The notes under the pieces: model-generated
What the model saw: the letters and a program-made list of their open reading frames with translations, nothing else
What the model was told of the DNA's origin: nothing
Database searches by the model: none
From: Adhaeribacter swui
GTDB lineage: Bacteria; Bacteroidota; Bacteroidia; Cytophagales; Hymenobacteraceae
DNA: 64,000 nucleotides
Direction of reading: 5' to 3'
Assembly: GCF_014217805.1 (NCBI RefSeq)
Contig: NZ_CP055156.1
Span: forward strand, 4,160,585-4,224,584
Shown: positions 1-64,000 of the stretch, piece by piece
Layout of the letters: each line of letters opens with the position of its first letter
How positions within the stretch are numbered: the stretch's first letter is position 1
Made by a program: the position numbers and the translations under genes

Positions 1-186
1 AATGGGGCCATATCCTCTGTACGAAGAGAGAAAGTTGGAGGGGCCATGCCCATGCGAAAGAAGAATAACCGGCAAGTTGTTTCCGCTTGCGGGAGCAGTA
101 ACTTTCATTTCAAGGTCTACGTGACGGCCGGAAACTGGTAATACAACCGGACTAAAGCTGAAGATGGGAGTTTGTGACTGTTTCAT
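1..186 (-). CDS. alpha/beta hydrolase, N-terminal 62 residues only
   Basis: The reverse strand reads without a stop from an ATG at 186 to the window edge, so the gene is cut by the window and its catalytic part lies outside. The visible 62 residues hold a beta-strand region followed by ILLSHGHGPSNF, which looks like the HGxG oxyanion-hole turn after strand beta-3 of dienelactone-hydrolase or chlorophyllase-like enzymes. No signal peptide is apparent, so a cytoplasmic location is likely. The nucleophile and the rest of the triad cannot be seen, so the substrate is unknown and the family call rests on one motif. Confidence 0.6.
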   Translation of the reverse strand, partial: MKQSQTPIFSFSPVVLPVSGRHVDLEMKVTAPASGNNLPVILLSHGHGPSNFLSSYRGYGPI

Positions 187-298
187 TTTATTATTGATTA
201 AATTTTGATATAAGCAAAGGTCATCAGTCTTCAACTTCCCGGCGTAGTGAAATCGGGGTATTGCTTAGCCAAACTGCGGAAAAGGCTTTAAAATGGAT

Positions 299-520
299 TG
301 TAAGCTTCCCCAAAAATAGAACTGCTTAGCAAGGGGAAATTAATAACTTGAAACAGTACTTATGAAAAGGATACTCTTCACTCCCCAACAGATTGCCAAA
401 ATCCTTAAAGAATTTAAGGAAGGTTAAAGTGTCACCGAAATTAGTTGGGAGCCAAGCTGCTTTTTACAAGTGGCGGCAGAGGTAATTGGGTGAATGAAGA
501 TACGTAGGTAAATAAAGAGA
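299..520 (+). mobile_element. Decayed relic of an IS407-group (IS3 family) element
   Basis: Positions 299-324 match the terminal inverted repeat of the intact element at 61957-63164 (TGTAAGCTTCCC then nearly the same AATAGAACTG). At 362 an orfA-like start follows, reading [18 protein letters not shown], against [18 protein letters not shown] in the intact copy. The reading frame is broken by TAA at 425-427, where the intact copy has Lys, and by a deletion/frameshift near 450. [10 protein letters not shown] then reappears in another frame at about 452-482. Similarity fades by roughly 510-520 and no orfB or second end is visible. This is an old, dead insertion. Confidence 0.85.
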
Positions 521-806
521 AAAGCCTTTCTGTAAGAATCATTTGAAGCGCTAAAGCCGAAAACGCTCCCCGCTTTATTGAAGGCTTCCTGATTTAAGAA
601 CTTGATACAAGTATAATCTTATGTATTACAGTTCTAAATTGACGAAGCCGAATATTAAAATAATTTCAAAATTGATGAAGAATTTTAAATTTTTAAAATT
701 TTTCTTAAATGCTATTTGGCTACAATCAGACAGCAGCCAGAGAATAGTTTAGTCGAATCTTTACAGCTTCAAGAGCAATCCTTTCATTGCATAGGTTTTA
801 AAAATT
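521..806. other. Intergenic stretch with no recognisable gene
   Basis: No open frame with plausible protein content is seen on either strand. The stretch is very AT-rich and includes a TTTTAAATTTTTAAAATTTTT tract near 684-705, one of many such palindromic AT tracts between genes in this window. It probably includes more of the decayed insertion relic, but no similarity can be pointed to. Confidence 0.5.
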
Positions 807-835
807 AAAAAATGCCGCTCTCAGCGGCATTTTTT
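807..835 (-). terminator. Intrinsic terminator of the 76-residue gene
   Basis: A perfect stem AAATGCCGCT / AGCGGCATTT with loop CTC is flanked by A-runs on the left and T-runs on the right, so it can end transcription on both strands. It lies 8 bases past the stop codon of the minus-strand gene at 844-1074. Confidence 0.85.
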
Positions 836-843
836 AATAATAT

Positions 844-1074
844 TTATTTTGGTTGTTCTTTCCCGATTATTTCCCATTCTACTTTAAAGGGGAGTAATTG
901 CCCATCTATAAGTTCGGGAAAACCACTGATTATATTTATTTCATTAATTTCTGGCCTGGTACCAATTTTACTTTCCGCCTCGCTGCACAATTTGGCTAAT
1001 ACATCTTCTTTTAATAACTGCGGACTTTTAACGTAAATATCGGGGTCGTTAATTATAATGGTGGTGGTGTACAT
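844..1074 (-). CDS. Hypothetical 76-residue protein
   Basis: A small acidic protein starting MYTTTIIINDPDIYV. No membrane segment, cysteine pair or nucleotide-binding motif is visible and I do not recognise the family. The call is supported by a strong terminator directly after its stop codon and by amphipathic, protein-like composition (alternating strand-like and helical stretches). A 74-residue frame on the other strand covers the same DNA but runs through the terminator hairpin and is rejected. Confidence 0.6.
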   Translation of the reverse strand: MYTTTIIINDPDIYVKSPQLLKEDVLAKLCSEAESKIGTRPEINEINIISGFPELIDGQLLPFKVEWEIIGKEQPK

Positions 1075-1419
1075 AAATCTATATTAAGTGAAAGCTGTAT
1101 TTTAGGTTGGTAATACGAGAAGTTGAACAGAAAGTACAGGGTGGGCCCGAGAAAAGATATAGCGATAACAACTAGGAGAAACAGTTTATGGTATTTTTAA
1201 GCAGCGTATATATTTATTACGGGTAGGTACATCGTCAATTTTTCCGTTGCTTTTGATAAAAGTTTAAACGAAATGGGGTATTTAAATTGGATTTAAACAA
1301 GCGTAATAACCGATAAGCCAGAATAAGAAATCAGATAGGAGATTAGGAAAGTTAAATTTATATAGCTTGTTGATAATATTAAATATATTTAATATTATTG
1401 TGATATTATATAATTTAAT
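1075..1419. other. Intergenic region, nothing recognised
   Basis: A 345-base AT-rich gap between a minus-strand and a plus-strand gene, so it should hold two divergent promoters. Neither a clear TAnnTTTG element nor a conserved RNA structure was found. The stretch 1380-1415 is almost pure A/T. Confidence 0.5.
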
Positions 1420-2172
1420 ATGTCCTTTACTAAAATTCATCCAACTATCCATTCGCTTAAACTGAATCCGCGGAAAATTACCCAACGGTTATTTTTAATA
1501 ATATTCCTTTTGTTAACGGCCAACACTATTAATGTAATTCTGCAACACACCCGCCCTCTGGAAAACTGGATATTGGATTCGATTGATAAGTTCTTTAATG
1601 TGAATAATGAAGCCAATATTCCCACTTTTTACTCAGCTTTTCTGCTGCTTTTTGCTGCTTTGGTTGCTTATGTTACTTTCCACCAAGCAAAGGTTTCTTC
1701 TTCAATAAAACAGGCCAGGCCCTGGCAGGTTTTAGCCGGGTTGTTTGTTTTTGTTGCCCTCGACGAAATTGTGCAAATACATGAGTTTACTTCTAACTTT
1801 ATCCGGCCCTGGTTAAAGAGCGATCTGTCTGGGTTACTGTATTGGTCTTGGGTAATACCTTACTTCTTGTTGTTTTTAGGGGTAGCAGCTTATTTATTTC
1901 GTTTTGTTTTAAACCTGCCCGCTTATACCAGAAACATAATAATTTTATCGGGCTTTATTTACGTAAGCGGCGCCATTGGATTAGAGTTACTTGAAGGACA
2001 TTTTTATAAACTGTATTCTCTAAATCATAAGTACAACGAACTACTATATTGCCTGGAGGAAGGTATGGAAATGATAGGAGTTACTACCTTTATATATGCC
2101 TTACTGGATCATCTGAATTTTCTAGGTTTTAGAATAACGGTTACAACGGAAGACTATTCATCAAAAATTTAA
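1420..2172 (+). CDS. Six-helix membrane protein with conserved acidic/His motifs
   Basis: An integral membrane protein of 250 residues with helices at about 24-42, 68-88, 104-121, 143-163, 172-191 and 217-230. Charged residues sit at or in membrane borders: D115, E116, H121 and E122 in ALDEIVQIHE; E189 and E192 in GLELLEG; and E213, E214 and E217 in LEEGMEMIG. Such paired E/H residues could bind a metal or carry protons, but that is inference. I do not recognise the family and no enzyme name is justified. The ATG at 1420 opens the frame with a short basic N-terminus before helix 1. The next gene on the same strand, 62 bases on, is also a small membrane protein. Confidence 0.75.
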   Translation: MSFTKIHPTIHSLKLNPRKITQRLFLIIFLLLTANTINVILQHTRPLENWILDSIDKFFNVNNEANIPTFYSAFLLLFAALVAYVTFHQAKVSSSIKQARPWQVLAGLFVFVALDEIVQIHEFTSNFIRPWLKSDLSGLLYWSWVIPYFLLFLGVAAYLFRFVLNLPAYTRNIIILSGFIYVSGAIGLELLEGHFYKLYSLNHKYNELLYCLEEGMEMIGVTTFIYALLDHLNFLGFRITVTTEDYSSKI

Positions 2173-2234
2173 AAATGACGACAATGTGACTTACCTGTGA
2201 TGCATTAAAAAAGAAAACTTCCTTTCTTGCCGTT

Positions 2235-2453
2235 ATGATTAAGAAGCCGTATCAGGACCTTTCCCCCAGAGGTAGAATCTTCCGCGCAACCGTTATAAAA
2301 TTGATTGTTTTGAGTGTTTTACTGATAATTTTTTATCTCGCTTGCGCTAAGTTATACCGGACGATAAATAAAGTAAGAAAACCCGTGAACCAGGATAAAA
2401 GCTTACCCATTGCTTTTGCCCCCGCCCAGTATAAAATTTACTTTCCGCAATAG
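2235..2453 (+). CDS. Small single-helix membrane protein
   Basis: A 72-residue protein with a basic N-terminus (MIKKPYQDLSPRGRIFRATV), one hydrophobic helix at about residues 20-42, and a basic then hydrophobic tail. It follows the six-helix membrane protein by 62 bases on the same strand and may be co-transcribed. No family is recognised. Codon use resembles that of its neighbours. Length and single helix would fit a small accessory subunit, but no partner is shown. Confidence 0.5.
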   Translation: MIKKPYQDLSPRGRIFRATVIKLIVLSVLLIIFYLACAKLYRTINKVRKPVNQDKSLPIAFAPAQYKIYFPQ

Positions 2454-2945
2454 AGGTGGCGTTTTACGCAAACATTTAGATTCTGCTGGCCGGTTTACAT
2501 TACCACCCAGATAATAGTAATCGTAAATAAAAATTACCCTTACCAGAAGTAAACAAATAAGGCATAATACAATTGAGCCCTTGAAGCTCGTTGGCGGCTC
2601 AAGAGAAAGTAATCGGGTTAAGGTCTAAATTGTTAAGGCAAGTTTACCGGCTAAGGTAGTGCTCCCTAGAACCGGCCGCTTTTATTTGGTTCTTAGCGAC
2701 AGTATCAACCAGGTTGTGAAAAGAATTAAACCTACCAGAGAAAAGATGAACAGAGCTAAAGAATTCATAAGAGATATTATAATAAGTATTAACAACTAAT
2801 TAATATATTTTAATAAACTTATTTATAATACACTAAAGCTCCTAATTGTGTTCTATCCGGGCTGCCACATTTAGACGAACCGGTCAGTTTGACCCGATAA
2901 ACTATCCGGTTCTCTCGGTGAATTTAAACGCCACTATATCTTAAT
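2454..2945. other. Intergenic region between convergent genes
   Basis: About 490 bases with no credible gene on either strand. It contains a long A/T tract at 2770-2830. No classic hairpin plus T-run terminator is obvious, although the flanking genes converge here. Confidence 0.5.
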
Positions 2946-3794
2946 TTAGCTATAACTGTTTATTTCGATGCCGCCCATTACGGCAAATCCTTTTAAAACT
3001 AAAATCTTGGGATTGGCTTCGTTCGTAGCGGGCATTACCTGGCGTTTATCTTCTATGATGCCAATTACGGATGTTATTTCGGATTTAATTAGCCAGTTTG
3101 CGGGTACAATCAGTTTACAGCCGCCCATCAGCAAGGTGATATCAAATATTACCCGGCCATGAATGTCGGCTTGGGCAAAGTTTAATTCTACGCCTCCCAT
3201 CAGGGCAATTACCTCAGCGCCCCTAACGTTTTTAGAAATGATATGGCGTTTATTGCCGCCGAGTACAGCGGTAATTTCCACGAACTCGCTGTTGTTGTCT
3301 GTTAGTGGTTCGGCAGTGGCGGAAGAATAAACGGTATAATCCTGCGGCTGGGTAAAAACCGGAGCTTCTTGCGTTGTAAAAGGAGCCAGTTCCGGTGTAG
3401 TGGGCATTTGTTGCATAAATCTTCCCCGGCGTTTTTGCCGGCGCAGGCGGCGTTCCGCCCGGTCCGGACAGGTTTGGTTGCGTTTTAAAATCATAAATAA
3501 ACCCGATCCTATGATTAGTAGGGGCCAGACATACCGGATAAGATGAAAAACCGGGTACATTTTATCGAGTTGAAAGGCAATGCCCAAACCCACTAGTATG
3601 AGCCAGCCAAAATCGCGAAAGCCCATTTTAGCGCCGTTAATTAAACCCACCACAATTAAAATCATGGGCCAGGTAAATAACCACTGCGGAAATAAGTAAC
3701 CCATTTGGCGTAAGAAAAATATAACGCCTACGGCTATTATTATAAAGCCGGCTACAATTTTACCGGATGCTGAGCTGGTGTGGTGCATGTTCAT
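2946..3794 (-). CDS. LiaF-like cell-envelope membrane protein
   Basis: A 282-residue protein with four closely spaced helices in the first 105 residues (about 12-30, 36-52, 58-73, 87-104), as in the DUF5668/LiaI-LiaF-like N-terminal domain. A basic RRLRRQKRRGR linker follows, then a soluble C-terminal domain rich in repeated GG turns (VLGGNKRHI, LMGGVELNF, LMGGCKLIV, VMGGIEI), typical of the LiaF C-terminal beta-structure. LiaF-type proteins sense or dampen envelope-stress signalling next to a kinase/regulator pair. Here the gene stands alone, with no LiaRS or LytTR partner adjacent. Phased GGTAAA repeats lie 75-105 bases upstream of its start. Confidence 0.85.
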   Translation of the reverse strand: MNMHHTSSASGKIVAGFIIIAVGVIFFLRQMGYLFPQWLFTWPMILIVVGLINGAKMGFRDFGWLILVGLGIAFQLDKMYPVFHLIRYVWPLLIIGSGLFMILKRNQTCPDRAERRLRRQKRRGRFMQQMPTTPELAPFTTQEAPVFTQPQDYTVYSSATAEPLTDNNSEFVEITAVLGGNKRHIISKNVRGAEVIALMGGVELNFAQADIHGRVIFDITLLMGGCKLIVPANWLIKSEITSVIGIIEDKRQVMPATNEANPKILVLKGFAVMGGIEINSYS

Positions 3795-3868
3795 GGTATT
3801 AATTTTTTATGAAAGATAGCTTAGTAAACCAGGCTTTACACTAGTAAAAAGGCCATTATAAAGGTTTA

Positions 3869-3898
3869 GTCGGTAAATTGGGGTAAATTGTCGGTAAA
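3869..3898. promoter_or_regulatory. Helically phased GGTAAA direct repeats, possible operator
   Basis: GGTAAA occurs at 3872, 3882 and 3893, spaced 10 and 11 bases, within a longer repeat GTCGGTAAA at 3869-3877 and 3890-3898 (21 bases apart). A fourth GGTAAATT lies at 3941. Spacing by whole helical turns on one face of the DNA upstream of the LiaF-like gene suggests a cooperative binding site. The protein is unknown. Confidence 0.4.
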
Positions 3899-4041
3899 GG
3901 TTTCCTGGTTTATTGGCCCATTATTTTGCTTAGCAGTTATGGTAAATTATTTATAAATCGGGATGGTTGGTTTTAAGAACAGCAACTCATAGTCCTCAAA
4001 TATTTTTGAAAGATTAGTATTTAACTTTTTAATTTTACTAC

Positions 4042-4049
4042 TACGTTTG
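4042..4049 (+). promoter_or_regulatory. Bacteroidota -7 promoter element (TACGTTTG)
   Basis: TACGTTTG fits the Bacteroidota -7 consensus TAnnTTTG and lies 25 bases before the ATG at 4075 of the small HTH-like gene. A clear -33 TTG element at the usual spacing is not evident. Confidence 0.5.
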
Positions 4050-4074
4050 CAGTATTACTAAATGGTTAATTCCG

Positions 4075-4257
4075 ATGAAAGATATCAATCCCGAAACCCT
4101 GCACGAGTTTTTTAATCGAATTCCTTCTATCCGTAGATTAGAGAAAGAAGCCGGCATGGCCGAAGGTTCTTTGGCCAAAATGGTGAGAGGCAAGAAAATT
4201 ATTACCGAAAAAACTAAAATGAGGTTAAAGCCTTTGCTGGAAAAATATAATTTTTAA
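4075..4257 (+). CDS. Small helix-turn-helix-like protein, 60 residues
   Basis: A 60-residue, largely helical, basic protein. The middle reads SIRRLEKEAGMAEGSLAKMVRG, in which LEKEAGMAEGSL has the spacing of an HTH (helix, AG turn, recognition helix), and the tail is basic. It resembles small phage-type or Xre-like DNA-binding proteins, but it is shorter than a full Xre domain. A -7 element lies 25 bases upstream. A second small gene follows 77 bases on. DNA binding is inference from the motif. Confidence 0.6.
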   Translation: MKDINPETLHEFFNRIPSIRRLEKEAGMAEGSLAKMVRGKKIITEKTKMRLKPLLEKYNF

Positions 4258-4334
4258 AAAATTGCCTTACTCGTTTGCCTCCCGCCGTGCAACCCCGCCG
4301 GGAATGGTAATGCCTTGACCTAATTTACCGGAAT

Positions 4335-4625
4335 ATGAAAGTAGCATTTTATTTATTACAAGGAGCCATGGATGAATACCTGTATGATCCGGAAAGTAAA
4401 ACGCTGCATTTCTCGATTTTAAAAAAAGTGAATGGCGTGGTTTTTTACCTGCCGTACACACCCACCAAAGGCATGTTAGTAGATTTAACCCGGTTTAGCA
4501 AAATTTTTAATTTAAGTAAACCGGAGCTGGATTTACTACGATACCGGGGTTTTTACCTGGTTAGTGAGCTAAGCATGACCCCGGAATATTTAGAGTTGCA
4601 ATTAATTTTGCGGGAAGACGATTAA
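4335..4625 (+). CDS. Hypothetical 96-residue protein
   Basis: A soluble 96-residue protein starting MKVAFYLLQGAMDEYLYD, with a predicted strand-rich first half and a helical second half (SKIFNLSKPELDLLRY). No motif or membrane segment is recognised. It follows the small HTH-like gene on the same strand and the two may form a pair. The short spacing and matching orientation would also fit a small toxin/regulator pair, but there is no sequence support for that beyond size. Confidence 0.55.
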   Translation: MKVAFYLLQGAMDEYLYDPESKTLHFSILKKVNGVVFYLPYTPTKGMLVDLTRFSKIFNLSKPELDLLRYRGFYLVSELSMTPEYLELQLILREDD

Positions 4626-4756
4626 ACAACTGTTGCTATTGACAAACAAACCAATTAAGGTGCTTCAAATAACCAAAGAAGCTAAGCCAATAAGCCTTTA
4701 CTCAAAATTGTAGTTTTAGAATAAGAAAGTTTAGCTGCGGAAAAGTAAAAATTTAA

Positions 4757-5113
4757 AAAATTCCGGAGAAGCGGGCCTGCCGCATTTACGGCCGTTCCAA
4801 ATTAAGTACATCATTTTCTTTCTTCACCAGCATTTATAAAGCCGGTGCAACAAAAGCCTTCATGCTGATTCATTTAATGCCTTCTCTTCTGATTGGGCTA
4901 ACTCCGACCATTGCCATTTAAACAATTTTTAAAATTTCTGATTTTACTAAAGCCCGGTTTAAATTAAAAATCGGGCAACAGTACAGTACAGGATACTTGC
5001 TACCTTGTATTGCTTTAATTTGGGTTTGCTTTTTAATTGTTTCCGGAAGTTTTGCGGCGAAGGCGCTTCTACTGATTCAATTAGATTTTAAAAATTTAAA
5101 AATTACGCCCTAA
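4757..5113 (+). pseudogene. Possible relic of a membrane-protein gene
   Basis: One frame is open from 4757 to 5113 except for a single TAA at 4919-4921. The translation has hydrophobic runs (MLIHLMPSLLIGLTPTIAI before the stop, LLPCIALIWVCFLIVSG after it) that look like membrane helices. No plausible start codon precedes the first part and no family is recognised. It could be chance in AT-rich DNA. It fills most of an otherwise empty 500-base gap before lutA. Confidence 0.25.
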
Positions 5114-5128
5114 GCAAAAGATTAACTT

Positions 5129-5872
5129 ATGACCGTTGGTTTATTTATACCGTGCTACGTCGATCAGTTTTACCCGAAAGTGGCTATTGCCACCCTGGAG
5201 TTACTGGAAAAACTGGGAGTAGATGTAGTTTATCCGTTTAATCAAACATGTTGCGGCCAACCCATGGCTAATTCGGGTTTCGAACACTTAACGCAAAGCT
5301 GCAATAATTTATTTATTCAAAACTTTATCAACCTGGACTACATTGTGTCGCCTTCGGGCAGTTGCGTGTTGCACATTAAAGAACATCTGCATGCTGAAAA
5401 ACCCCACGAAGAGCCTGCCGCTACCCACATCCGCAACAAAATTTATGAACTCACCGAGTTCTTAACCGATATTTTAAAAATTGAAAATTTAACCGCCCGT
5501 TTTCCGCACCGGGTAGGCATGCACCAAAGTTGCCACGGACAGCGGGGTTTAAAGTTGTCGCAAATGACCGAATTGGTAGCGGAGCCGTTTTCGAAACCCG
5601 AGAAATTACTGCGCATGGTAGAGGGCTTGGAACTGATTGATTTAAGCCGGCAAGATGAATGCTGCGGCTTTGGCGGTACTTTTTGCGTAGCCGAAGAAGC
5701 CGTGAGCGCCAAAATGGGCAAAGACCGGGTAAAAGACCATCTGGACCACGGAGCTGAGTTTATTACCGGAGCCGATATGAGTTGTTTGATGCACCTGGAA
5801 GGCATCTTAAAAAGACAAAAAAGTAACGTACAGGTAAAACACATTGCCGAGATATTAAATAGCCATGCATAA
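5129..5872 (+). CDS. lutA: Lactate utilisation protein A, Fe-S oxidoreductase
   Basis: LutA of the LutABC L-lactate oxidation complex, which converts lactate to pyruvate in the cytoplasm. The 247-residue protein has the two CCG (DUF224) cysteine-rich domains of this family: C41-C42 (CCGQPM) with C79 in the first half, and C135 (SCHGQRG), C178-C179 (CCGFGG) and C186 in the second, which would hold an iron-sulphur cluster. Length fits the family (about 240). It overlaps lutB by 8 bases, and lutC follows, so the three form one operon. No LldR-type regulator or lactate permease gene is adjacent. Confidence 0.93.
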   Translation: MTVGLFIPCYVDQFYPKVAIATLELLEKLGVDVVYPFNQTCCGQPMANSGFEHLTQSCNNLFIQNFINLDYIVSPSGSCVLHIKEHLHAEKPHEEPAATHIRNKIYELTEFLTDILKIENLTARFPHRVGMHQSCHGQRGLKLSQMTELVAEPFSKPEKLLRMVEGLELIDLSRQDECCGFGGTFCVAEEAVSAKMGKDRVKDHLDHGAEFITGADMSCLMHLEGILKRQKSNVQVKHIAEILNSHA

Positions 5873-7247
5873 AACAATAGCCGAACATCCCAGCCTGGCC
5901 GACAAATTTAACAAGGACGAAGAACGCGTTAACTGGCACGACCAAACTTTGTGGTGGGTGCGGGCCAAACGCGATAAAGCCGCTCATACTTTACCCGAAT
6001 GGGAGGATTTGCGTAATCTGGCCTCCCAGATCAAACACAATGTGCTTTCTAACTTAAGTGAGTATTTGGTGCAGTTTGAGGAAAATGCTTTAAAAAACAA
6101 CATACAGGTGCATTGGGCCGCCGACGCCCAGGAACATAATGCCATTGTAAAAAGTATTCTGCAAAAACACGGCGTGGCTCAAATTGTAAAGAGTAAATCC
6201 ATGCTCACGGAAGAATGCCATTTAAATGATTACTTGCAAAAAGAAGGCATTGAAGTAATTGATACCGATTTAGGCGAGCGCATTGTGCAGTTAGCGCAAG
6301 AACCACCCAGCCACATTGTATTACCCTGCATCCATAAAAAGAAAGAAGAAATTGGCGAATTGTTTCATTTGCACCTGGGCACCCCAGCCGGCAACGCCGA
6401 TCCGCAGTTTTTAACCGCCGCCGCCCGCCTGCATTTACGCGAGAAATTTTTAACCCGCAAAATAGCCATAACGGGGGTAAACTTTGCCGTAGCCGAAACC
6501 GGCGAATTTGTAGTTTGCACCAACGAAGGCAACGCCGACATGGGCGCCCACCTCGCCGACGTACACATTGCCTGCATGGGCATCGAAAAGCTTATTCCCG
6601 AACGCCACCATTTGGGGGTATTTTTACGCTTACTAGCCCGAAGTGCTACAGGTCAGCCCATAACTACTTACAGCAGTCATTTTAAAAAACCGCGACAAGG
6701 TCAGGAAATGCATTTGGTGTTGGTTGATAATGGCCGTAGCCGACAGTTAGGTCGCGAAGATTTCCGGAACTCGCTGAAATGCATCCGGTGCGGCGCCTGC
6801 ATGAACACTTGCCCGGTTTACCGGCGTAGTGGCGGGCACAGCTACCACAATGCCATTGCCGGCCCTATCGGTTCCATTCTGGCGCCTAACCTGGACATGA
6901 AAGATTACGCCGATTTGCCTTTTGCTTCTACGCTCTGCGGCTCGTGCAGTAATGTTTGTCCGGTTAAAATTGACATTCATAATCAATTATATAAATGGCG
7001 CCAGGTGTTAGTACAGCAAGGATACGCGCCCGCAGCCAAGAAAGCAGCCATGCAGGGCATGGCCTTTACGTTTAGTCACCCGGCTTTTTACCGGATGGCG
7101 GGCAAAACCGGCAAATGGTTTATGAAAACCACGCCCTTTGTGGTAAACAACAGCTTTAACCCCTGGTACAAACAACGCGATATGCCTGAGCCACCAAAAG
7201 AATCTTTTCACGATTGGTACAAGAAAAACCGAAAACAAAACGAATAA
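5865..7247 (+). CDS. lutB: Lactate utilisation protein B, 4Fe-4S iron-sulphur subunit
   Basis: LutB, 460 residues. The first two-thirds is a DUF162/LUD-type domain with the conserved stretch GVNFAVAETGEFVV. The last third carries two ferredoxin-type 4Fe-4S motifs, CIRCGACMNTCPVYR and CGSCSNVCPVKI, that would pass electrons from lactate. It starts inside the 3' end of lutA (8-base overlap), and its TAA shares a base with the ATG of lutC, showing translational coupling. It works with LutA and LutC in the cytosol. Length matches the family. All eight cluster cysteines are present. Confidence 0.95.
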   Translation: MHKTIAEHPSLADKFNKDEERVNWHDQTLWWVRAKRDKAAHTLPEWEDLRNLASQIKHNVLSNLSEYLVQFEENALKNNIQVHWAADAQEHNAIVKSILQKHGVAQIVKSKSMLTEECHLNDYLQKEGIEVIDTDLGERIVQLAQEPPSHIVLPCIHKKKEEIGELFHLHLGTPAGNADPQFLTAAARLHLREKFLTRKIAITGVNFAVAETGEFVVCTNEGNADMGAHLADVHIACMGIEKLIPERHHLGVFLRLLARSATGQPITTYSSHFKKPRQGQEMHLVLVDNGRSRQLGREDFRNSLKCIRCGACMNTCPVYRRSGGHSYHNAIAGPIGSILAPNLDMKDYADLPFASTLCGSCSNVCPVKIDIHNQLYKWRQVLVQQGYAPAAKKAAMQGMAFTFSHPAFYRMAGKTGKWFMKTTPFVVNNSFNPWYKQRDMPEPPKESFHDWYKKNRKQNE

Positions 7248-7840
7248 TGAATAGTCGCGAAAAAATATTACAAGCCGTTAAACAAAACCAGCCGGAACCA
7301 GTTTCGTTGCCCCATATTCCTTTTTTTACGCCGCCCTTTACAAACTTAGAACAAAAGTTTACCAAAGTACTGCAATCTATTGGCGGGGAGGTGCACCGGG
7401 TAAGTTCTTACGCCGAAATCAATCAAATTTTAAAAAAAGAGTTTGGCAGCAAAACTATTTTTAGCTCGGCCCAAGAACTAGCCGAACTGATGGATACCGG
7501 TTTAGATTACAAGAACGCCCATGCTTTTGCCGATCTGGAATTAGCCGTAGTGGAAGCCAATTTGGCCGTAGCCGAAAATAGCGCCATTTGGGTAACCGAA
7601 GCCATGGTGCAGGAGCGGGCTTTACCGTTTATTGCGCAGCACTTAGCGTTAATTATTCAGCCGCAGAATTTAGTAGCCACCATGCACGAGGCCTACGCCA
7701 GAATTGCCGACGCGGATTACGGCTTTGCCACTTTCATTGCCGGACCATCTAAAACCGCCGATATTGAACAATCTTTAGTGCTGGGAGCGCACGGCCCGAA
7801 AAGTTTACTGGTTTTTCTGCTGGACCGGGAGATTGCCTGA
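7247..7840 (+). CDS. lutC: Lactate utilisation protein C (LUD domain)
   Basis: LutC, 197 residues from the ATG at 7247, which overlaps the lutB stop (TAATG). A start 33 bases upstream inside lutB is possible but would add MVQEKPKTKRI, which lacks family resemblance. It is a single DUF162/LUD domain; the stretch LAVVEANLAVAENSAIWV and the closing region GFATFIAGPSKTADIE, then LGAHGPK, are typical. It carries no cysteine cluster, as expected. It completes the lactate oxidation complex with LutA and LutB. Confidence 0.93.
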   Translation: MNSREKILQAVKQNQPEPVSLPHIPFFTPPFTNLEQKFTKVLQSIGGEVHRVSSYAEINQILKKEFGSKTIFSSAQELAELMDTGLDYKNAHAFADLELAVVEANLAVAENSAIWVTEAMVQERALPFIAQHLALIIQPQNLVATMHEAYARIADADYGFATFIAGPSKTADIEQSLVLGAHGPKSLLVFLLDREIA

Positions 7841-7895
7841 AAACGGATTTTTCTTAAGCTCTAATTTTTAAATTTTTAAAATTTTACGAATCCCA

Positions 7896-8399
7896 ATGGA
7901 CGATTCTTTGCTGGCCCTGAAGCAAGATTTGAACCGGATAATCGGCCGGGTTATATTAAAGCGCCCGGTCCTGGATTTGTTTCTGGATGGTATCACGCAA
8001 TTAATTAAAGAGATAAACCCAGAAGCAAGTGAAGAAAAGATTCAGTTGCACTTACAAACGTGGGTAGCCGGAACCGCTTTTGTTATGGATCACCACGAAC
8101 CCGAAAGTTACAGCAGCCCGATTTGTTACGCTTCGGCCAGCGGACTGCGCGAAGGCTTTGATACCGATGAATCGTCGGAACTCAACCAAAACTTATTAGA
8201 ATCATTAACTACGTATGACTCCGCTTTAAAGCCGGAAGATAGCGTAGGGAACCCGAATGAAGCGGTGCAGATAACCCGGCTGTGGGTGGCCGAAGTTGTG
8301 CGCACCTGGCAGGAAAAACAACCGCTTACTTTTAACGATGTAACGAAGCAAATAGAACTATTGGTGTATCAATTATATGGGCTTAAGCCGATGGCGTAA
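7896..8399 (+). CDS. Hypothetical 167-residue protein downstream of lutC
   Basis: A soluble acidic protein, mostly helical at both ends, with a central loop (VMDHHEPESYSSPICYASASGLREGFD) holding two histidines and acidic residues. No family is recognised and no membrane segment is present. It begins 55 bases after lutC on the same strand, separated by a TTTTTAAATTTTTAAAATTTT tract, so it may be transcribed from its own promoter or by read-through. Its codon use resembles that of its neighbours. Confidence 0.6.
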   Translation: MDDSLLALKQDLNRIIGRVILKRPVLDLFLDGITQLIKEINPEASEEKIQLHLQTWVAGTAFVMDHHEPESYSSPICYASASGLREGFDTDESSELNQNLLESLTTYDSALKPEDSVGNPNEAVQITRLWVAEVVRTWQEKQPLTFNDVTKQIELLVYQLYGLKPMA

Positions 8400-8644
8400 A
8401 AACCACAGCAATAAGTTTTGCCGCTACTTTCAGATTAATACTTAGATTACTTTAACATTTAAGACAGCCTCGAATAAAGCAGCCGGGAGTAGTATCCTTA
8501 TCACTAATTCTGGTTTTTTCATGTTTTTCTAAAATTTAAAAATTTTAAAATTTAGCGCAAACCTGTTATGGCAGAGGAGTCTGGTTGATAAAAATTTACA
8601 TCTATTTTTGATTTTTTGTATTCAGGGTGGGAAGGTTAAACAGG

Positions 8645-9106
8645 TTAACTTTGATTCAGGAGCGCAATACACTGCTGGGCATCCGATAATTTCAATCCGT
8701 AATTCATATCTGTTTGCACCAGATAAGGTACCTGGTTGGGTAGCAGGTAATTTTCATCATCAATAATTATAAAGTTTTCTACTTCATTCGGTTGCAGCCA
8801 GGCCGCTATTTCTTCGCCGCGGATATTGTCTATTACGGGTGTAATATCCACTACTTCACCAGGTAAACCACGATGGTGCCACAAATCCTGCATAAAAGTT
8901 AAACCCTTTTTCCGCCACGTAGACGAGATTACAAGCTTGGCATGGGTATGCTCCACAATGTAAGCTAAATGTTCCAGGGTATGCGGGCAGAATAAATAAC
9001 CATATGCATCCTCTGCCACGCCGCCGTATTTTTGGTGGAAGTGCAGCGCGTGCATGTGGTAAGCCGGATTTAATACGCCATCAATATCTAAGAAAATAAC
9101 TTTCAT
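8645..9106 (-). CDS. HAD-like domain protein (Swiss Army Knife RNA-repair type)
   Basis: Chosen start is ATG at 9106 (MKVIFLDIDGVLNP); an earlier start would add 11 unlike residues. The protein has HAD motif I DIDGVLN with both Asp residues near the N-terminus, motif II as VISSTWR, and an acidic motif near IIIDDENY, within about 153 residues and without a cap domain. This matches the HAD_SAK family, known from phage and RNA-repair contexts as small phosphatase-like domains. Substrate is unknown. It is divergent from the HD-domain gene at 9196. Confidence 0.8.
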   Translation of the reverse strand: MKVIFLDIDGVLNPAYHMHALHFHQKYGGVAEDAYGYLFCPHTLEHLAYIVEHTHAKLVISSTWRKKGLTFMQDLWHHRGLPGEVVDITPVIDNIRGEEIAAWLQPNEVENFIIIDDENYLLPNQVPYLVQTDMNYGLKLSDAQQCIALLNQS

Positions 9107-9195
9107 GTTCGCTGATAAAAGGGCATAGCCAGATTTCAAAAAAATTAAAAATCAATTATAAAAAACTATTAAATTCAAGAATTTAGTTCTTAATC

Positions 9196-9801
9196 ATGAT
9201 CTACGCCATTTACCCGCAAATACACGCGTTTGCCCTACAAAAACTGCAGGCCGGTTTATCCGAAAAATATACCTATCACCATGTAGCGCATACCTTAGAT
9301 GTATTAGAGCAATGTACCAAAATTGCGGATTTAGAAGGCGTAGTGGCACCGGAAGAGTTGTTTTTGTTGCAGGTAGGGGCCTTGTACCACGACATGGGAT
9401 TTTTGTATACCTACCAGGGCCATGAAGATAAAAGCTGCGAAATTGCCGACGTGGATTTAACCAATTTTGGTTTTAGTAAGCCGCAAAAAGAAGTAGTTTT
9501 TGGCTTGATTAAAGCCACGCAGGTGCCGCAAAACCCCCAAACCAAATTAGAAGAAATTATCTGCGATGCTGATTTAGATTACTTGGGCCGTCCGGATTTT
9601 TATGCCATCGGGGAGGGCTTGTACCAGGAATTTCTGTGGCAGGGTATCGTGAAAAATGAACTGGATTGGAACCGGGTACAGGTAAAATTTTTAAAAAATC
9701 ACCGTTATTTTACGCCTTCATCCATTGCCCGGCGCGAAAAACAAAAGCAGGAATATTTGCAGCAAGTTATCGAGAAGGTTGCTCGGTTGGAGTTGCTTTA
9801 G
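9196..9801 (+). CDS. HD-domain phosphohydrolase
   Basis: A 201-residue HD-family protein. Metal ligands expected for the fold are visible: H in YHHVAHTLDV, HD in ALYHDMGFLY, a further H in YQGHEDKS, and D in CDADLDYLGRP. HD proteins hydrolyse phosphomonoesters or cyclic or stringent nucleotides; the specific substrate is not evident. Its 3' end overlaps the 3' end of the convergent cyclic-nucleotide-binding gene by about 35 bases. That makes a cNMP-related role tempting, but this is only inferred from position. Confidence 0.85.
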   Translation: MIYAIYPQIHAFALQKLQAGLSEKYTYHHVAHTLDVLEQCTKIADLEGVVAPEELFLLQVGALYHDMGFLYTYQGHEDKSCEIADVDLTNFGFSKPQKEVVFGLIKATQVPQNPQTKLEEIICDADLDYLGRPDFYAIGEGLYQEFLWQGIVKNELDWNRVQVKFLKNHRYFTPSSIARREKQKQEYLQQVIEKVARLELL

Positions 9802-10222
9802 TTTCGGCCAGTTTAGCATCCATGATGCGGAGCCGTCGGCCCAGGGTTTTTAAAATTCCTTTTAATACTTCGGCATTGGCCAGCATAATATCATAAAAAG
9901 GTTCCTGATCTAGTTTAAGCAAAATAGTTTCTTGCAGAGCCGTAGCGCTCGCCGAACGGGTATCGGCATCCAGTACCGATAATTCGCCTAAAATCTCGTT
10001 TTCTTCCAGCACTGCTAAGGTTAAATCTTCGTCATGAATCCGGATTTTGCCTTTGTAAATAAAATACATGCTTTCGCCTATTTCGCCTTTCTGAAACAAA
10101 GTTTCGTTGGGGTTCAGGTATAATTCTTCTAAAATACCGGCTAATTCCACCAGTTCGGCTTCGGGCGTATTATGGAAAATTTCCGAAGAACGCAGGGTCA
10201 GCACTTTTTCGATGAGTAACAT
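9767..10222 (-). CDS. Cyclic-nucleotide-binding domain protein
   Basis: A 151-residue stand-alone CNBD, starting at the ATG at 10222 (MLLIEKVLTL), 7 bases after the carrier gene. The domain reads SEIFHNTPEAEL, then LFQKGEIGESMYFIYKGKI, then the phosphate-binding cassette ILGELSVLDADTRSASATA, with Glu and the phosphate-contacting Arg kept as in Crp and Epac. No HTH follows, so it is not a transcription factor; it probably acts by protein contact. It is the last gene of the signalling operon that also encodes a nucleotide cyclase at 13019-14062, so cNMP made there may be its ligand. Confidence 0.88.
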   Translation of the reverse strand: MLLIEKVLTLRSSEIFHNTPEAELVELAGILEELYLNPNETLFQKGEIGESMYFIYKGKIRIHDEDLTLAVLEENEILGELSVLDADTRSASATALQETILLKLDQEPFYDIMLANAEVLKGILKTLGRRLRIMDAKLAETKATPTEQPSR

Positions 10223-10229
10223 GGGGCTA

Positions 10230-12992
10230 TTAAATTGCAACCTGGGATAAAGCAAATTGTTTGGTTTCGCGCAGCAAGAAGTTAGCTTCCTGAGAAAGCG
10301 GATTTTTTAAAATTTGCGTTAATTCCGGGTCTTGTAAATCGGGTATTAAATATAAAGCTACAGATTTCGTCCAGACAGAAAAACTGGTTTCGGTAGTAGT
10401 TAAAATTTCAGTGATTACGGCGTTTCTAACGGCGATCTCTGCGCTTGAGTTACTGGTAAGGTTTGTTTGATTTTCCAGGGTAAATTCCAGAAGCGCATCG
10501 ATGGGAGTAAAGTAACGCCGGGGAATGTGTAATTCTAACACTTCGATGGCGTTAAATATCCGGCTCGCATCGCGCGACTGAATTAATTGCATTACCCGTT
10601 CCAGGTGCGGCCGGTCGTACAAGATGGCGCAAGCTTGTAAAATTACTTCTAAATCTTGCTTTAACTCAGATTTTAGGGCTTGGCATAATAACTCTACTAC
10701 AGAGTCGGAACGCAAGCGAGTTAAGGCATTTATTTTGGGCCTGGTTTGTTCCAGTTTATTTTCGAGCCAACGGGTAAGTTCTGTTTTACCGGCATCTGGC
10801 AAACTAATCTTCTTGCGGTATAAGGCGTTTACGGCTAAGTCTGTTAATTCATTTTGTTTTTGTAAGTAAGGCAGCAGGTATTGCGTAGATAATGGCCCTT
10901 GTACGGAACCTGCCGTTTTTATAAATAAGGCAGCAAACGAAGCGGGCAGGTTGAGATTAGTTAGGTAAGCGGGCGCAAAAATAGCATCGCCAAAATGCAA
11001 TATGGCTTTTTGTAGCGCCGTGGGAGTATTTTGTTTTACGGCGGTAGCTACTACATCCGGCCACAAGGCAAATGCTTTTACCTGACCAATGGCCTCTAGG
11101 GCTTTTTTTAAAATTATCGGCGAGGCATCGTGCAACAAGCTGCGTAAGGAAGTTTCAAAGTCGCCGTGTGGTGCCGTAGAGATTATCTCCAAGGCTAATA
11201 ATTTATCTGCTTCATGCGTGCTCCGGGTTAATGCGGCTACTTCTTGCTGCACAATTTGTAAAGAACTTGCATCTGGTCGGGAAGCTAAACCTAGTAAAGC
11301 TGCTTTTTTATCGGCAAAATTTAAATTTTTTAAATTATAGAATTCCTGCGCTTGCTCTGGACTTAAAAAATAAAAGACCTGCAGTAAATCTGGTTTAATT
11401 TCGGAGGAAGAATTTGAGGCTAATTGCTGTTGCACTACCGGCAACGCAGCAGTGAGATGCCGGTGCTTAATTCGGGATAAAACGTATTTTTTAATAGAGA
11501 GGTCCGGGTTGTTGAGCTCGCGCAATAATACCTGGTTGAGTTGTTTGTAACCCGAACGCTCCAGCAATTCTAAAGCCACCAGTACTTCTTTAGGTTTAGG
11601 GCTGTTTAATTTAGCCAGCAATAATTCCCGCACCGGCTTATCTGTTAAAAATAACTGCGTGCCCGTAAAATAGCCTTTCTTTAAAGCTTGAATTAAGGTA
11701 TGCAGGTATTCTTTTTTAATCAGGAAAACCATGCCGGACCATACCGCAATCAATAAAATTAAGGTATAGCAAACAAAGGAAATAGATATGTCGCCGTGGG
11801 AGTCGCGGAAGGCAAAAGCATACAGGCCCACCACCAGCAAGGCAAAAGGCATGGTGTAGCCTTTGGTAATTAAATGGCCTTTTAAGCGGGAGTGGGGTTG
11901 CAACGGCTGAAATAGCACAAAAAAAGCAGGTTCTTGCACCGCTGATTTTAATACTTCCGACAGCAATACCATAACCCCAAAAGCAATTAAGCCGGTATTG
12001 GTAGGCGTGCTGGTTTGCAGAATGTACATGGTAACTAGCGCTAACACAATTGGAGTAATTAGCAAGGAATTAGTTAAACCCAAACGGTTGATAACCCGGC
12101 TGCTAAAAAGTAATTTAATAAACATGGCCAAAACCCGACCCACAGCAAAATAAATCCCCAGGAAAGATGCCAGCTCGTGACTGGTTTTATACTTTACCTT
12201 TATTTCGGTTAAAAATGTATAATCCAGGAGGGAGTAAAGAACAAAGCCCACGAAAGACCAAATGGCAATGACAAAAATTAAATTATTTTCAAAAAAACGG
12301 CTAATCAGGCCGGTATGTTCTCCGTGACCATGCGTGGAGGCATGATGCTCCGGATGGTCGTGGTGGGGTGGCGCTACAATTACAGGATGATTAAAACGCT
12401 GCAGGTAATAATACGCAACCAGCAAAGCTACCATCGAAATAGCCAGTACGTTAATTACCCCGATAATAGGAGCCAGAACCGCTACGGCCGCGTAACCAAT
12501 AATTTTGGCCGGAATGTCGCCGGAGCCTACCACCGAAAAAATTCTTTTACTTTCCCGGACGTTAAAAATTATGGCGGCCATTCCCCAGAAAGCATAACCA
12601 ATTACCATGTACAACACCATGTTCCAGGCCGATAAGAAAAAGGGCAGCCAGGTAATGGAGAAAAGGGTAGCTTCCAGCCAGGTCAGGGCAATAGAGGCCA
12701 CCGAAAACAAAATAATAACCTGCAGCAGTTTTTTAGCCGATAAAGTAGCTTCCAGACGGGCGTAGCCATAATTCGCTACCAGTAATAAGCCGGCAGCTAG
12801 CAACGAAACTTTAGGTAATTCTTTAATGGGGTAGGTAGCCAGAAAAAGCGTGAGCGCGCTGGTAAACAAAAATGAAGTACCCACACCTAAAAAAAACTGC
12901 ACTAAAAAAAGCTGCTTTACAACCCTGGCTTCGGCAGGTTTAATGTTTAATAATTGATAAATCCCTGTTTGCATACCCAATTTTTCCCTCAT
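10230..12992 (-). CDS. ATP/ADP-translocase-like membrane protein with HEAT repeats
   Basis: A 920-residue protein. Residues 25-435 hold about 12 helices of the Npt/ATP:ADP antiporter type within the MFS fold. A cytosolic loop at 202-226 has nine His (PPHHDHPEHHAS and on). Residues from about 440 to 900 are helical HEAT-like repeats (ELLLAKLNSPKPKEVLVALE and later units). Such carrier-HEAT proteins often have a fused CNBD; here that domain is the separate next gene, 7 bases on. The start is 26 bases after the cyclase gene. Whether it transports nucleotides or acts as a membrane scaffold is not settled by sequence. Confidence 0.8.
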   Translation of the reverse strand: MREKLGMQTGIYQLLNIKPAEARVVKQLFLVQFFLGVGTSFLFTSALTLFLATYPIKELPKVSLLAAGLLLVANYGYARLEATLSAKKLLQVIILFSVASIALTWLEATLFSITWLPFFLSAWNMVLYMVIGYAFWGMAAIIFNVRESKRIFSVVGSGDIPAKIIGYAAVAVLAPIIGVINVLAISMVALLVAYYYLQRFNHPVIVAPPHHDHPEHHASTHGHGEHTGLISRFFENNLIFVIAIWSFVGFVLYSLLDYTFLTEIKVKYKTSHELASFLGIYFAVGRVLAMFIKLLFSSRVINRLGLTNSLLITPIVLALVTMYILQTSTPTNTGLIAFGVMVLLSEVLKSAVQEPAFFVLFQPLQPHSRLKGHLITKGYTMPFALLVVGLYAFAFRDSHGDISISFVCYTLILLIAVWSGMVFLIKKEYLHTLIQALKKGYFTGTQLFLTDKPVRELLLAKLNSPKPKEVLVALELLERSGYKQLNQVLLRELNNPDLSIKKYVLSRIKHRHLTAALPVVQQQLASNSSSEIKPDLLQVFYFLSPEQAQEFYNLKNLNFADKKAALLGLASRPDASSLQIVQQEVAALTRSTHEADKLLALEIISTAPHGDFETSLRSLLHDASPIILKKALEAIGQVKAFALWPDVVATAVKQNTPTALQKAILHFGDAIFAPAYLTNLNLPASFAALFIKTAGSVQGPLSTQYLLPYLQKQNELTDLAVNALYRKKISLPDAGKTELTRWLENKLEQTRPKINALTRLRSDSVVELLCQALKSELKQDLEVILQACAILYDRPHLERVMQLIQSRDASRIFNAIEVLELHIPRRYFTPIDALLEFTLENQTNLTSNSSAEIAVRNAVITEILTTTETSFSVWTKSVALYLIPDLQDPELTQILKNPLSQEANFLLRETKQFALSQVAI

Positions 12993-13018
12993 TCAATGAT
13001 GTTGTTACTAATGCGGGA

Positions 13019-14062
13019 CTACTCAATAACTTCGTAAATAACTACCGCCTGGGCTTTATTTTTTAAATTTACTTCTTTCAGACGCTGGCAATTAAATGAT
13101 TCTTTGGCGCGCTCATACACTGCCTCTGAAATAACAATTTGGTTGGGTTGCGCTACCGATTGCAGCCGCTGGGCTAAATTTACCCCGTCGCCGATTACGG
13201 TATAATCCAGGCGGCGTAACGAGATAGAACCAATATTGCCCGAAATTACTTCCCCGGAATTAATGCCTACCGAAACCTGGGGTTTAAAAAAATGGCCATC
13301 CAGTTGTACTTCTGTTTCCAGTTGTAATTTTTCCCGAACGGCCAACGCTGCATCGATAGCTCGGTCCAGGTGGTAATCGCCCCGGAAAACCGCCATTACC
13401 GCATCGCCCATGAATTTATCTACGTGGCCATTCTGGGCAATAATTTCCTGCACCATCATGTCAAAGTATTTATTTAATAAGCCTACTACGGTATTAGCCG
13501 GTACTTTTTCGGTGATGGAAGTAAAGCCGCAAATATCAATGAACATGATAGTGGCATCGATGGCTTCGTTTACCAGCAAGCTGTTTTCAAACTCTTTGTG
13601 CGTCATAAAATGCAGCACGTTCTCGTCCACGTACATTTTTAAAATATTGTTTTCTTTAATGGCCTGCATGGTTTCGCGCAAATGCGACACGTGGAGCACG
13701 GTTTTATCCATGGTTAGTTCCAGGTCTTCGAAGTTTACGGGTTTGCACACAAAATCAAAAGCGCCCCGGTTCATGGCCATTCGGATGTTTTCCATGTCGC
13801 CGTACGCCGATACCATTACGGCTTTTACCAGCGGGTTTACTTCGGGCAATTTGGTAAGTAAGGTAAGGCCATCCATTTCGGGCATGTTAATGTCGCTCAA
13901 CACAATATCCAGATCGGGGTGCTCGGCCAGTTTTTGCAAAGCCTCTACGCCGTTGTGGGCAAAAACAAATTCGTAGGTATTCTCTCGAATCTTCCGGCGA
14001 AACTTTTGCTTGATTAATAATTCCAGATCCGTTTCGTCGTCAACCACCAGTATCTTGGCCAT
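13019..14062 (-). CDS. Response regulator with class III nucleotide cyclase
   Basis: A 347-residue protein. Residues 1-120 are a receiver domain with acidic pocket DDE at 8-10, phospho-acceptor D57 in LSDINMP and K108. Residues 125-165 form a helical linker. Residues 165-345 form a class III adenylate/guanylate cyclase with metal Asp D176 (FIDICGF) and D220 (MGDAVM), base-selecting K216 and T288 (DYTVIGD, class IIIb pattern, favouring ATP), and N295 and R299 for the transition state. All catalytic residues are kept, so it should make cAMP. Its ATG shares one base with the stop of the upstream receiver gene. Confidence 0.93.
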   Translation of the reverse strand: MAKILVVDDETDLELLIKQKFRRKIRENTYEFVFAHNGVEALQKLAEHPDLDIVLSDINMPEMDGLTLLTKLPEVNPLVKAVMVSAYGDMENIRMAMNRGAFDFVCKPVNFEDLELTMDKTVLHVSHLRETMQAIKENNILKMYVDENVLHFMTHKEFENSLLVNEAIDATIMFIDICGFTSITEKVPANTVVGLLNKYFDMMVQEIIAQNGHVDKFMGDAVMAVFRGDYHLDRAIDAALAVREKLQLETEVQLDGHFFKPQVSVGINSGEVISGNIGSISLRRLDYTVIGDGVNLAQRLQSVAQPNQIVISEAVYERAKESFNCQRLKEVNLKNKAQAVVIYEVIE

Positions 14063-14439
14063 CAGGATGCAAAATTTTTAAGTTTTTCTTTTAAAAGGCT
14101 AAAGTCCAGCGGCTTGGTTAAAAAATCATCGGCGCCGTGTTGCATGGCTTGCTGGTAATTCTCGTCGTCGCCGTAAGCGGTAATCATCATCACGGTAGGA
14201 GGGCGGTGTTCGTGTTTTTGCCGGATTAATCGTAACAATTCCAAACCACTCATGCCCGGCATGTTAATGTCCGATAAAATCAGAACCACTTCCGAATCGT
14301 ATTGTTCCAGGTACGCGTAGGCGGCTTCGCCGGATGTGGAAAAGGCAAAGTCTAACTCTCCATTTTTTATTTCGCGGCGGAAGCGTTGTAAAAATAAAGG
14401 TTGTACATCGGCTTCGTCGTCCACTACTAATATTTTCAT
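14062..14439 (-). CDS. Stand-alone receiver domain response regulator
   Basis: A 125-residue CheY-like protein consisting of one receiver domain: DDE at 7-9, phospho-acceptor D57 (LSDINMP), T in MITAYGD and Lys in LTKPLDF. It has no output domain, so it probably shuttles phosphate or works by contact. It is translationally coupled (TGATG) to the receiver-cyclase gene that follows, and sits 44 bases after the kinase gene at 14484-15851. The two receivers share D57 and similar flanking sequence, pointing to duplication. Confidence 0.93.
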   Translation of the reverse strand: MKILVVDDEADVQPLFLQRFRREIKNGELDFAFSTSGEAAYAYLEQYDSEVVLILSDINMPGMSGLELLRLIRQKHEHRPPTVMMITAYGDDENYQQAMQHGADDFLTKPLDFSLLKEKLKNFAS

Positions 14440-14483
14440 TTTATATGATATCTTGACGTAAGTACCGTTTAAATTATTATAAA

Positions 14484-15851
14484 TTATTTGTTATTCCGCG
14501 GCAGGCGCAAGATAAATTCTGAAAACTCGCCTTCCTGGGTATTTACTTCCAGCGAACCGCCGTGCACTTTGGTAATAATATCGTAACTCAGTGAAAGCCC
14601 TAAGCCCGTACCTTTGCCGGCGGGTTTGGTCGTAAAAAAAGGCTGCATAATTTTTTCCCGGATGGCGGCCGGTATACCCAGGCCATTGTCTTTCACCCGG
14701 ATCTCTATTTTGCCGTCTTTCTGCTGGGTAGTTACGCAAATGGTGGGTTCAAAAGTCCCGTTTTGCAATTTCTTTTTCTCGCTAATGGCGTAAAACGCAT
14801 TGTTGTACAAATTTAGTAAAACCCGCCCAACATCTTGCGATACTATATTTACCAAACCTAAATCCGGGGCAAAATCAGTTTTTATGGTGGCATTAAACGA
14901 TTTGTCTTTGGCCCGCAAACCGTGGTACGAAAGTCGTAAATACTCGTCGGCTAAAGCGTTTATATCGGTAGGTTCTTTCTGGCCGGTAGTGGCGCGCGAG
15001 TGTTGCAGCATGCCTTTCACGATTTTATCGGCCCGTTGCCCGTGGTGCGAAATTTTATTTAAATTTTGAGTTAGGTCAAACAAAATCTCTTCGGCGTATT
15101 CTTTTTCGGATTCCGGCAGTTTTTGCAAAGGGCCTTCTTTTAATTCTTGCAGTAACTCGGTGCTTACTTCCGAAAAGTTATTGACAAAGTTTAGGGGGTT
15201 TTGAATTTCGTGGGCAATGCCGGCGGTAAGCTCACCCAATGAGGCCAATTTTTCCTGCTGAATGAGTTGGGCCTGAGTAGCTTTTAACTCTTGTACGGTT
15301 ACTTCCAGTTCTTCTTTTTGCTTGGTTATTTCGGAGGTGCGTTCGGCTACTAAAATTTCTAACTGGTCCTTTTGGGCAGATAAAGCCAGTTTTTGTTGTT
15401 CTTCCTGTATTCTTTGCTGACGCTCAAACTCGAGTTCTTTTTCCTGCTTATTGGCGTTAATCCAACTGGCAAAATTCCAGACAAAAGCTCCCATAATGGC
15501 GGTGGTCAGGTAACCTTCCAAGCTTTGGTAAAACTCCGGAACAATTAAATTTAAAAAAGCGCTGATAAAAGTAATAACCGCGAAAGGGATAAAAGAATAA
15601 ACTATAGGGCGGGAAGCGTGAAAATCAGGTTCGGTGTAAAGAAAGAACAATACTAGCCAAAGGAAAATGGACGCGCCTAAGTTAGAAACTTCGTCGGTCA
15701 GAAAACTGCCCAGGGAAAACATCAGCCCCAGTGAAATCCAACTGGATACATTTAACCATTGATCCCATTTAGAAGCTTTGGGCGAAGTTACATTGGATTT
15801 GCGCAGGCGCCGTAGCAGCAGAAAAACAGAAAGTAAGGTAAAAAAATACAT
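14484..15851 (-). CDS. Membrane sensor histidine kinase
   Basis: A 455-residue kinase. Four or five helices occupy residues 1-130 (about 1-13, 34-52, 58-72, 82-104, 113-130) with no large extracellular domain, so it may sense the membrane itself. A coiled coil (132-200) leads to the phospho-acceptor H214 in [12 protein letters not shown]. The ATPase core has the N box ([10 protein letters not shown]), G1 (DNGLGIP), F box (QPFFTTKP) and G2 (GTGLGLSLS). It lies upstream of the receiver and cyclase genes, its probable partners. The kinase core is closely related to the four other kinases of this operon. Confidence 0.92.
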
Positions 15852-15887
15852 AAGAAGCCAGCTCGTTCAGGAGCTAAAAATAACTAA

Positions 15888-16817
15888 TTAATTTACAATT
15901 GATGCAGAATGGTGGGGTAATACAATAGTAAATTCAGTATGCTGCCCGGGCTCCGATTGCACGAGCAGTTTACCGCCGTGCTGTTTGGTAATAATATCGT
16001 AAGCCAGCGAAAGCCCCAAACCGGTACCCAGACCCGTAGGTTTGGTAGTAAAGAAAGGCTGAAAAATTTTATTTTTTAAATTTTCCGGAATTCCAGTGCC
16101 ATTATCCCGGATGGTAATTTCTACCTGCCCGTTTTGCTGACGGGTTAGTACTTTAACTTCGGGTTGGTACTGGCCGTTTAGATGTGCTTTCTTTTGCTGG
16201 ATAGCGTAAAAGGCGTTGTTAAATAAATTTAGTAATACTCTGCCTAATTCTTGAGGGCCTACTATTATTTTGCTGATATTATTATCAAACTCAGTGATTA
16301 AGTTGGCATTAAAGTCTTTGTCTTTGGCGCGAAAGCCGTGGTAAGAAAGGTTTAGGTATTCCTCGGCCAAAGCATTAATGTTAGTAAGTTGTTTCACGCC
16401 TGAACTCGCGCGAGAATGCTGCAGCATGTTCTTAACAATTGAATCAGCTCGCTTGCCGTGGTGGTTTATTTTAGATAAGTTCTCTTTTAAATCCATGGAA
16501 ATAGCTAGAGCTTCTTCGGTTTCGTCCTTTTGTAATTCTTCTTTTAATTCGTCTAATAGCTCTATACTTACCTCAGAAAAATTATTTACAAAATTGAGCG
16601 GGTTCTGGATTTCGTGGGCAATTCCGGCAGTAAGCTCTCCCAATGATGCCATTTTCTCACTTTGGATAAGTTGGGCTTGGGTAGATTTTAGCTCGTATAA
16701 AGTGTTTTCTAATTGCTCTTTTTGGATTTGTAGCAAGGCCTGCGCTTTTTTTCGGTGTTTATTGTTGCGGTATAACATTAATACTATTAAACCGAAAACT
16801 CCCAACCCTGCCCCCAT
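15888..16817 (-). CDS. Histidine kinase core, 3' part of a TPR kinase split by TAA
   Basis: One membrane helix (residues 4-16), a short coiled coil, then phospho-acceptor H68 in [11 protein letters not shown] box LNLFNNAFYA, G1 DNGTGIP and G2 GTGLGLSLA. Upstream, the same frame runs without a break except for one TAA (16860-16862) into the TPR gene at 16860-17873; the bridging codons read IAKATFINQIKIYL. The 739-residue kinase at 24967-27186 has exactly this TPR-helix-kinase layout in one chain. So this is the 3' part of a nonsense-split gene, or a product restarted at the ATG at 16817. Confidence 0.85.
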   Translation of the reverse strand: MGAGLGVFGLIVLMLYRNNKHRKKAQALLQIQKEQLENTLYELKSTQAQLIQSEKMASLGELTAGIAHEIQNPLNFVNNFSEVSIELLDELKEELQKDETEEALAISMDLKENLSKINHHGKRADSIVKNMLQHSRASSGVKQLTNINALAEEYLNLSYHGFRAKDKDFNANLITEFDNNISKIIVGPQELGRVLLNLFNNAFYAIQQKKAHLNGQYQPEVKVLTRQQNGQVEITIRDNGTGIPENLKNKIFQPFFTTKPTGLGTGLGLSLAYDIITKQHGGKLLVQSEPGQHTEFTIVLPHHSASIVN

Positions 16818-16859
16818 TAAATAGATTTTTATTTGATTTATAAAGGTGGCTTTCGCTAT

Positions 16860-17873
16860 TTAAGCTTCTTTTTTCCTTTCCTCTTCTTCAAAAGAAACTA
16901 TTTGAAATTCCTGAATTTTTTGCTGACTAAAAAGGTTGTCTTTTGCCGCCAGCATTATTTTAAGGTATTTTAAAACACTATCCTGTTTATTTTGTAATTC
17001 AAAAACATCAACCAAACTTTTACTGGCTTCTAAGGTGTAATTATTAAAGCCCAATTTTTTACTTAATTGCAGGGCTCTTTGAGCATAAAAGATGGACGAA
17101 TCTGAAGAATTTAGTTTTTTGTATAATTTACTCAGGCCATTATAAATCTGTATTTTTATATTATCATCACCATAAAGGCTACCTACTTTTAAAGCTTCTC
17201 GGGCATAAGTAATAGCCTCTTGATTTCTTCCTGATTTTTCCAGAACTAACCCCATGGTACCAATATAGTAAGGATTCTGCCGGCTAGGATTGCTTTTTGC
17301 TAACCGCAAACTATTCTCGGCAAAGAAATAAGCAGAATCTAAGTTGTTTAGCCTAACATGCACATTGGCCAAATTATTATAAGTACCTTCTATTTCGGGT
17401 AAGTGGTGTTGTTTTTGTAATTTTAAAGCTAAACTAAGAAAAGGTAAAGCACTTTTATAATTCCCCATGTTTGATAAAAGCAAACTCCGATGCCTATAAG
17501 CCTTTACCAGTAACGCTTCTTTTCCAAAATTTAAATTTTCAATAATTTTAGTTGCATCTAAAATCGTTTTTAAAGCTTTTGGGTAATTTCCGGCTAAATT
17601 TATAATACCGGCCATCTGCAACAAACCCTCTGCTTCTCCATAATGATAATTTAATTTTCTAGCGAGGTAAATGCTTTGGCGAGCATAAATTAAAGCACTA
17701 TCGGGTTTTCGGTACCTATATTTGGAGGCAATATCATTTAACAAGATTACTTTAAGAGTGTCCGTATCTTTGGTTGTAACTATTTTTTGTTTTAATTCAC
17801 TTAATGATTCAACTTGTGCATTAACAGAAACCACAAGTGAGAAAAAAAACAGAAAAGAAACAGCAAGTCTCAT
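16860..17873 (-). CDS. TPR sensor domain, 5' part of a TPR kinase split by TAA
   Basis: A signal peptide (MRLAVSFLFFFSLVVSVNAQ) is followed by about six tetratricopeptide repeats covering residues 25-310, then a charged helix ending EEEERKKEA. That helix normally runs into a membrane helix and kinase, as it would here if the TAA at 16860 were a sense codon: the frame continues 15 codons to the ATG of the downstream kinase part. The 337-residue product would be a periplasmic TPR protein without output. Its ATG overlaps the stop of the propeller kinase gene by 4 bases (ATGA), so transcription is shared. Confidence 0.85.
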   Translation of the reverse strand: MRLAVSFLFFFSLVVSVNAQVESLSELKQKIVTTKDTDTLKVILLNDIASKYRYRKPDSALIYARQSIYLARKLNYHYGEAEGLLQMAGIINLAGNYPKALKTILDATKIIENLNFGKEALLVKAYRHRSLLLSNMGNYKSALPFLSLALKLQKQHHLPEIEGTYNNLANVHVRLNNLDSAYFFAENSLRLAKSNPSRQNPYYIGTMGLVLEKSGRNQEAITYAREALKVGSLYGDDNIKIQIYNGLSKLYKKLNSSDSSIFYAQRALQLSKKLGFNNYTLEASKSLVDVFELQNKQDSVLKYLKIMLAAKDNLFSQQKIQEFQIVSFEEEERKKEA

Positions 17874-20800
17874 AACCCAGGTTTTACAGGTAATATAATA
17901 ATAAAATCTGCCCCTTTTCCTTCTTCTGTTTCTAATTTTAATTGCCCACCGTGGCCTTTATTTATAATGTCATAGCTAAGAGATAAACCTAATCCGGTGC
18001 CTTGCCCGGTTGGCTTGGTGGTAAAAAAAGGCTGAAAGACTTTTTGCTTTATATTTTCCGGAATGCCACTGCCATTATCCCTGATCCTGATTTCTATTTT
18101 ATCACCTAAGTCTTTGGTAATTACTTGAACTTCCGGGTGATATTGCCCATTTAGCAATTGTTTTTTCTGGGCAACTGCATAAAAAGCATTATTAAATAAA
18201 TTTAGCAGCACCCGACCCAAATCCTGCGGCAGCACTTCGGTTTTAGGTAAATCGGGAGCAAAATCTTTTACCAATGCAGCATTAAATTCTTTGTCTTTGG
18301 CCCGCAACCCATGATAACTTAAGCGCAAATATTCATCGGCTAAGGCATTAATATTGGTAAGTTGTTTTTCTGTTGACCCTGCTCTGGAATGTTGCAGCAT
18401 GCCTTTCACAATGGCATCGGCCCGTTTGCCGTGGTAATTTATCTTTTGCAGGTTTTCTTTCAAGTCAGTAGATATGGCCAGCACTTCCGTTGTATTGCCA
18501 TTTTGAGCTTCTTCTTCTAATTCGTCTAGCAACTCTATACTAACTTCCGAAAAGTTGTTGACAAAATTGAGGGGGTTTTGAATTTCGTGCGCAATTCCGG
18601 CGGTAAGTTCACCCAAGGAGGCCATTTTCTCGGATTGTATGAGCTGGGTTTGGGAGGTTTTCAGGTTTGCTAAGGCCTGGGATATTTCTTCATTGGCCTG
18701 GCTTAATTGGGAGGTTCGCAGGTTTACTTTACTTTCCAGCAGTTGATTTTCGCGACGTAAAACTCGGGAACGATGCAAAATATACATACGTAAAACCGCC
18801 GCAAATAAAATTATATAAAAGGTATACGCCCACCAGGTACGCCACCAGGGGGGGTGAATGATAACGGTGATGGTGGCATCCCGCTCATTCCAGAGACCAT
18901 CGCTGCTGGCGGCTTTAACCGAAAATGTATAGGTGCCTGGAGCCAAGTTGGTATAGGTAGCCGAGCGTTGTGTACCGCCAGAGATCCAGTTGGTATCGTA
19001 ACCGGACAGCCTGTATTTATATTGGTTAAACGAAGGATTAGCATAATGAAAAGCGACAAACTGAAACGTAACCCGGTTTTGGTTGTATTTTAGTTCTATT
19101 CTTTTTTGATTCGTCAGAATAATAATGCTATCACGGGTGCCGGCTTTATTCTGATTGGTAAAGCTCATGGTTTGCAGAATTACTTCCGGCCGGGTTGTAT
19201 TGTAAACAAGATTATCCGGGTTAAAGCGCAGAATGCCCGTACTGGTGCCAGCGAGCCAGTCGCCGTTGGATGCCGTGGCGGAACCACCATAAACCATGTC
19301 GCCGGCAGGCAACCCATTCTGTAGAGTGAGCTGCCGTATAGCAAAATTTCTAGGGTTCATAATAGAGTAACCTCGGCCGCCGCCCAGCCACAGGTTACCG
19401 GCTTTATCCTCCCGGATGGTAGAAATATTATCGTATACCAGACCCTCTTTTTCGGTGAAACGTCGGTAGTGGCCGGTTTTCCGATCAAAAAGAAATAAAC
19501 CCCATAAATAAGTGCCGGCCCAGAGCCGGCCTTGCCGGTCTTCGAAAATGGAAGTAATACATTGCAAACCCTTATCGCTATTATAATAGGAGGTAAATTT
19601 ACCCGTTTTGAGGTTTAATTTATTTAAGCCGCCGCCGTTGGTGCCTACCCACAATATTCCTTGGCTATCTTCAAACAAAGAATTTACCTGGATATCATCC
19701 AGCTCTCCTTTCTCAGGGGCATTATTACCCGAATTGACAATATAGGGATAACGGGTGAATTTTCCGGATTGACGGACTAAGCGACATAACCCGCCCTTAT
19801 GGGTACCTACCCATAAATTGCCCCGGGAGTCTTCCAGAATACTTATGACAGCATCATTGCTAAGGGAAGTAGAATCAGTTTTTTTATTTTTATAGTTGGT
19901 TACTTTTTTGGTTTGAGGATCATACCGGAATAAACCATCATTCAAACTTCCAATCCAGGCTATTCCTTCCTTATCTATTAAAATAGCTCTGCGCACTTGT
20001 ATAAGCTTTCCAGCAGCCAGGTTTACCGATTCAAACTGGGTTAAGTTTTTATCACTTTCAAATAAACCTTTGGGGGTACTTATCAAATACTTCCCACTTT
20101 TTAATCGGGCTATACTATACGCATAGCCTCCCGGATAACCGGCACCAGTGCCCGTCTGCTGAATAAATTGGAACTGCGACTGCTTTTCGTTTAACCGGAA
20201 TATGCCATGGCCCCTGCCTGCCACCCATAAACTGCCGTTTCTGTCTACGAACGAGTTTTGCAGCACATTGGTCGGTAAGCCCCCCGGCTTATTCTCATCA
20301 GCGGCAAACCGGCGCAAGGCGGCGCCCGGCGAGGCCAAGTACAGCAATCCTTTGCCCGAGAGCACCCACAAGGCCCCGTTGCGGCCTTCTCTTATATCAA
20401 AGCAACTATCCGCATCTGCTTCCAGGTTTTTGTCGTTAACTTTATAGCTGGTAAACGTTCCGCCGGAGGGGTTAAATTTCAGAATACCTTTATTGGTGCC
20501 TACCCATAAGCGGTGGGCCTTGTCCTCAAAAAGGGTCAGCATTTTTTCGGTTCCCTGGCCGGAAACCGGGCTTTTAAAACTTTTTATGCTTTTGGTATCC
20601 GGATTATATTGTACCAGGCGGCTGCCTGCCTTCGTTCTTATAATCAGCCATAGCAAACCCGGCTGGGAAGGCGCCTCATATAGATAGGCAATATATTGCT
20701 TATTAGCCGTATCGGGACTGGCCAGAAATTGGTCAAACTTTTTTTTATGGGCATTATACTGGTACAAGCCATTTTGAGTACCTAACCAGACTCGGCCTTT

Positions 20801-21373
20801 AGAATCATTAATGAGTTCATTAAAGTCATTGGTGGGGAGATGATATTTTCCGGTAGCCAGCGAATCGTAGGTAACCATGTCGCCGGTAACTGGATGAAAG
20901 CGGTCGATATGTTTTTGGAATTCCACAGTTAAATTGGCGATCCAGAGATAGCCTTCTTTATCTTCTGCTTTTACAACTGTCCAACCATTCATTTCAATCT
21001 CTTTTTTAGAGGAAAGGTGCGGAAAGTGTGTAAAATTATCCTGAGAACGGTTAAACCGGAATACCCCCTGCTGTAAAGTGCCAATCCAGAGGTTATCTTT
21101 GCTGTCTTCAAAGATGTACCAAACCGACCGAAAAGTGCGATCCTTTTTATCCGCAGTTTCCAGGTTATATACTTTCAGGTTATACCCATCATAGCGGACC
21201 AGCCCGTTTTGCGTACCAAACCACATGTAGCCCAGCTTATCCTGCAAAGAACACGTAATAAAATTTTCCGGTAAGCCATTTTCTACAGAGAGCCGGGTAA
21301 AATTCAATTCCCGGATTTGGCTAAGCCCCGGAAAGCTTATTAAGAGAATTAAAAGGCCGTAAAGCTTTTTCAT
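17870..21373 (-). CDS. Hybrid-type propeller sensor histidine kinase without receiver
   Basis: A 1167-residue kinase with signal peptide (1-18) and a large periplasmic region of repeated Reg_prop units (patterns like GYMWFGTQNGLVRYD and GNLWVGTHKGGLCRL) forming two seven-bladed propellers to about residue 730. A Y_Y_Y domain (KYRLSGYDTNW), a membrane helix (WWAYTFYIILFAAVLRMYI) and a coiled coil follow. The core has H near 925 (GIAHEIQNP), N box, DNGSGIP and GTGLGLSLS. Unlike SusR/HTCS regulators it lacks receiver and AraC domains, so it must signal in trans, plausibly to the receivers at 13019-14439. The ligand is unknown. Confidence 0.93.
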   Translation of the reverse strand: MKKLYGLLILLISFPGLSQIRELNFTRLSVENGLPENFITCSLQDKLGYMWFGTQNGLVRYDGYNLKVYNLETADKKDRTFRSVWYIFEDSKDNLWIGTLQQGVFRFNRSQDNFTHFPHLSSKKEIEMNGWTVVKAEDKEGYLWIANLTVEFQKHIDRFHPVTGDMVTYDSLATGKYHLPTNDFNELINDSKGRVWLGTQNGLYQYNAHKKKFDQFLASPDTANKQYIAYLYEAPSQPGLLWLIIRTKAGSRLVQYNPDTKSIKSFKSPVSGQGTEKMLTLFEDKAHRLWVGTNKGILKFNPSGGTFTSYKVNDKNLEADADSCFDIREGRNGALWVLSGKGLLYLASPGAALRRFAADENKPGGLPTNVLQNSFVDRNGSLWVAGRGHGIFRLNEKQSQFQFIQQTGTGAGYPGGYAYSIARLKSGKYLISTPKGLFESDKNLTQFESVNLAAGKLIQVRRAILIDKEGIAWIGSLNDGLFRYDPQTKKVTNYKNKKTDSTSLSNDAVISILEDSRGNLWVGTHKGGLCRLVRQSGKFTRYPYIVNSGNNAPEKGELDDIQVNSLFEDSQGILWVGTNGGGLNKLNLKTGKFTSYYNSDKGLQCITSIFEDRQGRLWAGTYLWGLFLFDRKTGHYRRFTEKEGLVYDNISTIREDKAGNLWLGGGRGYSIMNPRNFAIRQLTLQNGLPAGDMVYGGSATASNGDWLAGTSTGILRFNPDNLVYNTTRPEVILQTMSFTNQNKAGTRDSIIILTNQKRIELKYNQNRVTFQFVAFHYANPSFNQYKYRLSGYDTNWISGGTQRSATYTNLAPGTYTFSVKAASSDGLWNERDATITVIIHPPWWRTWWAYTFYIILFAAVLRMYILHRSRVLRRENQLLESKVNLRTSQLSQANEEISQALANLKTSQTQLIQSEKMASLGELTAGIAHEIQNPLNFVNNFSEVSIELLDELEEEAQNGNTTEVLAISTDLKENLQKINYHGKRADAIVKGMLQHSRAGSTEKQLTNINALADEYLRLSYHGLRAKDKEFNAALVKDFAPDLPKTEVLPQDLGRVLLNLFNNAFYAVAQKKQLLNGQYHPEVQVITKDLGDKIEIRIRDNGSGIPENIKQKVFQPFFTTKPTGQGTGLGLSLSYDIINKGHGGQLKLETEEGKGADFIIILPVKPGL

Positions 21374-21387
21374 GTGGGTAAGGTTGT

Positions 21388-24300
21388 TTAATGAATGGAT
21401 GGGTTTGCCGGCAGGGAAACAATAAACTCAGTAAACTCCCCTTTAATGGAATTTACTTTTAAAAAGCCATTATGGCCTTTAGTAATAATATCGTAGCTCA
21501 ACGACAAGCCTAAACCAGTGCCTTGCCCGGTGGGTTTGGTAGTGAAGAACGGCTGAAAAATCTTATTTTTTAAATTTTCCGGAATTCCAACGCCATTATC
21601 CCACACCCTAATTTCTACGTTTCCGTTTTGCTGGCTGGTGCTTACTTTAATTTCGGGTTGATATTGGCCGTTTAGTTGGGTTTTCTTTTGCTGCGTGGCG
21701 TAAAAAGCGTTGTTAAATACGTTTACCAGTACCCGGCCCAACTCCAGCGGATTAACTTCTATTTTGCCTAAATTATTATCAAAAGCAGTGACTAAGATGG
21801 CATTAAAATCCTTATTCTTGGAGCGTAGGCCGTGGTAGGAGAGACGTAGGTATTCATCTGTTAAAGCATTTATATCAGTGGGTTCTTTCTGACCGGAACT
21901 AATGCGGGAATGTTCCAGCATACCTTTTACAATGGCATCGGCACGTTTGCCATGATGATTTATCTTTTGAAGGTTTTCAATAACATTGCCGGTAATATGT
22001 AGTGATTCTTGCTTATCACCATTTTGGATTTCGGCCTTTAATTCTTCTAGTAATTCCGCACTTACTTCCGAGAAATTATTAATAAAGTTGAGCGGATTCA
22101 TTATTTCATGCGCAATGCCGGCAGTTAGTTCACCTAACGAAGCCATTTTCTCTTTTTGGATAAGTTGGGCTTGTGCAGACTTTAAATCCAGGAGCGTTTT
22201 TTCTATTTGTTGTTTAGCGTTTTCTAGTTTTGTAAAGTCTTCATACCGAGCATAAGCCGTGGAAAAGGCATTGGCAAGTGATTGAACCAGGCTGATTTCA
22301 TCCTCAGTAAGTGGTGCGGTATTGCCTACATACAACATGCCTTGCAAAAAAGGTACAAAGTGTAGATATAGATTTTCAGGAGGTTTTTCAGCACTGTATT
22401 TTTCATCCTTTTTTATAAGGCTTGCTTCCAATAAACTTTTTGTCCAGACGGCAAATTTTGGTGCGTCCCAATGGTCAATAAATAGTTGATTTTTTCGCCA
22501 GTAATGTAATACACCATCTACAAATTCTTTATTGCTAAAAGGTAACTTAAATGCTGCTAACGCTTCTCCTTCGGGGGTAGATAAATATACACTTGCCTGT
22601 TGTTCTTCCTCGCTCAAAATAAAAACCCCGCAACGTGTAAAGGGTACATTTAAAATGGTTAACTCATTCCAAATGAGCGGTATGATTCTATCCAGGTCGT
22701 TGGTGGTGCGCATAGAGGCGATCTCCGCACGCACACGGTCAACTGACGCCTGCCTAACCGCTTCTTTGGCGGCTGCTTCGGCTTTTTGCAAATCAAGAAA
22801 GCGGGTGTACGTTTGTTCAAAGGCTTTTCCAAAGCGCATGAGGGTTTTATTCTGCTCATCGGAATACGGAATTGCTGAATAATTATAAATAGTAAGCGCC
22901 ACTGTTTTCATTAATACAGCTGACACCAAATAACCAGCACTGCTATACAGCACTTTTCTTCTTTCTTCTGTTACCGGAGCATACTTAAAAAAGTGATCAT
23001 AAAAGCGGTCTTTTTCTTCCTTCGTACAGGTAAGTGTATAGAAGTGTTCTCCATTTTTCTTTGCCTCAGCAGGACGGCGGAATATTGGGTGATCTATATA
23101 AGGAACATCGATCCGGGCTGCATATTGCTGACCGGGTGCCGCTATCCAGAGCCTAAAATCATCACTTTCATTAATGTCTACTGCAAAACTTGCCGAGTCA
23201 ATGTTGAAGTGTAAGCTGTATAACTGATCAAAAATTACCTGTATAACTTCTCTTAACTCTTCACTTGTTTGCATTGCCATACTGCGACTGCGCACACGTT
23301 CCAGTGCGGCTTCTATTTGCGCTTCCTTTGCTTGCTCTTCCGCTTTTTGCAGGTCTAGAAAACGCGTATAGGTTTGTTCGAACACTCTACCAAATCTTTT
23401 TAGGGTATTATTTTGTTCTTCTGAATATAAAATGCTGTCATAATTTTGGATATTCAATGCAACTGTTTTCATCAACATAGAAGATTGTGTCCAGCCATTG
23501 GTAGTATACATAAAATTTCTTCTTTCTTCCGTTACCGGAGCATATTTGAAAAAATGGTCAAAAAACCTGTCTTTTTCCTCCTTGGTACAGGTAAGAGTAT
23601 AAAAATCTTCCCCTTTTTCTTTTGCTTCCACATAACGATTGAATATTGGATGATCAATGAAAGGAAAATTAATTCGAGAGGCATATTGCTGACCGGGAGC
23701 TGCCACCCAAACCCTTAAATCATTACTTTCGTGTAATTCAACCGCAAAACTGGCCGAATGGATATTAAAACCAAGTTCACATAACTGATGCAATACCAAT
23801 TGAATTACTTCTTTTAGCTCCTCGCTTTTTTGCATAGCCATGGAGCGGCTTCTTACTCTTTCCAGTGCGGCTTCTATTTGCGCTTCCTTTGTTTGCTCTT
23901 CTGCTTTTTGCAGGTCCAGAAAACGGGTATAGGTTTGTTCAAATACATTACCAAATCGCATGACGGTATTATTCTGTTCTTCAGAAAAAGGAATGCCGGA
24001 GTAATTATAAATATTTAAGGCAACCGTTTTCATTAATACAGATGATTGCGTCCAGCCAGTGCTACTATACATGACTTTTCTTCTTTCCTCCGTTACTGGG
24101 GCGTATTTAAAAAAATGATCAAAAAAACTGTCTTTCTCTTCCGTTGTGCAGGTAAGTGTATAAAAATGCTCCTCTTTTTCCTGTGCTTCTAATAAGCGGT
24201 TGAATATGGGATGATCTATATAAGGAAGATTGATCCGGGAAGCGTATTGCTGACCGGGAGCTGCCACCCAAACTTGCAAATCAAGGCTTTTTCGAAAATC

Positions 24301-24960
24301 TACCACAAAGCTCGCTGAGTCTATATTGAATTCTAGCCCGCATAGCTCATCCAGTATCAGTTGAATGACTTCCTTCAACTCCTCACTTTTATGCATGGAC
24401 ATCATCTTGGCCCGTACTCTTTCCAAAGCGGCTTCAATCTCTAACTGCCGGTTTTTTTGTTCCAATTCACCGGTTTTTTCATTTACCAGCCTTAGCAGTT
24501 GCTCATTTTTCCTTTCCCACTCTTTAATAATATGCCAAGTGTCCTCGGTTGTTGATCCATCATCAGGTTTAGAAGCATGTACATGAACAGCCAGCCATTG
24601 CTCATTCTGAAATTCCATTACCATTGTTAGCCTAATACAAATTTCATGTTGATTGCCCTCCACCATTATGTTTAATATTAATTCTGTGACAATAATTGCT
24701 ACATCTTCCTTTGCTGAAGTTTTGTGGAATACAGGTGTTGCTGCAATATGGATAATATGACCTTTTGATTGTGCCCGTTGTTTGGATATTAGTTGTACAT
24801 ATTCTTTTAATGAAAACACTCTTTCGTCTCTAGTAGTACCATAGATCATCATGTTTTCTGCCACAAGATGTGGGGCTAATTCTAAGGGCAGGTTGCCTAA
24901 ATGTAGCTGTATAAATTTTTCATATGCTTCATGCAAGGCTTGTTCTTTTTGTGCTCTCAT
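21388..24960 (-). CDS. Soluble histidine kinase with triplicated GAF-like sensor units
   Basis: A 1190-residue protein with no signal peptide or membrane helix. Residues 1-135 resemble a SnoaL/NTF2-like fold. A coiled coil leads to three near-identical 187-residue units (175-361, 362-548, 549-735), each opening IEAALERVR and containing WVAAPGQQYA, DHPIFNR and FFKYAPVTEERR. A diverged fourth unit (736-912) follows, then the kinase core with H951 (AHEIMNPLNF), DNGVGIP and GTGLGLSLS. The units look like GAF-type ligand-binding domains. It sits 6 bases after the TPR kinase and 14 bases before the propeller kinase gene. Confidence 0.9.
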   Translation of the reverse strand: MRAQKEQALHEAYEKFIQLHLGNLPLELAPHLVAENMMIYGTTRDERVFSLKEYVQLISKQRAQSKGHIIHIAATPVFHKTSAKEDVAIIVTELILNIMVEGNQHEICIRLTMVMEFQNEQWLAVHVHASKPDDGSTTEDTWHIIKEWERKNEQLLRLVNEKTGELEQKNRQLEIEAALERVRAKMMSMHKSEELKEVIQLILDELCGLEFNIDSASFVVDFRKSLDLQVWVAAPGQQYASRINLPYIDHPIFNRLLEAQEKEEHFYTLTCTTEEKDSFFDHFFKYAPVTEERRKVMYSSTGWTQSSVLMKTVALNIYNYSGIPFSEEQNNTVMRFGNVFEQTYTRFLDLQKAEEQTKEAQIEAALERVRSRSMAMQKSEELKEVIQLVLHQLCELGFNIHSASFAVELHESNDLRVWVAAPGQQYASRINFPFIDHPIFNRYVEAKEKGEDFYTLTCTKEEKDRFFDHFFKYAPVTEERRNFMYTTNGWTQSSMLMKTVALNIQNYDSILYSEEQNNTLKRFGRVFEQTYTRFLDLQKAEEQAKEAQIEAALERVRSRSMAMQTSEELREVIQVIFDQLYSLHFNIDSASFAVDINESDDFRLWIAAPGQQYAARIDVPYIDHPIFRRPAEAKKNGEHFYTLTCTKEEKDRFYDHFFKYAPVTEERRKVLYSSAGYLVSAVLMKTVALTIYNYSAIPYSDEQNKTLMRFGKAFEQTYTRFLDLQKAEAAAKEAVRQASVDRVRAEIASMRTTNDLDRIIPLIWNELTILNVPFTRCGVFILSEEEQQASVYLSTPEGEALAAFKLPFSNKEFVDGVLHYWRKNQLFIDHWDAPKFAVWTKSLLEASLIKKDEKYSAEKPPENLYLHFVPFLQGMLYVGNTAPLTEDEISLVQSLANAFSTAYARYEDFTKLENAKQQIEKTLLDLKSAQAQLIQKEKMASLGELTAGIAHEIMNPLNFINNFSEVSAELLEELKAEIQNGDKQESLHITGNVIENLQKINHHGKRADAIVKGMLEHSRISSGQKEPTDINALTDEYLRLSYHGLRSKNKDFNAILVTAFDNNLGKIEVNPLELGRVLVNVFNNAFYATQQKKTQLNGQYQPEIKVSTSQQNGNVEIRVWDNGVGIPENLKNKIFQPFFTTKPTGQGTGLGLSLSYDIITKGHNGFLKVNSIKGEFTEFIVSLPANPSIH
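22756..24438 (-). repeat. Three tandem 561-bp in-frame repeats within the kinase gene
   Basis: Repeat units at 24438-23878, 23877-23317 and 23316-22756 each encode 187 residues with the same landmarks in the same order. The stretch coding for QKAEEQ.KEAQIEAALERVR at the unit junctions is almost unchanged. A fourth diverged unit spans about 22755-22225. The equal length points to recent in-frame duplication. Confidence 0.88.
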
Positions 24961-24966
24961 ATTTAT

Positions 24967-27186
24967 TTAAGCAATAGGTAATATAACTATAAACTCTACA
25001 AACTCCCCTTCCTTTGTCTCTACCTTCAGTTTACCACCGTGCTGTTTGGTAACAATATCGTAAGCCAGCGAAAGCCCCAAACCAGTGCCTTGACCCGTAG
25101 GTTTGGTGGTAAAAAAAGGTTGAAATATTTTATTTTTTAAATTTTCCGGAATCCCGGTGCCGTTATCTCGCACCTTAATTTCTACGTGGCCATTTTGTTG
25201 ATAAGTGCTCACCGATATTTCGGGTTGGTACTGGCCGTTTAGTTGGGCTTTTTTCTGCTGGGTGGCGTAAAAGGCATTGTTAAATATGTTTACCAGTACC
25301 CGTCCCAACTCCAGGGGATTAACTTCTATTTTGCTGAGGCTATTATCAAAATCAGTTGTAAAAGTTACGTTAAATTCTTTGTTTTTGGCCTGCACGTTGT
25401 TATATGCCAAGCGAAAATACTCCGGAATTAAACTGTTGATATTGATGAGTTTTTTCTCGCCGGAACTAGGGCGGGAGTGTTGCAGCATGGCTTTTACAAT
25501 GCCATCGGCCCGGCTGCCGTGATGCTGAATCTTTTTTAAATTTTCTTTAATATCGCCGGCTATCGCTAAGGCTTCTTCGGTGTCGCCTTTTTGCAGTTCT
25601 TCCTCCAGTTCGTCTAGTAGTTCGGCGCTTACTTCCGAAAAATTATTGACAAAATTTAACGGATTTTGAATTTCGTGGGCAATGCCGGCGGTAAGTTCGC
25701 CCAGCGACGCCATTTTTTCGGACTGAATTAGTTGCGCCTGGGTGCTTTTTAAACGGGTAAGGGTATTCTGAATTTCTTCTTTTTGCCCTTGCAGCAAAGC
25801 ATTGGCTTTTTGCTTGTTCCGGTAGGCTCTTAACGAAACCACCGCCAGAACAAAGGTTAGTGCCAAACCAATACCTAGAGCCCACTGCCGGGTGCGGGTT
25901 ATGGCGTCTTTGTTTTTTTGCGCGAGTTGCTGGGCTTCCTGTTGCTTATTAAATTCATAAGTCATGCTGAGCTCCGTTACTTCCCGGATGTTATCGCGGC
26001 TAAGTACCGAATCGGCAATTTGGGCGGAGGTTTTGTAGTAGCTTAAAGCTTTGTTAAAGTTGCCTGTTTGCTCGTAACAGTAAGACAAATCTTTAAATGT
26101 CTGCCCTACATCTTCCCGGTAAGTTTCGGTATTTTCCAGGGCGTTTACACTTTTTTCGAGGTAATAAATAGCGGTTTTATACTGCTTCTGGCCCCGTAAA
26201 ATCGAGCCCATCCTGGAATATGCCTGAAAAATAATGTACGATTGACCCGACGAATCGGCCAGAGCAATGGCTTGTTTGGCTAAGGCGCTTGCCCGTGCAA
26301 ACTGTTCCTGGGTTTCGAGGGCGCCGGCAGCTTTAGACAGGCTAGCAGCTTGTATACCGTAATCGCCCATTTCGCGCCCTAATCTTGCGGCTATAATGGC
26401 ATAATTGTAAGCTTTACGCGCTTCTTTTTTCTCGCTGTATAAGTTAGAAAGGTTCGAGTAGGCGTACAGTTCTACATTTTTAATTTTTTCTTTTTTTGCC
26501 AGCTTAATGGCTTTTAACAAAGTAAGCCGGGACCGCAAGGTATCTTTCATGCTGGCATAAATGAGCCCTAAATTCAGGTTGGTATAAGCTTGGTTCGATA
26601 CATCATTATTGGCCACAGCTAAATCCAGGGATTTTTGTTGATAGGCCAGCGCCTGCCTGAAATTAGATTGCATCTGGTAGCCAATGGCAATATTGCCGTA
26701 GTAGGTGGCTAAACGTTCCTGGTAGTTGTTGCGCTCGGCAATGCCAATGGCTTTTTCCAGGTTAAAAATAGACGAATCGTACTTGCCTTGGATGCCGAAA
26801 TACATGCCGTAGGTAGCATAGGTATTACTCAGGCCCAGAGAATCTTTTAAATCTAAAAATAATTTCCGGGCAATGTCCATATGTTCCCTGGCTGGTTTAA
26901 AATTACCTTTCAGGCTGTAACTGCTGGCCAAGTTAATGCGGGCGGCTGCCTGCCCGGCAGCGTACTTAATTTTTTGGGCGTGTTGTAAATTTTGCAGACC
27001 TTGTTGCTCGGCGGAGTCCAGGTTTTCGCGGATCAGCAACCTGATTTTTTTGTTGCGGAGATTAATTTTGGCGGTATCGGAAGTAGCCTTACTTATCAGA
27101 TAACTTAAACTATCCAGCGGACTCGTCTGGGCGCAGGCAATTTTACCAAAAAGCAATAAAAACAAAGCCGCCGTAATACATTTCAT
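24967..27186 (-). CDS. TPR sensor histidine kinase
   Basis: A 739-residue kinase: signal peptide (MKCITAALFLLLFGKIACAQ), nine or so tetratricopeptide repeats over residues 40-390, a membrane helix (QWALGIGLALTFVLAVVSL, near 430), a coiled coil, then the core with the phospho-acceptor His near 500 (GIAHEIQNP), N box IFNNAFYA, DNGTGIP and GTGLGLSLA. It is the first gene of the signalling operon; nothing precedes it for 683 bases. Its intact layout is the model for the split kinase at 15888-17873. The periplasmic TPRs probably bind a protein or peptide, but the ligand is unknown. Confidence 0.93.
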   Translation of the reverse strand: MKCITAALFLLLFGKIACAQTSPLDSLSYLISKATSDTAKINLRNKKIRLLIRENLDSAEQQGLQNLQHAQKIKYAAGQAAARINLASSYSLKGNFKPAREHMDIARKLFLDLKDSLGLSNTYATYGMYFGIQGKYDSSIFNLEKAIGIAERNNYQERLATYYGNIAIGYQMQSNFRQALAYQQKSLDLAVANNDVSNQAYTNLNLGLIYASMKDTLRSRLTLLKAIKLAKKEKIKNVELYAYSNLSNLYSEKKEARKAYNYAIIAARLGREMGDYGIQAASLSKAAGALETQEQFARASALAKQAIALADSSGQSYIIFQAYSRMGSILRGQKQYKTAIYYLEKSVNALENTETYREDVGQTFKDLSYCYEQTGNFNKALSYYKTSAQIADSVLSRDNIREVTELSMTYEFNKQQEAQQLAQKNKDAITRTRQWALGIGLALTFVLAVVSLRAYRNKQKANALLQGQKEEIQNTLTRLKSTQAQLIQSEKMASLGELTAGIAHEIQNPLNFVNNFSEVSAELLDELEEELQKGDTEEALAIAGDIKENLKKIQHHGSRADGIVKAMLQHSRPSSGEKKLININSLIPEYFRLAYNNVQAKNKEFNVTFTTDFDNSLSKIEVNPLELGRVLVNIFNNAFYATQQKKAQLNGQYQPEISVSTYQQNGHVEIKVRDNGTGIPENLKNKIFQPFFTTKPTGQGTGLGLSLAYDIVTKQHGGKLKVETKEGEFVEFIVILPIA

Positions 27187-27869
27187 CAGACTTAAGAAAA
27201 GTAGTTTATTTCTTTATCATGTAATTCATCTGTCGTGTTTGAATTTAAATTGAAGGAACTGGTTTGGAGCGCCTAAATCTTAAATACCGGGAGAGTTGAG
27301 TAATTATATTTTTAAAAAATAGCGGAATTAGCTACCCTATAAACTGGAAACGGGCTGCAAAAAAAGATCGGAGTCGCCGCTGTACACGTGCTTAAACCAG
27401 CTTTGCGCTGGTAATTTTTACTAGCAGCAGTTTGGCAAAAATTAACCTCACGCACGAAATAAAAATAGCAGGTTCTTGGCGCTTTTATCAGTCTAATTTA
27501 TTGATTTTAAAAATAATAGCTTGCTAGCCAAGGGCAGTTAATTTAACTAAAGTTTATTTAATAATAACAAAGCTGCCACTATCATTTTAAAGAAGTTTTT
27601 AGAGATAAATCTGGAGACTTGAAAAATGAAATTTTTAAAAAATGAGGTTTAAGTTTTTGATAGGCTTTACTTAACGAAATTAGGAGGGAAGAATAGTGTA
27701 TAAACCGTAACAAGTTGTTCTTTATTCCTGCTATTTCAATAGGAATCTAACCAGTAAGTATTTGGTTACATCTTTCCCCAATAACGGGAATAGTATAGAG
27801 GGAAGAACATAACAAGCTGCGTTACCAGGTTCTTTGGTGTGTGTAAATTCTTCGTTGAATCCATGTTAT
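27187..27869. other. Long intergenic region upstream of the signalling operon
   Basis: About 680 bases between the start of the TPR kinase gene and the stop of the antiporter gene, both on the minus strand. It must hold the operon promoter, but no convincing TTG-N19-TAnnTTTG pair was found on that strand. No gene, RNA or insertion is recognised. Confidence 0.5.
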
Positions 27870-29465
27870 TTAACTGGTTTGTAAAGACAGGTTACTTTCT
27901 TCTAAATCCAGTTCGTTGTCCAGTCGCCGCAACAGTTCTTCTTCAATAATTCCTTGTTGGCGCAGCTCTTGCAATACCTGGCGTTCTACTTTAAAAATTT
28001 CGCACTGAGCCGAATGAAATTCCTGAAATAATACCTTGGGGTCTACGTGGCTGTTGTCGGTTCGTACCCGGCCGTTGATTTGGTCGATCTGCAATTCGTA
28101 TTTATTTTTTAAAAATTGCAAAATTTCGTTGCTGATATTTTCCGGCGAGAAATTAGATTCCAGGTGCACAATGGCTTTACTGGCCATTTGTAGCCGAATT
28201 TTCTTTTCAACCTCTTTGTATTTTTCTTCGATGGGTAAATCAAATTTTTTTATGAGCAGGGGTAAGGTTAAACCATGCACCACCAAAGAATACAAGATCA
28301 CGCAAAAAGTTAAAAAAATGATGAGTTCCCGACCCGGAAAAGCATTGCCGTTGGTTAAGGTTACCGGTAAAGCCAAGGCGGCGGCCAAAGATACAATGCC
28401 CCGCATGCCAGACCAGGATACAATAAACACGGCTTGCCAACTAGGCCGGGTTTCGGTAGAGCGGATGCGTTTGCTTAATAGCCGGGGCAGGTAAGTGCCG
28501 GGGTAAACCCAAATAATCCGGATGAGCATGGTTACTACGCTAATTACTAAACCATAGAAAATAATCTGGCTTAAAGAATAAGAACCCAGCGTGGTAAGAA
28601 TTACGGGCAGTTGTAAGCCGATGATGATAAAGATAACCGCGTTCAGTAGAAAAATAATAATATCCCAGACGTAGGTAGTTTGCAGCCGGGTATTATGCGT
28701 GAAAGTAGCGTGCAGCTTGCGCGTTAAAAACAAACCACTGGTAACTACCGCTAAAACGCCTGAAAAGTGAAAATGCTCGGCCAATAAAAAAGACAAATAC
28801 GGGGTTACCAGGGTTAGGGCTGTATCAATGGTAGGAATGCCGTCGATAAATTTGTGCAGATAATAAACGCCATATCCCACCAATAAACCAATTATTATAC
28901 CAGCTGCTCCCACCACCACAAACTGCAAACCTGCTTCCCAGATTACAAATTGGCCGGTTAGTACAGCCGCCACCGCGTACCGGTAGGCAATTAAACCGGA
29001 GGCATCGTTTACTAAGCTTTCCCCTTCGAGCACGGTAATTATGCGGCGGGGCACCCGTAAACCTTTGGTTACCGAAGTGGCAGCTACGGCATCCGGTGGA
29101 GATACAATGGCTCCCAAAATAAAACCTTCGGCTAAGCTAAAACCCGGAATTAAAGACGAACTGACATACGCAATAAGGCATGTGGTAAATAAGACGCAAC
29201 CAATAGCCAGAAATGAAATGGGCCGGCGAAATTTCTTTAAATCCCGCCACGAGGTGTTCCAGGCGGCGCCGTATAAGGCCGGGGGTAAGAAAACCAGCAA
29301 GGCAATATCGGGGTCCAGTTTAATAACTGGTAAGCCCGGTACTAAACCAATTAATAAACCCGTAATTACCAAAAAAACCGGGTAAGCGACCTTAATCTTA
29401 ATGGCAACTAAAGCAAATAAGATAGTAACGGCTAACAGGAGGATAATAATTTCCAGGTCCTTCAT
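27870..29465 (-). CDS. CPA1-family Na+/H+ antiporter
   Basis: A 531-residue monovalent cation/proton antiporter. About 12 helices span residues 5-410 with the CPA1 signature: PPALYGAAW in helix 3, SPPDAVAATSV and the ion-binding ND pair in ESLVNDASGL, then WSGMRGIVSLA. A cytoplasmic tail of about 110 residues (415-531) is charged and helical, as in NhaP/YjcE-type exchangers, and may regulate activity. It exports Na+ or K+ against protons at the inner membrane. It stands alone, with a 225-base gap to modC and no cation-binding regulatory domain visible. Confidence 0.93.
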   Translation of the reverse strand: MKDLEIIILLLAVTILFALVAIKIKVAYPVFLVITGLLIGLVPGLPVIKLDPDIALLVFLPPALYGAAWNTSWRDLKKFRRPISFLAIGCVLFTTCLIAYVSSSLIPGFSLAEGFILGAIVSPPDAVAATSVTKGLRVPRRIITVLEGESLVNDASGLIAYRYAVAAVLTGQFVIWEAGLQFVVVGAAGIIIGLLVGYGVYYLHKFIDGIPTIDTALTLVTPYLSFLLAEHFHFSGVLAVVTSGLFLTRKLHATFTHNTRLQTTYVWDIIIFLLNAVIFIIIGLQLPVILTTLGSYSLSQIIFYGLVISVVTMLIRIIWVYPGTYLPRLLSKRIRSTETRPSWQAVFIVSWSGMRGIVSLAAALALPVTLTNGNAFPGRELIIFLTFCVILYSLVVHGLTLPLLIKKFDLPIEEKYKEVEKKIRLQMASKAIVHLESNFSPENISNEILQFLKNKYELQIDQINGRVRTDNSHVDPKVLFQEFHSAQCEIFKVERQVLQELRQQGIIEEELLRRLDNELDLEESNLSLQTS

Positions 29466-29689
29466 AAATAGGCTTTCTTCAACAATTGCCCGACAAGCTG
29501 AATTAGGAGTGGGCGTTTAAAAATAGCAAATAATAGTAAAATTTAAATCGCAACAGCAGGCGCTTAGCTGCTTGTTGTTGCTGCCGCTACAAAGTTGAAT
29601 TTTTAAAAAATGGCATTTTTAAGAAGCAAAATCAGAATAGACTTAAGTGATTTTACCAGTACTTTAATTTAAAGAAAATTTTAAAATTT

Positions 29690-30307
29690 TTACTTCAGCT
29701 CAAACGCATGTTGGGCCAAGTCTCCGGTTTCGGCGGGGTAGTGGGTTACTACCAAACAAGTAATGGCAAACTCCCGCAATAATTGTTTTAATTCAGGAAT
29801 TAAACTTTGTTTTAAATTAGAGTCGAGGGCCGAAAAAGGTTCATCCAGGAGGAGCAGTTGGGGCTTGGTAGTAAGGGCCCGCAATAAAGCCAGCCGCTGC
29901 TGCTGGCCACCGGATAAGTGGCGGGGTTTGTGTTTCCGGAAAGATTGCATGCGGCCCAAATCTAATAATCGCTGCACGTAGGCCTGGTCGCGGGTACCAA
30001 AAAGCAAGTGTTGTTCTACGGTCATGTGCGGAAAAAGCGCATAATCCTGAAAAACAAAACCCACCCGCCTTTGCTGCGGACTTAAGCAAATATTGTTCGG
30101 CGTATCCAACCAAATGTGCGGCCCTACCTGAATAAAGCCTTTGTCGGGCTGCACCAAACCGGCAATAATTTTTAAAAAAGTAGTTTTTCCGGCTCCCGAT
30201 GGCCCCGAAATTTGCGTGGTGCTTTGCTCCGCGAAAGTGGTATTTAGCCGCAGCGGCTGGTGCCCGTTGTACGTTTTTATATGTTTAACTACTTCTACCC
30301 GGATCAT
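29690..30307 (-). CDS. modC: Molybdate ABC transporter ATP-binding protein, short form
   Basis: A 205-residue ABC ATPase with Walker A GPSGAGKTT, Q-loop FQDYALFPH, signature LSGGQQQR, Walker B LLLLDEPFSALD and switch His VVTHYP. It drives molybdate (or tungstate) import with ModB. Usual ModC proteins are about 350 residues with a C-terminal TOBE/Mop domain that binds molybdate; this one ends right after the ATPase domain, so feedback inhibition through that domain is absent. Its ATG overlaps the modB stop by 4 bases. The specificity rests on the neighbours modA and modB. Confidence 0.85.
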   Translation of the reverse strand: MIRVEVVKHIKTYNGHQPLRLNTTFAEQSTTQISGPSGAGKTTFLKIIAGLVQPDKGFIQVGPHIWLDTPNNICLSPQQRRVGFVFQDYALFPHMTVEQHLLFGTRDQAYVQRLLDLGRMQSFRKHKPRHLSGGQQQRLALLRALTTKPQLLLLDEPFSALDSNLKQSLIPELKQLLREFAITCLVVTHYPAETGDLAQHAFELK

Positions 30308-30975
30308 TCCAGCGGACTTTTGGCCGATTTTTGGTTTAAAACAAAAACAGCCACCACAATTACAAAAGTAAGGCTGAACAAAAACAAAGAATAATAGTTA
30401 GCGCTGGCGTAATCCAGGCTTTCTACGGCATCGTAAATGGCAATGGAAGCTACTTTGGTTAATCCCGGTATATTGCCGCCAATCATTAAAACTACGCCAA
30501 ATTCCCCCAGCGTATGGGCAAAGGTAAGTACCGCCGCCGTAATCAACGACGATTTAATATTAGGTAATAAAATGTACAGGAAAGTTTGCCACCGCGATTT
30601 GCCCATCGTGTAAGCTGCTTCGGCCATGGAGCGCGGTAAATGGTTAAAGGCCGACTTTACCGGACTAATCATGAAAGGCAAACTATAAATAACCGAAGCC
30701 AGAATTAAACCTTTAAACGAAAATACAAATTGCACGGCAAAAGTATCTTGCAGCCATTTACCCAAAGCATTTTGCGGGCTAAAAGCCAAAAGTAAGTAAA
30801 AACCTAATACCGATGGGGGAAGTACTAAGGGCATGGTTATAATGGCCTCGGTAATGAGTTTGGGTACCGAGCTGCGGCCAGCCAGCCAGTAGGCAATAGG
30901 TAAGCCAATTACCAGTAAAATAGCCGTGGTAACAAATGCAAGCTTTAAACTGAGCCAAATAGGCGCTAAATCCAT
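30304..30975 (-). CDS. modB: Molybdate ABC transporter permease
   Basis: A 223-residue inner-membrane permease with five or six helices and the cytoplasmic EAA loop (EAAYTMGKSRWQTF) that docks on the ATPase. Length and helix layout match ModB, and the stretch HTLGEFGVVLMIGGNIPG near the C-terminus is the conserved molybdate-permease block. It lies 17 bases after modA and overlaps modC, so modABC is one transcription unit. Confidence 0.92.
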   Translation of the reverse strand: MDLAPIWLSLKLAFVTTAILLVIGLPIAYWLAGRSSVPKLITEAIITMPLVLPPSVLGFYLLLAFSPQNALGKWLQDTFAVQFVFSFKGLILASVIYSLPFMISPVKSAFNHLPRSMAEAAYTMGKSRWQTFLYILLPNIKSSLITAAVLTFAHTLGEFGVVLMIGGNIPGLTKVASIAIYDAVESLDYASANYYSLFLFSLTFVIVVAVFVLNQKSAKSPLE

Positions 30976-30992
30976 ACTCTTATAGTTGCCAA

Positions 30993-31739
30993 CTAGGGAG
31001 TTAAATAGCCGTATTGCCGGAATAATTGTTGGGCCTCCGCGGAAAACAAATAACGGTAAAACTGCTGGGCTTTTGCGTAATTTTCTTTTTGGGCATGCTT
31101 CAGCAATATAACTCCTTGTTGTATCGGTGGGTACAATTTACGGTCTACCCGCACCCATTTTAATTTTTTATTTTGACTTTCGTAAATCAAAGCTTCGGTG
31201 GTAAATCCTAGTTTAACGGCACCCGTGGTAAGGTAGGTATTTACCTGGGCAATACTTTCGCCAAAAACCAACTTGGCCTGCAAGGTTTCCCATAATTTAT
31301 ACTGCCGCAAAACAGCTTCGGCGGCCTGGCCATAAGGTGCCAGCTTTGGATTAGCCAACGCAATTTTAGTTATTTCGGCTTGATTTACCAGCTTAGGCCA
31401 ATTTTTTAAATCCAGATTAGCACTACTGCAAACAATTAAGCTGCCAAGCGCATACGATTTTGGTTTACTTAAACCAAAACCTGCCTGATATAGGTTTTGG
31501 GGCATTGCCATATCGGCTGATAAAAACAAATCGTAGGGTGCGCCATTTTTAATTTGCGCCGTTAATTTTCCGGAAGAGCCGCTTATTATTTCCAGGTCAA
31601 TACCTGTTTTCTTCTGAAAATCTGTTTTTAAAACTTTAAGAACAAATTGCGCATTAGCTGCTACCGCCACCCGCAAAGGCTGACTACACCCCAATACCGG
31701 AAATAAAACAAACCAAACTATGGTTAAGAAAAGGCGCAT
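30993..31739 (-). CDS. modA: Molybdate-binding lipoprotein
   Basis: A 248-residue substrate-binding protein. The N-terminus has a hydrophobic signal ending VLGC, a lipobox with C18, so it is tethered to the outside of the inner membrane. Typical ModA features follow: VAVAANAQFVLKVL, then SGSSGKLTAQIKNGAPYDLF with the oxyanion-binding Ser residues, LSADMAMPQ, and a C-terminal region with the FSAEAQQLFRQYGY ending. Tungstate cannot be excluded as substrate. It lies 14 bases after the SUOX-fold gene at 31754. Confidence 0.92.
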   Translation of the reverse strand: MRLFLTIVWFVLFPVLGCSQPLRVAVAANAQFVLKVLKTDFQKKTGIDLEIISGSSGKLTAQIKNGAPYDLFLSADMAMPQNLYQAGFGLSKPKSYALGSLIVCSSANLDLKNWPKLVNQAEITKIALANPKLAPYGQAAEAVLRQYKLWETLQAKLVFGESIAQVNTYLTTGAVKLGFTTEALIYESQNKKLKWVRVDRKLYPPIQQGVILLKHAQKENYAKAQQFYRYLFSAEAQQLFRQYGYLTP

Positions 31740-31753
31740 AAGACCCGGTAAAA

Positions 31754-32260
31754 TTAAGAAGCGGATTGAATAATAATGTGATTAACCTGCCGGATAAAAC
31801 GGGTTTTCTTTTTCTCGCCTTCCACAATTATTTGAAAAGGGCCTTGTCCGGTACCTAGTAACTCCCCATTAATACGGGTAGCCAAAATTATTTTCTTATT
31901 AGAAAAAGCCGGATCAATTTCGGCTAGTGAAAAAACCACCTGGTATCCATCCGGGGCTTTAAGTAAAACGTATTTTTTTAAATTTTTTCCTTTTAACTCT
32001 GCGCCCAATGTTACCCCGGCCTTTTTCAGGATAGTAGCCAGCAATACGCCGGAATAGGTATGTGCCTGGTTTGTTTTATCCAGAACAATCACCGAGCTTT
32101 TTTCCATAGTGTCAATGGCAGCCAAGGTTATAGTTAGGGGTTCTTTTACTTCTCCGGATACCTGTAATATATTCTTCTCCGGGGCTTGGGCATGTCCCTT
32201 ATAGCCCAGCAGTAAAAAAGCCAGCAGGTAAATTCCGGAAAAGTAAATTTTAGTAATCAT
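31754..32260 (-). CDS. Exported molybdopterin-domain-like (SUOX-fold) protein lacking Cys
   Basis: A 168-residue protein with a signal peptide ending GYKGHAQA and one domain that resembles the oxidoreductase molybdopterin-binding fold (VSGEVKEPLTITL, then a YSGVLLATILKKAGV stretch, LKAPDGYQVVFSLAEI and the closing GPFQIIVEGEKK). In true sulphite-oxidase enzymes a Cys ligates Mo; this protein has no Cys at all, so it cannot bind the cofactor that way. It is the first gene of the modABC operon, 14 bases before modA. It may bind molybdate, a pterin or a redox partner in the periplasm; this is inference from position. Confidence 0.75.
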   Translation of the reverse strand: MITKIYFSGIYLLAFLLLGYKGHAQAPEKNILQVSGEVKEPLTITLAAIDTMEKSSVIVLDKTNQAHTYSGVLLATILKKAGVTLGAELKGKNLKKYVLLKAPDGYQVVFSLAEIDPAFSNKKIILATRINGELLGTGQGPFQIIVEGEKKKTRFIRQVNHIIIQSAS

Positions 32261-32405
32261 TTAATTAATAATTATTAAATTATAATGGTTTGCTAAAAAT
32301 ATTATTTTAGTAAAATGTGGCCTCAAGCATCTAATGTTGTAATTTTTTTCGGCTTACTGAATTGCCAGTTAAACCCGGCGGTGCCGGTAAAGTACTTAAT
32401 TAAAG

Positions 32406-32439
32406 TTTACCGTTATATTTTAAAAAATATAACGGTAAA
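32406..32439. promoter_or_regulatory. 34-bp perfect palindrome, ModE-like operator
   Basis: Left arm TTTACCGTTATATTTT (32406-32421) and right arm AAAATATAACGGTAAA (32424-32439) are exact complements around AA. The core CGTTATAT / ATATAACG resembles half-sites described for the molybdate-responsive repressor ModE (from memory). It lies 146 bases upstream of the mod operon's first ATG, in the divergent gap to the gene at 32660. No ModE gene is in this window. Confidence 0.6.
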
Positions 32440-32659
32440 TATAGTTAGTAAAGAGCAATTCGCAAGTGAAGGTCTCCTATAAAGCTTAAATTACTTACGC
32501 CGGTACCTGTCCTTACCGATTTAGTTGAACACGATTAAACAGAATTTGCTCAACCTTATTCTAAAATTATTATTCGATTATTAATACCTACCAACTAAGT
32601 TGCTTAATCAGCAGAAAAAGACGTTTTTATTTGTTATAGAAAGGTAAGAATTTAAAAAT

Positions 32660-33223
32660 ATGCACATAGCCATTCTTTCTACCAGCGTACGAACTGGCCG
32701 GAACAGCCACCGGGTAGGTATCTATTTTAAAAAGTTTATTGAAGAAAAACAACTTGCCACCGCCGATTTAATTGATCTGCAAGATTATCATTTCCCGATT
32801 TTTGAAGAGCGACTGCGGTTTATGGATAATCCGTTACCATCGGTGGTAGAGTTTGCTTCCCGGATGCAAAAAGCGGCCGGTATTATCGTGATTACGCCCG
32901 AATACAACGGCGGATTTCCGGCTAGTTTAAAAAACGTGATTGATCTATTATCGATAGAGTGGAAGGGTAAACCTACCAGCATTGTTACGGTATCAACGGG
33001 GCCATTGGGTGGGGTTTTGGTTTATCCGTCGCTTGTGTTTTCTTTATGGAAAAAAGGTGTTTGGGTAGTGCCGGCTCGGTATCAGGTGCCCCAAGTACAG
33101 GAAGCTTTTGATGCCCAAGGTAACCCCGCCGATGTGCCTGGTACCGAAAAAAGAACGCAAACTTTTCTGCAGGAGTTAGTATGGTTTATAGAAGCCCGAA
33201 GCAAGATGGCTAATACCGGATAA
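32660..33223 (+). CDS. NADPH-dependent FMN reductase
   Basis: A 187-residue flavodoxin-fold reductase. The N-terminal phosphate-binding loop reads LSTSVRTGRNSHRVG, and the flavin-contacting stretch TPEYNGGFPASLKNVID is characteristic of the FMN_red family (azoreductase/chromate-reductase type). It reduces flavins, quinones or azo compounds with NADPH in the cytosol. It is divergent from the mod operon, with the ModE-like palindrome between them, so joint control is possible. There are no other partner genes. Confidence 0.92.
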   Translation: MHIAILSTSVRTGRNSHRVGIYFKKFIEEKQLATADLIDLQDYHFPIFEERLRFMDNPLPSVVEFASRMQKAAGIIVITPEYNGGFPASLKNVIDLLSIEWKGKPTSIVTVSTGPLGGVLVYPSLVFSLWKKGVWVVPARYQVPQVQEAFDAQGNPADVPGTEKRTQTFLQELVWFIEARSKMANTG

Positions 33224-33451
33224 ACTAAATTAAGGTATAGTTTATTCCGTGGTCTGGTTTTAGGCTAAGTTTAGTTTCTACTTAATGGGGCTAATAATTA
33301 ATGGAATACTTGCTTTTTATTAACCTTATCAGATTTTTAAATTTTTTAAATTTCAGCTTTAATGTTTGCCTGTGTTATTTACCTGCTGAATCAGAATAGT
33401 TTATAAAAGTTAGGGTGCCCTATAATATGGCCAACCAAAATGGTAAAAATT

Positions 33452-33484
33452 TAAAAAAAAGACCCAAGTTGAAAAACTCAGGTC
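33452..33484 (-). terminator. Terminator of the suf operon
   Basis: On the minus strand GACCTGAGTT and AACTTGGGTC form an imperfect stem with loop TTTC, followed by eight T residues. It begins 11 bases after the stop codon at 33495 of the last suf-operon gene. Confidence 0.8.
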
Positions 33485-33494
33485 TGAAAGATTA

Positions 33495-33806
33495 TTATAA
33501 AAAGCCTAATTCCAATTTAGCTTCTTCGCTCATCATATCGCGGGTCCAGGGTGGGTCGAAGGTGAGCAGCACGTAAGCGTCGGTTACGCCTTCAATCGCT
33601 TCTAACTTACTTTGGGTTTCAAAAATAATGTCGCCGGCTGCCGGACAAGCCGGGGCGGTTAAGGTCATGGTTACGCGTACTTTGGTGCCTTCTTCTACCT
33701 TTATTTCATACACCAGCCCTAAATCATAAATATTAACCGGTATTTCCGGATCGTGAACGGTCCGGAGAACTTCTTCTACTTTATCTCTTAATTCCGAGGC
33801 GTTCAT
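33495..33806 (-). CDS. sufT: SufT-type DUF59 (MIP18) iron-sulphur assembly protein
   Basis: A 103-residue single DUF59/MIP18 domain: DPEIPVNIYDLGLVYEI and the conserved Cys in LTAPACPAAGD, ending with the DPPWTRDMMSEEAKLELGFL block common to SufT proteins. It assists maturation of Fe-S proteins after cluster assembly. It overlaps sufE by 4 bases and is the last gene of the suf operon, followed by a terminator. PaaD has the same fold, but the operon context fixes the assignment. Confidence 0.92.
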   Translation of the reverse strand: MNASELRDKVEEVLRTVHDPEIPVNIYDLGLVYEIKVEEGTKVRVTMTLTAPACPAAGDIIFETQSKLEAIEGVTDAYVLLTFDPPWTRDMMSEEAKLELGFL

Positions 33807-34234
33807 GATGCTTTTAAAGCTTGCGTTTGATAAGCTAAAGCGTATAATTTTATTTGCTTCAGCATGGCTAATAAACCGTTGGAGCGGGTAGGAGAGAGGT
33901 GGTTTTGTAAACCAATCTCATTAATAAAGTAAATATCAGCATTGGCAATATCCTGAGGCGTTTGCTCCGATAAAACCTGCACCACCATGCTTACTAAACC
34001 TTTGGTAATAATTGCATCGCTATCAGCGGTAAAATAAAGTTTCCCGTCTTTGTAATCGGCGTGCAACCAAACTTTCGACTGACAGCCTTTAATAATATTT
34101 TCTTCGGTCTTATACTTTTCGTCGATAATGGGCAGTTCCTTACCTAATTGAATAATGTACTCGTATTTGTCCATCCAATCATCAAATATCGCGAAATCGT
34201 CGATGATCTGATCCTGCCGCTCGTCTATGGTCAT
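33803..34234 (-). CDS. sufE: Cysteine desulphuration protein SufE
   Basis: A 143-residue SufE that accepts persulphide sulphur from SufS and passes it to SufB. The reactive Cys lies in IIKGCQSKVWL, and the FAIFDDWMDKYEYIIQLGK stretch near the N-terminus is the family block. The gene overlaps the SufT gene by 4 bases and follows sufS by 7 bases. Length matches the family (about 140). Confidence 0.95.
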   Translation of the reverse strand: MTIDERQDQIIDDFAIFDDWMDKYEYIIQLGKELPIIDEKYKTEENIIKGCQSKVWLHADYKDGKLYFTADSDAIITKGLVSMVVQVLSEQTPQDIANADIYFINEIGLQNHLSPTRSNGLLAMLKQIKLYALAYQTQALKAS

Positions 34235-34241
34235 AGGGGTA

Positions 34242-35495
34242 TTATCCGTTTAATAAGGTAATCGCTTTTTTAACGCCAACTACCAGCTTGTCAATTTCTT
34301 CCGGGGTATTGTACATGGCAATGGATGCTCTTACGGTACCCGGAATTTTAAAATATTGCATAATCGGCTCGGTACAATGGTGCCCCGTACGCACCGCAAT
34401 GCCTTGTTTATCCAGAATTTCGCCAATATCAAAGGGGTGCGCATCACCCACCAGGAAGGATATGGACGCCGCCCGGTTATTGGCTTCGCCGATAAACCGT
34501 AACTCATCAATGGTACGTAGCGCATCTACGGCGTAGCTATATAACTGGCTTTCCGTTTCCTGAATATTAGATATACCTATTTCCTGGATGTAATCAATTG
34601 CCGCTCCAAAAGCAATGGCTTCGGCAATACTGGGTGTACCGGCTTCAAACTTTAGAGGCAACACGTTGTAGGTAGTTTTTTGAAAACTCACCGATTTAAT
34701 CATGTCGCCGCCGCCTTGGTACGGAGGCATTTGGTTTAACCAATCTTCTTTGCCGTATAAAACGCCAAAACCGGTTGGGCCGTACATTTTGTGCGCCGAA
34801 AGAGCCATGAAATCTACATCCAGGTCCTGCACATCTAAAGGTAAATGCGGAGCCGCTTGAGCCGCATCTACTAACACCGGTATATTTTGCTGGTGCGCCC
34901 GGGCAATTACTTCTTTTACCGGGTTAATAGTACCCAAAGTATTTGAGATGTAAGTAAGAGCCACCAGTTTTACTCTTTCATCGAGCAACTCGTCCAGGGT
35001 TTCCAGTACCAGTTCGCCTTTTTCGTTTACCGGTATAACTTTAATGCTGGCACCACGCTCTTCGCAAATCATTTGCCAAGGCACAATGTTGGAGTGGTGC
35101 TCAATGGCCGAGATAACGATGCTATCGCCTTCTTTTAAAAATTTACGACCAAAACTACTCGCCACCAGGTTTATGCCATCGGTAGTACCCCGGGTAAAAA
35201 TAACTTCGTGCGCGTGCTTGGCATTAATAAAAGCCGTAGCTTTTTTACGGGCTTCTTCGTAAGCGCCGGTCGCTTTTTGGCTTAAATAATGCACGCCGCG
35301 GTGCACGTTGCTGTTGTATTGCGTATAATAATCCTGGATGGCATCCAGCACTAATTTAGGTTTTTGGGTAGTGGCGGCATTATCTAAATACACCAAAGGC
35401 TTACCGTAAACCTGCGTTTGCAGGATCGGAAAGTCAGCCCGGATTTTTTGAATATCCAACTGGATACCTGTTTCAAAACTTGTATTTGCCGACAT
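34242..35495 (-). CDS. sufS: Cysteine desulphurase SufS
   Basis: A 417-residue PLP enzyme (type II NifS/CsdB class) that takes sulphur from cysteine. Visible are YLDNAATTQKP, the PLP-lysine in ALSAHKMYGPTG and the catalytic Cys in RTGHHCTEPIM. RTGHHC is the short-loop form of the SufS class rather than IscS. It sits 5 bases after sufD and 7 bases before sufE, its sulphur acceptor. Length agrees with the family (about 406-415). Confidence 0.97.
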   Translation of the reverse strand: MSANTSFETGIQLDIQKIRADFPILQTQVYGKPLVYLDNAATTQKPKLVLDAIQDYYTQYNSNVHRGVHYLSQKATGAYEEARKKATAFINAKHAHEVIFTRGTTDGINLVASSFGRKFLKEGDSIVISAIEHHSNIVPWQMICEERGASIKVIPVNEKGELVLETLDELLDERVKLVALTYISNTLGTINPVKEVIARAHQQNIPVLVDAAQAAPHLPLDVQDLDVDFMALSAHKMYGPTGFGVLYGKEDWLNQMPPYQGGGDMIKSVSFQKTTYNVLPLKFEAGTPSIAEAIAFGAAIDYIQEIGISNIQETESQLYSYAVDALRTIDELRFIGEANNRAASISFLVGDAHPFDIGEILDKQGIAVRTGHHCTEPIMQYFKIPGTVRASIAMYNTPEEIDKLVVGVKKAITLLNG

Positions 35496-35500
35496 ACATT

Positions 35501-36847
35501 TTAGGCTTTAACCAACTCCTGCTCCGCAGGAATATGGTGCGTGATTAAATTATTGATATACGTTTCAATAGCCGGAATCTGAATATTTTGCGTAACATCA
35601 AACGCAAAGGCGCTTACCAGTAAACGCCGGGCCGTTGATTCGCTAATTCCCCGCGACCGCAAATAAAACATTGCTTCCTGGCTTAACTGACCTACCGTAG
35701 AACCATGGCTACATTTTACATCATCGGCAAAAATTTCCAACTGCGGCTTCGAGTTAATGGTAGCTTTGTTACTTAACAGCAAGTTGTTGTTCTGCTGAAA
35801 AGCATTTGTTTTCTGGGCATCGCGTTGCACAAATATTTTACCGTTAAACACACCGGTAGCATTATCCAGTAAAACGCCTTTATACACCTCATTGCTATTA
35901 CAATGCGGATGCAAATGGTTCACAAATGAATGATTATCTACCAACTGTTTGCCATTAGCCAGATACAAACCGTATAAATGGCTTTCGGTGTATTCATCGT
36001 CCAGGTTTACGTGCAGGTTGTTGCGCAGCAAATCCGATTCGGGTAACGAAAAAGTGTAGTTGCTGTACACGCTATCCCGCTTCTGGCTGATCTCGGTATG
36101 GCTTACCTGACGCGTATTTTTAGTATTGGTTTGCAGGTTGTAATGCTGTACCTGGGCATTTTCTTTAACTACAATTTCGGATAAGTTATTGATAAAGAAA
36201 TCGCCGGTTGAGTTGTCTGAAACTACGGACTCTACCAGACTTACTGAGGCGCTGCGATGCACCACCACCAAATGGCGCGGTTGAATAAACAGGTTACCGG
36301 CTCCGGCATAAATATGCACCAGGTGAATGGGTTTTTCCAGGACCACACTGGCCGGAATTTCAATAAAAATACCATCCGAAAACCAGGCGGTGTTTAAAGC
36401 CGCAAAATGGTATTTTCCGGTATTAACCTGTTGGCCAAAATGAGCGGCAAAAGCAGGTTCCGCTTCAGCATCGGCAATATTTTTAATTTTTATATGCGCC
36501 GGTAACTGATCCGATAGAGCTGCCTGCAACTGACCGTTTACCAATACAATCCGGTAAGCATCTAAAGCCGGAATAGCCGCATTATCCAGCGAAATAGCTG
36601 TTTTAGCAGCATTCTGGATAGCGTAGGGGTTAAACTCATACGTTTCCTTCAGAAAAGGCAATACATTCGTGTATTTCCAATCTTCTACCTTGCGGGAAGG
36701 GAAACCTAAAAGCCGGAAATCTTCAATAGCCTTTTTCCGAAACGGTAAAGAGGCCTCACTGCCGGTTGTTTGCCTGCTTGTAAACCAACTATCAAAACCG
36801 TGCAGCAGGTCTTGGTACAACGGTATAGTGGATATTTGATTAGCCAT
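35501..36847 (-). CDS. sufD: Fe-S cluster assembly scaffold subunit SufD
   Basis: A 448-residue SufD subunit of the SufBC2D scaffold. The N-terminus (FPSRKVEDWKYTNVLPF) and the C-terminal right-handed beta-helix block (CSHGSTVGQLSQEAMFYLRS) are typical. It follows sufC by a single base, so translation is coupled. SufD and SufB are paralogues; this one has the shorter N-terminal domain and lacks SufB features. Confidence 0.96.
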   Translation of the reverse strand: MANQISTIPLYQDLLHGFDSWFTSRQTTGSEASLPFRKKAIEDFRLLGFPSRKVEDWKYTNVLPFLKETYEFNPYAIQNAAKTAISLDNAAIPALDAYRIVLVNGQLQAALSDQLPAHIKIKNIADAEAEPAFAAHFGQQVNTGKYHFAALNTAWFSDGIFIEIPASVVLEKPIHLVHIYAGAGNLFIQPRHLVVVHRSASVSLVESVVSDNSTGDFFINNLSEIVVKENAQVQHYNLQTNTKNTRQVSHTEISQKRDSVYSNYTFSLPESDLLRNNLHVNLDDEYTESHLYGLYLANGKQLVDNHSFVNHLHPHCNSNEVYKGVLLDNATGVFNGKIFVQRDAQKTNAFQQNNNLLLSNKATINSKPQLEIFADDVKCSHGSTVGQLSQEAMFYLRSRGISESTARRLLVSAFAFDVTQNIQIPAIETYINNLITHHIPAEQELVKA

Positions 36848-36848
36848 T

Positions 36849-37616
36849 TTAGTGGGCTGTTTCTTCAGTTTTAAATTCTTCTTTTATCCAGTCGTAGCCT
36901 TTTTCTTCCAGTTCCAGAGCTAAATCTTTGGTTCCGGACATTACAATACGACCATCGTATAATACATGCACAAAATCCGGCACAATGTATTCTAATAAAC
37001 GCTGGTAGTGAGTAATTAACACAAACGCATTATGCTCGTTCCGGATCTGGTTTACACCTTTGGCTACAATGCGTAAAGCATCAATATCGAGGCCGGAGTC
37101 AGTTTCGTCCATAATGGATAACTTAGGCTCCAACATAGCCAATTGCAGAATCTCGTTCCGCTTTTTCTCACCACCTGAGAAACCTTCATTTAACGAACGA
37201 TTTACCAGTTTGGATTGAAACTCAACCAGTTTTTGTTTTTCTTTAGTTAATTTTAAAAATTCTTTCGCTTCCAGAGCGGGCAATCCCCGGTGTTCCCGGA
37301 TTTCGTTTAAGGCCGTGCGTAGGAAGTTGATATTAGACACGCCCGGAATTTCTACCGGGTACTGGAAAGCCAGAAACAATCCCTCACGGGCCCGGATTTC
37401 GGGAGCCATATCCAGTAAATCTTTGCCATCGAAAAGTACTTCTCCTTCGGTAACCTCGTACGATTCCCGGCCGGCTAACACGGAGGATAATGAACTCTTA
37501 CCGGAACCGTTCGGGCCCATAATGGCGTGAACTTCTCCCGCCTTCACTTCCAGATTAATACCTTTTAAAATTTTTTTGCCTTCTACTTCGGCGTGCAAAT
37601 TTCTAATGCTCAGCAT
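36849..37616 (-). CDS. sufC: SufC ATPase of the Fe-S assembly scaffold
   Basis: A 255-residue ABC-type ATPase: Walker [12 protein letters not shown]-loop [12 protein letters not shown], signature [11 protein letters not shown], Walker [14 protein letters not shown] and the switch His ITHYQRLL. It is not a membrane transporter; it binds SufB and SufD and uses ATP to open the scaffold for cluster assembly. It lies 18 bases after sufB and 1 base before sufD. Confidence 0.97.
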
Positions 37617-37634
37617 TTAATATAAATTTTAATT

Positions 37635-39080
37635 TTAACCCACGCTACCTTCGAGGGTAATCGATAATAACTTTTGTGCTTCTACCGCAAATTCCATCGG
37701 TAGCTGATTTAATACTTCTTTGGCGTATCCGTTCACGATTAGCGCTACAGCTTTCTCCGAATCAATACCTCTTTGGTTCAGATAAAATATCTGGTCTTCG
37801 CCAATTTTAGAAGTTGTCGCTTCGTGCTCCACGGTGGCCGTGCTGTTCTTGGTTTCGATGTACGGAAAGGTGTGCGCACCGCAGTGGCTGCCAATTAGTA
37901 AGGAGTCGCACTGCGTAAAATTACGCGAGTTATCGGCTTTGTTACCAATTTGTACTAAACCACGATAGCTGTTATTGCTTTGTCCCGCCGAAATTCCTTT
38001 CGAAATAATCCGGCTCTTGGTGTTCTTTCCTAAATGGTACATTTTAGTACCAGTATCGGCAATTTGCTTATTACCAGTAACAGCTACCGAATAAAACTCA
38101 CCACTGGAGTTATCGCCTTGCAATATAACGGCCGGATATTTCCAGGTAATAGCGGAACCGGTTTCTACCTGAGTCCAGGATATTTTAGAATTGGCGCCTT
38201 TGCAGATACCGCGTTTGGTTACAAAATTATAAATTCCACCATTACCGTCTTTATCGCCGGGGTACCAGTTTTGCACCGTAGAGTATTTAATCTCGGCATT
38301 TTCCAGGGCAATTAATTCTACCACGGCGGCGTGTAACTGATTTTCGTCGCGCATGGGAGCAGTACAACCTTCCAGGTAACTTACGTAGCTGCCTTCGTCC
38401 GCAATAATTAAAGTACGCTCAAACTGGCCCGTGTTCTGGCTGTTAATCCGGAAGTAAGTAGATAATTCCATGGGGCAACGAACCCCTTTGGGGATGTACA
38501 CAAAAGACCCATCGGAAAACACTGCGGTATTAAGTGCCGCAAAAATGTTATCGGAATGCGGTACCACGGAGCCCAGGTATTTTTTAACTAACTCGGGGTG
38601 TTCCTGCACCGCTTCGGTAATAGAGCAGAAAATTATACCCAGCTCTTTTAATTTTTCTTTGTAGGTAGTAGCCACCGAAATACTATCGAAAACAGCATCT
38701 ACCGCCACGCCCGCTAAGGTTTTTTGCTCCGATAACGGAATACCCAACTTGGCAAAAGTAGCCAATAATTCCGGATCAACTTCGTCGAGGCTTTCGTACT
38801 TTTTCTTGTTCTTGGGAGCCGCGTAGTAAGAAATTTTTTGAAAATCCATTTCGGGCATCTCAAAGTTTTGCCAGTGCGGCATTTCTTCTTTCTGGAAAGC
38901 CTGATACCCTTTTAAACGCCAATCCAGCAACCAGGCCGGCTCGTTCTTTTTCTCAGAAATAAAATGGATAATGTCTTCGTCCAGACCGGCCGGGGCAATA
39001 TCCATTTCTATATCCGTCACAAAGCCGTACTCGTACTCTTTGGTGGCAAAGTCATTTATAATTTCGTTGCTATCTTTCAT
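37635..39080 (-). CDS. sufB: Fe-S cluster assembly scaffold subunit SufB
   Basis: A 481-residue SufB, the subunit on which the nascent cluster forms. Family blocks are [61 protein letters not shown] and the C-terminal [18 protein letters not shown]. The conserved cysteines near the cluster site (CTAP and HCGAH) are present. It lies 24 bases after the HesB/SufA gene and 18 bases before sufC. Confidence 0.97.
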
Positions 39081-39104
39081 TCCGCCTCGTAAATTTTTTA
39101 AAAA

Positions 39105-39431
39105 TTAAACCGCAAAGCTCTCGCCGCAACTGCAAGTACGGGTGGCATTGGGGTTATTAAAAAACAAGCCTTTTCCGTTAAGGCCGTCCGAATAATCTAA
39201 TTCGGTACCGAATAAGTAAAGTAAACTTTTGCGGTCTACAATTACTTTAAGGTCTTTATCGGTGAATTCTTCGTCGGTTTCTTTTTTCTCCGAATCGAAT
39301 TGTAACTGGTATTCTAAACCAGAACAGCCGCCGCCTTTTACGCCTACGCGCACAAAGGTATCAGCATCTTTGTTTTCTTTTGCCATTAACTGGCTAATAT
39401 ATTCTTTTGCTTTAGTGGATACCGTAATCAT
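39105..39431 (-). CDS. sufA: HesB/IscA-type A-type carrier (SufA-like)
   Basis: A 108-residue A-type Fe-S carrier. The three ligand cysteines are at GGGCSGLEYQ and in the C-terminal TCSCGESFAV (CxC). It receives the cluster from SufBCD and delivers it to apoproteins. It is the first gene of the suf operon, 24 bases before sufB, and is divergent from the SufR-type regulator at 39782. The name sufA rests on operon position; ErpA or IscA-type function cannot be excluded. Confidence 0.93.
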   Translation of the reverse strand: MITVSTKAKEYISQLMAKENKDADTFVRVGVKGGGCSGLEYQLQFDSEKKETDEEFTDKDLKVIVDRKSLLYLFGTELDYSDGLNGKGLFFNNPNATRTCSCGESFAV

Positions 39432-39726
39432 ATTATTACTAGATTAATCAGTTAAAGAACAAATATTCCAAGTAATAGGTTGCAAAATAAACGCCTGCAT
39501 TTACATATTACCGCTGCAGTTACCTGTGAATAAGGTAGCCTGCTTTGGGTAAACCTATTGCCTAGGTAAATTATTGACTTTTAATTAACTATAAAATAAA
39601 GTACGCGCCTATTTGTTTTAAATTATGCTGTGTTTATAAAATAAATTTAGGTAGAAGCACGCTTTCTCCTATTTTCTTGTTTTAGCTTTATAAAGGTTAA
39701 ATAACGAACAACCTGGCCTAAAAAAC

Positions 39727-39734
39727 TATATTTG
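39727..39734 (+). promoter_or_regulatory. -7 promoter element of the regulator gene (TATATTTG)
   Basis: TATATTTG matches the Bacteroidota TAnnTTTG element, 47 bases upstream of the ATG at 39782. A TTG at the usual -33 spacing is not evident, which would fit a regulated promoter. The divergent suf operon starts at 39431, so the 350-base gap holds both promoters. Confidence 0.5.
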
Positions 39735-39781
39735 CATTTTTACAGCGCCTTACTCTATTAAAAGGCAAAGTTATTACAATA

Positions 39782-40447
39782 ATGAATAAAGCAAGTTATT
39801 CCTTGGAGAATAGTTTTATAAGTTCGCAATCGGCCACTGACCGGATCGTGATGGTTTTAAAAACCCAGGGTGCCCAAACTGCTGGAAATCTGGCAAAAAT
39901 ATTGGGCATTACCGGCGAAGGCGCCCGCTTGCACTTATTAAAATTAGCCGAAGAGGGTTTAGTACAAGCTACCTCCGAATCCAGGGGAGTAGGCCGGCCA
40001 ACCTTAAATTGGAGTTTAACAGCTGTTGGCAATGCTCGTTTTCCTAATGCGCACGGCGAGCTATCGACACAACTACTTAATACCATTAAAAACGAACTAG
40101 GCGATGCTATTCTGGAGCAAATAATAGATAAGAGAGGCGAAGATATTTTGCTGCGGTACGCCGAAGAATTAAAATCCTGCCATACTTTAGAAGAAAAAAT
40201 TGCCCGGTTTGCCACCATTCGCCAGCAAGAGGGTTACTTAGCCGACTGGGCCAAAGACGATCTGGGATTTTTGTTAGTAGAAAATCATTGCCCTATTTGC
40301 GCAGCGGCAAATGCCAGTCCGGCAATTTGCCAATCAGAACTGAAAATATTAAAACAAGTACTTGGCCCGGCAGTAAATGTGCAACGGGTAGAACATATTC
40401 TGGAAGGCGCCCGCCGATGTGCTTACCGTATTACCGTATTACACTAA
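39782..40447 (+). CDS. sufR: SufR-type iron-sulphur-responsive transcriptional regulator
   Basis: A 221-residue winged-helix regulator. The N-terminal ArsR-like HTH covers about residues 18-75 (GAQTAGNLAKILGITGEGARLHLLKLAEEGLVQ). The C-terminal half holds four Cys: two in ENHCPICAAAN, one in PAICQSE and one in ARRCAYRI. That is the SufR pattern for binding a [4Fe-4S] or [2Fe-2S] cluster. SufR represses suf genes when clusters are sufficient. Divergence from the suf operon strongly supports this role. DNA sites for it are not identifiable by eye. Confidence 0.9.
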   Translation: MNKASYSLENSFISSQSATDRIVMVLKTQGAQTAGNLAKILGITGEGARLHLLKLAEEGLVQATSESRGVGRPTLNWSLTAVGNARFPNAHGELSTQLLNTIKNELGDAILEQIIDKRGEDILLRYAEELKSCHTLEEKIARFATIRQQEGYLADWAKDDLGFLLVENHCPICAAANASPAICQSELKILKQVLGPAVNVQRVEHILEGARRCAYRITVLH

Positions 40448-40480
40448 CAAATTAAATTCATTAACCTGGTTAGCCAGGGT

Positions 40481-40519
40481 AAAGCAAAAAGCCAAAGTAC
40501 AACTTTGGCTTTTTGCTTT
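40481..40519. terminator. Bidirectional terminator between sufR and the ferredoxin gene
   Basis: An 18-bp perfect stem AAAGCAAAAAGCCAAAGT (40481-40498) with its complement at 40502-40519 and loop ACA. A-runs precede and T-runs follow, so the hairpin can end both convergent genes. Confidence 0.92.
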
Positions 40520-40547
40520 ATATTAAAAACGTTGCTGCTCCAACGAG

Positions 40548-40868
40548 TTAGTTCGATTCGCCCATAATTTTAAAAATTGCGCCTTCCAGGGTTTCGTTCA
40601 CCCGCAACTGGCACGATAAACGACTGTTAGGGCCGGCTTCGGGCAAGGTATCCAGCATATCTAGTTCGGTATCGTTTACGGGAGGCAAAGTTTCCGGAGC
40701 TTCCAGCACTTCTACGTGGCAGGTAGCACAAATGCCCATGCCACCGCACGTCGCCAGAATATCGTACTCCGAGGCTTTCAAAACTTCCATCAAGGATAAG
40801 TTAATACCTTCCGGAATCTCTAAATCCTGGCGGCTGCCATCCCGGTCGATAATGGTGAGGTTAATCAT
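40548..40868 (-). CDS. 2Fe-2S ferredoxin, adrenodoxin type
   Basis: A 106-residue electron carrier with cluster motif CGGMGICATCHV and the fourth Cys in LSCQLRV. The spacing C-x5-C-x2-C-x(about 35)-C is that of vertebrate/bacterial [2Fe-2S] ferredoxins. It is 14 bases downstream of the ferredoxin:NADP reductase gene, so the two encode an electron-transfer pair. Confidence 0.93.
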   Translation of the reverse strand: MINLTIIDRDGSRQDLEIPEGINLSLMEVLKASEYDILATCGGMGICATCHVEVLEAPETLPPVNDTELDMLDTLPEAGPNSRLSCQLRVNETLEGAIFKIMGESN

Positions 40869-40882
40869 AAAAATTTAAAAAA

Positions 40883-41887
40883 TTATAAAGCGTGAATACC
40901 GTTTACAGTAGTGTATTTAAAACTTAATTTTTGTTCCGGGAATACGTATTTAAAAGCGCTTTGTGCCATTAATGCTGCCTCATGGAAACCGCACAAAATT
41001 AACTTTAACTTGCCCGGATAGGTGTTAATGTCACCGATGGCGTAAATGCGTTCTACGTTGGTCATAAAATCTTTGGTATTTACCTCAATAGCCGATTTAT
41101 CGATGGCTAAATTCCAGTCGGCGATGGGTCCAAGTTTAGGCGTTAAACCAAAGAGCGGAATAAAGTAATCTACGTCGAGGTTTGTAACGCTTTTATCTTT
41201 TTGCACTACCGCAATTTCTTTTAAGTGGCCGTTACCGTTTAAAGCCGATACATTAGCATTTAAAATTAAGTTAATCTGGCCTTGTTCGGCTTTGGCAAAT
41301 ACTTTTTCCGCCGAATCGGGCGCTCCCCGGAACGTTTCGCCCCTATGGATTAGCGTTACTTCTTTGGCTATTTCGGATAAAAACAAAGTCCAATCCAGGG
41401 CCGAGTCGCCGCCACCGGCTAACACAATGCGCTTATCGCGGAACAATTCCGGGTTTTTAACCATGTACGCTACCCCTTTGCCTTCAAAATCTTCGAGGCG
41501 CTCCACGGCAGGTTTGCGGGGCTCAAAAGAACCTAAACCGGCGGCAATTACCACTACCTGGCAATGAATTTCGGTGTTTTCGTTGGAGGTTACCAGGTAA
41601 GAGCCATCTTCCTGGCGTTCCAGTTTTTCTACCCGTTCGCCCAAGGTAAAAGTAGGATGGAAAGGGTTAATCTGGTCCAGTAAGTTATTTACTAAGTCCT
41701 GGGCGTTAATGGCCGGAAAACCCGGAATATCATAAATAGGTTTCTGCGGATAGATCTCCGATAATTGACCGCCCACCTGGGGCAAAGCATCTATTAAATG
41801 GCAACGCATTTTTAATAAACCGGCTTCAAAAACAGCAAACAGCCCTACGGGCCCGGCACCAATAATGCATATATCAGTAGTTATCAT
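40883..41887 (-). CDS. Ferredoxin--NADP+ reductase, thioredoxin-reductase type
   Basis: A 334-residue flavoenzyme. N-terminal FAD site GAGPVGLFAVFEAGLL, the GQLSEIYPQKPIYDIPGF block, NADP site GGGDSALDW and a C-terminal second FAD motif YAIGDINTYPG. It lacks the CxxC pair of thioredoxin reductases, which identifies the ferredoxin-NADP reductase type 2 class of Firmicutes and Bacteroidetes. Co-transcribed with the ferredoxin gene at 40548, and led by a 270-base 5' leader with hairpins. Confidence 0.93.
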   Translation of the reverse strand: MITTDICIIGAGPVGLFAVFEAGLLKMRCHLIDALPQVGGQLSEIYPQKPIYDIPGFPAINAQDLVNNLLDQINPFHPTFTLGERVEKLERQEDGSYLVTSNENTEIHCQVVVIAAGLGSFEPRKPAVERLEDFEGKGVAYMVKNPELFRDKRIVLAGGGDSALDWTLFLSEIAKEVTLIHRGETFRGAPDSAEKVFAKAEQGQINLILNANVSALNGNGHLKEIAVVQKDKSVTNLDVDYFIPLFGLTPKLGPIADWNLAIDKSAIEVNTKDFMTNVERIYAIGDINTYPGKLKLILCGFHEAALMAQSAFKYVFPEQKLSFKYTTVNGIHAL

Positions 41888-42013
41888 GTTTAAAGAATTA
41901 TATAAAATTATAAAAAAAAGAAAAGCAGCACAAACTTGCCTTTGCGTATCAAAGACAATAACAATTTTAAAGAATTAAAGATTTAGAAAAGAGAGCCTTT
42001 TACGGGCGAGGAT

Positions 42014-42144
42014 AGTTGAAAGTCAACAGAGGATGCGTAGCTACCGACCTTCGGGTATTTAGCTACAACAACAGCAGTTGTTAGTTTGAAGAAAAGAAAT
42101 TATTAAAAAATTCTTCATTCTTAATTTTACAAGCAGGTACTTGT
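42014..42144 (-). other. Hairpin-rich leader of the ferredoxin reductase mRNA
   Basis: Between the predicted promoter and the ATG at 41887 lie about 265 bases of leader with four short hairpins: GTTGA/TCAAC (42015-42027), GTAGCTA/TAGCTAC with inner ACC/GGT (42037-42066), AACAAC/GTTGTT with loop AGCA (42067-42082) and ACAAG/CTTGT (42129-42144). No known riboswitch consensus was matched. It may regulate by RNA structure. Confidence 0.4.
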
Positions 42145-42152
42145 TTTATTTG

Positions 42153-42182
42153 CAAAAGTAACAGCTTTGGCTAATGAAACAA
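42153..42182 (-). promoter_or_regulatory. Promoter of the ferredoxin reductase operon (TTG-N19-TACTTTTG)
   Basis: On the minus strand TTG at 42182-42180 is followed 19 bases later by TACTTTTG (42160-42153), which fits the Bacteroidota consensus TTG-N17-23-TAnnTTTG well. It predicts a transcript starting near 42146 and a leader of roughly 260 bases. Confidence 0.65.
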
Positions 42183-42457
42183 GATAAATTCAATTAAAAA
42201 TAATTATTTTGAGCCAAATTAATTTTAAAAAATGCAAATGAAGAAATCTAATTCTTGCCGGAATAACTTACATCCTATGGCCGTTTTCTGGTTTGATGCG
42301 TGCCTAAAACAGAGTGCCGCTTGAATAAAATTAAAATTATGGTAGAAAAGCTAATTACAGTCCGGCATTCGTTTTCTCTAAAAATTAAGTAATATTGAAC
42401 TGAATTTTAAAAAAGCCCATTCGGGCAATTGGTAAAATCTTAAAAATTAAAAAATAA
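42183..42457. other. Intergenic region, no gene seen
   Basis: An AT-rich gap between the divergent ferredoxin reductase promoter and the four-helix membrane protein gene at 42458. No open frame with protein-like composition is seen on either strand. Confidence 0.5.
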
Positions 42458-42895
42458 ATGTACACCGGATTACAACATTTACATTCTTATTTAGCCTACC
42501 TGGTTTTACTGGGATTGTTAATCAGTTTAGGTAATTCTTTGCTGGGTTGGCTGCAAAATCGTCGCTTTCAAGATAAAGACCGGAAACGTTCTTTGCTCGG
42601 CTTAATTCCTGTGCATTTGCAATGGGTAATTGGGGTAATATTGTATTTTGTTTCGCCTTTAGGAGCGCCAAACGCATCCGGAGCGGCTATGAAAGATGCT
42701 ACTTCGCGCTTATATATTCTGGAGCATCCGCTTACTATGGTAATTGCCGTTATTTTAATAACGGTTGGTTACTCCCGGGCAAAACGCCTAAGAACCGACA
42801 ATGCCCGATTCAAGAATTTGGTTATTTTCTACGGTATTGGACTTTTGCTGGTACTTAGCCGTATTCCGTGGCAAGCGTGGTTTGATGCGAATTAA
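42458..42895 (+). CDS. Four-helix membrane protein, cytochrome b-like family
   Basis: A 145-residue protein with four helices (about 13-32, 52-68, 91-107 and 123-137) and conserved His in LQHLHSYLAY, IPVHLQWVI and ILEHPLTMV. It belongs to a Bacteroidota family that annotation pipelines often name cytochrome b, though heme binding is not proven. Paired His in separate helices would allow heme ligation. The gene stands alone and ends at a strong terminator. Confidence 0.75.
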   Translation: MYTGLQHLHSYLAYLVLLGLLISLGNSLLGWLQNRRFQDKDRKRSLLGLIPVHLQWVIGVILYFVSPLGAPNASGAAMKDATSRLYILEHPLTMVIAVILITVGYSRAKRLRTDNARFKNLVIFYGIGLLLVLSRIPWQAWFDAN

Positions 42896-43028
42896 GAAGA
42901 AATAAATTTTAAAATTTTTCATTTCTATACGTGGTTTGATTTTTAAATAAGTTTCTGCCTTTATTAATAATGCGGTTTTCTACAGCAATCTTATTTTAAA
43001 TCTAAATTTTGCCTTTTATAGAATTTTT

Positions 43029-43076
43029 AAAACCGGTTGATTAAGTTGGATCAAAACCTAATCAACCGGTTTTTTT
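43029..43076 (+). terminator. Terminator after the four-helix membrane protein gene
   Basis: Stem AAAACCGGTTGATTA (43029-43043) and complement TAATCAACCGGTTTT (43059-43073) with a run of T, 133 bases beyond the stop codon. The palindromic stem is long enough to act on both strands. Confidence 0.85.
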
Positions 43077-43239
43077 GATTTTTTGTAAATTTTTAAAATA
43101 AGTTTAACCGTATTCAAAGAACATTTTTGAAGGCAATAACTCTGGTTTAAATGAAGTACTTAACAATAGTTTAGAATTATATAATTAAATTAAATATATT
43201 CGCCACTTCATGTATTAACTAACTCATAAAATTTACCTA

Positions 43240-43482
43240 ATGGCAAAAGAAGCTAACATTACCGAGATTGTGCAAACCTTACAGGAAGCGCAACAAAACA
43301 AAGAACTTTTAGGAGCTTTAACTACTAGCCTGGAGCGTTATGTAGAGCAGCAAAAGAAGGGCTTAGAAGAATTAGAAACTTTGGTGGCTAAAGCTAAAGA
43401 CGGCAAGCTAACTATTAAAAAACGTGGTGGTTACCGGGGTAGAAAAAGCAAAAACGCTGAAAATACAGGCGCTACAGAATAA
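43240..43482 (+). CDS. Small helical basic protein, 80 residues
   Basis: An 80-residue protein: the first 50 residues are an amphipathic helix or coiled coil (LQEAQQNKELLGALTTSLER, then VEQQKKGLEELETLV), followed by a basic Gly/Lys/Arg tail (IKKRGGYRGRKSKN). The tail suggests RNA or DNA contact, but no family is recognised. TATATTCG about 45 bases upstream is close to a -7 element. It is followed by a classic terminator, so it is a monocistronic unit. Confidence 0.6.
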   Translation: MAKEANITEIVQTLQEAQQNKELLGALTTSLERYVEQQKKGLEELETLVAKAKDGKLTIKKRGGYRGRKSKNAENTGATE

Positions 43483-43505
43483 TTTTTTAAAAATTTGATA
43501 TACCA

Positions 43506-43535
43506 GAAAGTACACCTAAAGGTGTACTTTTTTTG
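43506..43535 (+). terminator. Terminator after the 80-residue gene
   Basis: Stem AAGTACACC (43508-43516) and GGTGTACTT (43521-43529) with loop TAAA, followed by seven T residues, 25 bases past the stop. Confidence 0.92.
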
Positions 43536-43657
43536 TTTAAATAAGTTTATCTAACGCGCCTCGTAAATTTGATAAAATGCTGATTGTGATATTATTGAAG
43601 AATTATTAAACCGGTTTTTAATATATGTGTCTTGTTATTATGTGCTAATTTAAAATT

Positions 43658-44428
43658 TTACAAATCGCGAAATCTAAGAAGAAGATAAGTGAGAAAAATA
43701 AACAAGGCAATGTAAGCAATGGCGGGCAACAAAGCAGCAGTTGGCGTAAGGGCTAAGCTGGGGCCGGTAAACGATTCGAGTACATCGCGGCCCGGCAGAG
43801 GGGTTAAGCTGGATAATACTTTCATCGGGAAGTACTGATCTACCTGGTCGGGAAAGCGCAGATGAATGAGCGGTTCTAAAATTTTAGCGTACACCAAAAA
43901 AGCAATAATGGCTAACCCGTTTTTCCGGATCAAAAACCCGAAGAACAAGGCCAAACTCATGTAGCCGATAGCTTGCACAAAGTAAAACAACAAGTGCCGG
44001 ATATCTTGTAATACTTTAGCCGTTGTTACATCTGGAGAATAAGTTAAGCCAAAAAACAAGCCAGTTCCGAGCAATACGCACGTGCCAAATGCCGCCAATA
44101 ATAAGATTACAGTAAACTTAGCGAGTACCACATCGCGCTTAAACCAACCATCAATTACCTGCTGACGCAAGGTCCGGAAACTGTATTCGTCGGTAGCCAG
44201 AATTATCAAAAGCACACCCCATAATAAATTAAAATAACTGGCAATGTAGGCTAACTTCAACCAAATGTCGGGGAAGTTATACAACGTAGGCCCAGCCGCC
44301 TGACCGTTAATCTCTACCTTGCTGCCCAGGTAAGCAAATAGCAAAAACAACCCGGTAAAAATTAATAAAATTGACCAGAAAGTGTGATATGGTACTAATT
44401 TACGCAGTTCAATTAAAAGCAAATTCAT
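43658..44428 (-). CDS. ABC transporter permease
   Basis: A 256-residue membrane protein with six helices in the ABC-2 style (about 15-35, 65-85, 105-130, 147-167, 172-190 and 230-250). No EAA loop and no extracellular domain are visible. Its first ATG overlaps the stop of the ATPase gene by 4 bases. With that gene it forms a two-component exporter, substrate unknown. No accessory protein or regulator is adjacent. Confidence 0.9.
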   Translation of the reverse strand: MNLLLIELRKLVPYHTFWSILLIFTGLFLLFAYLGSKVEINGQAAGPTLYNFPDIWLKLAYIASYFNLLWGVLLIILATDEYSFRTLRQQVIDGWFKRDVVLAKFTVILLLAAFGTCVLLGTGLFFGLTYSPDVTTAKVLQDIRHLLFYFVQAIGYMSLALFFGFLIRKNGLAIIAFLVYAKILEPLIHLRFPDQVDQYFPMKVLSSLTPLPGRDVLESFTGPSLALTPTAALLPAIAYIALFIFLTYLLLRFRDL

Positions 44429-45324
44429 GGAGCAGGGTAGTTGGTAATTTGTAGAAATTGCGACTCCAGACTTTTCTTTTTAACGGTGATTTGGCTTAAT
44501 ACCAAACCTTGCGCAAAAAAAGCCTGATTTAAATCGGAGCTCGTAAAACCGGGTTGTAAAGTTAAAGTTAACTGATGCGGCTCGGTTTTTACGAGAGTTA
44601 CTGGTAGTTGCGGCAACAAAGCCAATGCTGCTTGCTGGTCACCGGGTAGGCTGATAATAACCTGATCGTCTTTCGCCAGAATGGAACTTACCGAACCAGA
44701 TGCCCGCAGTATACCGGTTTGCAGCACGGCCACGTGGGTACATACTTTTTCTACCTCGTCAAGTAAATGGCTGGCCATAATTATGGTTTTACCTTCGCCG
44801 GCAATTTGTTTAATTAACTCCCGCACTTCGGCAATGCCTTGCGGGTCCAGGCCGTTGGTAGGTTCGTCTAGCACCAGTACGTCCGGGTTATTTAATAAGG
44901 CCGCGGCTAAAGCTAAACGTTGTTTCATGCCTAATGAAAATCCTTTAAACGCCGAATCTTTGCGGTTTAATAATCCGACCCTATCGAGCACGGCGGGTAT
45001 AACTTGATGCGACACGTTTTTAATATCCGCGGTAATTTGCAGGTTCTGGTACGCCGATAAGTAAGGATAAAAATTAGGAGTTTCCAGAATGGCGCCAATG
45101 CGGCGTTTGGTAGAGTGGCTGATTTTTTCGCCGAACCACGTGAAAGTACCCGAGGTAGCATGTAATACATCCAGCACAATGCCCAAGGTAGTGGTTTTGC
45201 CGCTGCCATTCGGGCCCAATAACCCATAAACGCTGCTGGCCTCCACGGTTAAGCTTACCTGGTTTAAGGCCAGTACTGAGCCATATTTTTTTGATAAATT
45301 ATTTATTTGCAGGACGGGTGCCAA
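44425..45324 (-). CDS. ABC transporter ATP-binding protein
   Basis: A 299-residue ATPase: Walker A GPNGSGKTTT, signature FSLGMKQRL (the degenerate form seen in bacitracin/antibiotic exporter ATPases such as BcrA), Walker B VLVLDEPTNGLDP and switch His MASHLLDEV. A C-terminal accessory domain of about 80 residues follows. It energises the permease encoded 4 bases overlapping downstream. Substrate could be a peptide antibiotic or a lipid; not determined. Confidence 0.93.
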   Translation of the reverse strand: MAPVLQINNLSKKYGSVLALNQVSLTVEASSVYGLLGPNGSGKTTTLGIVLDVLHATSGTFTWFGEKISHSTKRRIGAILETPNFYPYLSAYQNLQITADIKNVSHQVIPAVLDRVGLLNRKDSAFKGFSLGMKQRLALAAALLNNPDVLVLDEPTNGLDPQGIAEVRELIKQIAGEGKTIIMASHLLDEVEKVCTHVAVLQTGILRASGSVSSILAKDDQVIISLPGDQQAALALLPQLPVTLVKTEPHQLTLTLQPGFTSSDLNQAFFAQGLVLSQITVKKKSLESQFLQITNYPAP

Positions 45325-45415
45325 ATGTTTTTAATTAAGCCGTTATAGATTACTGAATTTATAGAGTAAGCGGAACAAAGTAAAAGTTTTGATTATTAAT
45401 TTATATGGGCAATTC

Positions 45416-45727
45416 TTAGCTTTGACCAGGCAATAACAAAACTTTTCGAACCGATTTAGTAAATAAAGGTTGATGTTTGAGCCGCTCCGGGTCTTGCCGG
45501 AAATTTTCAAAATCCTGGGTCGTAGGAAAGGTTAGTAGGTGAATTTCGTAAGGAAGCTCGTCCGTAGCATGCACAAAATTACTTTTATCCGGCCGGATTC
45601 GATACACTAACTCACCGTAATATTGGGGCAAGAGTGGTAACACCTGATCTTCGTATTTTAAAAAAGTTTCTTCTTCTCCTTTCCGAACATATACCAGTAA
45701 AGTAAGATACAGTTTCTCCGTTTCCAT
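45416..45727 (-). CDS. DUF1330-like ferredoxin-fold protein
   Basis: A 103-residue small protein with the dimeric alpha/beta-barrel look of the DUF1330/YciI/EthD groups (LYLTLLVYVRKGEEETFLKYEDQVLPLL, then a PTTQDFENFRQDPERL stretch). No catalytic residue is certain. It is separated from the ATPase gene by 91 bases and from the M14 peptidase by a long A/T tract, so it is probably monocistronic. Confidence 0.7.
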   Translation of the reverse strand: METEKLYLTLLVYVRKGEEETFLKYEDQVLPLLPQYYGELVYRIRPDKSNFVHATDELPYEIHLLTFPTTQDFENFRQDPERLKHQPLFTKSVRKVLLLPGQS

Positions 45728-45894
45728 ATTGCAAATTTTTAAAATTTAAAATTTAGATAATAGAGTTCCTGAATTCCTGGCCAGTTCTATTTCGGTATTT
45801 TATTTTTTAATTTTAATATAAGTCGGGTATTTTTTTAATTGAAAACCAATAAAAACGAATAGCATAAAGTTTTAAATAAAATCTTTTATTCACC

Positions 45895-47631
45895 TTATTT
45901 CTCCCCAATGCGGGTAATAGGGTAGCGTAAATGCGACTTTTCGTAGTACGGAGAATGGCGGTAAATAAAGTCGAGTTGGGCTTGCCCGTTTTTAGCAGCT
46001 TCCGGGTTGCTGGCGAGGTAATCCTGCAATTGTTTTTTTAAATTTTGATTTTCCCGGAGCAATTGAGCGGCAATATCTTCAAAAACGTAGCTAGAGAAAT
46101 ATTCTTTTTGTTGTAAAATTTCATCAAAAAAGCCCCAGTTAAAGTAAGAATCGGTAGCCTGGGGTTCCAGGGTTTCCACGAGAAAACGGCTGGCGGGTTG
46201 GTTCGTCAGGATCAGGTAATCGCCAGCGAAGTAGTGCAGCTTTTGTTTTTCGGTACGCACTTGTACTCCCGAATGGAGATAATGTCCTTCGTAGGGCCGG
46301 GAACTGGTTTTATAATCAGCAATGTAATACACTTCGGCGGTAAAGCTGGTATCGCGGCGCAAAGTCCGCATTTTTACGTGGTTTAAACGTAAGCGGTCAA
46401 TTACTTCTTCCCAGGCCTGCGGTACCACATACGCGATGGGCTTGGTTATGGTAGTTTCGGGTCGGAAGGTGTTGTAGTAGTTGATTTTTTTGCTGAAAGG
46501 GGTGTTGCGATCGTAGTATAAACGGCTTAAACCGCTTACTTCGCTGGGTTTGTGTTTGGCTGCGTAGCCCAGAAAAGTAATGGTATCCACAGCGGTAGTA
46601 TCTAGCTGCCAGGAAATAGCAAATTGCTTTTGCAACAATACATCCTGGTCGGCTTTTTTACGGGCAGCGGCAATTTTACCGGCGTCTTGCTGCACAATCC
46701 GGATTAAAATATCTAAAAAAGCGTACTGCGCCTGTACCCGATTTGGGAATGGCTTTAACATGTGGGTTTCGGTGATAAAGCCGATGGTGTTAAACAAAGC
46801 AGTGTAACCAGTAGAGTAACGAGGGGTTTCTAAAAAACCTACTAAACCGGTATCCGGCGATTCGCCTTTACTGTCAACGTAGGGGCTCATGGGCCATTGG
46901 CGTTTTTGCATTTGCCCGTACAACTGCGGTAATAATTGCGTAGTCAGGTAATCGCGTAAAGGAGCTTGCAGTTTATCTTTTTGCGTGGCAATCAAAGTCA
47001 TGGTGTGTTGGTAATCAGCGCCGTTGGAGGTGTGGGTATCCACAAAAACATCGGGTTGCCATTCCCGGAAAAGTACCGTAAAAGATTGTGCATTACGCGA
47101 CGTATTTTTAATGTAATCGCGGTTTAAGTCTAAATTTCGGGCATTACCCCGAAAGCCGTATGATTCTGGACCGTCCTGGTTGGCGCGGCTGTGGCGGTTC
47201 CGGTTTAAAGAGCCGTCAACGTTGTAAATGGGAATAAACAACACAACCACGTCTTTTAAATAAGCTCGCAGTTCTTTTTTTTGCAGGTAATCGCGGGCCA
47301 GCATCATACTGGCATCAATGCCTTCGGGCTCGCCCGGGTGAATGCCATTCTGAATTAATATTATCCGTTTGTTTTTCCGGCGCACCGAAATCGGGTTGAA
47401 ATCTTTATCCAACGACAATACCGCTAAATGCAAGGGTTTACCCGAATCGGTGGACCCGTATTCTTCCATTTTAAATTCATCGTAGGCATTATCCAGTTGT
47501 TGGTAATACCGGATGCACTCGGAATAGGTAGCGGTTTTGGTGCCAAGGCTTTTTTCGTAAGGGGTAAGCCAATTGCCTGCGTTAGAAAGAGGAGTAATTT
47601 GTAATAAAAGGGAAAGTAAAGTTAAAATCAT
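45895..47631 (-). CDS. M14-family zinc carboxypeptidase
   Basis: Start chosen at the ATG at 47631 (MILTLLSLLLQITPLSNAG), an export signal; an earlier start would add an unlike 11-residue extension. The 578-residue protein has the M14 zinc ligands: H and E in IHPGEPEG and the H in DTHTSNGADY, with substrate-binding RNLDLNRDY and catalytic Glu in ITETHML. It trims or cleaves peptides in the periplasm. The C-terminal third (340-578) is a beta-rich region of unknown role. No operon partner. A terminator-like hairpin lies between it and the next upstream gene. Confidence 0.9.
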   Translation of the reverse strand: MILTLLSLLLQITPLSNAGNWLTPYEKSLGTKTATYSECIRYYQQLDNAYDEFKMEEYGSTDSGKPLHLAVLSLDKDFNPISVRRKNKRIILIQNGIHPGEPEGIDASMMLARDYLQKKELRAYLKDVVVLFIPIYNVDGSLNRNRHSRANQDGPESYGFRGNARNLDLNRDYIKNTSRNAQSFTVLFREWQPDVFVDTHTSNGADYQHTMTLIATQKDKLQAPLRDYLTTQLLPQLYGQMQKRQWPMSPYVDSKGESPDTGLVGFLETPRYSTGYTALFNTIGFITETHMLKPFPNRVQAQYAFLDILIRIVQQDAGKIAAARKKADQDVLLQKQFAISWQLDTTAVDTITFLGYAAKHKPSEVSGLSRLYYDRNTPFSKKINYYNTFRPETTITKPIAYVVPQAWEEVIDRLRLNHVKMRTLRRDTSFTAEVYYIADYKTSSRPYEGHYLHSGVQVRTEKQKLHYFAGDYLILTNQPASRFLVETLEPQATDSYFNWGFFDEILQQKEYFSSYVFEDIAAQLLRENQNLKKQLQDYLASNPEAAKNGQAQLDFIYRHSPYYEKSHLRYPITRIGEK

Positions 47632-47775
47632 GCTGCTATAAAATCCATCCAGATTGGTATGCAATGTTACGGATAATCAGCGGGGAAAAGAAAAAGTTAC
47701 TGCTTCAGATTTGGCCCGAATAGTAAGCAGTGGGTAAAATGCAAAAATTTAAAAAATTAGCCTTATTTATAAAGT

Positions 47776-47809
47776 AAAAATGCACCGACTCTGGGGGCCG
47801 GTGCATTTG
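47776..47809 (-). terminator. Hairpin after the 344-residue gene
   Basis: TGCACCG (47781-47787) and CGGTGCA (47799-47805) with an 11-base loop, flanked on the minus strand by a T-run. It lies just past the stop at 47837 of the gene transcribed leftward. Confidence 0.7.
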
Positions 47810-47836
47810 GTATATGGAGTAGGAGATAATAAAAAC

Positions 47837-48871
47837 TTAAGCGGCAGCGCCCATTTGCAGATGGCCACTTCCGGGGAAAAGCGGCGCCACTTTAGCGTGC
47901 AGCCGGTCTTGTACAAAGCTGTGTTGCAAGTGCGCCGGTAAGGTAGCCACTATTTCCTGGTACTTCTCAATACCTATGGCCTGGGCTACGTAGCTTTCGT
48001 GCACCGCGTTTAAATAACTCACAATATTCAGCAGCGATTCGTGGAATAATTTAAAATCAATATCGGCTTCCACAAACCGGTCGATTTCTTTGTTGCTCGA
48101 CGAAATACGCAACCGACTGAGCAAATCAAATATAGTGGTATACCCCAAACGCCAGGTAATCTGGTCCCAATGCGGAGCGCCCCACTTATCCAGTACTAAA
48201 CCGGTTTTGGAACTGCGGATAGCCGTACTAGGGTTACTCTGCACTTGTTGCCGCGTAGTTATGGCCTTTAATTTACGGGTGGTACGTAAAAACTGACCAA
48301 TCTGGGCCTGCACCTCAATGCCTTTTTCGGGAATGTGCAAGCTAGGTTTAGAACCGGCCAGAGGCAAACGATGCACGCTGAAATCGTAATACGGACCGGC
48401 GGCATAATAACCAATGGCTCTGGGGTAAGCGTTTTTCACCACCAAACGACCCGCTTCGCGCCGCAGCACCGTAGCATTGTTGGTTTTTACATCCAGGGTA
48501 TACAAAAAAGCCTGCAAGCCTGCAAATACGGTATAATACGCCTGCGGAAATGTCCAGTGCAAAGCATTCCGGAGGTAATCGTCGTTGCCTAGTTCAGCCG
48601 TAGCGCGCAAGGCATATTCGGTGCTCCAGCAACTATGCAGGAGTTTGGTAATTGCAACTAAGTCCTTTTCGGTGAGCTTGGCGCGGTGCTCCCGGAAGAA
48701 ACTTAAATGCTGTAAACCAAAGGCATCATCGGTATGCTGGATGTGGTAGTTAATAGCAAAAAAATAATTCAGAAAAACCTGGGCTGGGATGGATTTGCGC
48801 CATACTTCATCGGGCCTTTTGGGCTCTTCCGAAAATAAAGGAATTACGTTTTCGTCCGTTAGCTTTTTCAT
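47837..48871 (-). CDS. Hypothetical 344-residue protein
   Basis: A soluble protein with no signal peptide, membrane helix, cysteine cluster or nucleotide-binding motif that I can recognise. It is mostly helical in its first 140 residues (CWSTEYALRATAELGNDDYL) with a basic middle (RTTRKLKAITTRQQ) and a helical end (LLNIVSYLNAVHESYVAQAI). It stands alone between a terminator and a 790-base gap. Its length and good codon quality argue for a real gene, but no function should be assigned. Confidence 0.65.
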   Translation of the reverse strand: MKKLTDENVIPLFSEEPKRPDEVWRKSIPAQVFLNYFFAINYHIQHTDDAFGLQHLSFFREHRAKLTEKDLVAITKLLHSCWSTEYALRATAELGNDDYLRNALHWTFPQAYYTVFAGLQAFLYTLDVKTNNATVLRREAGRLVVKNAYPRAIGYYAAGPYYDFSVHRLPLAGSKPSLHIPEKGIEVQAQIGQFLRTTRKLKAITTRQQVQSNPSTAIRSSKTGLVLDKWGAPHWDQITWRLGYTTIFDLLSRLRISSSNKEIDRFVEADIDFKLFHESLLNIVSYLNAVHESYVAQAIGIEKYQEIVATLPAHLQHSFVQDRLHAKVAPLFPGSGHLQMGAAA

Positions 48872-49661
48872 AATTTACTAACAAAAAGTACATCCGGTTT
48901 AGTTGCAAAAAGTGTTAAATTTTGCTGCTTTTTTTAAAATTTAATTATCTGAATATCAATTAATTATTATTGTTGTAATTGCTCGTATAAAAATTTTTTT
49001 ATTTATAATGATGATAAATAATTTAGTAGTAAATTAAATGTTTTGCTAAATTATTTAGTTGTATTTTAGACTTGATTTTGCAATCTACTTGGCTGGTAAG
49101 TAGCGAAGGTTTATTAGTGTTGAACAACGTTCCGGAGGGTTGGTTATAACTGGAAATTTAATGAGCTAGCCTTTTTAATTGCAGTGGAAGAACAAGGTGC
49201 CGGGCAATTTTTAAAAAATTTGATTTTCGGATTTAATCTTGAATACAGCGACCCCTTTTTTAATTACCTTAAGGGCATTAGCGTCCTTTGATTATTTAAT
49301 ACATTTTCTGGCCAGCTATTTTTAAAATTTTAAAATATGGCAGAACCGGCTTTTCGGGATAGCAAAGTAAAAGTATGAGTAACTATTCCTGTTTCGTGAA
49401 AATGTGACTTATAGCTTTAGTTTTAAGATTCTGCAAAAAGTAAATTTTAAAAATTTACTTTCTTACATAACAGAAGTGCGAGAGAATCGAGTTAAAAATG
49501 GGTGGCATTTTAAATAGCGCTGCTGAATGCCGTTAAAGGTTGTGTCTTCACCTCCTGTACCGGTTTTTTCGCCAAAATACTTTGGGTAAAACTTAAAGAA
49601 GCTGGTAAATGATGTTATTTGCCGATAATTTACCACGTCTGAATTATAAAAAATAACCCGC
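48872..49661. other. 790-base intergenic region without a gene
   Basis: AT-rich DNA between divergent genes. It contains a perfect 21-base palindrome AGTAAATTTT-A-AAAATTTACT near 49439-49459 and several TTTTTAAAATTTT tracts. A 68-residue minus-strand frame at 49463-49669 has no recognisable features and is not accepted. Confidence 0.5.
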
Positions 49662-50117
49662 ATGAACATTCACGAAAAATTAGCAGAACTGGGTTTGCAG
49701 TTGCCGGAGCCGCCTAAGCCTGGGGGCAACTATGTTTCGGTAAATATCCGGGGGGAAATTGCTTACCTGGCCATTCAGTTTCCGTTTAAAAACGGCGAAG
49801 TGCTTTACCGGGGCAAACTGGGCAGCGAAATTTCGACGGAAGAAGGGTATAAAGCCATGCAGCTTTGCGCATTAAATGTGTTGGCTCAGATAAACCAATA
49901 TATCGGGTTTGATAAGGTTTTAGGTTTAAACCATTTTGATGCTTATTACCAGGCCGAAACAGATTTTGACCAGGCTCCCGCGGTAGTAAATGGCGCTTCG
50001 GATTTATTTGTGCAGGTGCTGGGCGATAAAGGCACACATAGCCGGGCGATTTTTGGCGTAGCTAAATTGTCGCGGAATTTTTGTGTGGGTTTAACGGCAA
50101 CGTTTACCGTAATTTAA
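49662..50117 (+). CDS. RidA family protein
   Basis: A 151-residue YjgF/YER057c/UK114-family protein. The conserved Arg sits in GTHSRAIFGVAKL, and the strand-rich NIRGEIAYLAIQFPF and ending GLTATFTVI fit the fold. The canonical RidA (deaminates reactive enamines) is about 125-130 residues; this longer form with a divergent N-terminus belongs to a subgroup of uncertain substrate. It is monocistronic, with a terminator 39 bases on. Confidence 0.9.
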   Translation: MNIHEKLAELGLQLPEPPKPGGNYVSVNIRGEIAYLAIQFPFKNGEVLYRGKLGSEISTEEGYKAMQLCALNVLAQINQYIGFDKVLGLNHFDAYYQAETDFDQAPAVVNGASDLFVQVLGDKGTHSRAIFGVAKLSRNFCVGLTATFTVI

Positions 50118-50156
50118 AACTTACTGGAGTAACGCTTTTCCTAATAAAATGAGAAA

Positions 50157-50182
50157 ACCCCGGCTGGTGATTGCCGGGGTGA
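50157..50182 (+). terminator. Terminator between the RidA gene and the convergent hydrolase gene
   Basis: GC-rich stem ACCCCGGC (50157-50164) and GCCGGGGT (50173-50180) with loop TGGTGATT, followed on the right by GAAATTTT and on the left by an A-run, so it can serve both convergent genes. Confidence 0.85.
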
Positions 50183-50256
50183 AATTTTAAAAATTAACAA
50201 TTTTTTAAATTTTCTTTTTATCCAACTACCTGAAATTTGGCTGTTAAATTCAAGTT

Positions 50257-51948
50257 TCAAAGGTGGCGCGTGAAGGTAAGGTTTGTTACTCCGTTACGGT
50301 TAAAGGAAAAACCGGTAATGTTGCCTGCCGTGTCTGATTGAAAAATAAAGCAATTATTCCCAATTAAATCAGCCAGAAACTGGTTACCTTCCAGTGGTTG
50401 AAAAGGCACGTGGATGATCCCGTAAATTTTAAGTCCTAATTTGCCTTTTTTTACTGTTAAGCGGTACGTTTTATTTAGCTCGGGAGAATAATAGCGGCTA
50501 GCGTATTTTTTTAAATTTTCTGGATTTAAGGTAATTAGTTTTACTTTTTGCAGAAACACTTCGTTCTCCCGCAGGTTTTTCAATACCATACCGGCTACTT
50601 CGCCCGCATCGGTTTTCCGGAAATAAATAGCGTATTCCAGCAAACCGTCGTTTTGGAACTGACCAGGCGCAGTTTGCACCAAAGGCGCCTGGTAGCCCTG
50701 GAGCGAAGTGGCGGCAAATAGTTTGCCTTGCTTTTCTGTGATAAGGCTTAAATCCGAGTGATTTTCCGGATTTAAATAATAGCCGGTAAGCCGGGATAAG
50801 TTTTCTGTTTTGTTAATTTCTGCTGGTTTATTTTCGGTTACTTTACCCTGAATAATGCGAGCGCCTAGGTTTAGAAGTTTGGGAGTTAGACTATATTGAT
50901 CTTCAGTGTTGGCCAGGCAGATTAAAGTTAAACGCTGGTCCGGGAAGCGCACCATTTCGGCCTTATAACCGGGGTCGGCGCCGCTGTGGCTGGTTGCCTG
51001 ATATCCCTGGTACGTGCCTACTTCTAACCCAAAACCATAAGGATTGGGGGTGCCGTTGTTTAAGGTATCGGGGGTTAAAAGTTGCTTGATTAAAGCCGGG
51101 TTGCCTTTCCCGAGTTGGTTGTGGTATAAGTTGGCGTCCCACTTCGTCAGGTCCGATAAGGTAGTAAACAAACCGCTCGATCCTACGGTGTTGCCTTTAA
51201 AATGCTGGGGCCGGTATGTAACTTTTCCATCTTTATAATTCACTCCGTAGCCCGTAGCCAACTGCGGAACAGAATTTTTAAAATTTCCGGCAAACTGCGT
51301 GTACGTCATGCCGAGTGGCCGGAAAATGGCGGCTTGGGTATATTGGGCAAAGCTTTTTTTGCTGACTTGGGCTACAATTTCGGCTAGCAACACGTAACCG
51401 CTGTTCAGGTATTCGTAGCGGGTGCCGGGCTTAAAGTTTAAGCTTTTTTGCTGAGCCATAGCCGCTATTACTTCTTGATTTGTATAATGCTTTTCGCCTT
51501 TAAAAGTGAGTCCGATTAAAGTAAACCCGTCGTGCAAACCGCTGGTATGATGGATTAAATGCCGGATGCGCACGGTATCGCCTAAGTCCGGGAGTTGCGG
51601 TAAATATTTCCGGATATCATCGTTTAAACTCAGCTTGCCTTCTTCGGCTAATAAGGCAACGCTTAGGGCAGTAAATTGCTTGGCCATAGAGGCTACCCAA
51701 AAAGTATGATCGGGCGTAAGTTTTTCCTGATGTGCCACGTGAGCCATGCCATAGGCTTGCTGATAAATGACTTGCCCATATTTGATTATGGCGATGGCCG
51801 CACCAGGCGTTTTAGAATTGTTCCAGGTACGAAATAGATGGTTAATGTGCAAAACAATGGGCTCTGGTAAGCCTTGGGCCTTTACCCGGATGGGTGAAAT
51901 AACAACGAGGAGGAGTAAGGAAAAGACGAATAATTGTTGAGGTTTCAT
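50257..51948 (-). CDS. Serine hydrolase, beta-lactamase/DD-peptidase family
   Basis: Start chosen at the ATG at 51948 (MKPQQLFVFSLLLLVV), an export signal. The 563-residue protein has the class C-like motifs SMAK (nucleophile Ser in WVASMAKQFT), YLNSGY (YxN) and SHSGADPGY as the HxG-type third motif. These proteins are DD-peptidases or esterases rather than true beta-lactamases. Residues 360-563 form a lipocalin-like C-terminal region often seen in this family. It is monocistronic; the convergent terminator lies downstream. Confidence 0.88.
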   Translation of the reverse strand: MKPQQLFVFSLLLLVVISPIRVKAQGLPEPIVLHINHLFRTWNNSKTPGAAIAIIKYGQVIYQQAYGMAHVAHQEKLTPDHTFWVASMAKQFTALSVALLAEEGKLSLNDDIRKYLPQLPDLGDTVRIRHLIHHTSGLHDGFTLIGLTFKGEKHYTNQEVIAAMAQQKSLNFKPGTRYEYLNSGYVLLAEIVAQVSKKSFAQYTQAAIFRPLGMTYTQFAGNFKNSVPQLATGYGVNYKDGKVTYRPQHFKGNTVGSSGLFTTLSDLTKWDANLYHNQLGKGNPALIKQLLTPDTLNNGTPNPYGFGLEVGTYQGYQATSHSGADPGYKAEMVRFPDQRLTLICLANTEDQYSLTPKLLNLGARIIQGKVTENKPAEINKTENLSRLTGYYLNPENHSDLSLITEKQGKLFAATSLQGYQAPLVQTAPGQFQNDGLLEYAIYFRKTDAGEVAGMVLKNLRENEVFLQKVKLITLNPENLKKYASRYYSPELNKTYRLTVKKGKLGLKIYGIIHVPFQPLEGNQFLADLIGNNCFIFQSDTAGNITGFSFNRNGVTNLTFTRHL

Positions 51949-52062
51949 GGTGCTGATTAGTCTGAAATGCCGGGGCAAATCTAAAGGCACCAAAGGCCCG
52001 GTAGCGTCTAAAAAGCCGGTTTTGTTACCGAAACACCCAAAATAAAGCGACGAATTGCTGAT

Positions 52063-52941
52063 TTAACGTTTCAGCCACCGCCGAAACGCCGGGGCTTTGT
52101 CGCGGCTAATGCTTAAGGTAGCGGGTAGTTGCGGTTTGGGTTGAAGATGCACAGTAAGTTTACCGTGCGTTTCGGTGGTAATACTGCGAATTAATTCCGG
52201 GGTGATAATACACTTACGGTTGGCCCGGAAAAATCTACTGTCGGGTAGTTGTTCCGCGAGGCGGTCCAGGGATAAATCCAGCAAGTAGGTTTTGTTGTCG
52301 TGGGTAAGTACATACGTTTCTTTCGCTTCGGAGTAAAGGCAGGTTATATCGGGGTAAGGTACCAGAATTTCTTTGCGGCCTACTTTTACCAGTAGCTGTT
52401 CGCGGGCTGATGTAAAAAAGTCTTCGGCCTTTAATTCTTCCTTTATTTGTTCTACCTTAATCTCCAGGCTTTGCTCCAGGTTTGCTTTTTCGGCTACGCT
52501 GGTTACGTACGAATCGTAAAAATACAAAGCCGCGTAAATGCCATTAATAAACAAAATAAAAATAAGGGCAATTACCACGTCCAGGCTCCAGTAATGGTTA
52601 ATCTGGTAAGGCCGGATAAACGCGTAATCCAGGAAAACCAGAATACTAAGAGCCATAATTCCGCCGATAGCGGTAACCAGAGTTTGCACCAACAACCGTT
52701 TTATTAATTGCTGCGGCCAGGGCAGTACTTTGTCGAGGGTGGTGATTAGATAAAAAACTACCTGCCAGACCAGGAAAATCTTAAGGGCATCGCTGAAGAT
52801 TTCGTAAATAAACCAGCCGTTAAATTCTACATGATCGTAGGTGAGGTAATAAGCAAAACCCGTTATAGCCGGAATACCAATTATTTTTACCCAGGTATCG
52901 CGGTATACGGGCCGGGGCCGACCAACTGTAGTATCAGGCAT
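52063..52941 (-). CDS. Membrane-bound LytTR transcriptional regulator
   Basis: A 292-residue protein with four helices (about 16-35, 49-68, 85-107, 122-143), a coiled coil (about 152-178), then a LytTR DNA-binding domain (183-292) with the usual YSEAKETYVLT, LDLSLDRLAEQLP, FFRANRKCIITPEL blocks. LytTR proteins with an N-terminal membrane region replace a kinase plus receiver pair: they probably sense the membrane directly. No target promoter is assigned. It is divergent from a region with an IS1-like fragment. Confidence 0.92.
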   Translation of the reverse strand: MPDTTVGRPRPVYRDTWVKIIGIPAITGFAYYLTYDHVEFNGWFIYEIFSDALKIFLVWQVVFYLITTLDKVLPWPQQLIKRLLVQTLVTAIGGIMALSILVFLDYAFIRPYQINHYWSLDVVIALIFILFINGIYAALYFYDSYVTSVAEKANLEQSLEIKVEQIKEELKAEDFFTSAREQLLVKVGRKEILVPYPDITCLYSEAKETYVLTHDNKTYLLDLSLDRLAEQLPDSRFFRANRKCIITPELIRSITTETHGKLTVHLQPKPQLPATLSISRDKAPAFRRWLKR

Positions 52942-53282
52942 TTCCGTTATAATTAGTACTGCAATTTAACCGGTTTTGCTAATTTTTAAAAAATACAGAT
53001 AATCAATCGGGTAAAAGAGTGGCATTCATTTTTTTGTTTTTCGCCGGACTACTTCACCCGCTGAACAACGGGATAGTTTAGCGTCTTTCCATAAATCGGG
53101 CTCATGCTACTTGGTATAAAGGGATATTTTATTTATTATGTTAAATAATTTTTGATTAAAACAACAACCCGTATTTCCCTTTCATGCGTTTGCCCTCAAA
53201 ACTCCACACTTCCTTAATCAGTACGGATTTATAAAGTTGGGCGATTGTTTGCATCCACATGCCATTTCCCGGCCGGCATAAG
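52942..53282. other. Intergenic region, no gene accepted
   Basis: A 340-base region between the LytTR gene and the IS1-like fragment. A minus-strand frame at about 53147-53240 reads WMQTIAQLYKSVLIKEVWSF but is short and unplaced. It may be degenerate mobile DNA. Confidence 0.35.
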
Positions 53283-53534
53283 TTATCCAGCATACATTTT
53301 TGGCTGATTCCATGTAATGACTTCAATATCCCGGATGCTACTATTCTGCTCCAAAAGCCGAAATAGTAACAGTTTTAGGGCTAAGTTCGCTCCTTTATAA
53401 CAATAACTTGCCCGACACTGCTCCTGGCAATTCCGGCAGCGTTGGTTCTGGGAACCGTTCTTTTTCTTTCCGTTTTTAACTACCTTGCTGCTCTGACAGT
53501 AAGGACAGTTTAGCTTGAGGAGACTCTCGCGCAT
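53283..53534 (-). pseudogene. Truncated IS1-family InsA-like transposase fragment
   Basis: An 83-residue frame with an N-terminal zinc ribbon (CPYCQSSKVVKNGKKKNGSQ, then RCRNC) and a later helical HTH-like part (FRLLEQNSSIRDIEVITW), the plan of IS1 InsA. The second half needed for a full InsA and any InsB transposase (DDE) are missing, and the frame ends abruptly. It is the remains of an IS1-family insertion or a domesticated zinc-ribbon protein; the first is more likely. Confidence 0.6.
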
Positions 53535-53629
53535 TCCATCTCATTAAGCTTTTTACTGCCTTTATTTATTTTATCATACTTTTTTATCCTCTACCAAATT
53601 TCGACATAACCTGTTTACCTTCATTTACA

Positions 53630-55141
53630 ATGCGGCGATTGCTTTTTTTAATTTTTTTAATTTTCAGCTTTAAGGTAATGGGTTGGGCACAGGATATGGC
53701 TAATAAAAGTTATCCATACGAACCGGCCCAGCATGCGTCGGCCGAGGTGCCGCCCGGTGAAGTACTGTCTTTTGAATTTAACCAATCGAAACTGTACCCG
53801 GGCACCAGCCGCACCTACTGGGTTTACATTCCCAAGGCCTATACTCCGGAAAAGCCGGCCTGTTTATTTGTTTGTCTGGATGGGGTTTTGTTTAACGCGC
53901 CCACCGTATTTGATTATTTAATCAGCAAAAAAGAAATGCCCGTAACTATTGGGGTTTTTATTCAAGCGGGCACGATTAAAGCCAAAGATGGTACGGTTAT
54001 CCGGTACAATCGTACCAACGAGTTTGATAACATGAACGACCGTTTTGCCCGGTTTATAGAAGAAGAAATTTTGCCGGATGTACAAAAACAAAAAGCTTCG
54101 GATGGGCGGCCAATCCGAATTTCAGCAGTGGCAAACGACCGGGCTATTGCGGGCGCCAGCAGCGGGGCCATTTGTGCATTTACTGCCGCCTGGCAACGGC
54201 CAGATTTATATAGCCGGGTTTTTAGCGCCATTGGTACGTACATTGGCATGCGCGGCGGCGACCAATATCCGATTTTGGCCCGGAAAACCGAGCCTAAACC
54301 TTTGCGCGTATATTTGCAGGATAATAAAAACGATACCTGGAATCCGTTGTTTGGCAACTGGTACCATTCGAACTTAAACATGGAAGCTGCCTTAAATTTT
54401 GCCGGTTACGAGGTAACCCATACCTGGCAGGAGGGAGGCCACGAAACCAAACAGGCTACCGCTATTTTCGCCGATGCCATGCGCTGGTTATGGAAAGCCT
54501 GGCCCACTCCCGTAAAAAGTGGCTGGTCCGCGAATAACATGCTCCAAACCATCCTGGACTCCACCCAAACGTGGCAAGAGAGTACGTTAAATAAGCCTAT
54601 ATCCAAAGACCCCAACAACGTAATTGCGTTGCCCAACGGAACACGTTATACTTTGGAAAAAGGAAAAATAAATTACCGTACCAAAAATAAAACGAGAGTA
54701 GTGGATCAAGACCAAAATTTAGGCAATGCCATTGCTATTTCACCGGATAAAAAACAATTGATTGCCAGTATCAAACATTCGAGCTGGTTGTATAACTATA
54801 CCGTAGAGCCCAACGGAACCTTAGCTAATAAACAAAAGCTGTATTGGTTACACAATCCGGGCAACGAAGATAATCGGGAAATAAGCAGTATGGCCTTTGA
54901 TGAGCTTGGTAATTTGTACGTGGCTACCGAGTTAGGCATCCAGGTTTGTGACCAGAATGGCCGGGTACGGGCTATTTTGCCTTTGCCCAGTGGCCAGCCA
55001 ATTGCACTGTGGTTCGATCAGGAAACGCCCGATTTCTTGTTTGTAAAAACTACCGATAAAGTATACCGTCGCCAATTAAAAGTGAAAGGCGTACACTCTA
55101 CGCAGGAAGCTGTTATTCCTAAATCGCAAGGAGCCGGCTAA
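53630..55141 (+). CDS. Esterase fused to SMP-30-like beta-propeller
   Basis: A 503-residue exported enzyme. Signal peptide (MRRLLFLIFLIFSFKVMGWAQ), then an alpha/beta hydrolase of the ferulate-esterase/Esterase D type (residues 35-290) with nucleophile Ser in AGASSGAICA and catalytic His in EGGHETKQA. A C-terminal domain (330-490) has the FDELGNLYVATELGIQV block typical of the SMP-30/gluconolactonase propeller. The fusion suggests that the enzyme acts on a carbohydrate-linked ester in the periplasm. It is monocistronic. Confidence 0.82.
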   Translation: MRRLLFLIFLIFSFKVMGWAQDMANKSYPYEPAQHASAEVPPGEVLSFEFNQSKLYPGTSRTYWVYIPKAYTPEKPACLFVCLDGVLFNAPTVFDYLISKKEMPVTIGVFIQAGTIKAKDGTVIRYNRTNEFDNMNDRFARFIEEEILPDVQKQKASDGRPIRISAVANDRAIAGASSGAICAFTAAWQRPDLYSRVFSAIGTYIGMRGGDQYPILARKTEPKPLRVYLQDNKNDTWNPLFGNWYHSNLNMEAALNFAGYEVTHTWQEGGHETKQATAIFADAMRWLWKAWPTPVKSGWSANNMLQTILDSTQTWQESTLNKPISKDPNNVIALPNGTRYTLEKGKINYRTKNKTRVVDQDQNLGNAIAISPDKKQLIASIKHSSWLYNYTVEPNGTLANKQKLYWLHNPGNEDNREISSMAFDELGNLYVATELGIQVCDQNGRVRAILPLPSGQPIALWFDQETPDFLFVKTTDKVYRRQLKVKGVHSTQEAVIPKSQGAG

Positions 55142-55216
55142 TAGGAGCAATTTTTTAAAAATTTGCTTCGCTCTTAATCAACCAACATAATATAATCCCG
55201 GAAGCAAGTTAAGTAT

Positions 55217-55621
55217 TTACTCTACCCACATTTTGCGCGCTACGCCCATGCCTACTAAGTTGCCTTTACCGCCGGCGCGTAGCAAAACAGCTACATTTTG
55301 CCCGATTTGCAGTTCGCTTAGGCTTATGGTGCTGCCGTTCAAGTCTGTAATCTGGCTGGTGGGCAATACCAGTACAAAAGCCCGGTTATAGCGGGTATTC
55401 TGCGAAACGATGCCTTCTACCTCCAGCATAACCTGGCCTTGGCTGTAATGCCGGTTAATAATGCTTCCCCGGATATCTACGCGCTCGGGCGGTAAATTCC
55501 TGCGATCGGTGTTGGATGTGTTGTTGCTACTTGCAGTAGAACCAGTTTTGCAGGCGGTACTGCTTACCATTAACAACAAGCAAATAGCCCACAGGCTTAA
55601 CCGTATCTTGTTTATTTTCAT
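55217..55621 (-). CDS. Putative lipoprotein
   Basis: A 134-residue protein with signal sequence MKINKIRLSLWAICLLLMVS and lipobox SSTAC, so it should be lipid-anchored at C24. A low-complexity Ser/Asn/Thr linker (GSTASSNNTSNTD) precedes a beta-rich domain (VDIRGSIINRHY, VMLEVEGIVSQN). No enzyme family is recognised. It converges with the esterase gene, with a 75-base gap. Confidence 0.75.
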   Translation of the reverse strand: MKINKIRLSLWAICLLLMVSSTACKTGSTASSNNTSNTDRRNLPPERVDIRGSIINRHYSQGQVMLEVEGIVSQNTRYNRAFVLVLPTSQITDLNGSTISLSELQIGQNVAVLLRAGGKGNLVGMGVARKMWVE

Positions 55622-56145
55622 TTTCTTATTTCCTGGCTAAAATTACCTGCTCGCAAACCTAAAATCATTCCAAGGTAAACTTTACTGTTGCCCTTATTGG
55701 CAAAGCAAAATTTGAGGTACTACAATGGCTTTACTACGGCTAATTCATTGATTACGATGTAGAATAAAGAAAATAAATTGTACTGAATTTATTGTCGCCG
55801 GATGGCTAAAAGGTACTAGTTAGTCTAAAACCGTATATCCGTATGTACCAGAGAAAAATGTAAATTTTTAAAAATTTGACCTTTTCCAAAAGAGAAATTT
55901 TTTAACTTAAAACGGTTTTAAATAAATATACTTCTCGCCCCAGAAAAGTAATTTTATTACTCCGTTTGGCGCTGCTTTTCTTCTGAAGAATTATTTTAAA
56001 ACGGGCCATTTTGCTCCTGATTTTTATTTGTCACTTTTTAGTATTGACCGAATAACTTAAATAGAATATAGAGACGGTGTATTTCCGCAATTATTCAATA
56101 AGCGAGTTTTTACCTGCCTTAATTCAAGCAATAGAAATAAATGCA
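55622..56145. other. Intergenic region before the VOC gene
   Basis: About 520 bases without an accepted gene. A GTG at 56077 could extend the next gene by 23 residues (MYFRNYSISEFLPALIQAIEI), but that extension is unlike the family. A TAAATTTTTAAAAATTT palindrome lies near 55861. Confidence 0.5.
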
Positions 56146-56571
56146 ATGGAAGAACCAATAAACAACAGGGATAATACACCCATCGCAGATATTACTATTC
56201 CAAAGGTAACGGGCATTGGAGGAATTTTCTTTTTCTCGGATAGCCCTCAGGAAATTAAAAAATGGTACGCTACTAATTTAGGTTTGGAGGTAAATGAGTG
56301 GGGGAGCACCTTTGAATCCAGAAATATAAATACCCCCGACGAAATCAATCAACTCCAATGGACTCCCTTTAAAACAGGAAGTACTTATTTTGTACCATCC
56401 AAGAAAGACTTTATGATAAACTACCGGGTTCAGAATTTAGAAGGACTTATTACAAAGCTAAAAGAAAACGGGGTAACTATTCTGGATGAAATGGAAACAT
56501 ACGAATACGGTAAATTTATTCACATCATGGACTCTGAGGGCAATAAGATTGAACTCTGGGAACCCCTGTAG
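56146..56571 (+). CDS. VOC (glyoxalase/bleomycin-resistance fold) protein
   Basis: Start taken at the ATG at 56146 (MEEPINNRDNTP), giving 141 residues; the longer GTG frame adds a non-homologous leader. One VOC unit pair: KVTGIGGIFFFSDSPQEIKKWY begins the first half and YEYGKFIHIMDSEGNKIELWEP closes the second, with the conserved Glu in IELWEP as metal ligand. Substrate is unknown: some relatives are isomerases, dioxygenases or antibiotic-binding proteins. Ends at a terminator 30 bases on. Confidence 0.9.
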   Translation: MEEPINNRDNTPIADITIPKVTGIGGIFFFSDSPQEIKKWYATNLGLEVNEWGSTFESRNINTPDEINQLQWTPFKTGSTYFVPSKKDFMINYRVQNLEGLITKLKENGVTILDEMETYEYGKFIHIMDSEGNKIELWEPL

Positions 56572-56600
56572 AAAACCGTTTTACTTAAGTTTAGAAAAAT

Positions 56601-56632
56601 AAAGCCAAACCACTATGCTGCGGTTTGGCTTT
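56601..56632 (+). terminator. Terminator after the VOC gene
   Basis: Stem AAAGCCAAACC (56601-56611) and GGTTTGGCTTT (56622-56632) with a 10-base loop, preceded by A-runs. It begins 30 bases after the stop. Confidence 0.85.
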
Positions 56633-56763
56633 ATGTATATGGGGCATGCTAAATAATAGAAGTAGAAACAGGTTTTTAGTATAAATCAGCTATTCCGAAA
56701 AAGCTTCATGAAAAATGATGGAACCTTAAAAATTTAAAAATAATAATTTTATGTTCGGCGCTT

Positions 56764-58230
56764 TTAATCTGCCCAGCGCCAATCGCTGGCAATTTTTAAA
56801 GGCTCCTGTAATTTATTAGCGATTAAAAAAGCTTTGGTTTCTGCGTCAGTTAAGCGTTTCGTGGGTATTTTGGGGGCATCGGCTAAACCATAAACCAGCA
56901 TGCTGCTGAAACGAACCGTGTTTTTCAGGCCGCTTTCCTCTACCAAATCAAAACCATCGCAATCGGCGTGGTAACAATCGCCGCCTCCCTTGGGAAGTTT
57001 GCCGCCGAAAGAACCGCCTGTGGGTAAACCGTGCAGCATAAACGGCTGATGATCGCTGTGCAGGCCCGCCCGGCTGCTAAAGGTATTTTTAAAAGTTGTA
57101 TCGATTTTACTGGCTATATTCCCGATTGACTGGAATAAAGGTTTACAAGCTTCACTGGTAGTATGGTAACCTTTGGGATCGTTGGTCATGTCGTAGTTCA
57201 GCATAAAGGCAATGTTGTTAATCGATTTATCTTTTAACGCTTCGGCTACATAAGCTTTGGAGCCCAGCAAACCTTCTTCTTCGCCCATAAACAGCACAAA
57301 TTCTATTGTTCGTTTGGGTTGTAATTTTAAAATTTTAAAAGTTCGCGCCATATCCATCACCGAAAAAGAGCCAATGCCGTTATCAATAGCACCGCTGGCT
57401 AAATCCCAGGTATCCAGGTGGCCGCCCACTACAATTTTCTCTTTTTTAAAAGACGTACCGGGCAACGTAGCAATTACATTGCGGGCTTTAATTACCCCGG
57501 AAAAATTGGTCATGTTAATTGTAGAAACCAGGGGGCCGGAGCTTAGTTGATCTTTTAGTTTCAGCCCGTCTTCTTTGCCAATGCATACCGCTGGTATGGT
57601 TATGAGTTTGCCGGTAACCGAAGCGGTGCCGGTAAGTAAAGTGCCACCAGCAACGGTATTAATAATGATGATACCACTGGCGCCGTACTTGGTAGCTATT
57701 GCGGTTTTTTCGGAGCGGTGCAAAGTGCCCGTTCCCGGTGCCGATCCTGGCAGAACTCCTAAATAAACCAAAGCAATTTTGCCGGTAACTGCTCCCGGAC
57801 GAGCCTGGTAATCTGCTTCCAGGCCGTTGCCCATATCCACTACTTCTGCGGTAAGGTCGGCTTTTACCGGCGAATGCGCCAACGACACCGATTTAATTTC
57901 CTGCAAATGGTTGGCATCGGTACCTACCCGTACCCGTAACTGACCCCGGCGCCAGCTTTCTACTTCAAAGGGTTGGTAATGCACCGTTTCATAGCCATAC
58001 GACTTTAGTAAATTATAAGCATATTCTTCGGCCTTTTTTCCGTTTTCGGAGCCGGTTAAGCGGTGGCCAATGGTAGTTGAAGCTTGTTGTAAAGTGCTAT
58101 ACGCTTTGGAGTTTTGTTGTACCTCAGTGTTAATGCGATTAAAAACTTTTTCCCAAGCGGGGTTTTCCTGTGCGGCAACCGGTAACGGAAGCAAAAGAGA
58201 AAGAGCTAAAATTTTAAATTTGTAAAGCAT
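56764..58230 (-). CDS. M28-family zinc aminopeptidase
   Basis: A 488-residue exported peptidase (signal MLYKFKILALSLLLPLPVAA). Zinc ligands and catalytic residues are visible: H and D in GGHLDTWD, D in SGAIDNGIG, EE in FMGEEEGLLG, D in LNYDMTND and the last His in GLHSDHQPFM. A protease-associated insert lies before the catalytic domain (residues 115-250). Such enzymes release N-terminal amino acids in the periplasm. Length fits M28B-like members of Bacteroidota. Monocistronic. Confidence 0.92.
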   Translation of the reverse strand: MLYKFKILALSLLLPLPVAAQENPAWEKVFNRINTEVQQNSKAYSTLQQASTTIGHRLTGSENGKKAEEYAYNLLKSYGYETVHYQPFEVESWRRGQLRVRVGTDANHLQEIKSVSLAHSPVKADLTAEVVDMGNGLEADYQARPGAVTGKIALVYLGVLPGSAPGTGTLHRSEKTAIATKYGASGIIIINTVAGGTLLTGTASVTGKLITIPAVCIGKEDGLKLKDQLSSGPLVSTINMTNFSGVIKARNVIATLPGTSFKKEKIVVGGHLDTWDLASGAIDNGIGSFSVMDMARTFKILKLQPKRTIEFVLFMGEEEGLLGSKAYVAEALKDKSINNIAFMLNYDMTNDPKGYHTTSEACKPLFQSIGNIASKIDTTFKNTFSSRAGLHSDHQPFMLHGLPTGGSFGGKLPKGGGDCYHADCDGFDLVEESGLKNTVRFSSMLVYGLADAPKIPTKRLTDAETKAFLIANKLQEPLKIASDWRWAD

Positions 58231-58553
58231 GAAGTAGTAAACTAATTTGGTAAGCCGGCATAAAGATAGAAATAACTGCTAAAAAGCGTGGCTGCATTTT
58301 ATAAAGTTAATGTACCGGGCAGGGCTATGCGGTGGCGAAGCTGCCTTATAAGGGTGGATGGTGGGTAAATGCCGGCCTTCTGGTGTAATGGAAAATACTT
58401 TATCAATTTCAGCTCTTGAAGTAACCTGCAAGGAGCCAAATAAATCAGCCAGTGCTGATTCAATAGCCAATTAGAAAACTATATCAAAATAGTTTCCAGG
58501 AATTCTACCAGATTCAACTAGTTTCTATTAGATACCAATTCTGGTAATTAGCC

Positions 58554-60185
58554 TCATTTCTGTAGAAAATCAATAATTAATTTATTCAGTTGGTCGGGCT
58601 GCTCAAATGGGATGTAATGGGTAGCGTTTGAAATTATTTCGAGTTTAGCATCTTTAATAGATTGATGGATTAGCTTCGTATGCGCTTCCTTAATAACGTC
58701 GTCGCTTCCGGCAAGTACCAAAACCGGGCTTTGTATTTTTTTGAGTTGATTAGGCGTGATGTGGGGGTGATTTAACATAAGTTTTATCAGTCGCGAATTT
58801 CCTTGTTGTTCGGCTAGTTGCTCTTTAAAAGTAGCAATCAGACCATCATCAATGCCATCCGGACTTAAATTTGCGCCTATTGTTATTAATTTATTTACTT
58901 TTTCAGGATGTGCTGCGTTAAAAATTAATCCTGTAATTCCACCATCACTCCAACCTACTAAATTTACTTTCCCTAAATCAAGATGCTGTATTACTTGCAG
59001 CAAATCGTTGGCAAATAATTCGTAGGTATAATCAGAAGTGGTTAAATCGGGGCTTTTGCCTTGTCCCCGGGTATCCAGAGCAATTACCTGGAAATGTTTA
59101 GCTAATTCCGGAATTAATTTATAGAATTCGGAAATCGATCCATTATTCCCATGGAGTAAAACCAGTGGTTCGCCTGTACCATAACTTTCATAATAAATTT
59201 CGGCATCGCCTATATTTATAAACTTCCCACTTTTATCTTTCCCGTAATTTGTTTGGTTAGCGTTTTCGCTATTTATATAATAGTTGATTACTGATTGCGT
59301 GTCAGCATCATTTTGAAGTTGGTCATCGTTTTCTTTTTCACTTGGTTCCATTATTTTATTCTTTTTAACATAGGAAATATCTAAGTTGGCAATGAAAACG
59401 CCTTTACTTTTCTCCCAATTCCCTTGATTTTGATAACGGAATAACAAATTATCTGAAATGGATTTCTTAGCAGAAATACCAAATATAAAATCAGAATTTT
59501 CTAAAGGTTTATGATCTACGAGCTGTAGCGTTAGCGCTATCTGCTTTAAATCGTTATAAACTAATTTGTATTGGGTTAAATCTATTTTTTGCCATCCGGT
59601 ACTGTTTGTTTTATAGATAATGTTTTCGGAAAGCAATAATTTTTCTGGAATATTTTCTTTAATGCTATAAATATTCAGTTTTAAAGTGATTTCTTCAAAT
59701 CTAGAACTTGGAATAATAAAGAAACTATAAGATTTTAATTCTGTTTCTGGATAAATATTAAAAATGTTTCCTTGTTCAATTGTTGGAACATTTTGGTCAA
59801 ACATTTTAGAGAAAGTAACCATTGGCCTTGTTTTTTGGCCAATTATTTTTTCTTTCATCTTTTTTGGCTTGATAACCACTGTTTTAAGTAAGATGGGGTT
59901 GTATTCCAATATAACATTAGAGCTTGTTAGTAATTCATCTTTACTTTTACTTGTATTGACATAACCAATAGCACTGAAAATGATTGGTTGATTAATTTCA
60001 TCCGGAATCACTAAATGGTAGTTCCCATTGGCATCCGACATTGCACCAACCTTTACGCCTTTAATACCGATAGAACAATAGGGGATAGGTTCGTTGTGGT
60101 TATTAGTAATTATACCGGTAATGGAAGTTTGGGCATAAGTATGGAATGTTATTAGAGAAATAACCAAACATAAGATTTTAAACAT
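58554..60185 (-). CDS. CarboxypepD_reg-like domain fused to alpha/beta hydrolase
   Basis: A 543-residue exported fusion. Signal peptide (MFKILCLVISLITFHTYAQ), then a CarboxypepD_reg domain (residues 20-95; TGIITNNHNEPIPYCSI), a beta-rich middle (110-280), a charged linker, and a C-terminal alpha/beta hydrolase (310-543) with VLLHGNNGS, nucleophile Ser in VGWSDGGITG, Asp in LAGSDDVI and His in NATHYIPFE. The first domain normally anchors SusC/TonB-linked proteins. The substrate is unknown. It precedes the broken AraC gene by 93 bases, same strand. Confidence 0.82.
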   Translation of the reverse strand: MFKILCLVISLITFHTYAQTSITGIITNNHNEPIPYCSIGIKGVKVGAMSDANGNYHLVIPDEINQPIIFSAIGYVNTSKSKDELLTSSNVILEYNPILLKTVVIKPKKMKEKIIGQKTRPMVTFSKMFDQNVPTIEQGNIFNIYPETELKSYSFFIIPSSRFEEITLKLNIYSIKENIPEKLLLSENIIYKTNSTGWQKIDLTQYKLVYNDLKQIALTLQLVDHKPLENSDFIFGISAKKSISDNLLFRYQNQGNWEKSKGVFIANLDISYVKKNKIMEPSEKENDDQLQNDADTQSVINYYINSENANQTNYGKDKSGKFINIGDAEIYYESYGTGEPLVLLHGNNGSISEFYKLIPELAKHFQVIALDTRGQGKSPDLTTSDYTYELFANDLLQVIQHLDLGKVNLVGWSDGGITGLIFNAAHPEKVNKLITIGANLSPDGIDDGLIATFKEQLAEQQGNSRLIKLMLNHPHITPNQLKKIQSPVLVLAGSDDVIKEAHTKLIHQSIKDAKLEIISNATHYIPFEQPDQLNKLIIDFLQK

Positions 60186-60278
60186 ATTCAGGCTTTAAAT
60201 AGGTAGATGCTTTTTTCTCCATAAAAGTTGTATGGGGTTCCTGAACTGGCTTTAGTCCTCCGCTTTTTTGTCATTTTT

Positions 60279-61193
60279 TTACTTAAACGACTGCCTGAAC
60301 TCTAAAGGAGAGACATTTGTCTTTGTCTTAAAAAGTTTGCTGAACGATTGTGAATGTTCAAAACCTAAATTATAAGCGATTTCACTTACGGAAAGGTTTG
60401 TTGTTGATAGTTTTTCTTTGGCTTTTTCTAAGATTGCGTTCTGAATGTACTGTTGCGTATTAAGTCCTGTCAAGGATTGCAACATATCACTCAGATAACG
60501 TTGTGATAATTTTAATTCCGTACTGATATACTTTACCGATGGTAGGCCGTTTTTAAGACTGTTTTCCTCTTCAAAATAATTGTTTAGAAGTTTGTCCAAT
60601 AAAGTGATAATGTCGTTATTGACAGCTTTTCTTGTAATGAATTGTCGATTATAAAAACGATTGCTGTAATTCAATAATAATTCTAATTGTGATACTAAAA
60701 CATCTTGGCTGAAACTGTCAATATTGCTAGCTAATTCATTAGCTATTGAAACAAATAAATGGGCTATGATCTCTTTTTATTTTGCTGATAAAAACAAGGC
60801 TTCGTTAACATTGTAAGAAAAAAAACCATATTGATTTATCGCGGTTCCTAATGGATAATTTCGTATAAAGTCAGGGTGAAAAAACAAAGCAAAGCCTTCA
60901 TAGTTTTCTGGATCATCCGGAGGAAAAACGATTTGTTTAGGCTTCAAAAATGCTAATCCGCCTTCTTCAAAATCGTAATATCCTTGTCCGTATTTTATTT
61001 GCCCTTTGAATGTAGGCTTAAAGCCAATTTTATAAAAATCAATACATACTTTTTGTCCCTTCGGAAAGTTTTCGATCGAAACATTATTGTAATCCACCAA
61101 TGCGATCAATGTATGCAAAGGTGAAGGAAGTCCTACTTCCCGCACAAGTTGCGATATACTTTTAATTTGCTTTATGTTAGACTCTGGTTACAT
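60279..61193 (-). pseudogene. AraC-family regulator gene with two in-frame TAA codons
   Basis: From an ATG at 61193 the frame reads M, TAA (61188-61190), then PESNIKQIKSISQLVREVGL and about 135 more residues of an AraC ligand-binding half, ending NEALFLSAK before a second TAA (60777-60779). It then continues in the same frame with KEIIAHLFVS and the C-terminal DNA-binding part (YISTELKLSQRYLSDML, SVSEIAYNLGFEHSQSFSKLF) to a natural stop at 60279. GAA (Glu) is a likely ancestor for the second. No frameshift is present, so decay is recent, or the DNA-binding half may be made alone from a TTG at 60674. Confidence 0.8.
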
Positions 61194-61251
61194 TTCTTCT
61201 GTTAAAAATGTAATTAATCTGTTTAACAACGGATCATTACAATGCCGGAAG

Positions 61252-62000
<749 letters not shown>

Positions 62001-62837
62001 TTAAGCAGATAATATTAGTTCTAATTGTTTTTTTCTGGCGTACTCACTGGGTGGCATTCCGGCTAAAGCATCATGTGGTCGTTTATGGTTATAGTCGTTT
62101 ACCCAAGTAGAAGTAATTTCTCTTACTTCCTCCAGGTTTTCAAACATGTAGACATCTAGCACCTGCCTCCGGAAAGTGCCATTAAAGCGTTCCACAAAAG
62201 CATTCTGGGTCGGCTTGCCGGGTTGAATATAAATCAACTCAATGCCTTGCATCTGGCTCCATTCCGTCATTAAGCTAGCAATAAACTCTGGTCCATTATC
62301 CATTCGAATCTGTTTTGGTTTTTCCCTTCGCCTGATCAAATGATTAAGTACCCAGACTACCCGATTGCTCTTCAACGAAAAGTCTACCTCCATGTGCAGT
62401 GCTTCTCGGTTAAAATCATCTAGGACATGGAAGGAGCGGAACTTTCGCCCGTTTTCCAAAGCATCACTCATAAAATCAATCGACCAAGTGTGGTTCAACG
62501 ACTCTGGTACTTGCAAGGGCTGTTGAGTGCGGGCGGGTAAGCGCCTTTTCGCTTTGCGCCGGATATTCAATCCAATAGCCTTGTAAATGCGATAAACCCG
62601 TTTATGATTCCAGAGATAACCTTCTTGGCGCAACCGCCTGAAAGCTTTCCAAAAGCCTTCGCGGGGATGCTGCTCGGCTTTCTGCCGTAAAGCTTCTTCC
62701 AGCGGCTGGTTATCTTTAACAACTTGATAGTAGTAAACCGACTTACTTAAGTTCAATACCCGGCACGCCCTACTGATGCCGGCTTGTGGTTGCTGGTACA
62801 CCTCTTCCACGAGCTGTCGCTTTTGGCAGGGCTTCAA
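62001..62837 (-). CDS. IS407-group transposase OrfB (rve/DDE catalytic domain)
   Basis: The catalytic half of the transposase, about 278 residues. The DDE triad is visible as D in [11 protein letters not shown] in RMDNGPEF and E in [11 protein letters not shown]. An HTH_21-like part precedes it ([18 protein letters not shown], then a [20 protein letters not shown] block). It has no ATG at its own start; translation is expected as an OrfAB fusion by -1 frameshifting in the A-run at 62841-62847, with TTG at 62837 as alternative start. Confidence 0.93.
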
Positions 62838-63100
62838 AGCTTTTTTTCAATGATTTCTTTGGCTAGCTTTAGATCCAAGGCTAGTTCGGCGTACATGGCT
62901 TTCAGCCGTCGGTTCTCTTCTTCTAAGTCCTTGAGCCGTTTGAGTTCCGTGGCATCCATGCCATTGTAGCGCTGCCGCCATTTGTAAAAAGCTGCCTGGC
63001 TCAGGCCATGCTCCCGGCTAATCTCGGCGGCGCTTTTGCCTTCCTCAAACTCCTTAAGGATTTTGGCAATTTGTTGGGGACTGAAGGTTTTTCTTTTCAT
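62834..63100 (-). CDS. IS407-group OrfA (HTH DNA-binding transposase subunit)
   Basis: Start taken at the ATG at 63100 ([18 protein letters not shown]); the GTG six bases upstream is possible. The 88-residue protein has an HTH ([20 protein letters not shown], then [14 protein letters not shown]) followed by a leucine-zipper-like coil ([20 protein letters not shown]). It binds the ends and joins OrfB. The slippery heptamer A AAA AAG (GAA AAA AAG CTT TGA) lies four codons before its stop, giving the OrfAB fusion. Confidence 0.93.
62841..62847 (-). promoter_or_regulatory. Programmed -1 frameshift site A AAA AAG
   Basis: On the minus strand the orfA codons GAA AAA AAG contain the heptamer A AAA AAG in the zero frame, just before the stop. 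A slip of one base back leads into orfB (GCT TTG AAG CCC). This is the classic IS3-family arrangement. Confidence 0.85.
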
Positions 63101-63149
63101 AAGCACTGTTCTAAGTTAAATTTTTTTCTCTTCTCAAACAGTTCTATTT

Positions 63150-63747
<598 letters not shown>

Positions 63748-63788
63748 AATAGGTTGTTGAAATTACACGTTTATTTCAGCAACCTATT
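63748..63788 (-). terminator. Terminator after the NAD(P)H-binding oxidoreductase gene
   Basis: AATAGGTTGTTGAAAT (63748-63763) and ATTTCAGCAACCTATT (63773-63788) pair with one mismatch across a 9-base loop. It lies 20 bases beyond the stop at 63809 of the leftward gene. Confidence 0.75.
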
Positions 63789-63808
63789 AAATTAAAAGGC
63801 AGAAGAAA

Positions 63809-64000
63809 TTAACTGTAAATCTTTTCTATAAATTGTTTCACGCTGGTTGGCTTTCTGCCTAGTAAAGATTCTAAAGTGTTATCTTCCAAGTCCATCATCC
63901 CTTCTGCCACCGCAGTGCCCCACATAATAAACATACCTATGTACATTTCCGGCACACCTGCTTTTTCCAAGATGGCTTTAAACGCCTCCACATCAGGAGA
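63809..64000 (-). CDS. NmrA/NAD(P)H-binding oxidoreductase, C-terminal part
   Basis: The frame is open to the window edge, so only the last 63 residues of the protein are visible. The stretch ending TLESLLGRKPTSVKQFIEKIY matches the C-terminus of NmrA-like/quinone oxidoreductase SDR proteins (often LGRKPTTLKEFL). No active-site residues are in view. It is leftward, like the aldo/keto reductase, and ends before a terminator. Confidence 0.75.
   Translation of the reverse strand, partial: SPDVEAFKAILEKAGVPEMYIGMFIMWGTAVAEGMMDLEDNTLESLLGRKPTSVKQFIEKIYS

What the first reader, a model, noticed from the sequence alone, without database searches (positions are those of the whole stretch)
32406..32439. 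34-bp perfect ModE-like palindrome upstream of the mod operon
Arms of 16 bp with CGTTATAT/ATATAACG cores resemble molybdate-repressor sites and sit between modABC and a divergent FMN reductase. It suggests ModE-type control although Bacteroidota ModE is little studied, and no modE is in the window.
Basis: partly seen in the sequence, partly recalled or inferred. Interest (0 to 1): 0.5.

Follow-up and report, generated by a model that had tools for sequence, protein, structure and literature searches.

The report
Molybdenum repressor site before mod operon
The palindrome is very probably the docking site of a short relative of the molybdenum repressor ModE, in front of the cell's molybdate importer; the same site also precedes two outer-membrane receptor operons, which suggests that molybdenum uptake is controlled at both membranes.

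Summary
The palindrome is real: 32406-32439, two perfect 16-base arms, 2-base centre; no perfect inverted repeat with arms of 14 or more arose in 60 shuffles. Its core, CGTTATAT-N8-ATATAACG, resembles E. coli ModE operators. The genome encodes one ModE homologue, 289 kb from the site: 117 residues, winged-helix domain only; no molybdate-binding (Mop/TOBE) domain passes its cut-off in the genome. The genome has four sites with at most 2 mismatches (reversed-pattern control: 3); all four precede mod or TonB-receptor operons: this mod operon, the modE-TonB receptor gap (two sites), and an MbnH-like/TonB receptor/PruR-like operon. Of 200 family genomes, 87 of 88 with a site carry short ModE; 91 have neither. 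A matrix trained without mod sites finds the operator before modA in 24 of 27 modE-positive loci and 0 of 3 modE-negative ones. Promoter-like elements overlap the operator. Unusual: the regulator lacks a known sensor domain, and its predicted regulon includes outer-membrane receptors and a PruR-like, sulfite-oxidase-fold protein. Binding and metal response are untested.

The parts
32406..32439 (.). 34-bp perfect palindrome
32411..32434 (.). 24-bp ModE-type operator core CGTTATAT-N8-ATATAACG (the part conserved in relatives)
32436..32443 (-). predicted Bacteroidota -7 element TATATTTA; its TTTA is the outer arm of the palindrome
   Evidence: same layout at the G003 mod operon and at the genome's MbnH-like operon; the promoter consensus TTG / TAnnTTTG is recalled
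32463..32465 (-). predicted -33 element TTG, 19 nt upstream of the -7 element
31754..32260 (-). first gene of the operon: 168-aa PF00174 (sulfite-oxidase-fold) protein without any cysteine, PruR-like by fold, signal-peptide-like N-terminus (by eye)
30993..31739 (-). modA, molybdate-binding protein
   Evidence: TIGR01256, 172.1 bits, cut-off 62.5
30304..30975 (-). modB, permease
   Evidence: TIGR02141, 230 bits, cut-off 182.6
29690..30307 (-). modC, short ATPase of 205 aa; no TOBE domain matched
   Evidence: best match TIGR02142, 180 bits, under its full-length cut-off of 285.05
32660..33223 (+). divergent NADPH-dependent FMN reductase; probably not part of the regulon

Best explanation
The palindrome is the operator of a one-domain ModE repressor (117 aa, encoded 289 kb away). 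A dimer of the short ModE binds CGTTATAT-N8-ATATAACG, one winged helix per half-site, over the -7/start region of the mod promoter and keeps RNA polymerase off when the cell has enough molybdenum; the operon (PruR-like protein, ModA, ModB, ModC) is released when molybdenum is short. The same protein represses the TonB receptor gene beside its own gene and an MbnH-like/TonB receptor/PruR-like operon. Shown by computation: the site, the homologue, the co-occurrence, the site's place before mod genes and TonB receptors in relatives, and its overlap with promoter-like elements. Inferred: physical binding, dimer, repression rather than activation, and molybdate (or a product such as Moco, or an accessory protein) as the signal, because the protein has no known sensor domain. 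The confidence given is for the core claim, that this is the operator by which short ModE controls the mod operon; rival 3 below shares that core and differs in sign or signal.
For: Own genome: 4 of 4 sites with at most 2 mismatches fall in three regions, all before mod or TonB-receptor operons. Family: 87 of 88 site-bearing genomes have short ModE, 91 of 200 have neither, Fisher p 5e-35 (related genomes, so not independent). Of 21 modE-only genomes, all fetched, 19 have a degenerate site after modE, 18 of them scoring above 10. mod operons: a matrix trained on 33 unique modE-TBDR sites scores 7.3 to 37.1 before modA in 24 of 27 modE-positive loci and at most -4.6 in the 3 modE-negative ones; scores above 7 occur in 0 of 61 window tiles and 0 of 48 tiles of six relatives' loci. 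Promoter overlap: TAnnTTTG over the operator in target-gene direction in 16 of 33 (TBDR) and 15 of 22 (modA) sites, against 2 of 33 and 0 of 22 in reverse. Regulator: PDB 2ijl and E. coli ModE by sequence and fold; Pfam HTH_1 over cut-off; TIGR00637 matched by 46 of 46 members of alignment A1 (46 of 95 different sequences).
Against: No Mop/TOBE domain above cut-off in the genome and ModE scores under the TIGR00637 cut-off (87.5 of 98.5 bits). The reversed control pattern has 3 matches in the genome against 4, so number alone proves nothing; place does. Relatives G009, G024 and G029 carry short ModE and modA but no site within 1.5 kb upstream of modA. Only 31 of 108 ModE genomes have a modA match at E<=1e-10. 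G003's modE has neither a site nor a reference TonB receptor beside it; G016's and the second G024 modE have none either. Some g5 mod sites score 7 to 12, within the best of 600 shuffles (12.0; 99th percentile 2.5), and the threshold of 7 was set after seeing them. A second promoter-like pair, TTG-N22-TATTTTTA, lies between site and gene (about 32326-32294). No TTG was found 17-22 nt upstream of the overlapping -7 boxes in relatives. G135 has a one-mismatch site (matrix score 16.7) and no ModE. No expression or binding data.
Confidence: 0.86

Rival explanations
1. Another dimeric regulator, not ModE, recognises CGTTATAT-N8-ATATAACG.
For: No binding data; G135 has a site without ModE; 21 modE-bearing genomes lack a site with at most 1 mismatch.
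Against: In 26 of 30 fetched site loci modE and a TonB receptor lie in the same 3 kb, mostly with the site in the gap after modE; the site fits 8 of 10 specified letters per half of the E. coli ModE consensus printed in PMC545781 (passages); co-occurrence 87 of 88; 19 of the 21 modE-only genomes have degenerate sites after modE.
Confidence: 0.07
2. The palindrome works as RNA or DNA secondary structure: a hairpin or terminator in a leader transcript.
For: A perfect palindrome can fold.
Against: In 33 unique relatives' sites the arms keep their letters while the centre is not kept complementary (0.24 and 0.18 at the two middle positions); it lies at a predicted promoter, not behind a gene; Rfam gave only a chance match far below its gathering score (mir-299, 22.2 of 67 bits) and no Moco riboswitch in 29000-34000.
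Confidence: 0.03
3. Short ModE binds here but is an activator, or a repressor that does not sense molybdenum; the regulon is set by ModE level or by another signal (for example redox or a pterin). This shares the operator claim with the best explanation.
For: No sensor domain; PruR-like and MbnH-like genes among the predicted targets; most ModE genomes have no modA match.
Against: Targets here include modABC; in other Bacteroidota the gene lies beside modABC, moaA-moeA or a molybdopterin oxidoreductase, which points to Mo; the operator overlaps promoter-like elements, which suits repression.
Confidence: 0.25

Closest known systems
E. coli ModE and its operators (modABCD)
   Same: Winged-helix domain (1b9m and 1o7l among the top fold matches); operator fits 8 of 10 specified letters per half, same spacing, of the consensus in PMC545781; modABC as target.
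   Different: E. coli ModE has tandem molybdate-binding domains; here the protein ends after the winged helix and one C-terminal helix. TonB receptor and PruR-like genes as ModE targets are not known to me (recalled).
One-domain ModE proteins: PDB 2ijl (Agrobacterium), Desulfovibrio (PMC545781, passages read), Campylobacter jejuni ModE-like protein (only its title seen, in a reference list; details recalled)
   Same: Winged-helix domain alone in 2ijl and Desulfovibrio; sensing mechanism called 'not clear' for Desulfovibrio in PMC545781.
   Different: Predicted Desulfovibrio sites are CGGTCACG-N14-CGTGACCG; here the operator is of the E. coli type.
PruR periplasmic pterin-binding protein (PMC13259868, passages read)
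   Same: Small SUOX-fold protein lacking the Mo-ligand cysteine; top fold match 7kom; by eye the invariant DGY and the aromatic residue near the C-terminus resemble PruR's pterin site.
   Different: PruR is paired with DcpA-type regulators; here the gene is paired with TonB receptors, modABC or MbnH-like genes. Pterin binding not tested.
MbnH di-heme enzyme (TIGR04039; PMC3621798, passages read)
   Same: The enzyme in the third operon matches MbnH best and lies beside a TonB receptor.
   Different: 279.4 bits, under the cut-off of 362.85; its neighbour is a PruR-like protein; MbnP was not searched for.

Membership tests
ModE family regulator | LysR-type winged-helix DNA-binding domain of the ModE kind | tested here: met
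   PF00126 31.5 bits, cut-off 26.6; AF2 model (pLDDT 93.3) matches 1b9m, 2ijl, 1o7l first; TIGR00637 E 4.7e-25
ModE family regulator | TIGR00637 curated score cut-off | tested here: not met
   87.5 of 98.5 bits; in five other genomes searched with the model, none over the cut-off
ModE family regulator | C-terminal molybdate-binding Mop/TOBE domains (full-length ModE) | tested here: not met
   117 aa; in 110 of 117 loci searched a relative was read, 110-133 aa from aligned start to stop, own included; no PF03459 over cut-off in the genome, one 17.3-bit match under it
ModE regulon | E. coli-type operator | tested here: met
   8 of 10 specified letters per half and the N6 spacing of the consensus in PMC545781
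ModE regulon | operator before modABC, conserved in relatives | tested here: met
   24 of 27 modE-positive modA loci, 0 of 3 modE-negative; 30 of the 34 modA matches were given as loci
ModE regulon | molybdate-dependent binding and repression | not testable with these tools
   needs gel shift and expression tests
PruR-type pterin-binding protein | small SUOX fold without the Mo-ligand cysteine | tested here: met
   no cysteine shared by the 21 different sequences aligned, none in the window protein (five g5 members have two of their own); fold matches PruR 7kom, E 7.6e-9, ahead of sulfite-oxidase enzymes
PruR-type pterin-binding protein | pterin binding; pairing with DcpA | not tested
   neighbours seen are TonB receptor, modABC and MbnH-like genes
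Moco riboswitch | Rfam match in the leader | tested here: not met
   window 29000-34000

The most novel reading that the evidence does not exclude
A one-domain ModE governs a two-membrane molybdenum acquisition system in Bacteroidota: TonB-dependent receptors that import a molybdenum complex (a molybdophore or a molybdopterin-like compound), a cysteine-less PruR-like periplasmic protein that binds the molybdenum or pterin ligand, and ModABC across the inner membrane, with Mo sensing by a mechanism other than a Mop domain. In most ModE genomes of this family the receptor, not ModABC, is the constant partner.
Probability: 0.3. Interest if true: 0.78.

Novelty: new variant of a known kind. Interest (0 to 1): 0.52.

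Why it matters
It gives a concrete, testable regulon for one-domain ModE proteins, whose sensing mechanism is called unclear for Desulfovibrio in PMC545781, and it names candidate outer-membrane receptors and a periplasmic binding protein for molybdenum in Bacteroidota. The operator is found, with at most one mismatch, in 88 of 200 genomes of the family searched, so the prediction can be tested in Hymenobacter-type strains.

Tried and rejected
RNA families in 29000-34000: only a chance match under the gathering score. Weak TOBE match at C3:3245939 (17.3 bits, cut-off 22.3): taken as chance, its sequence was printed but not analysed. A loose pattern CGTTAT-N12-ATAACG with 2 mismatches gave 275 matches against 485 in the control and was useful only for its top rows. 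PDB sequence search with the PF00174 protein gave only chance hits; fold comparison placed it. PDB search with TBDR1 gave only partial similarity to the colicin I receptor and a pyochelin receptor, so no substrate is claimed. MbnH-like gene in the genus: the other copies are 36-59% identical, so the third operon's copy could not be traced. Matrix hits above 7 also lie away from modE in five loci beyond the family (L056, L057, L058, L071, L073); not followed up.

Literature: searches with ModE and TonB receptors, C. jejuni, Bacteroidetes, ModE-like, TunR, molybdate transport with TonB receptor, Hymenobacter/Adhaeribacter/Chitinophaga, MbnH/SUOX, PruR, and molybdate-responsive with Bacteroid. 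Among the rows shown (lists were capped; 'mode' is also a common word) I saw no paper on a Bacteroidota ModE; a Flavobacterium moeA paper (PMC12758843) was listed and not read. The library lacks most subscription journals, so this is not proof of absence.

Rows dropped: L021, L023 and L041 were left out of the matrix training (mod site, MbnH-like site, unexplained site); loci L123 and L139 were read on the wrong strand and were redone; of 34 modA matches 30 were examined; one search counts the window protein twice among 22 rows.

Full report
The observation. The stretch 32406-32439 is a perfect palindrome with 16-nt arms and a 2-nt centre. In 60 first-order shuffles of the window, perfect repeats (loop up to 10) averaged 0.13 at arm length 12, 0.017 at 13 and none at 14. 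It is followed on the minus strand by a 168-aa PF00174 protein, modA, modB and a short modC, and on the plus strand by a divergent FMN reductase.

What the site is. With two flanking bases per side the site fits 8 of 10 specified letters per half, and the spacing, of the E. coli ModE consensus ATCGNTATATA-N6-TATATANCGAT as printed in PMC545781 (passages read). The genome (6.23 Mb, 3 contigs) has one match at E<=1 to the ModE repressor domain, at C3:3903911-3904261: 289 kb from the site, 256 kb outside the window. The protein has 117 residues and only the winged-helix domain. A relative could be read in 110 of 117 fetched loci (95 different sequences, own included): 110-133 aa from aligned start to stop. 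No TOBE/Mop domain passes its cut-off in the genome, while the same search rings in 12 of 14 control genomes. Sequence and fold match E. coli ModE and the short Agrobacterium protein 2ijl.

The regulon in this genome. With at most 2 mismatches the genome holds four sites (reversed-pattern control: 3, so the number alone says little). One is the window's. Two start 12 and 57 bases after the end of modE, before a TonB-dependent receptor gene (TBDR1), with a TACTTTTG (-7-like) box between them. One lies before an operon of an MbnH-like di-heme enzyme, a second TonB receptor and a second PF00174 protein, 66% identical by BLAST to the window's. So 4 of 4 precede mod or TonB-receptor operons.

Relatives. 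In 200 genomes of the family, 88 have a site with at most 1 mismatch and 108 have short ModE; 87 have both, 1 a site only (G135, no ModE by two searches), 21 ModE only, 91 neither. The reversed-pattern control hits 7 of 200 genomes. Of the 30 site loci that one search gave (L020-L049; 29 from relatives, L023 own), 26 show modE and a TonB receptor in the same 3 kb, 1 a TonB receptor only (L046), 1 the mod operon of G003 (L021), 1 the own MbnH-like operon (L023), and 1 (L041) none of the reference genes. Of the 21 ModE-only genomes, all fetched, 19 have a degenerate site after modE, 18 scoring above 10 and one 4.8; two (G150, G175) have none. G003's modE, G016's modE and a second modE of G024 have no site and no reference TonB receptor beside them.

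Test on mod operons. A matrix from 33 unique sites of the modE-TonB receptor gap, with no mod site in it, was scanned over 1.5 kb upstream of the modA match in 30 of 34 modA matches. It scores 37.1 (own), 35.8 (G003) and 7.3 to 23.6 in 22 of 22 loci of genus g5, in 20 of them 109-152 bases before the match. It finds nothing in G009, G024, G029 (all with ModE) or in G014, G019, G096 (no ModE). So 24 of 27 against 0 of 3 (Fisher p 0.005; the g5 promoters are related and not independent, and the threshold of 7 was set afterwards). Scores above 7 occur in 0 of 61 window tiles and 0 of 48 tiles of six relatives' loci; 600 shuffled upstreams had a 99th percentile of 2.5 and a maximum of 12.0. modA itself was found in only 34 of 200 genomes at E<=1e-10, 31 of them among the 108 with ModE: in this family the TonB receptor, not ModABC, is the usual neighbour of the site.

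Mechanism. The Bacteroidota promoter consensus used here (TTG, about 19 bases, TAnnTTTG) is recalled. In the window, TTG-N19-TATATTTA ends in the outer arm of the palindrome; G003 has TTG-N20-TATATTTA and the MbnH-like operon TTG-N19-TAACTTTA at the same place. G003 keeps this outer arm on the promoter side only, so I read the 34-bp palindrome as a 24-bp operator plus a -7 element that happens to be mirrored. A second pair, TTG-N22-TATTTTTA, lies nearer the gene and does not touch the operator. In relatives, TAnnTTTG overlaps the operator in the direction of the target gene in 16 of 33 TonB and 15 of 22 modA sites, in the other direction in 2 and 0; no TTG 17-22 bases upstream of these boxes was found in either set, which speaks against a standard -33 element there. 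On balance the layout suits repression by occlusion. The middle of the site is not kept complementary among relatives (0.24 and 0.18), which speaks against a hairpin.

What is unusual. First, sensing: there is no Mop domain, so molybdate must act directly on the small protein, through another protein, or not at all. PMC545781 leaves the same question open for Desulfovibrio, whose one-domain ModE has other predicted sites. Second, targets: TonB receptors, and a PF00174 family without a shared cysteine (21 different sequences; five g5 members have two of their own) whose model is closest to PruR, a pterin-binding protein without the Mo-ligand cysteine (PMC13259868, passages read). Beyond the family the short modE lies beside modABC (L062, L063, L064, L070, L074), beside TonB receptor/MbnH-like/PF00174 genes (L059, L072), or beside moaA, moeA and a TauE exporter (L061), which supports a molybdenum role. 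Of the 24 loci L056-L079, 7 have a site above 7 within 500 bases after modE; in L060, L072, L074 and L078 it reads CGATAT...ATATCG. The genome has MoaA over its cut-off, so it probably makes the molybdenum cofactor.

Limits. TBDR1 has an in-frame stop near its N-terminus and the second receptor is split over two frames, so both may be inactive here or reflect assembly errors. All is computational; neither binding nor metal response was measured.

Noticed in passing
L018:9371-12127 (G000:C3 near 3904370): TonB receptor gene next to modE has an in-frame stop codon after about 62 codons, at a homopolymer run; pseudogene or assembly error.
   Followed up: partly
L162:3699-5680 (G000:C3 near 2332700): Second TonB receptor of the regulon is split over two overlapping frames; pseudogene or assembly error.
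   Followed up: no
L162:12868-15605: A molybdenum-hydroxylase-like pair (2Fe-2S small subunit and a 752-aa large subunit; read by eye, no search) lies about 6.6 kb past the third operon.
   Followed up: no
L061, L065, L067, L068, L077: In Flagellimonas/Muricauda records the short modE lies convergent to a TauE-MoeA-MoaA cluster (families searched in L061 only; same ORF layout in the others).
   Followed up: partly
804-838 and 40480-40520: Two other long perfect palindromes, hairpins with T runs by eye; terminator-like.
   Followed up: partly
G024:C2:2235159 (L163): A second short ModE copy in relative G024 without a site or reference TonB receptor in the 14 kb fetched.
   Followed up: no
L056:1348, L058:1346, L071:3293, L073:3353: Operator-like matrix hits far from modE at like positions in two Chitinophaga and two Thiomicrorhabdus records; possible further ModE targets.
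   Followed up: no
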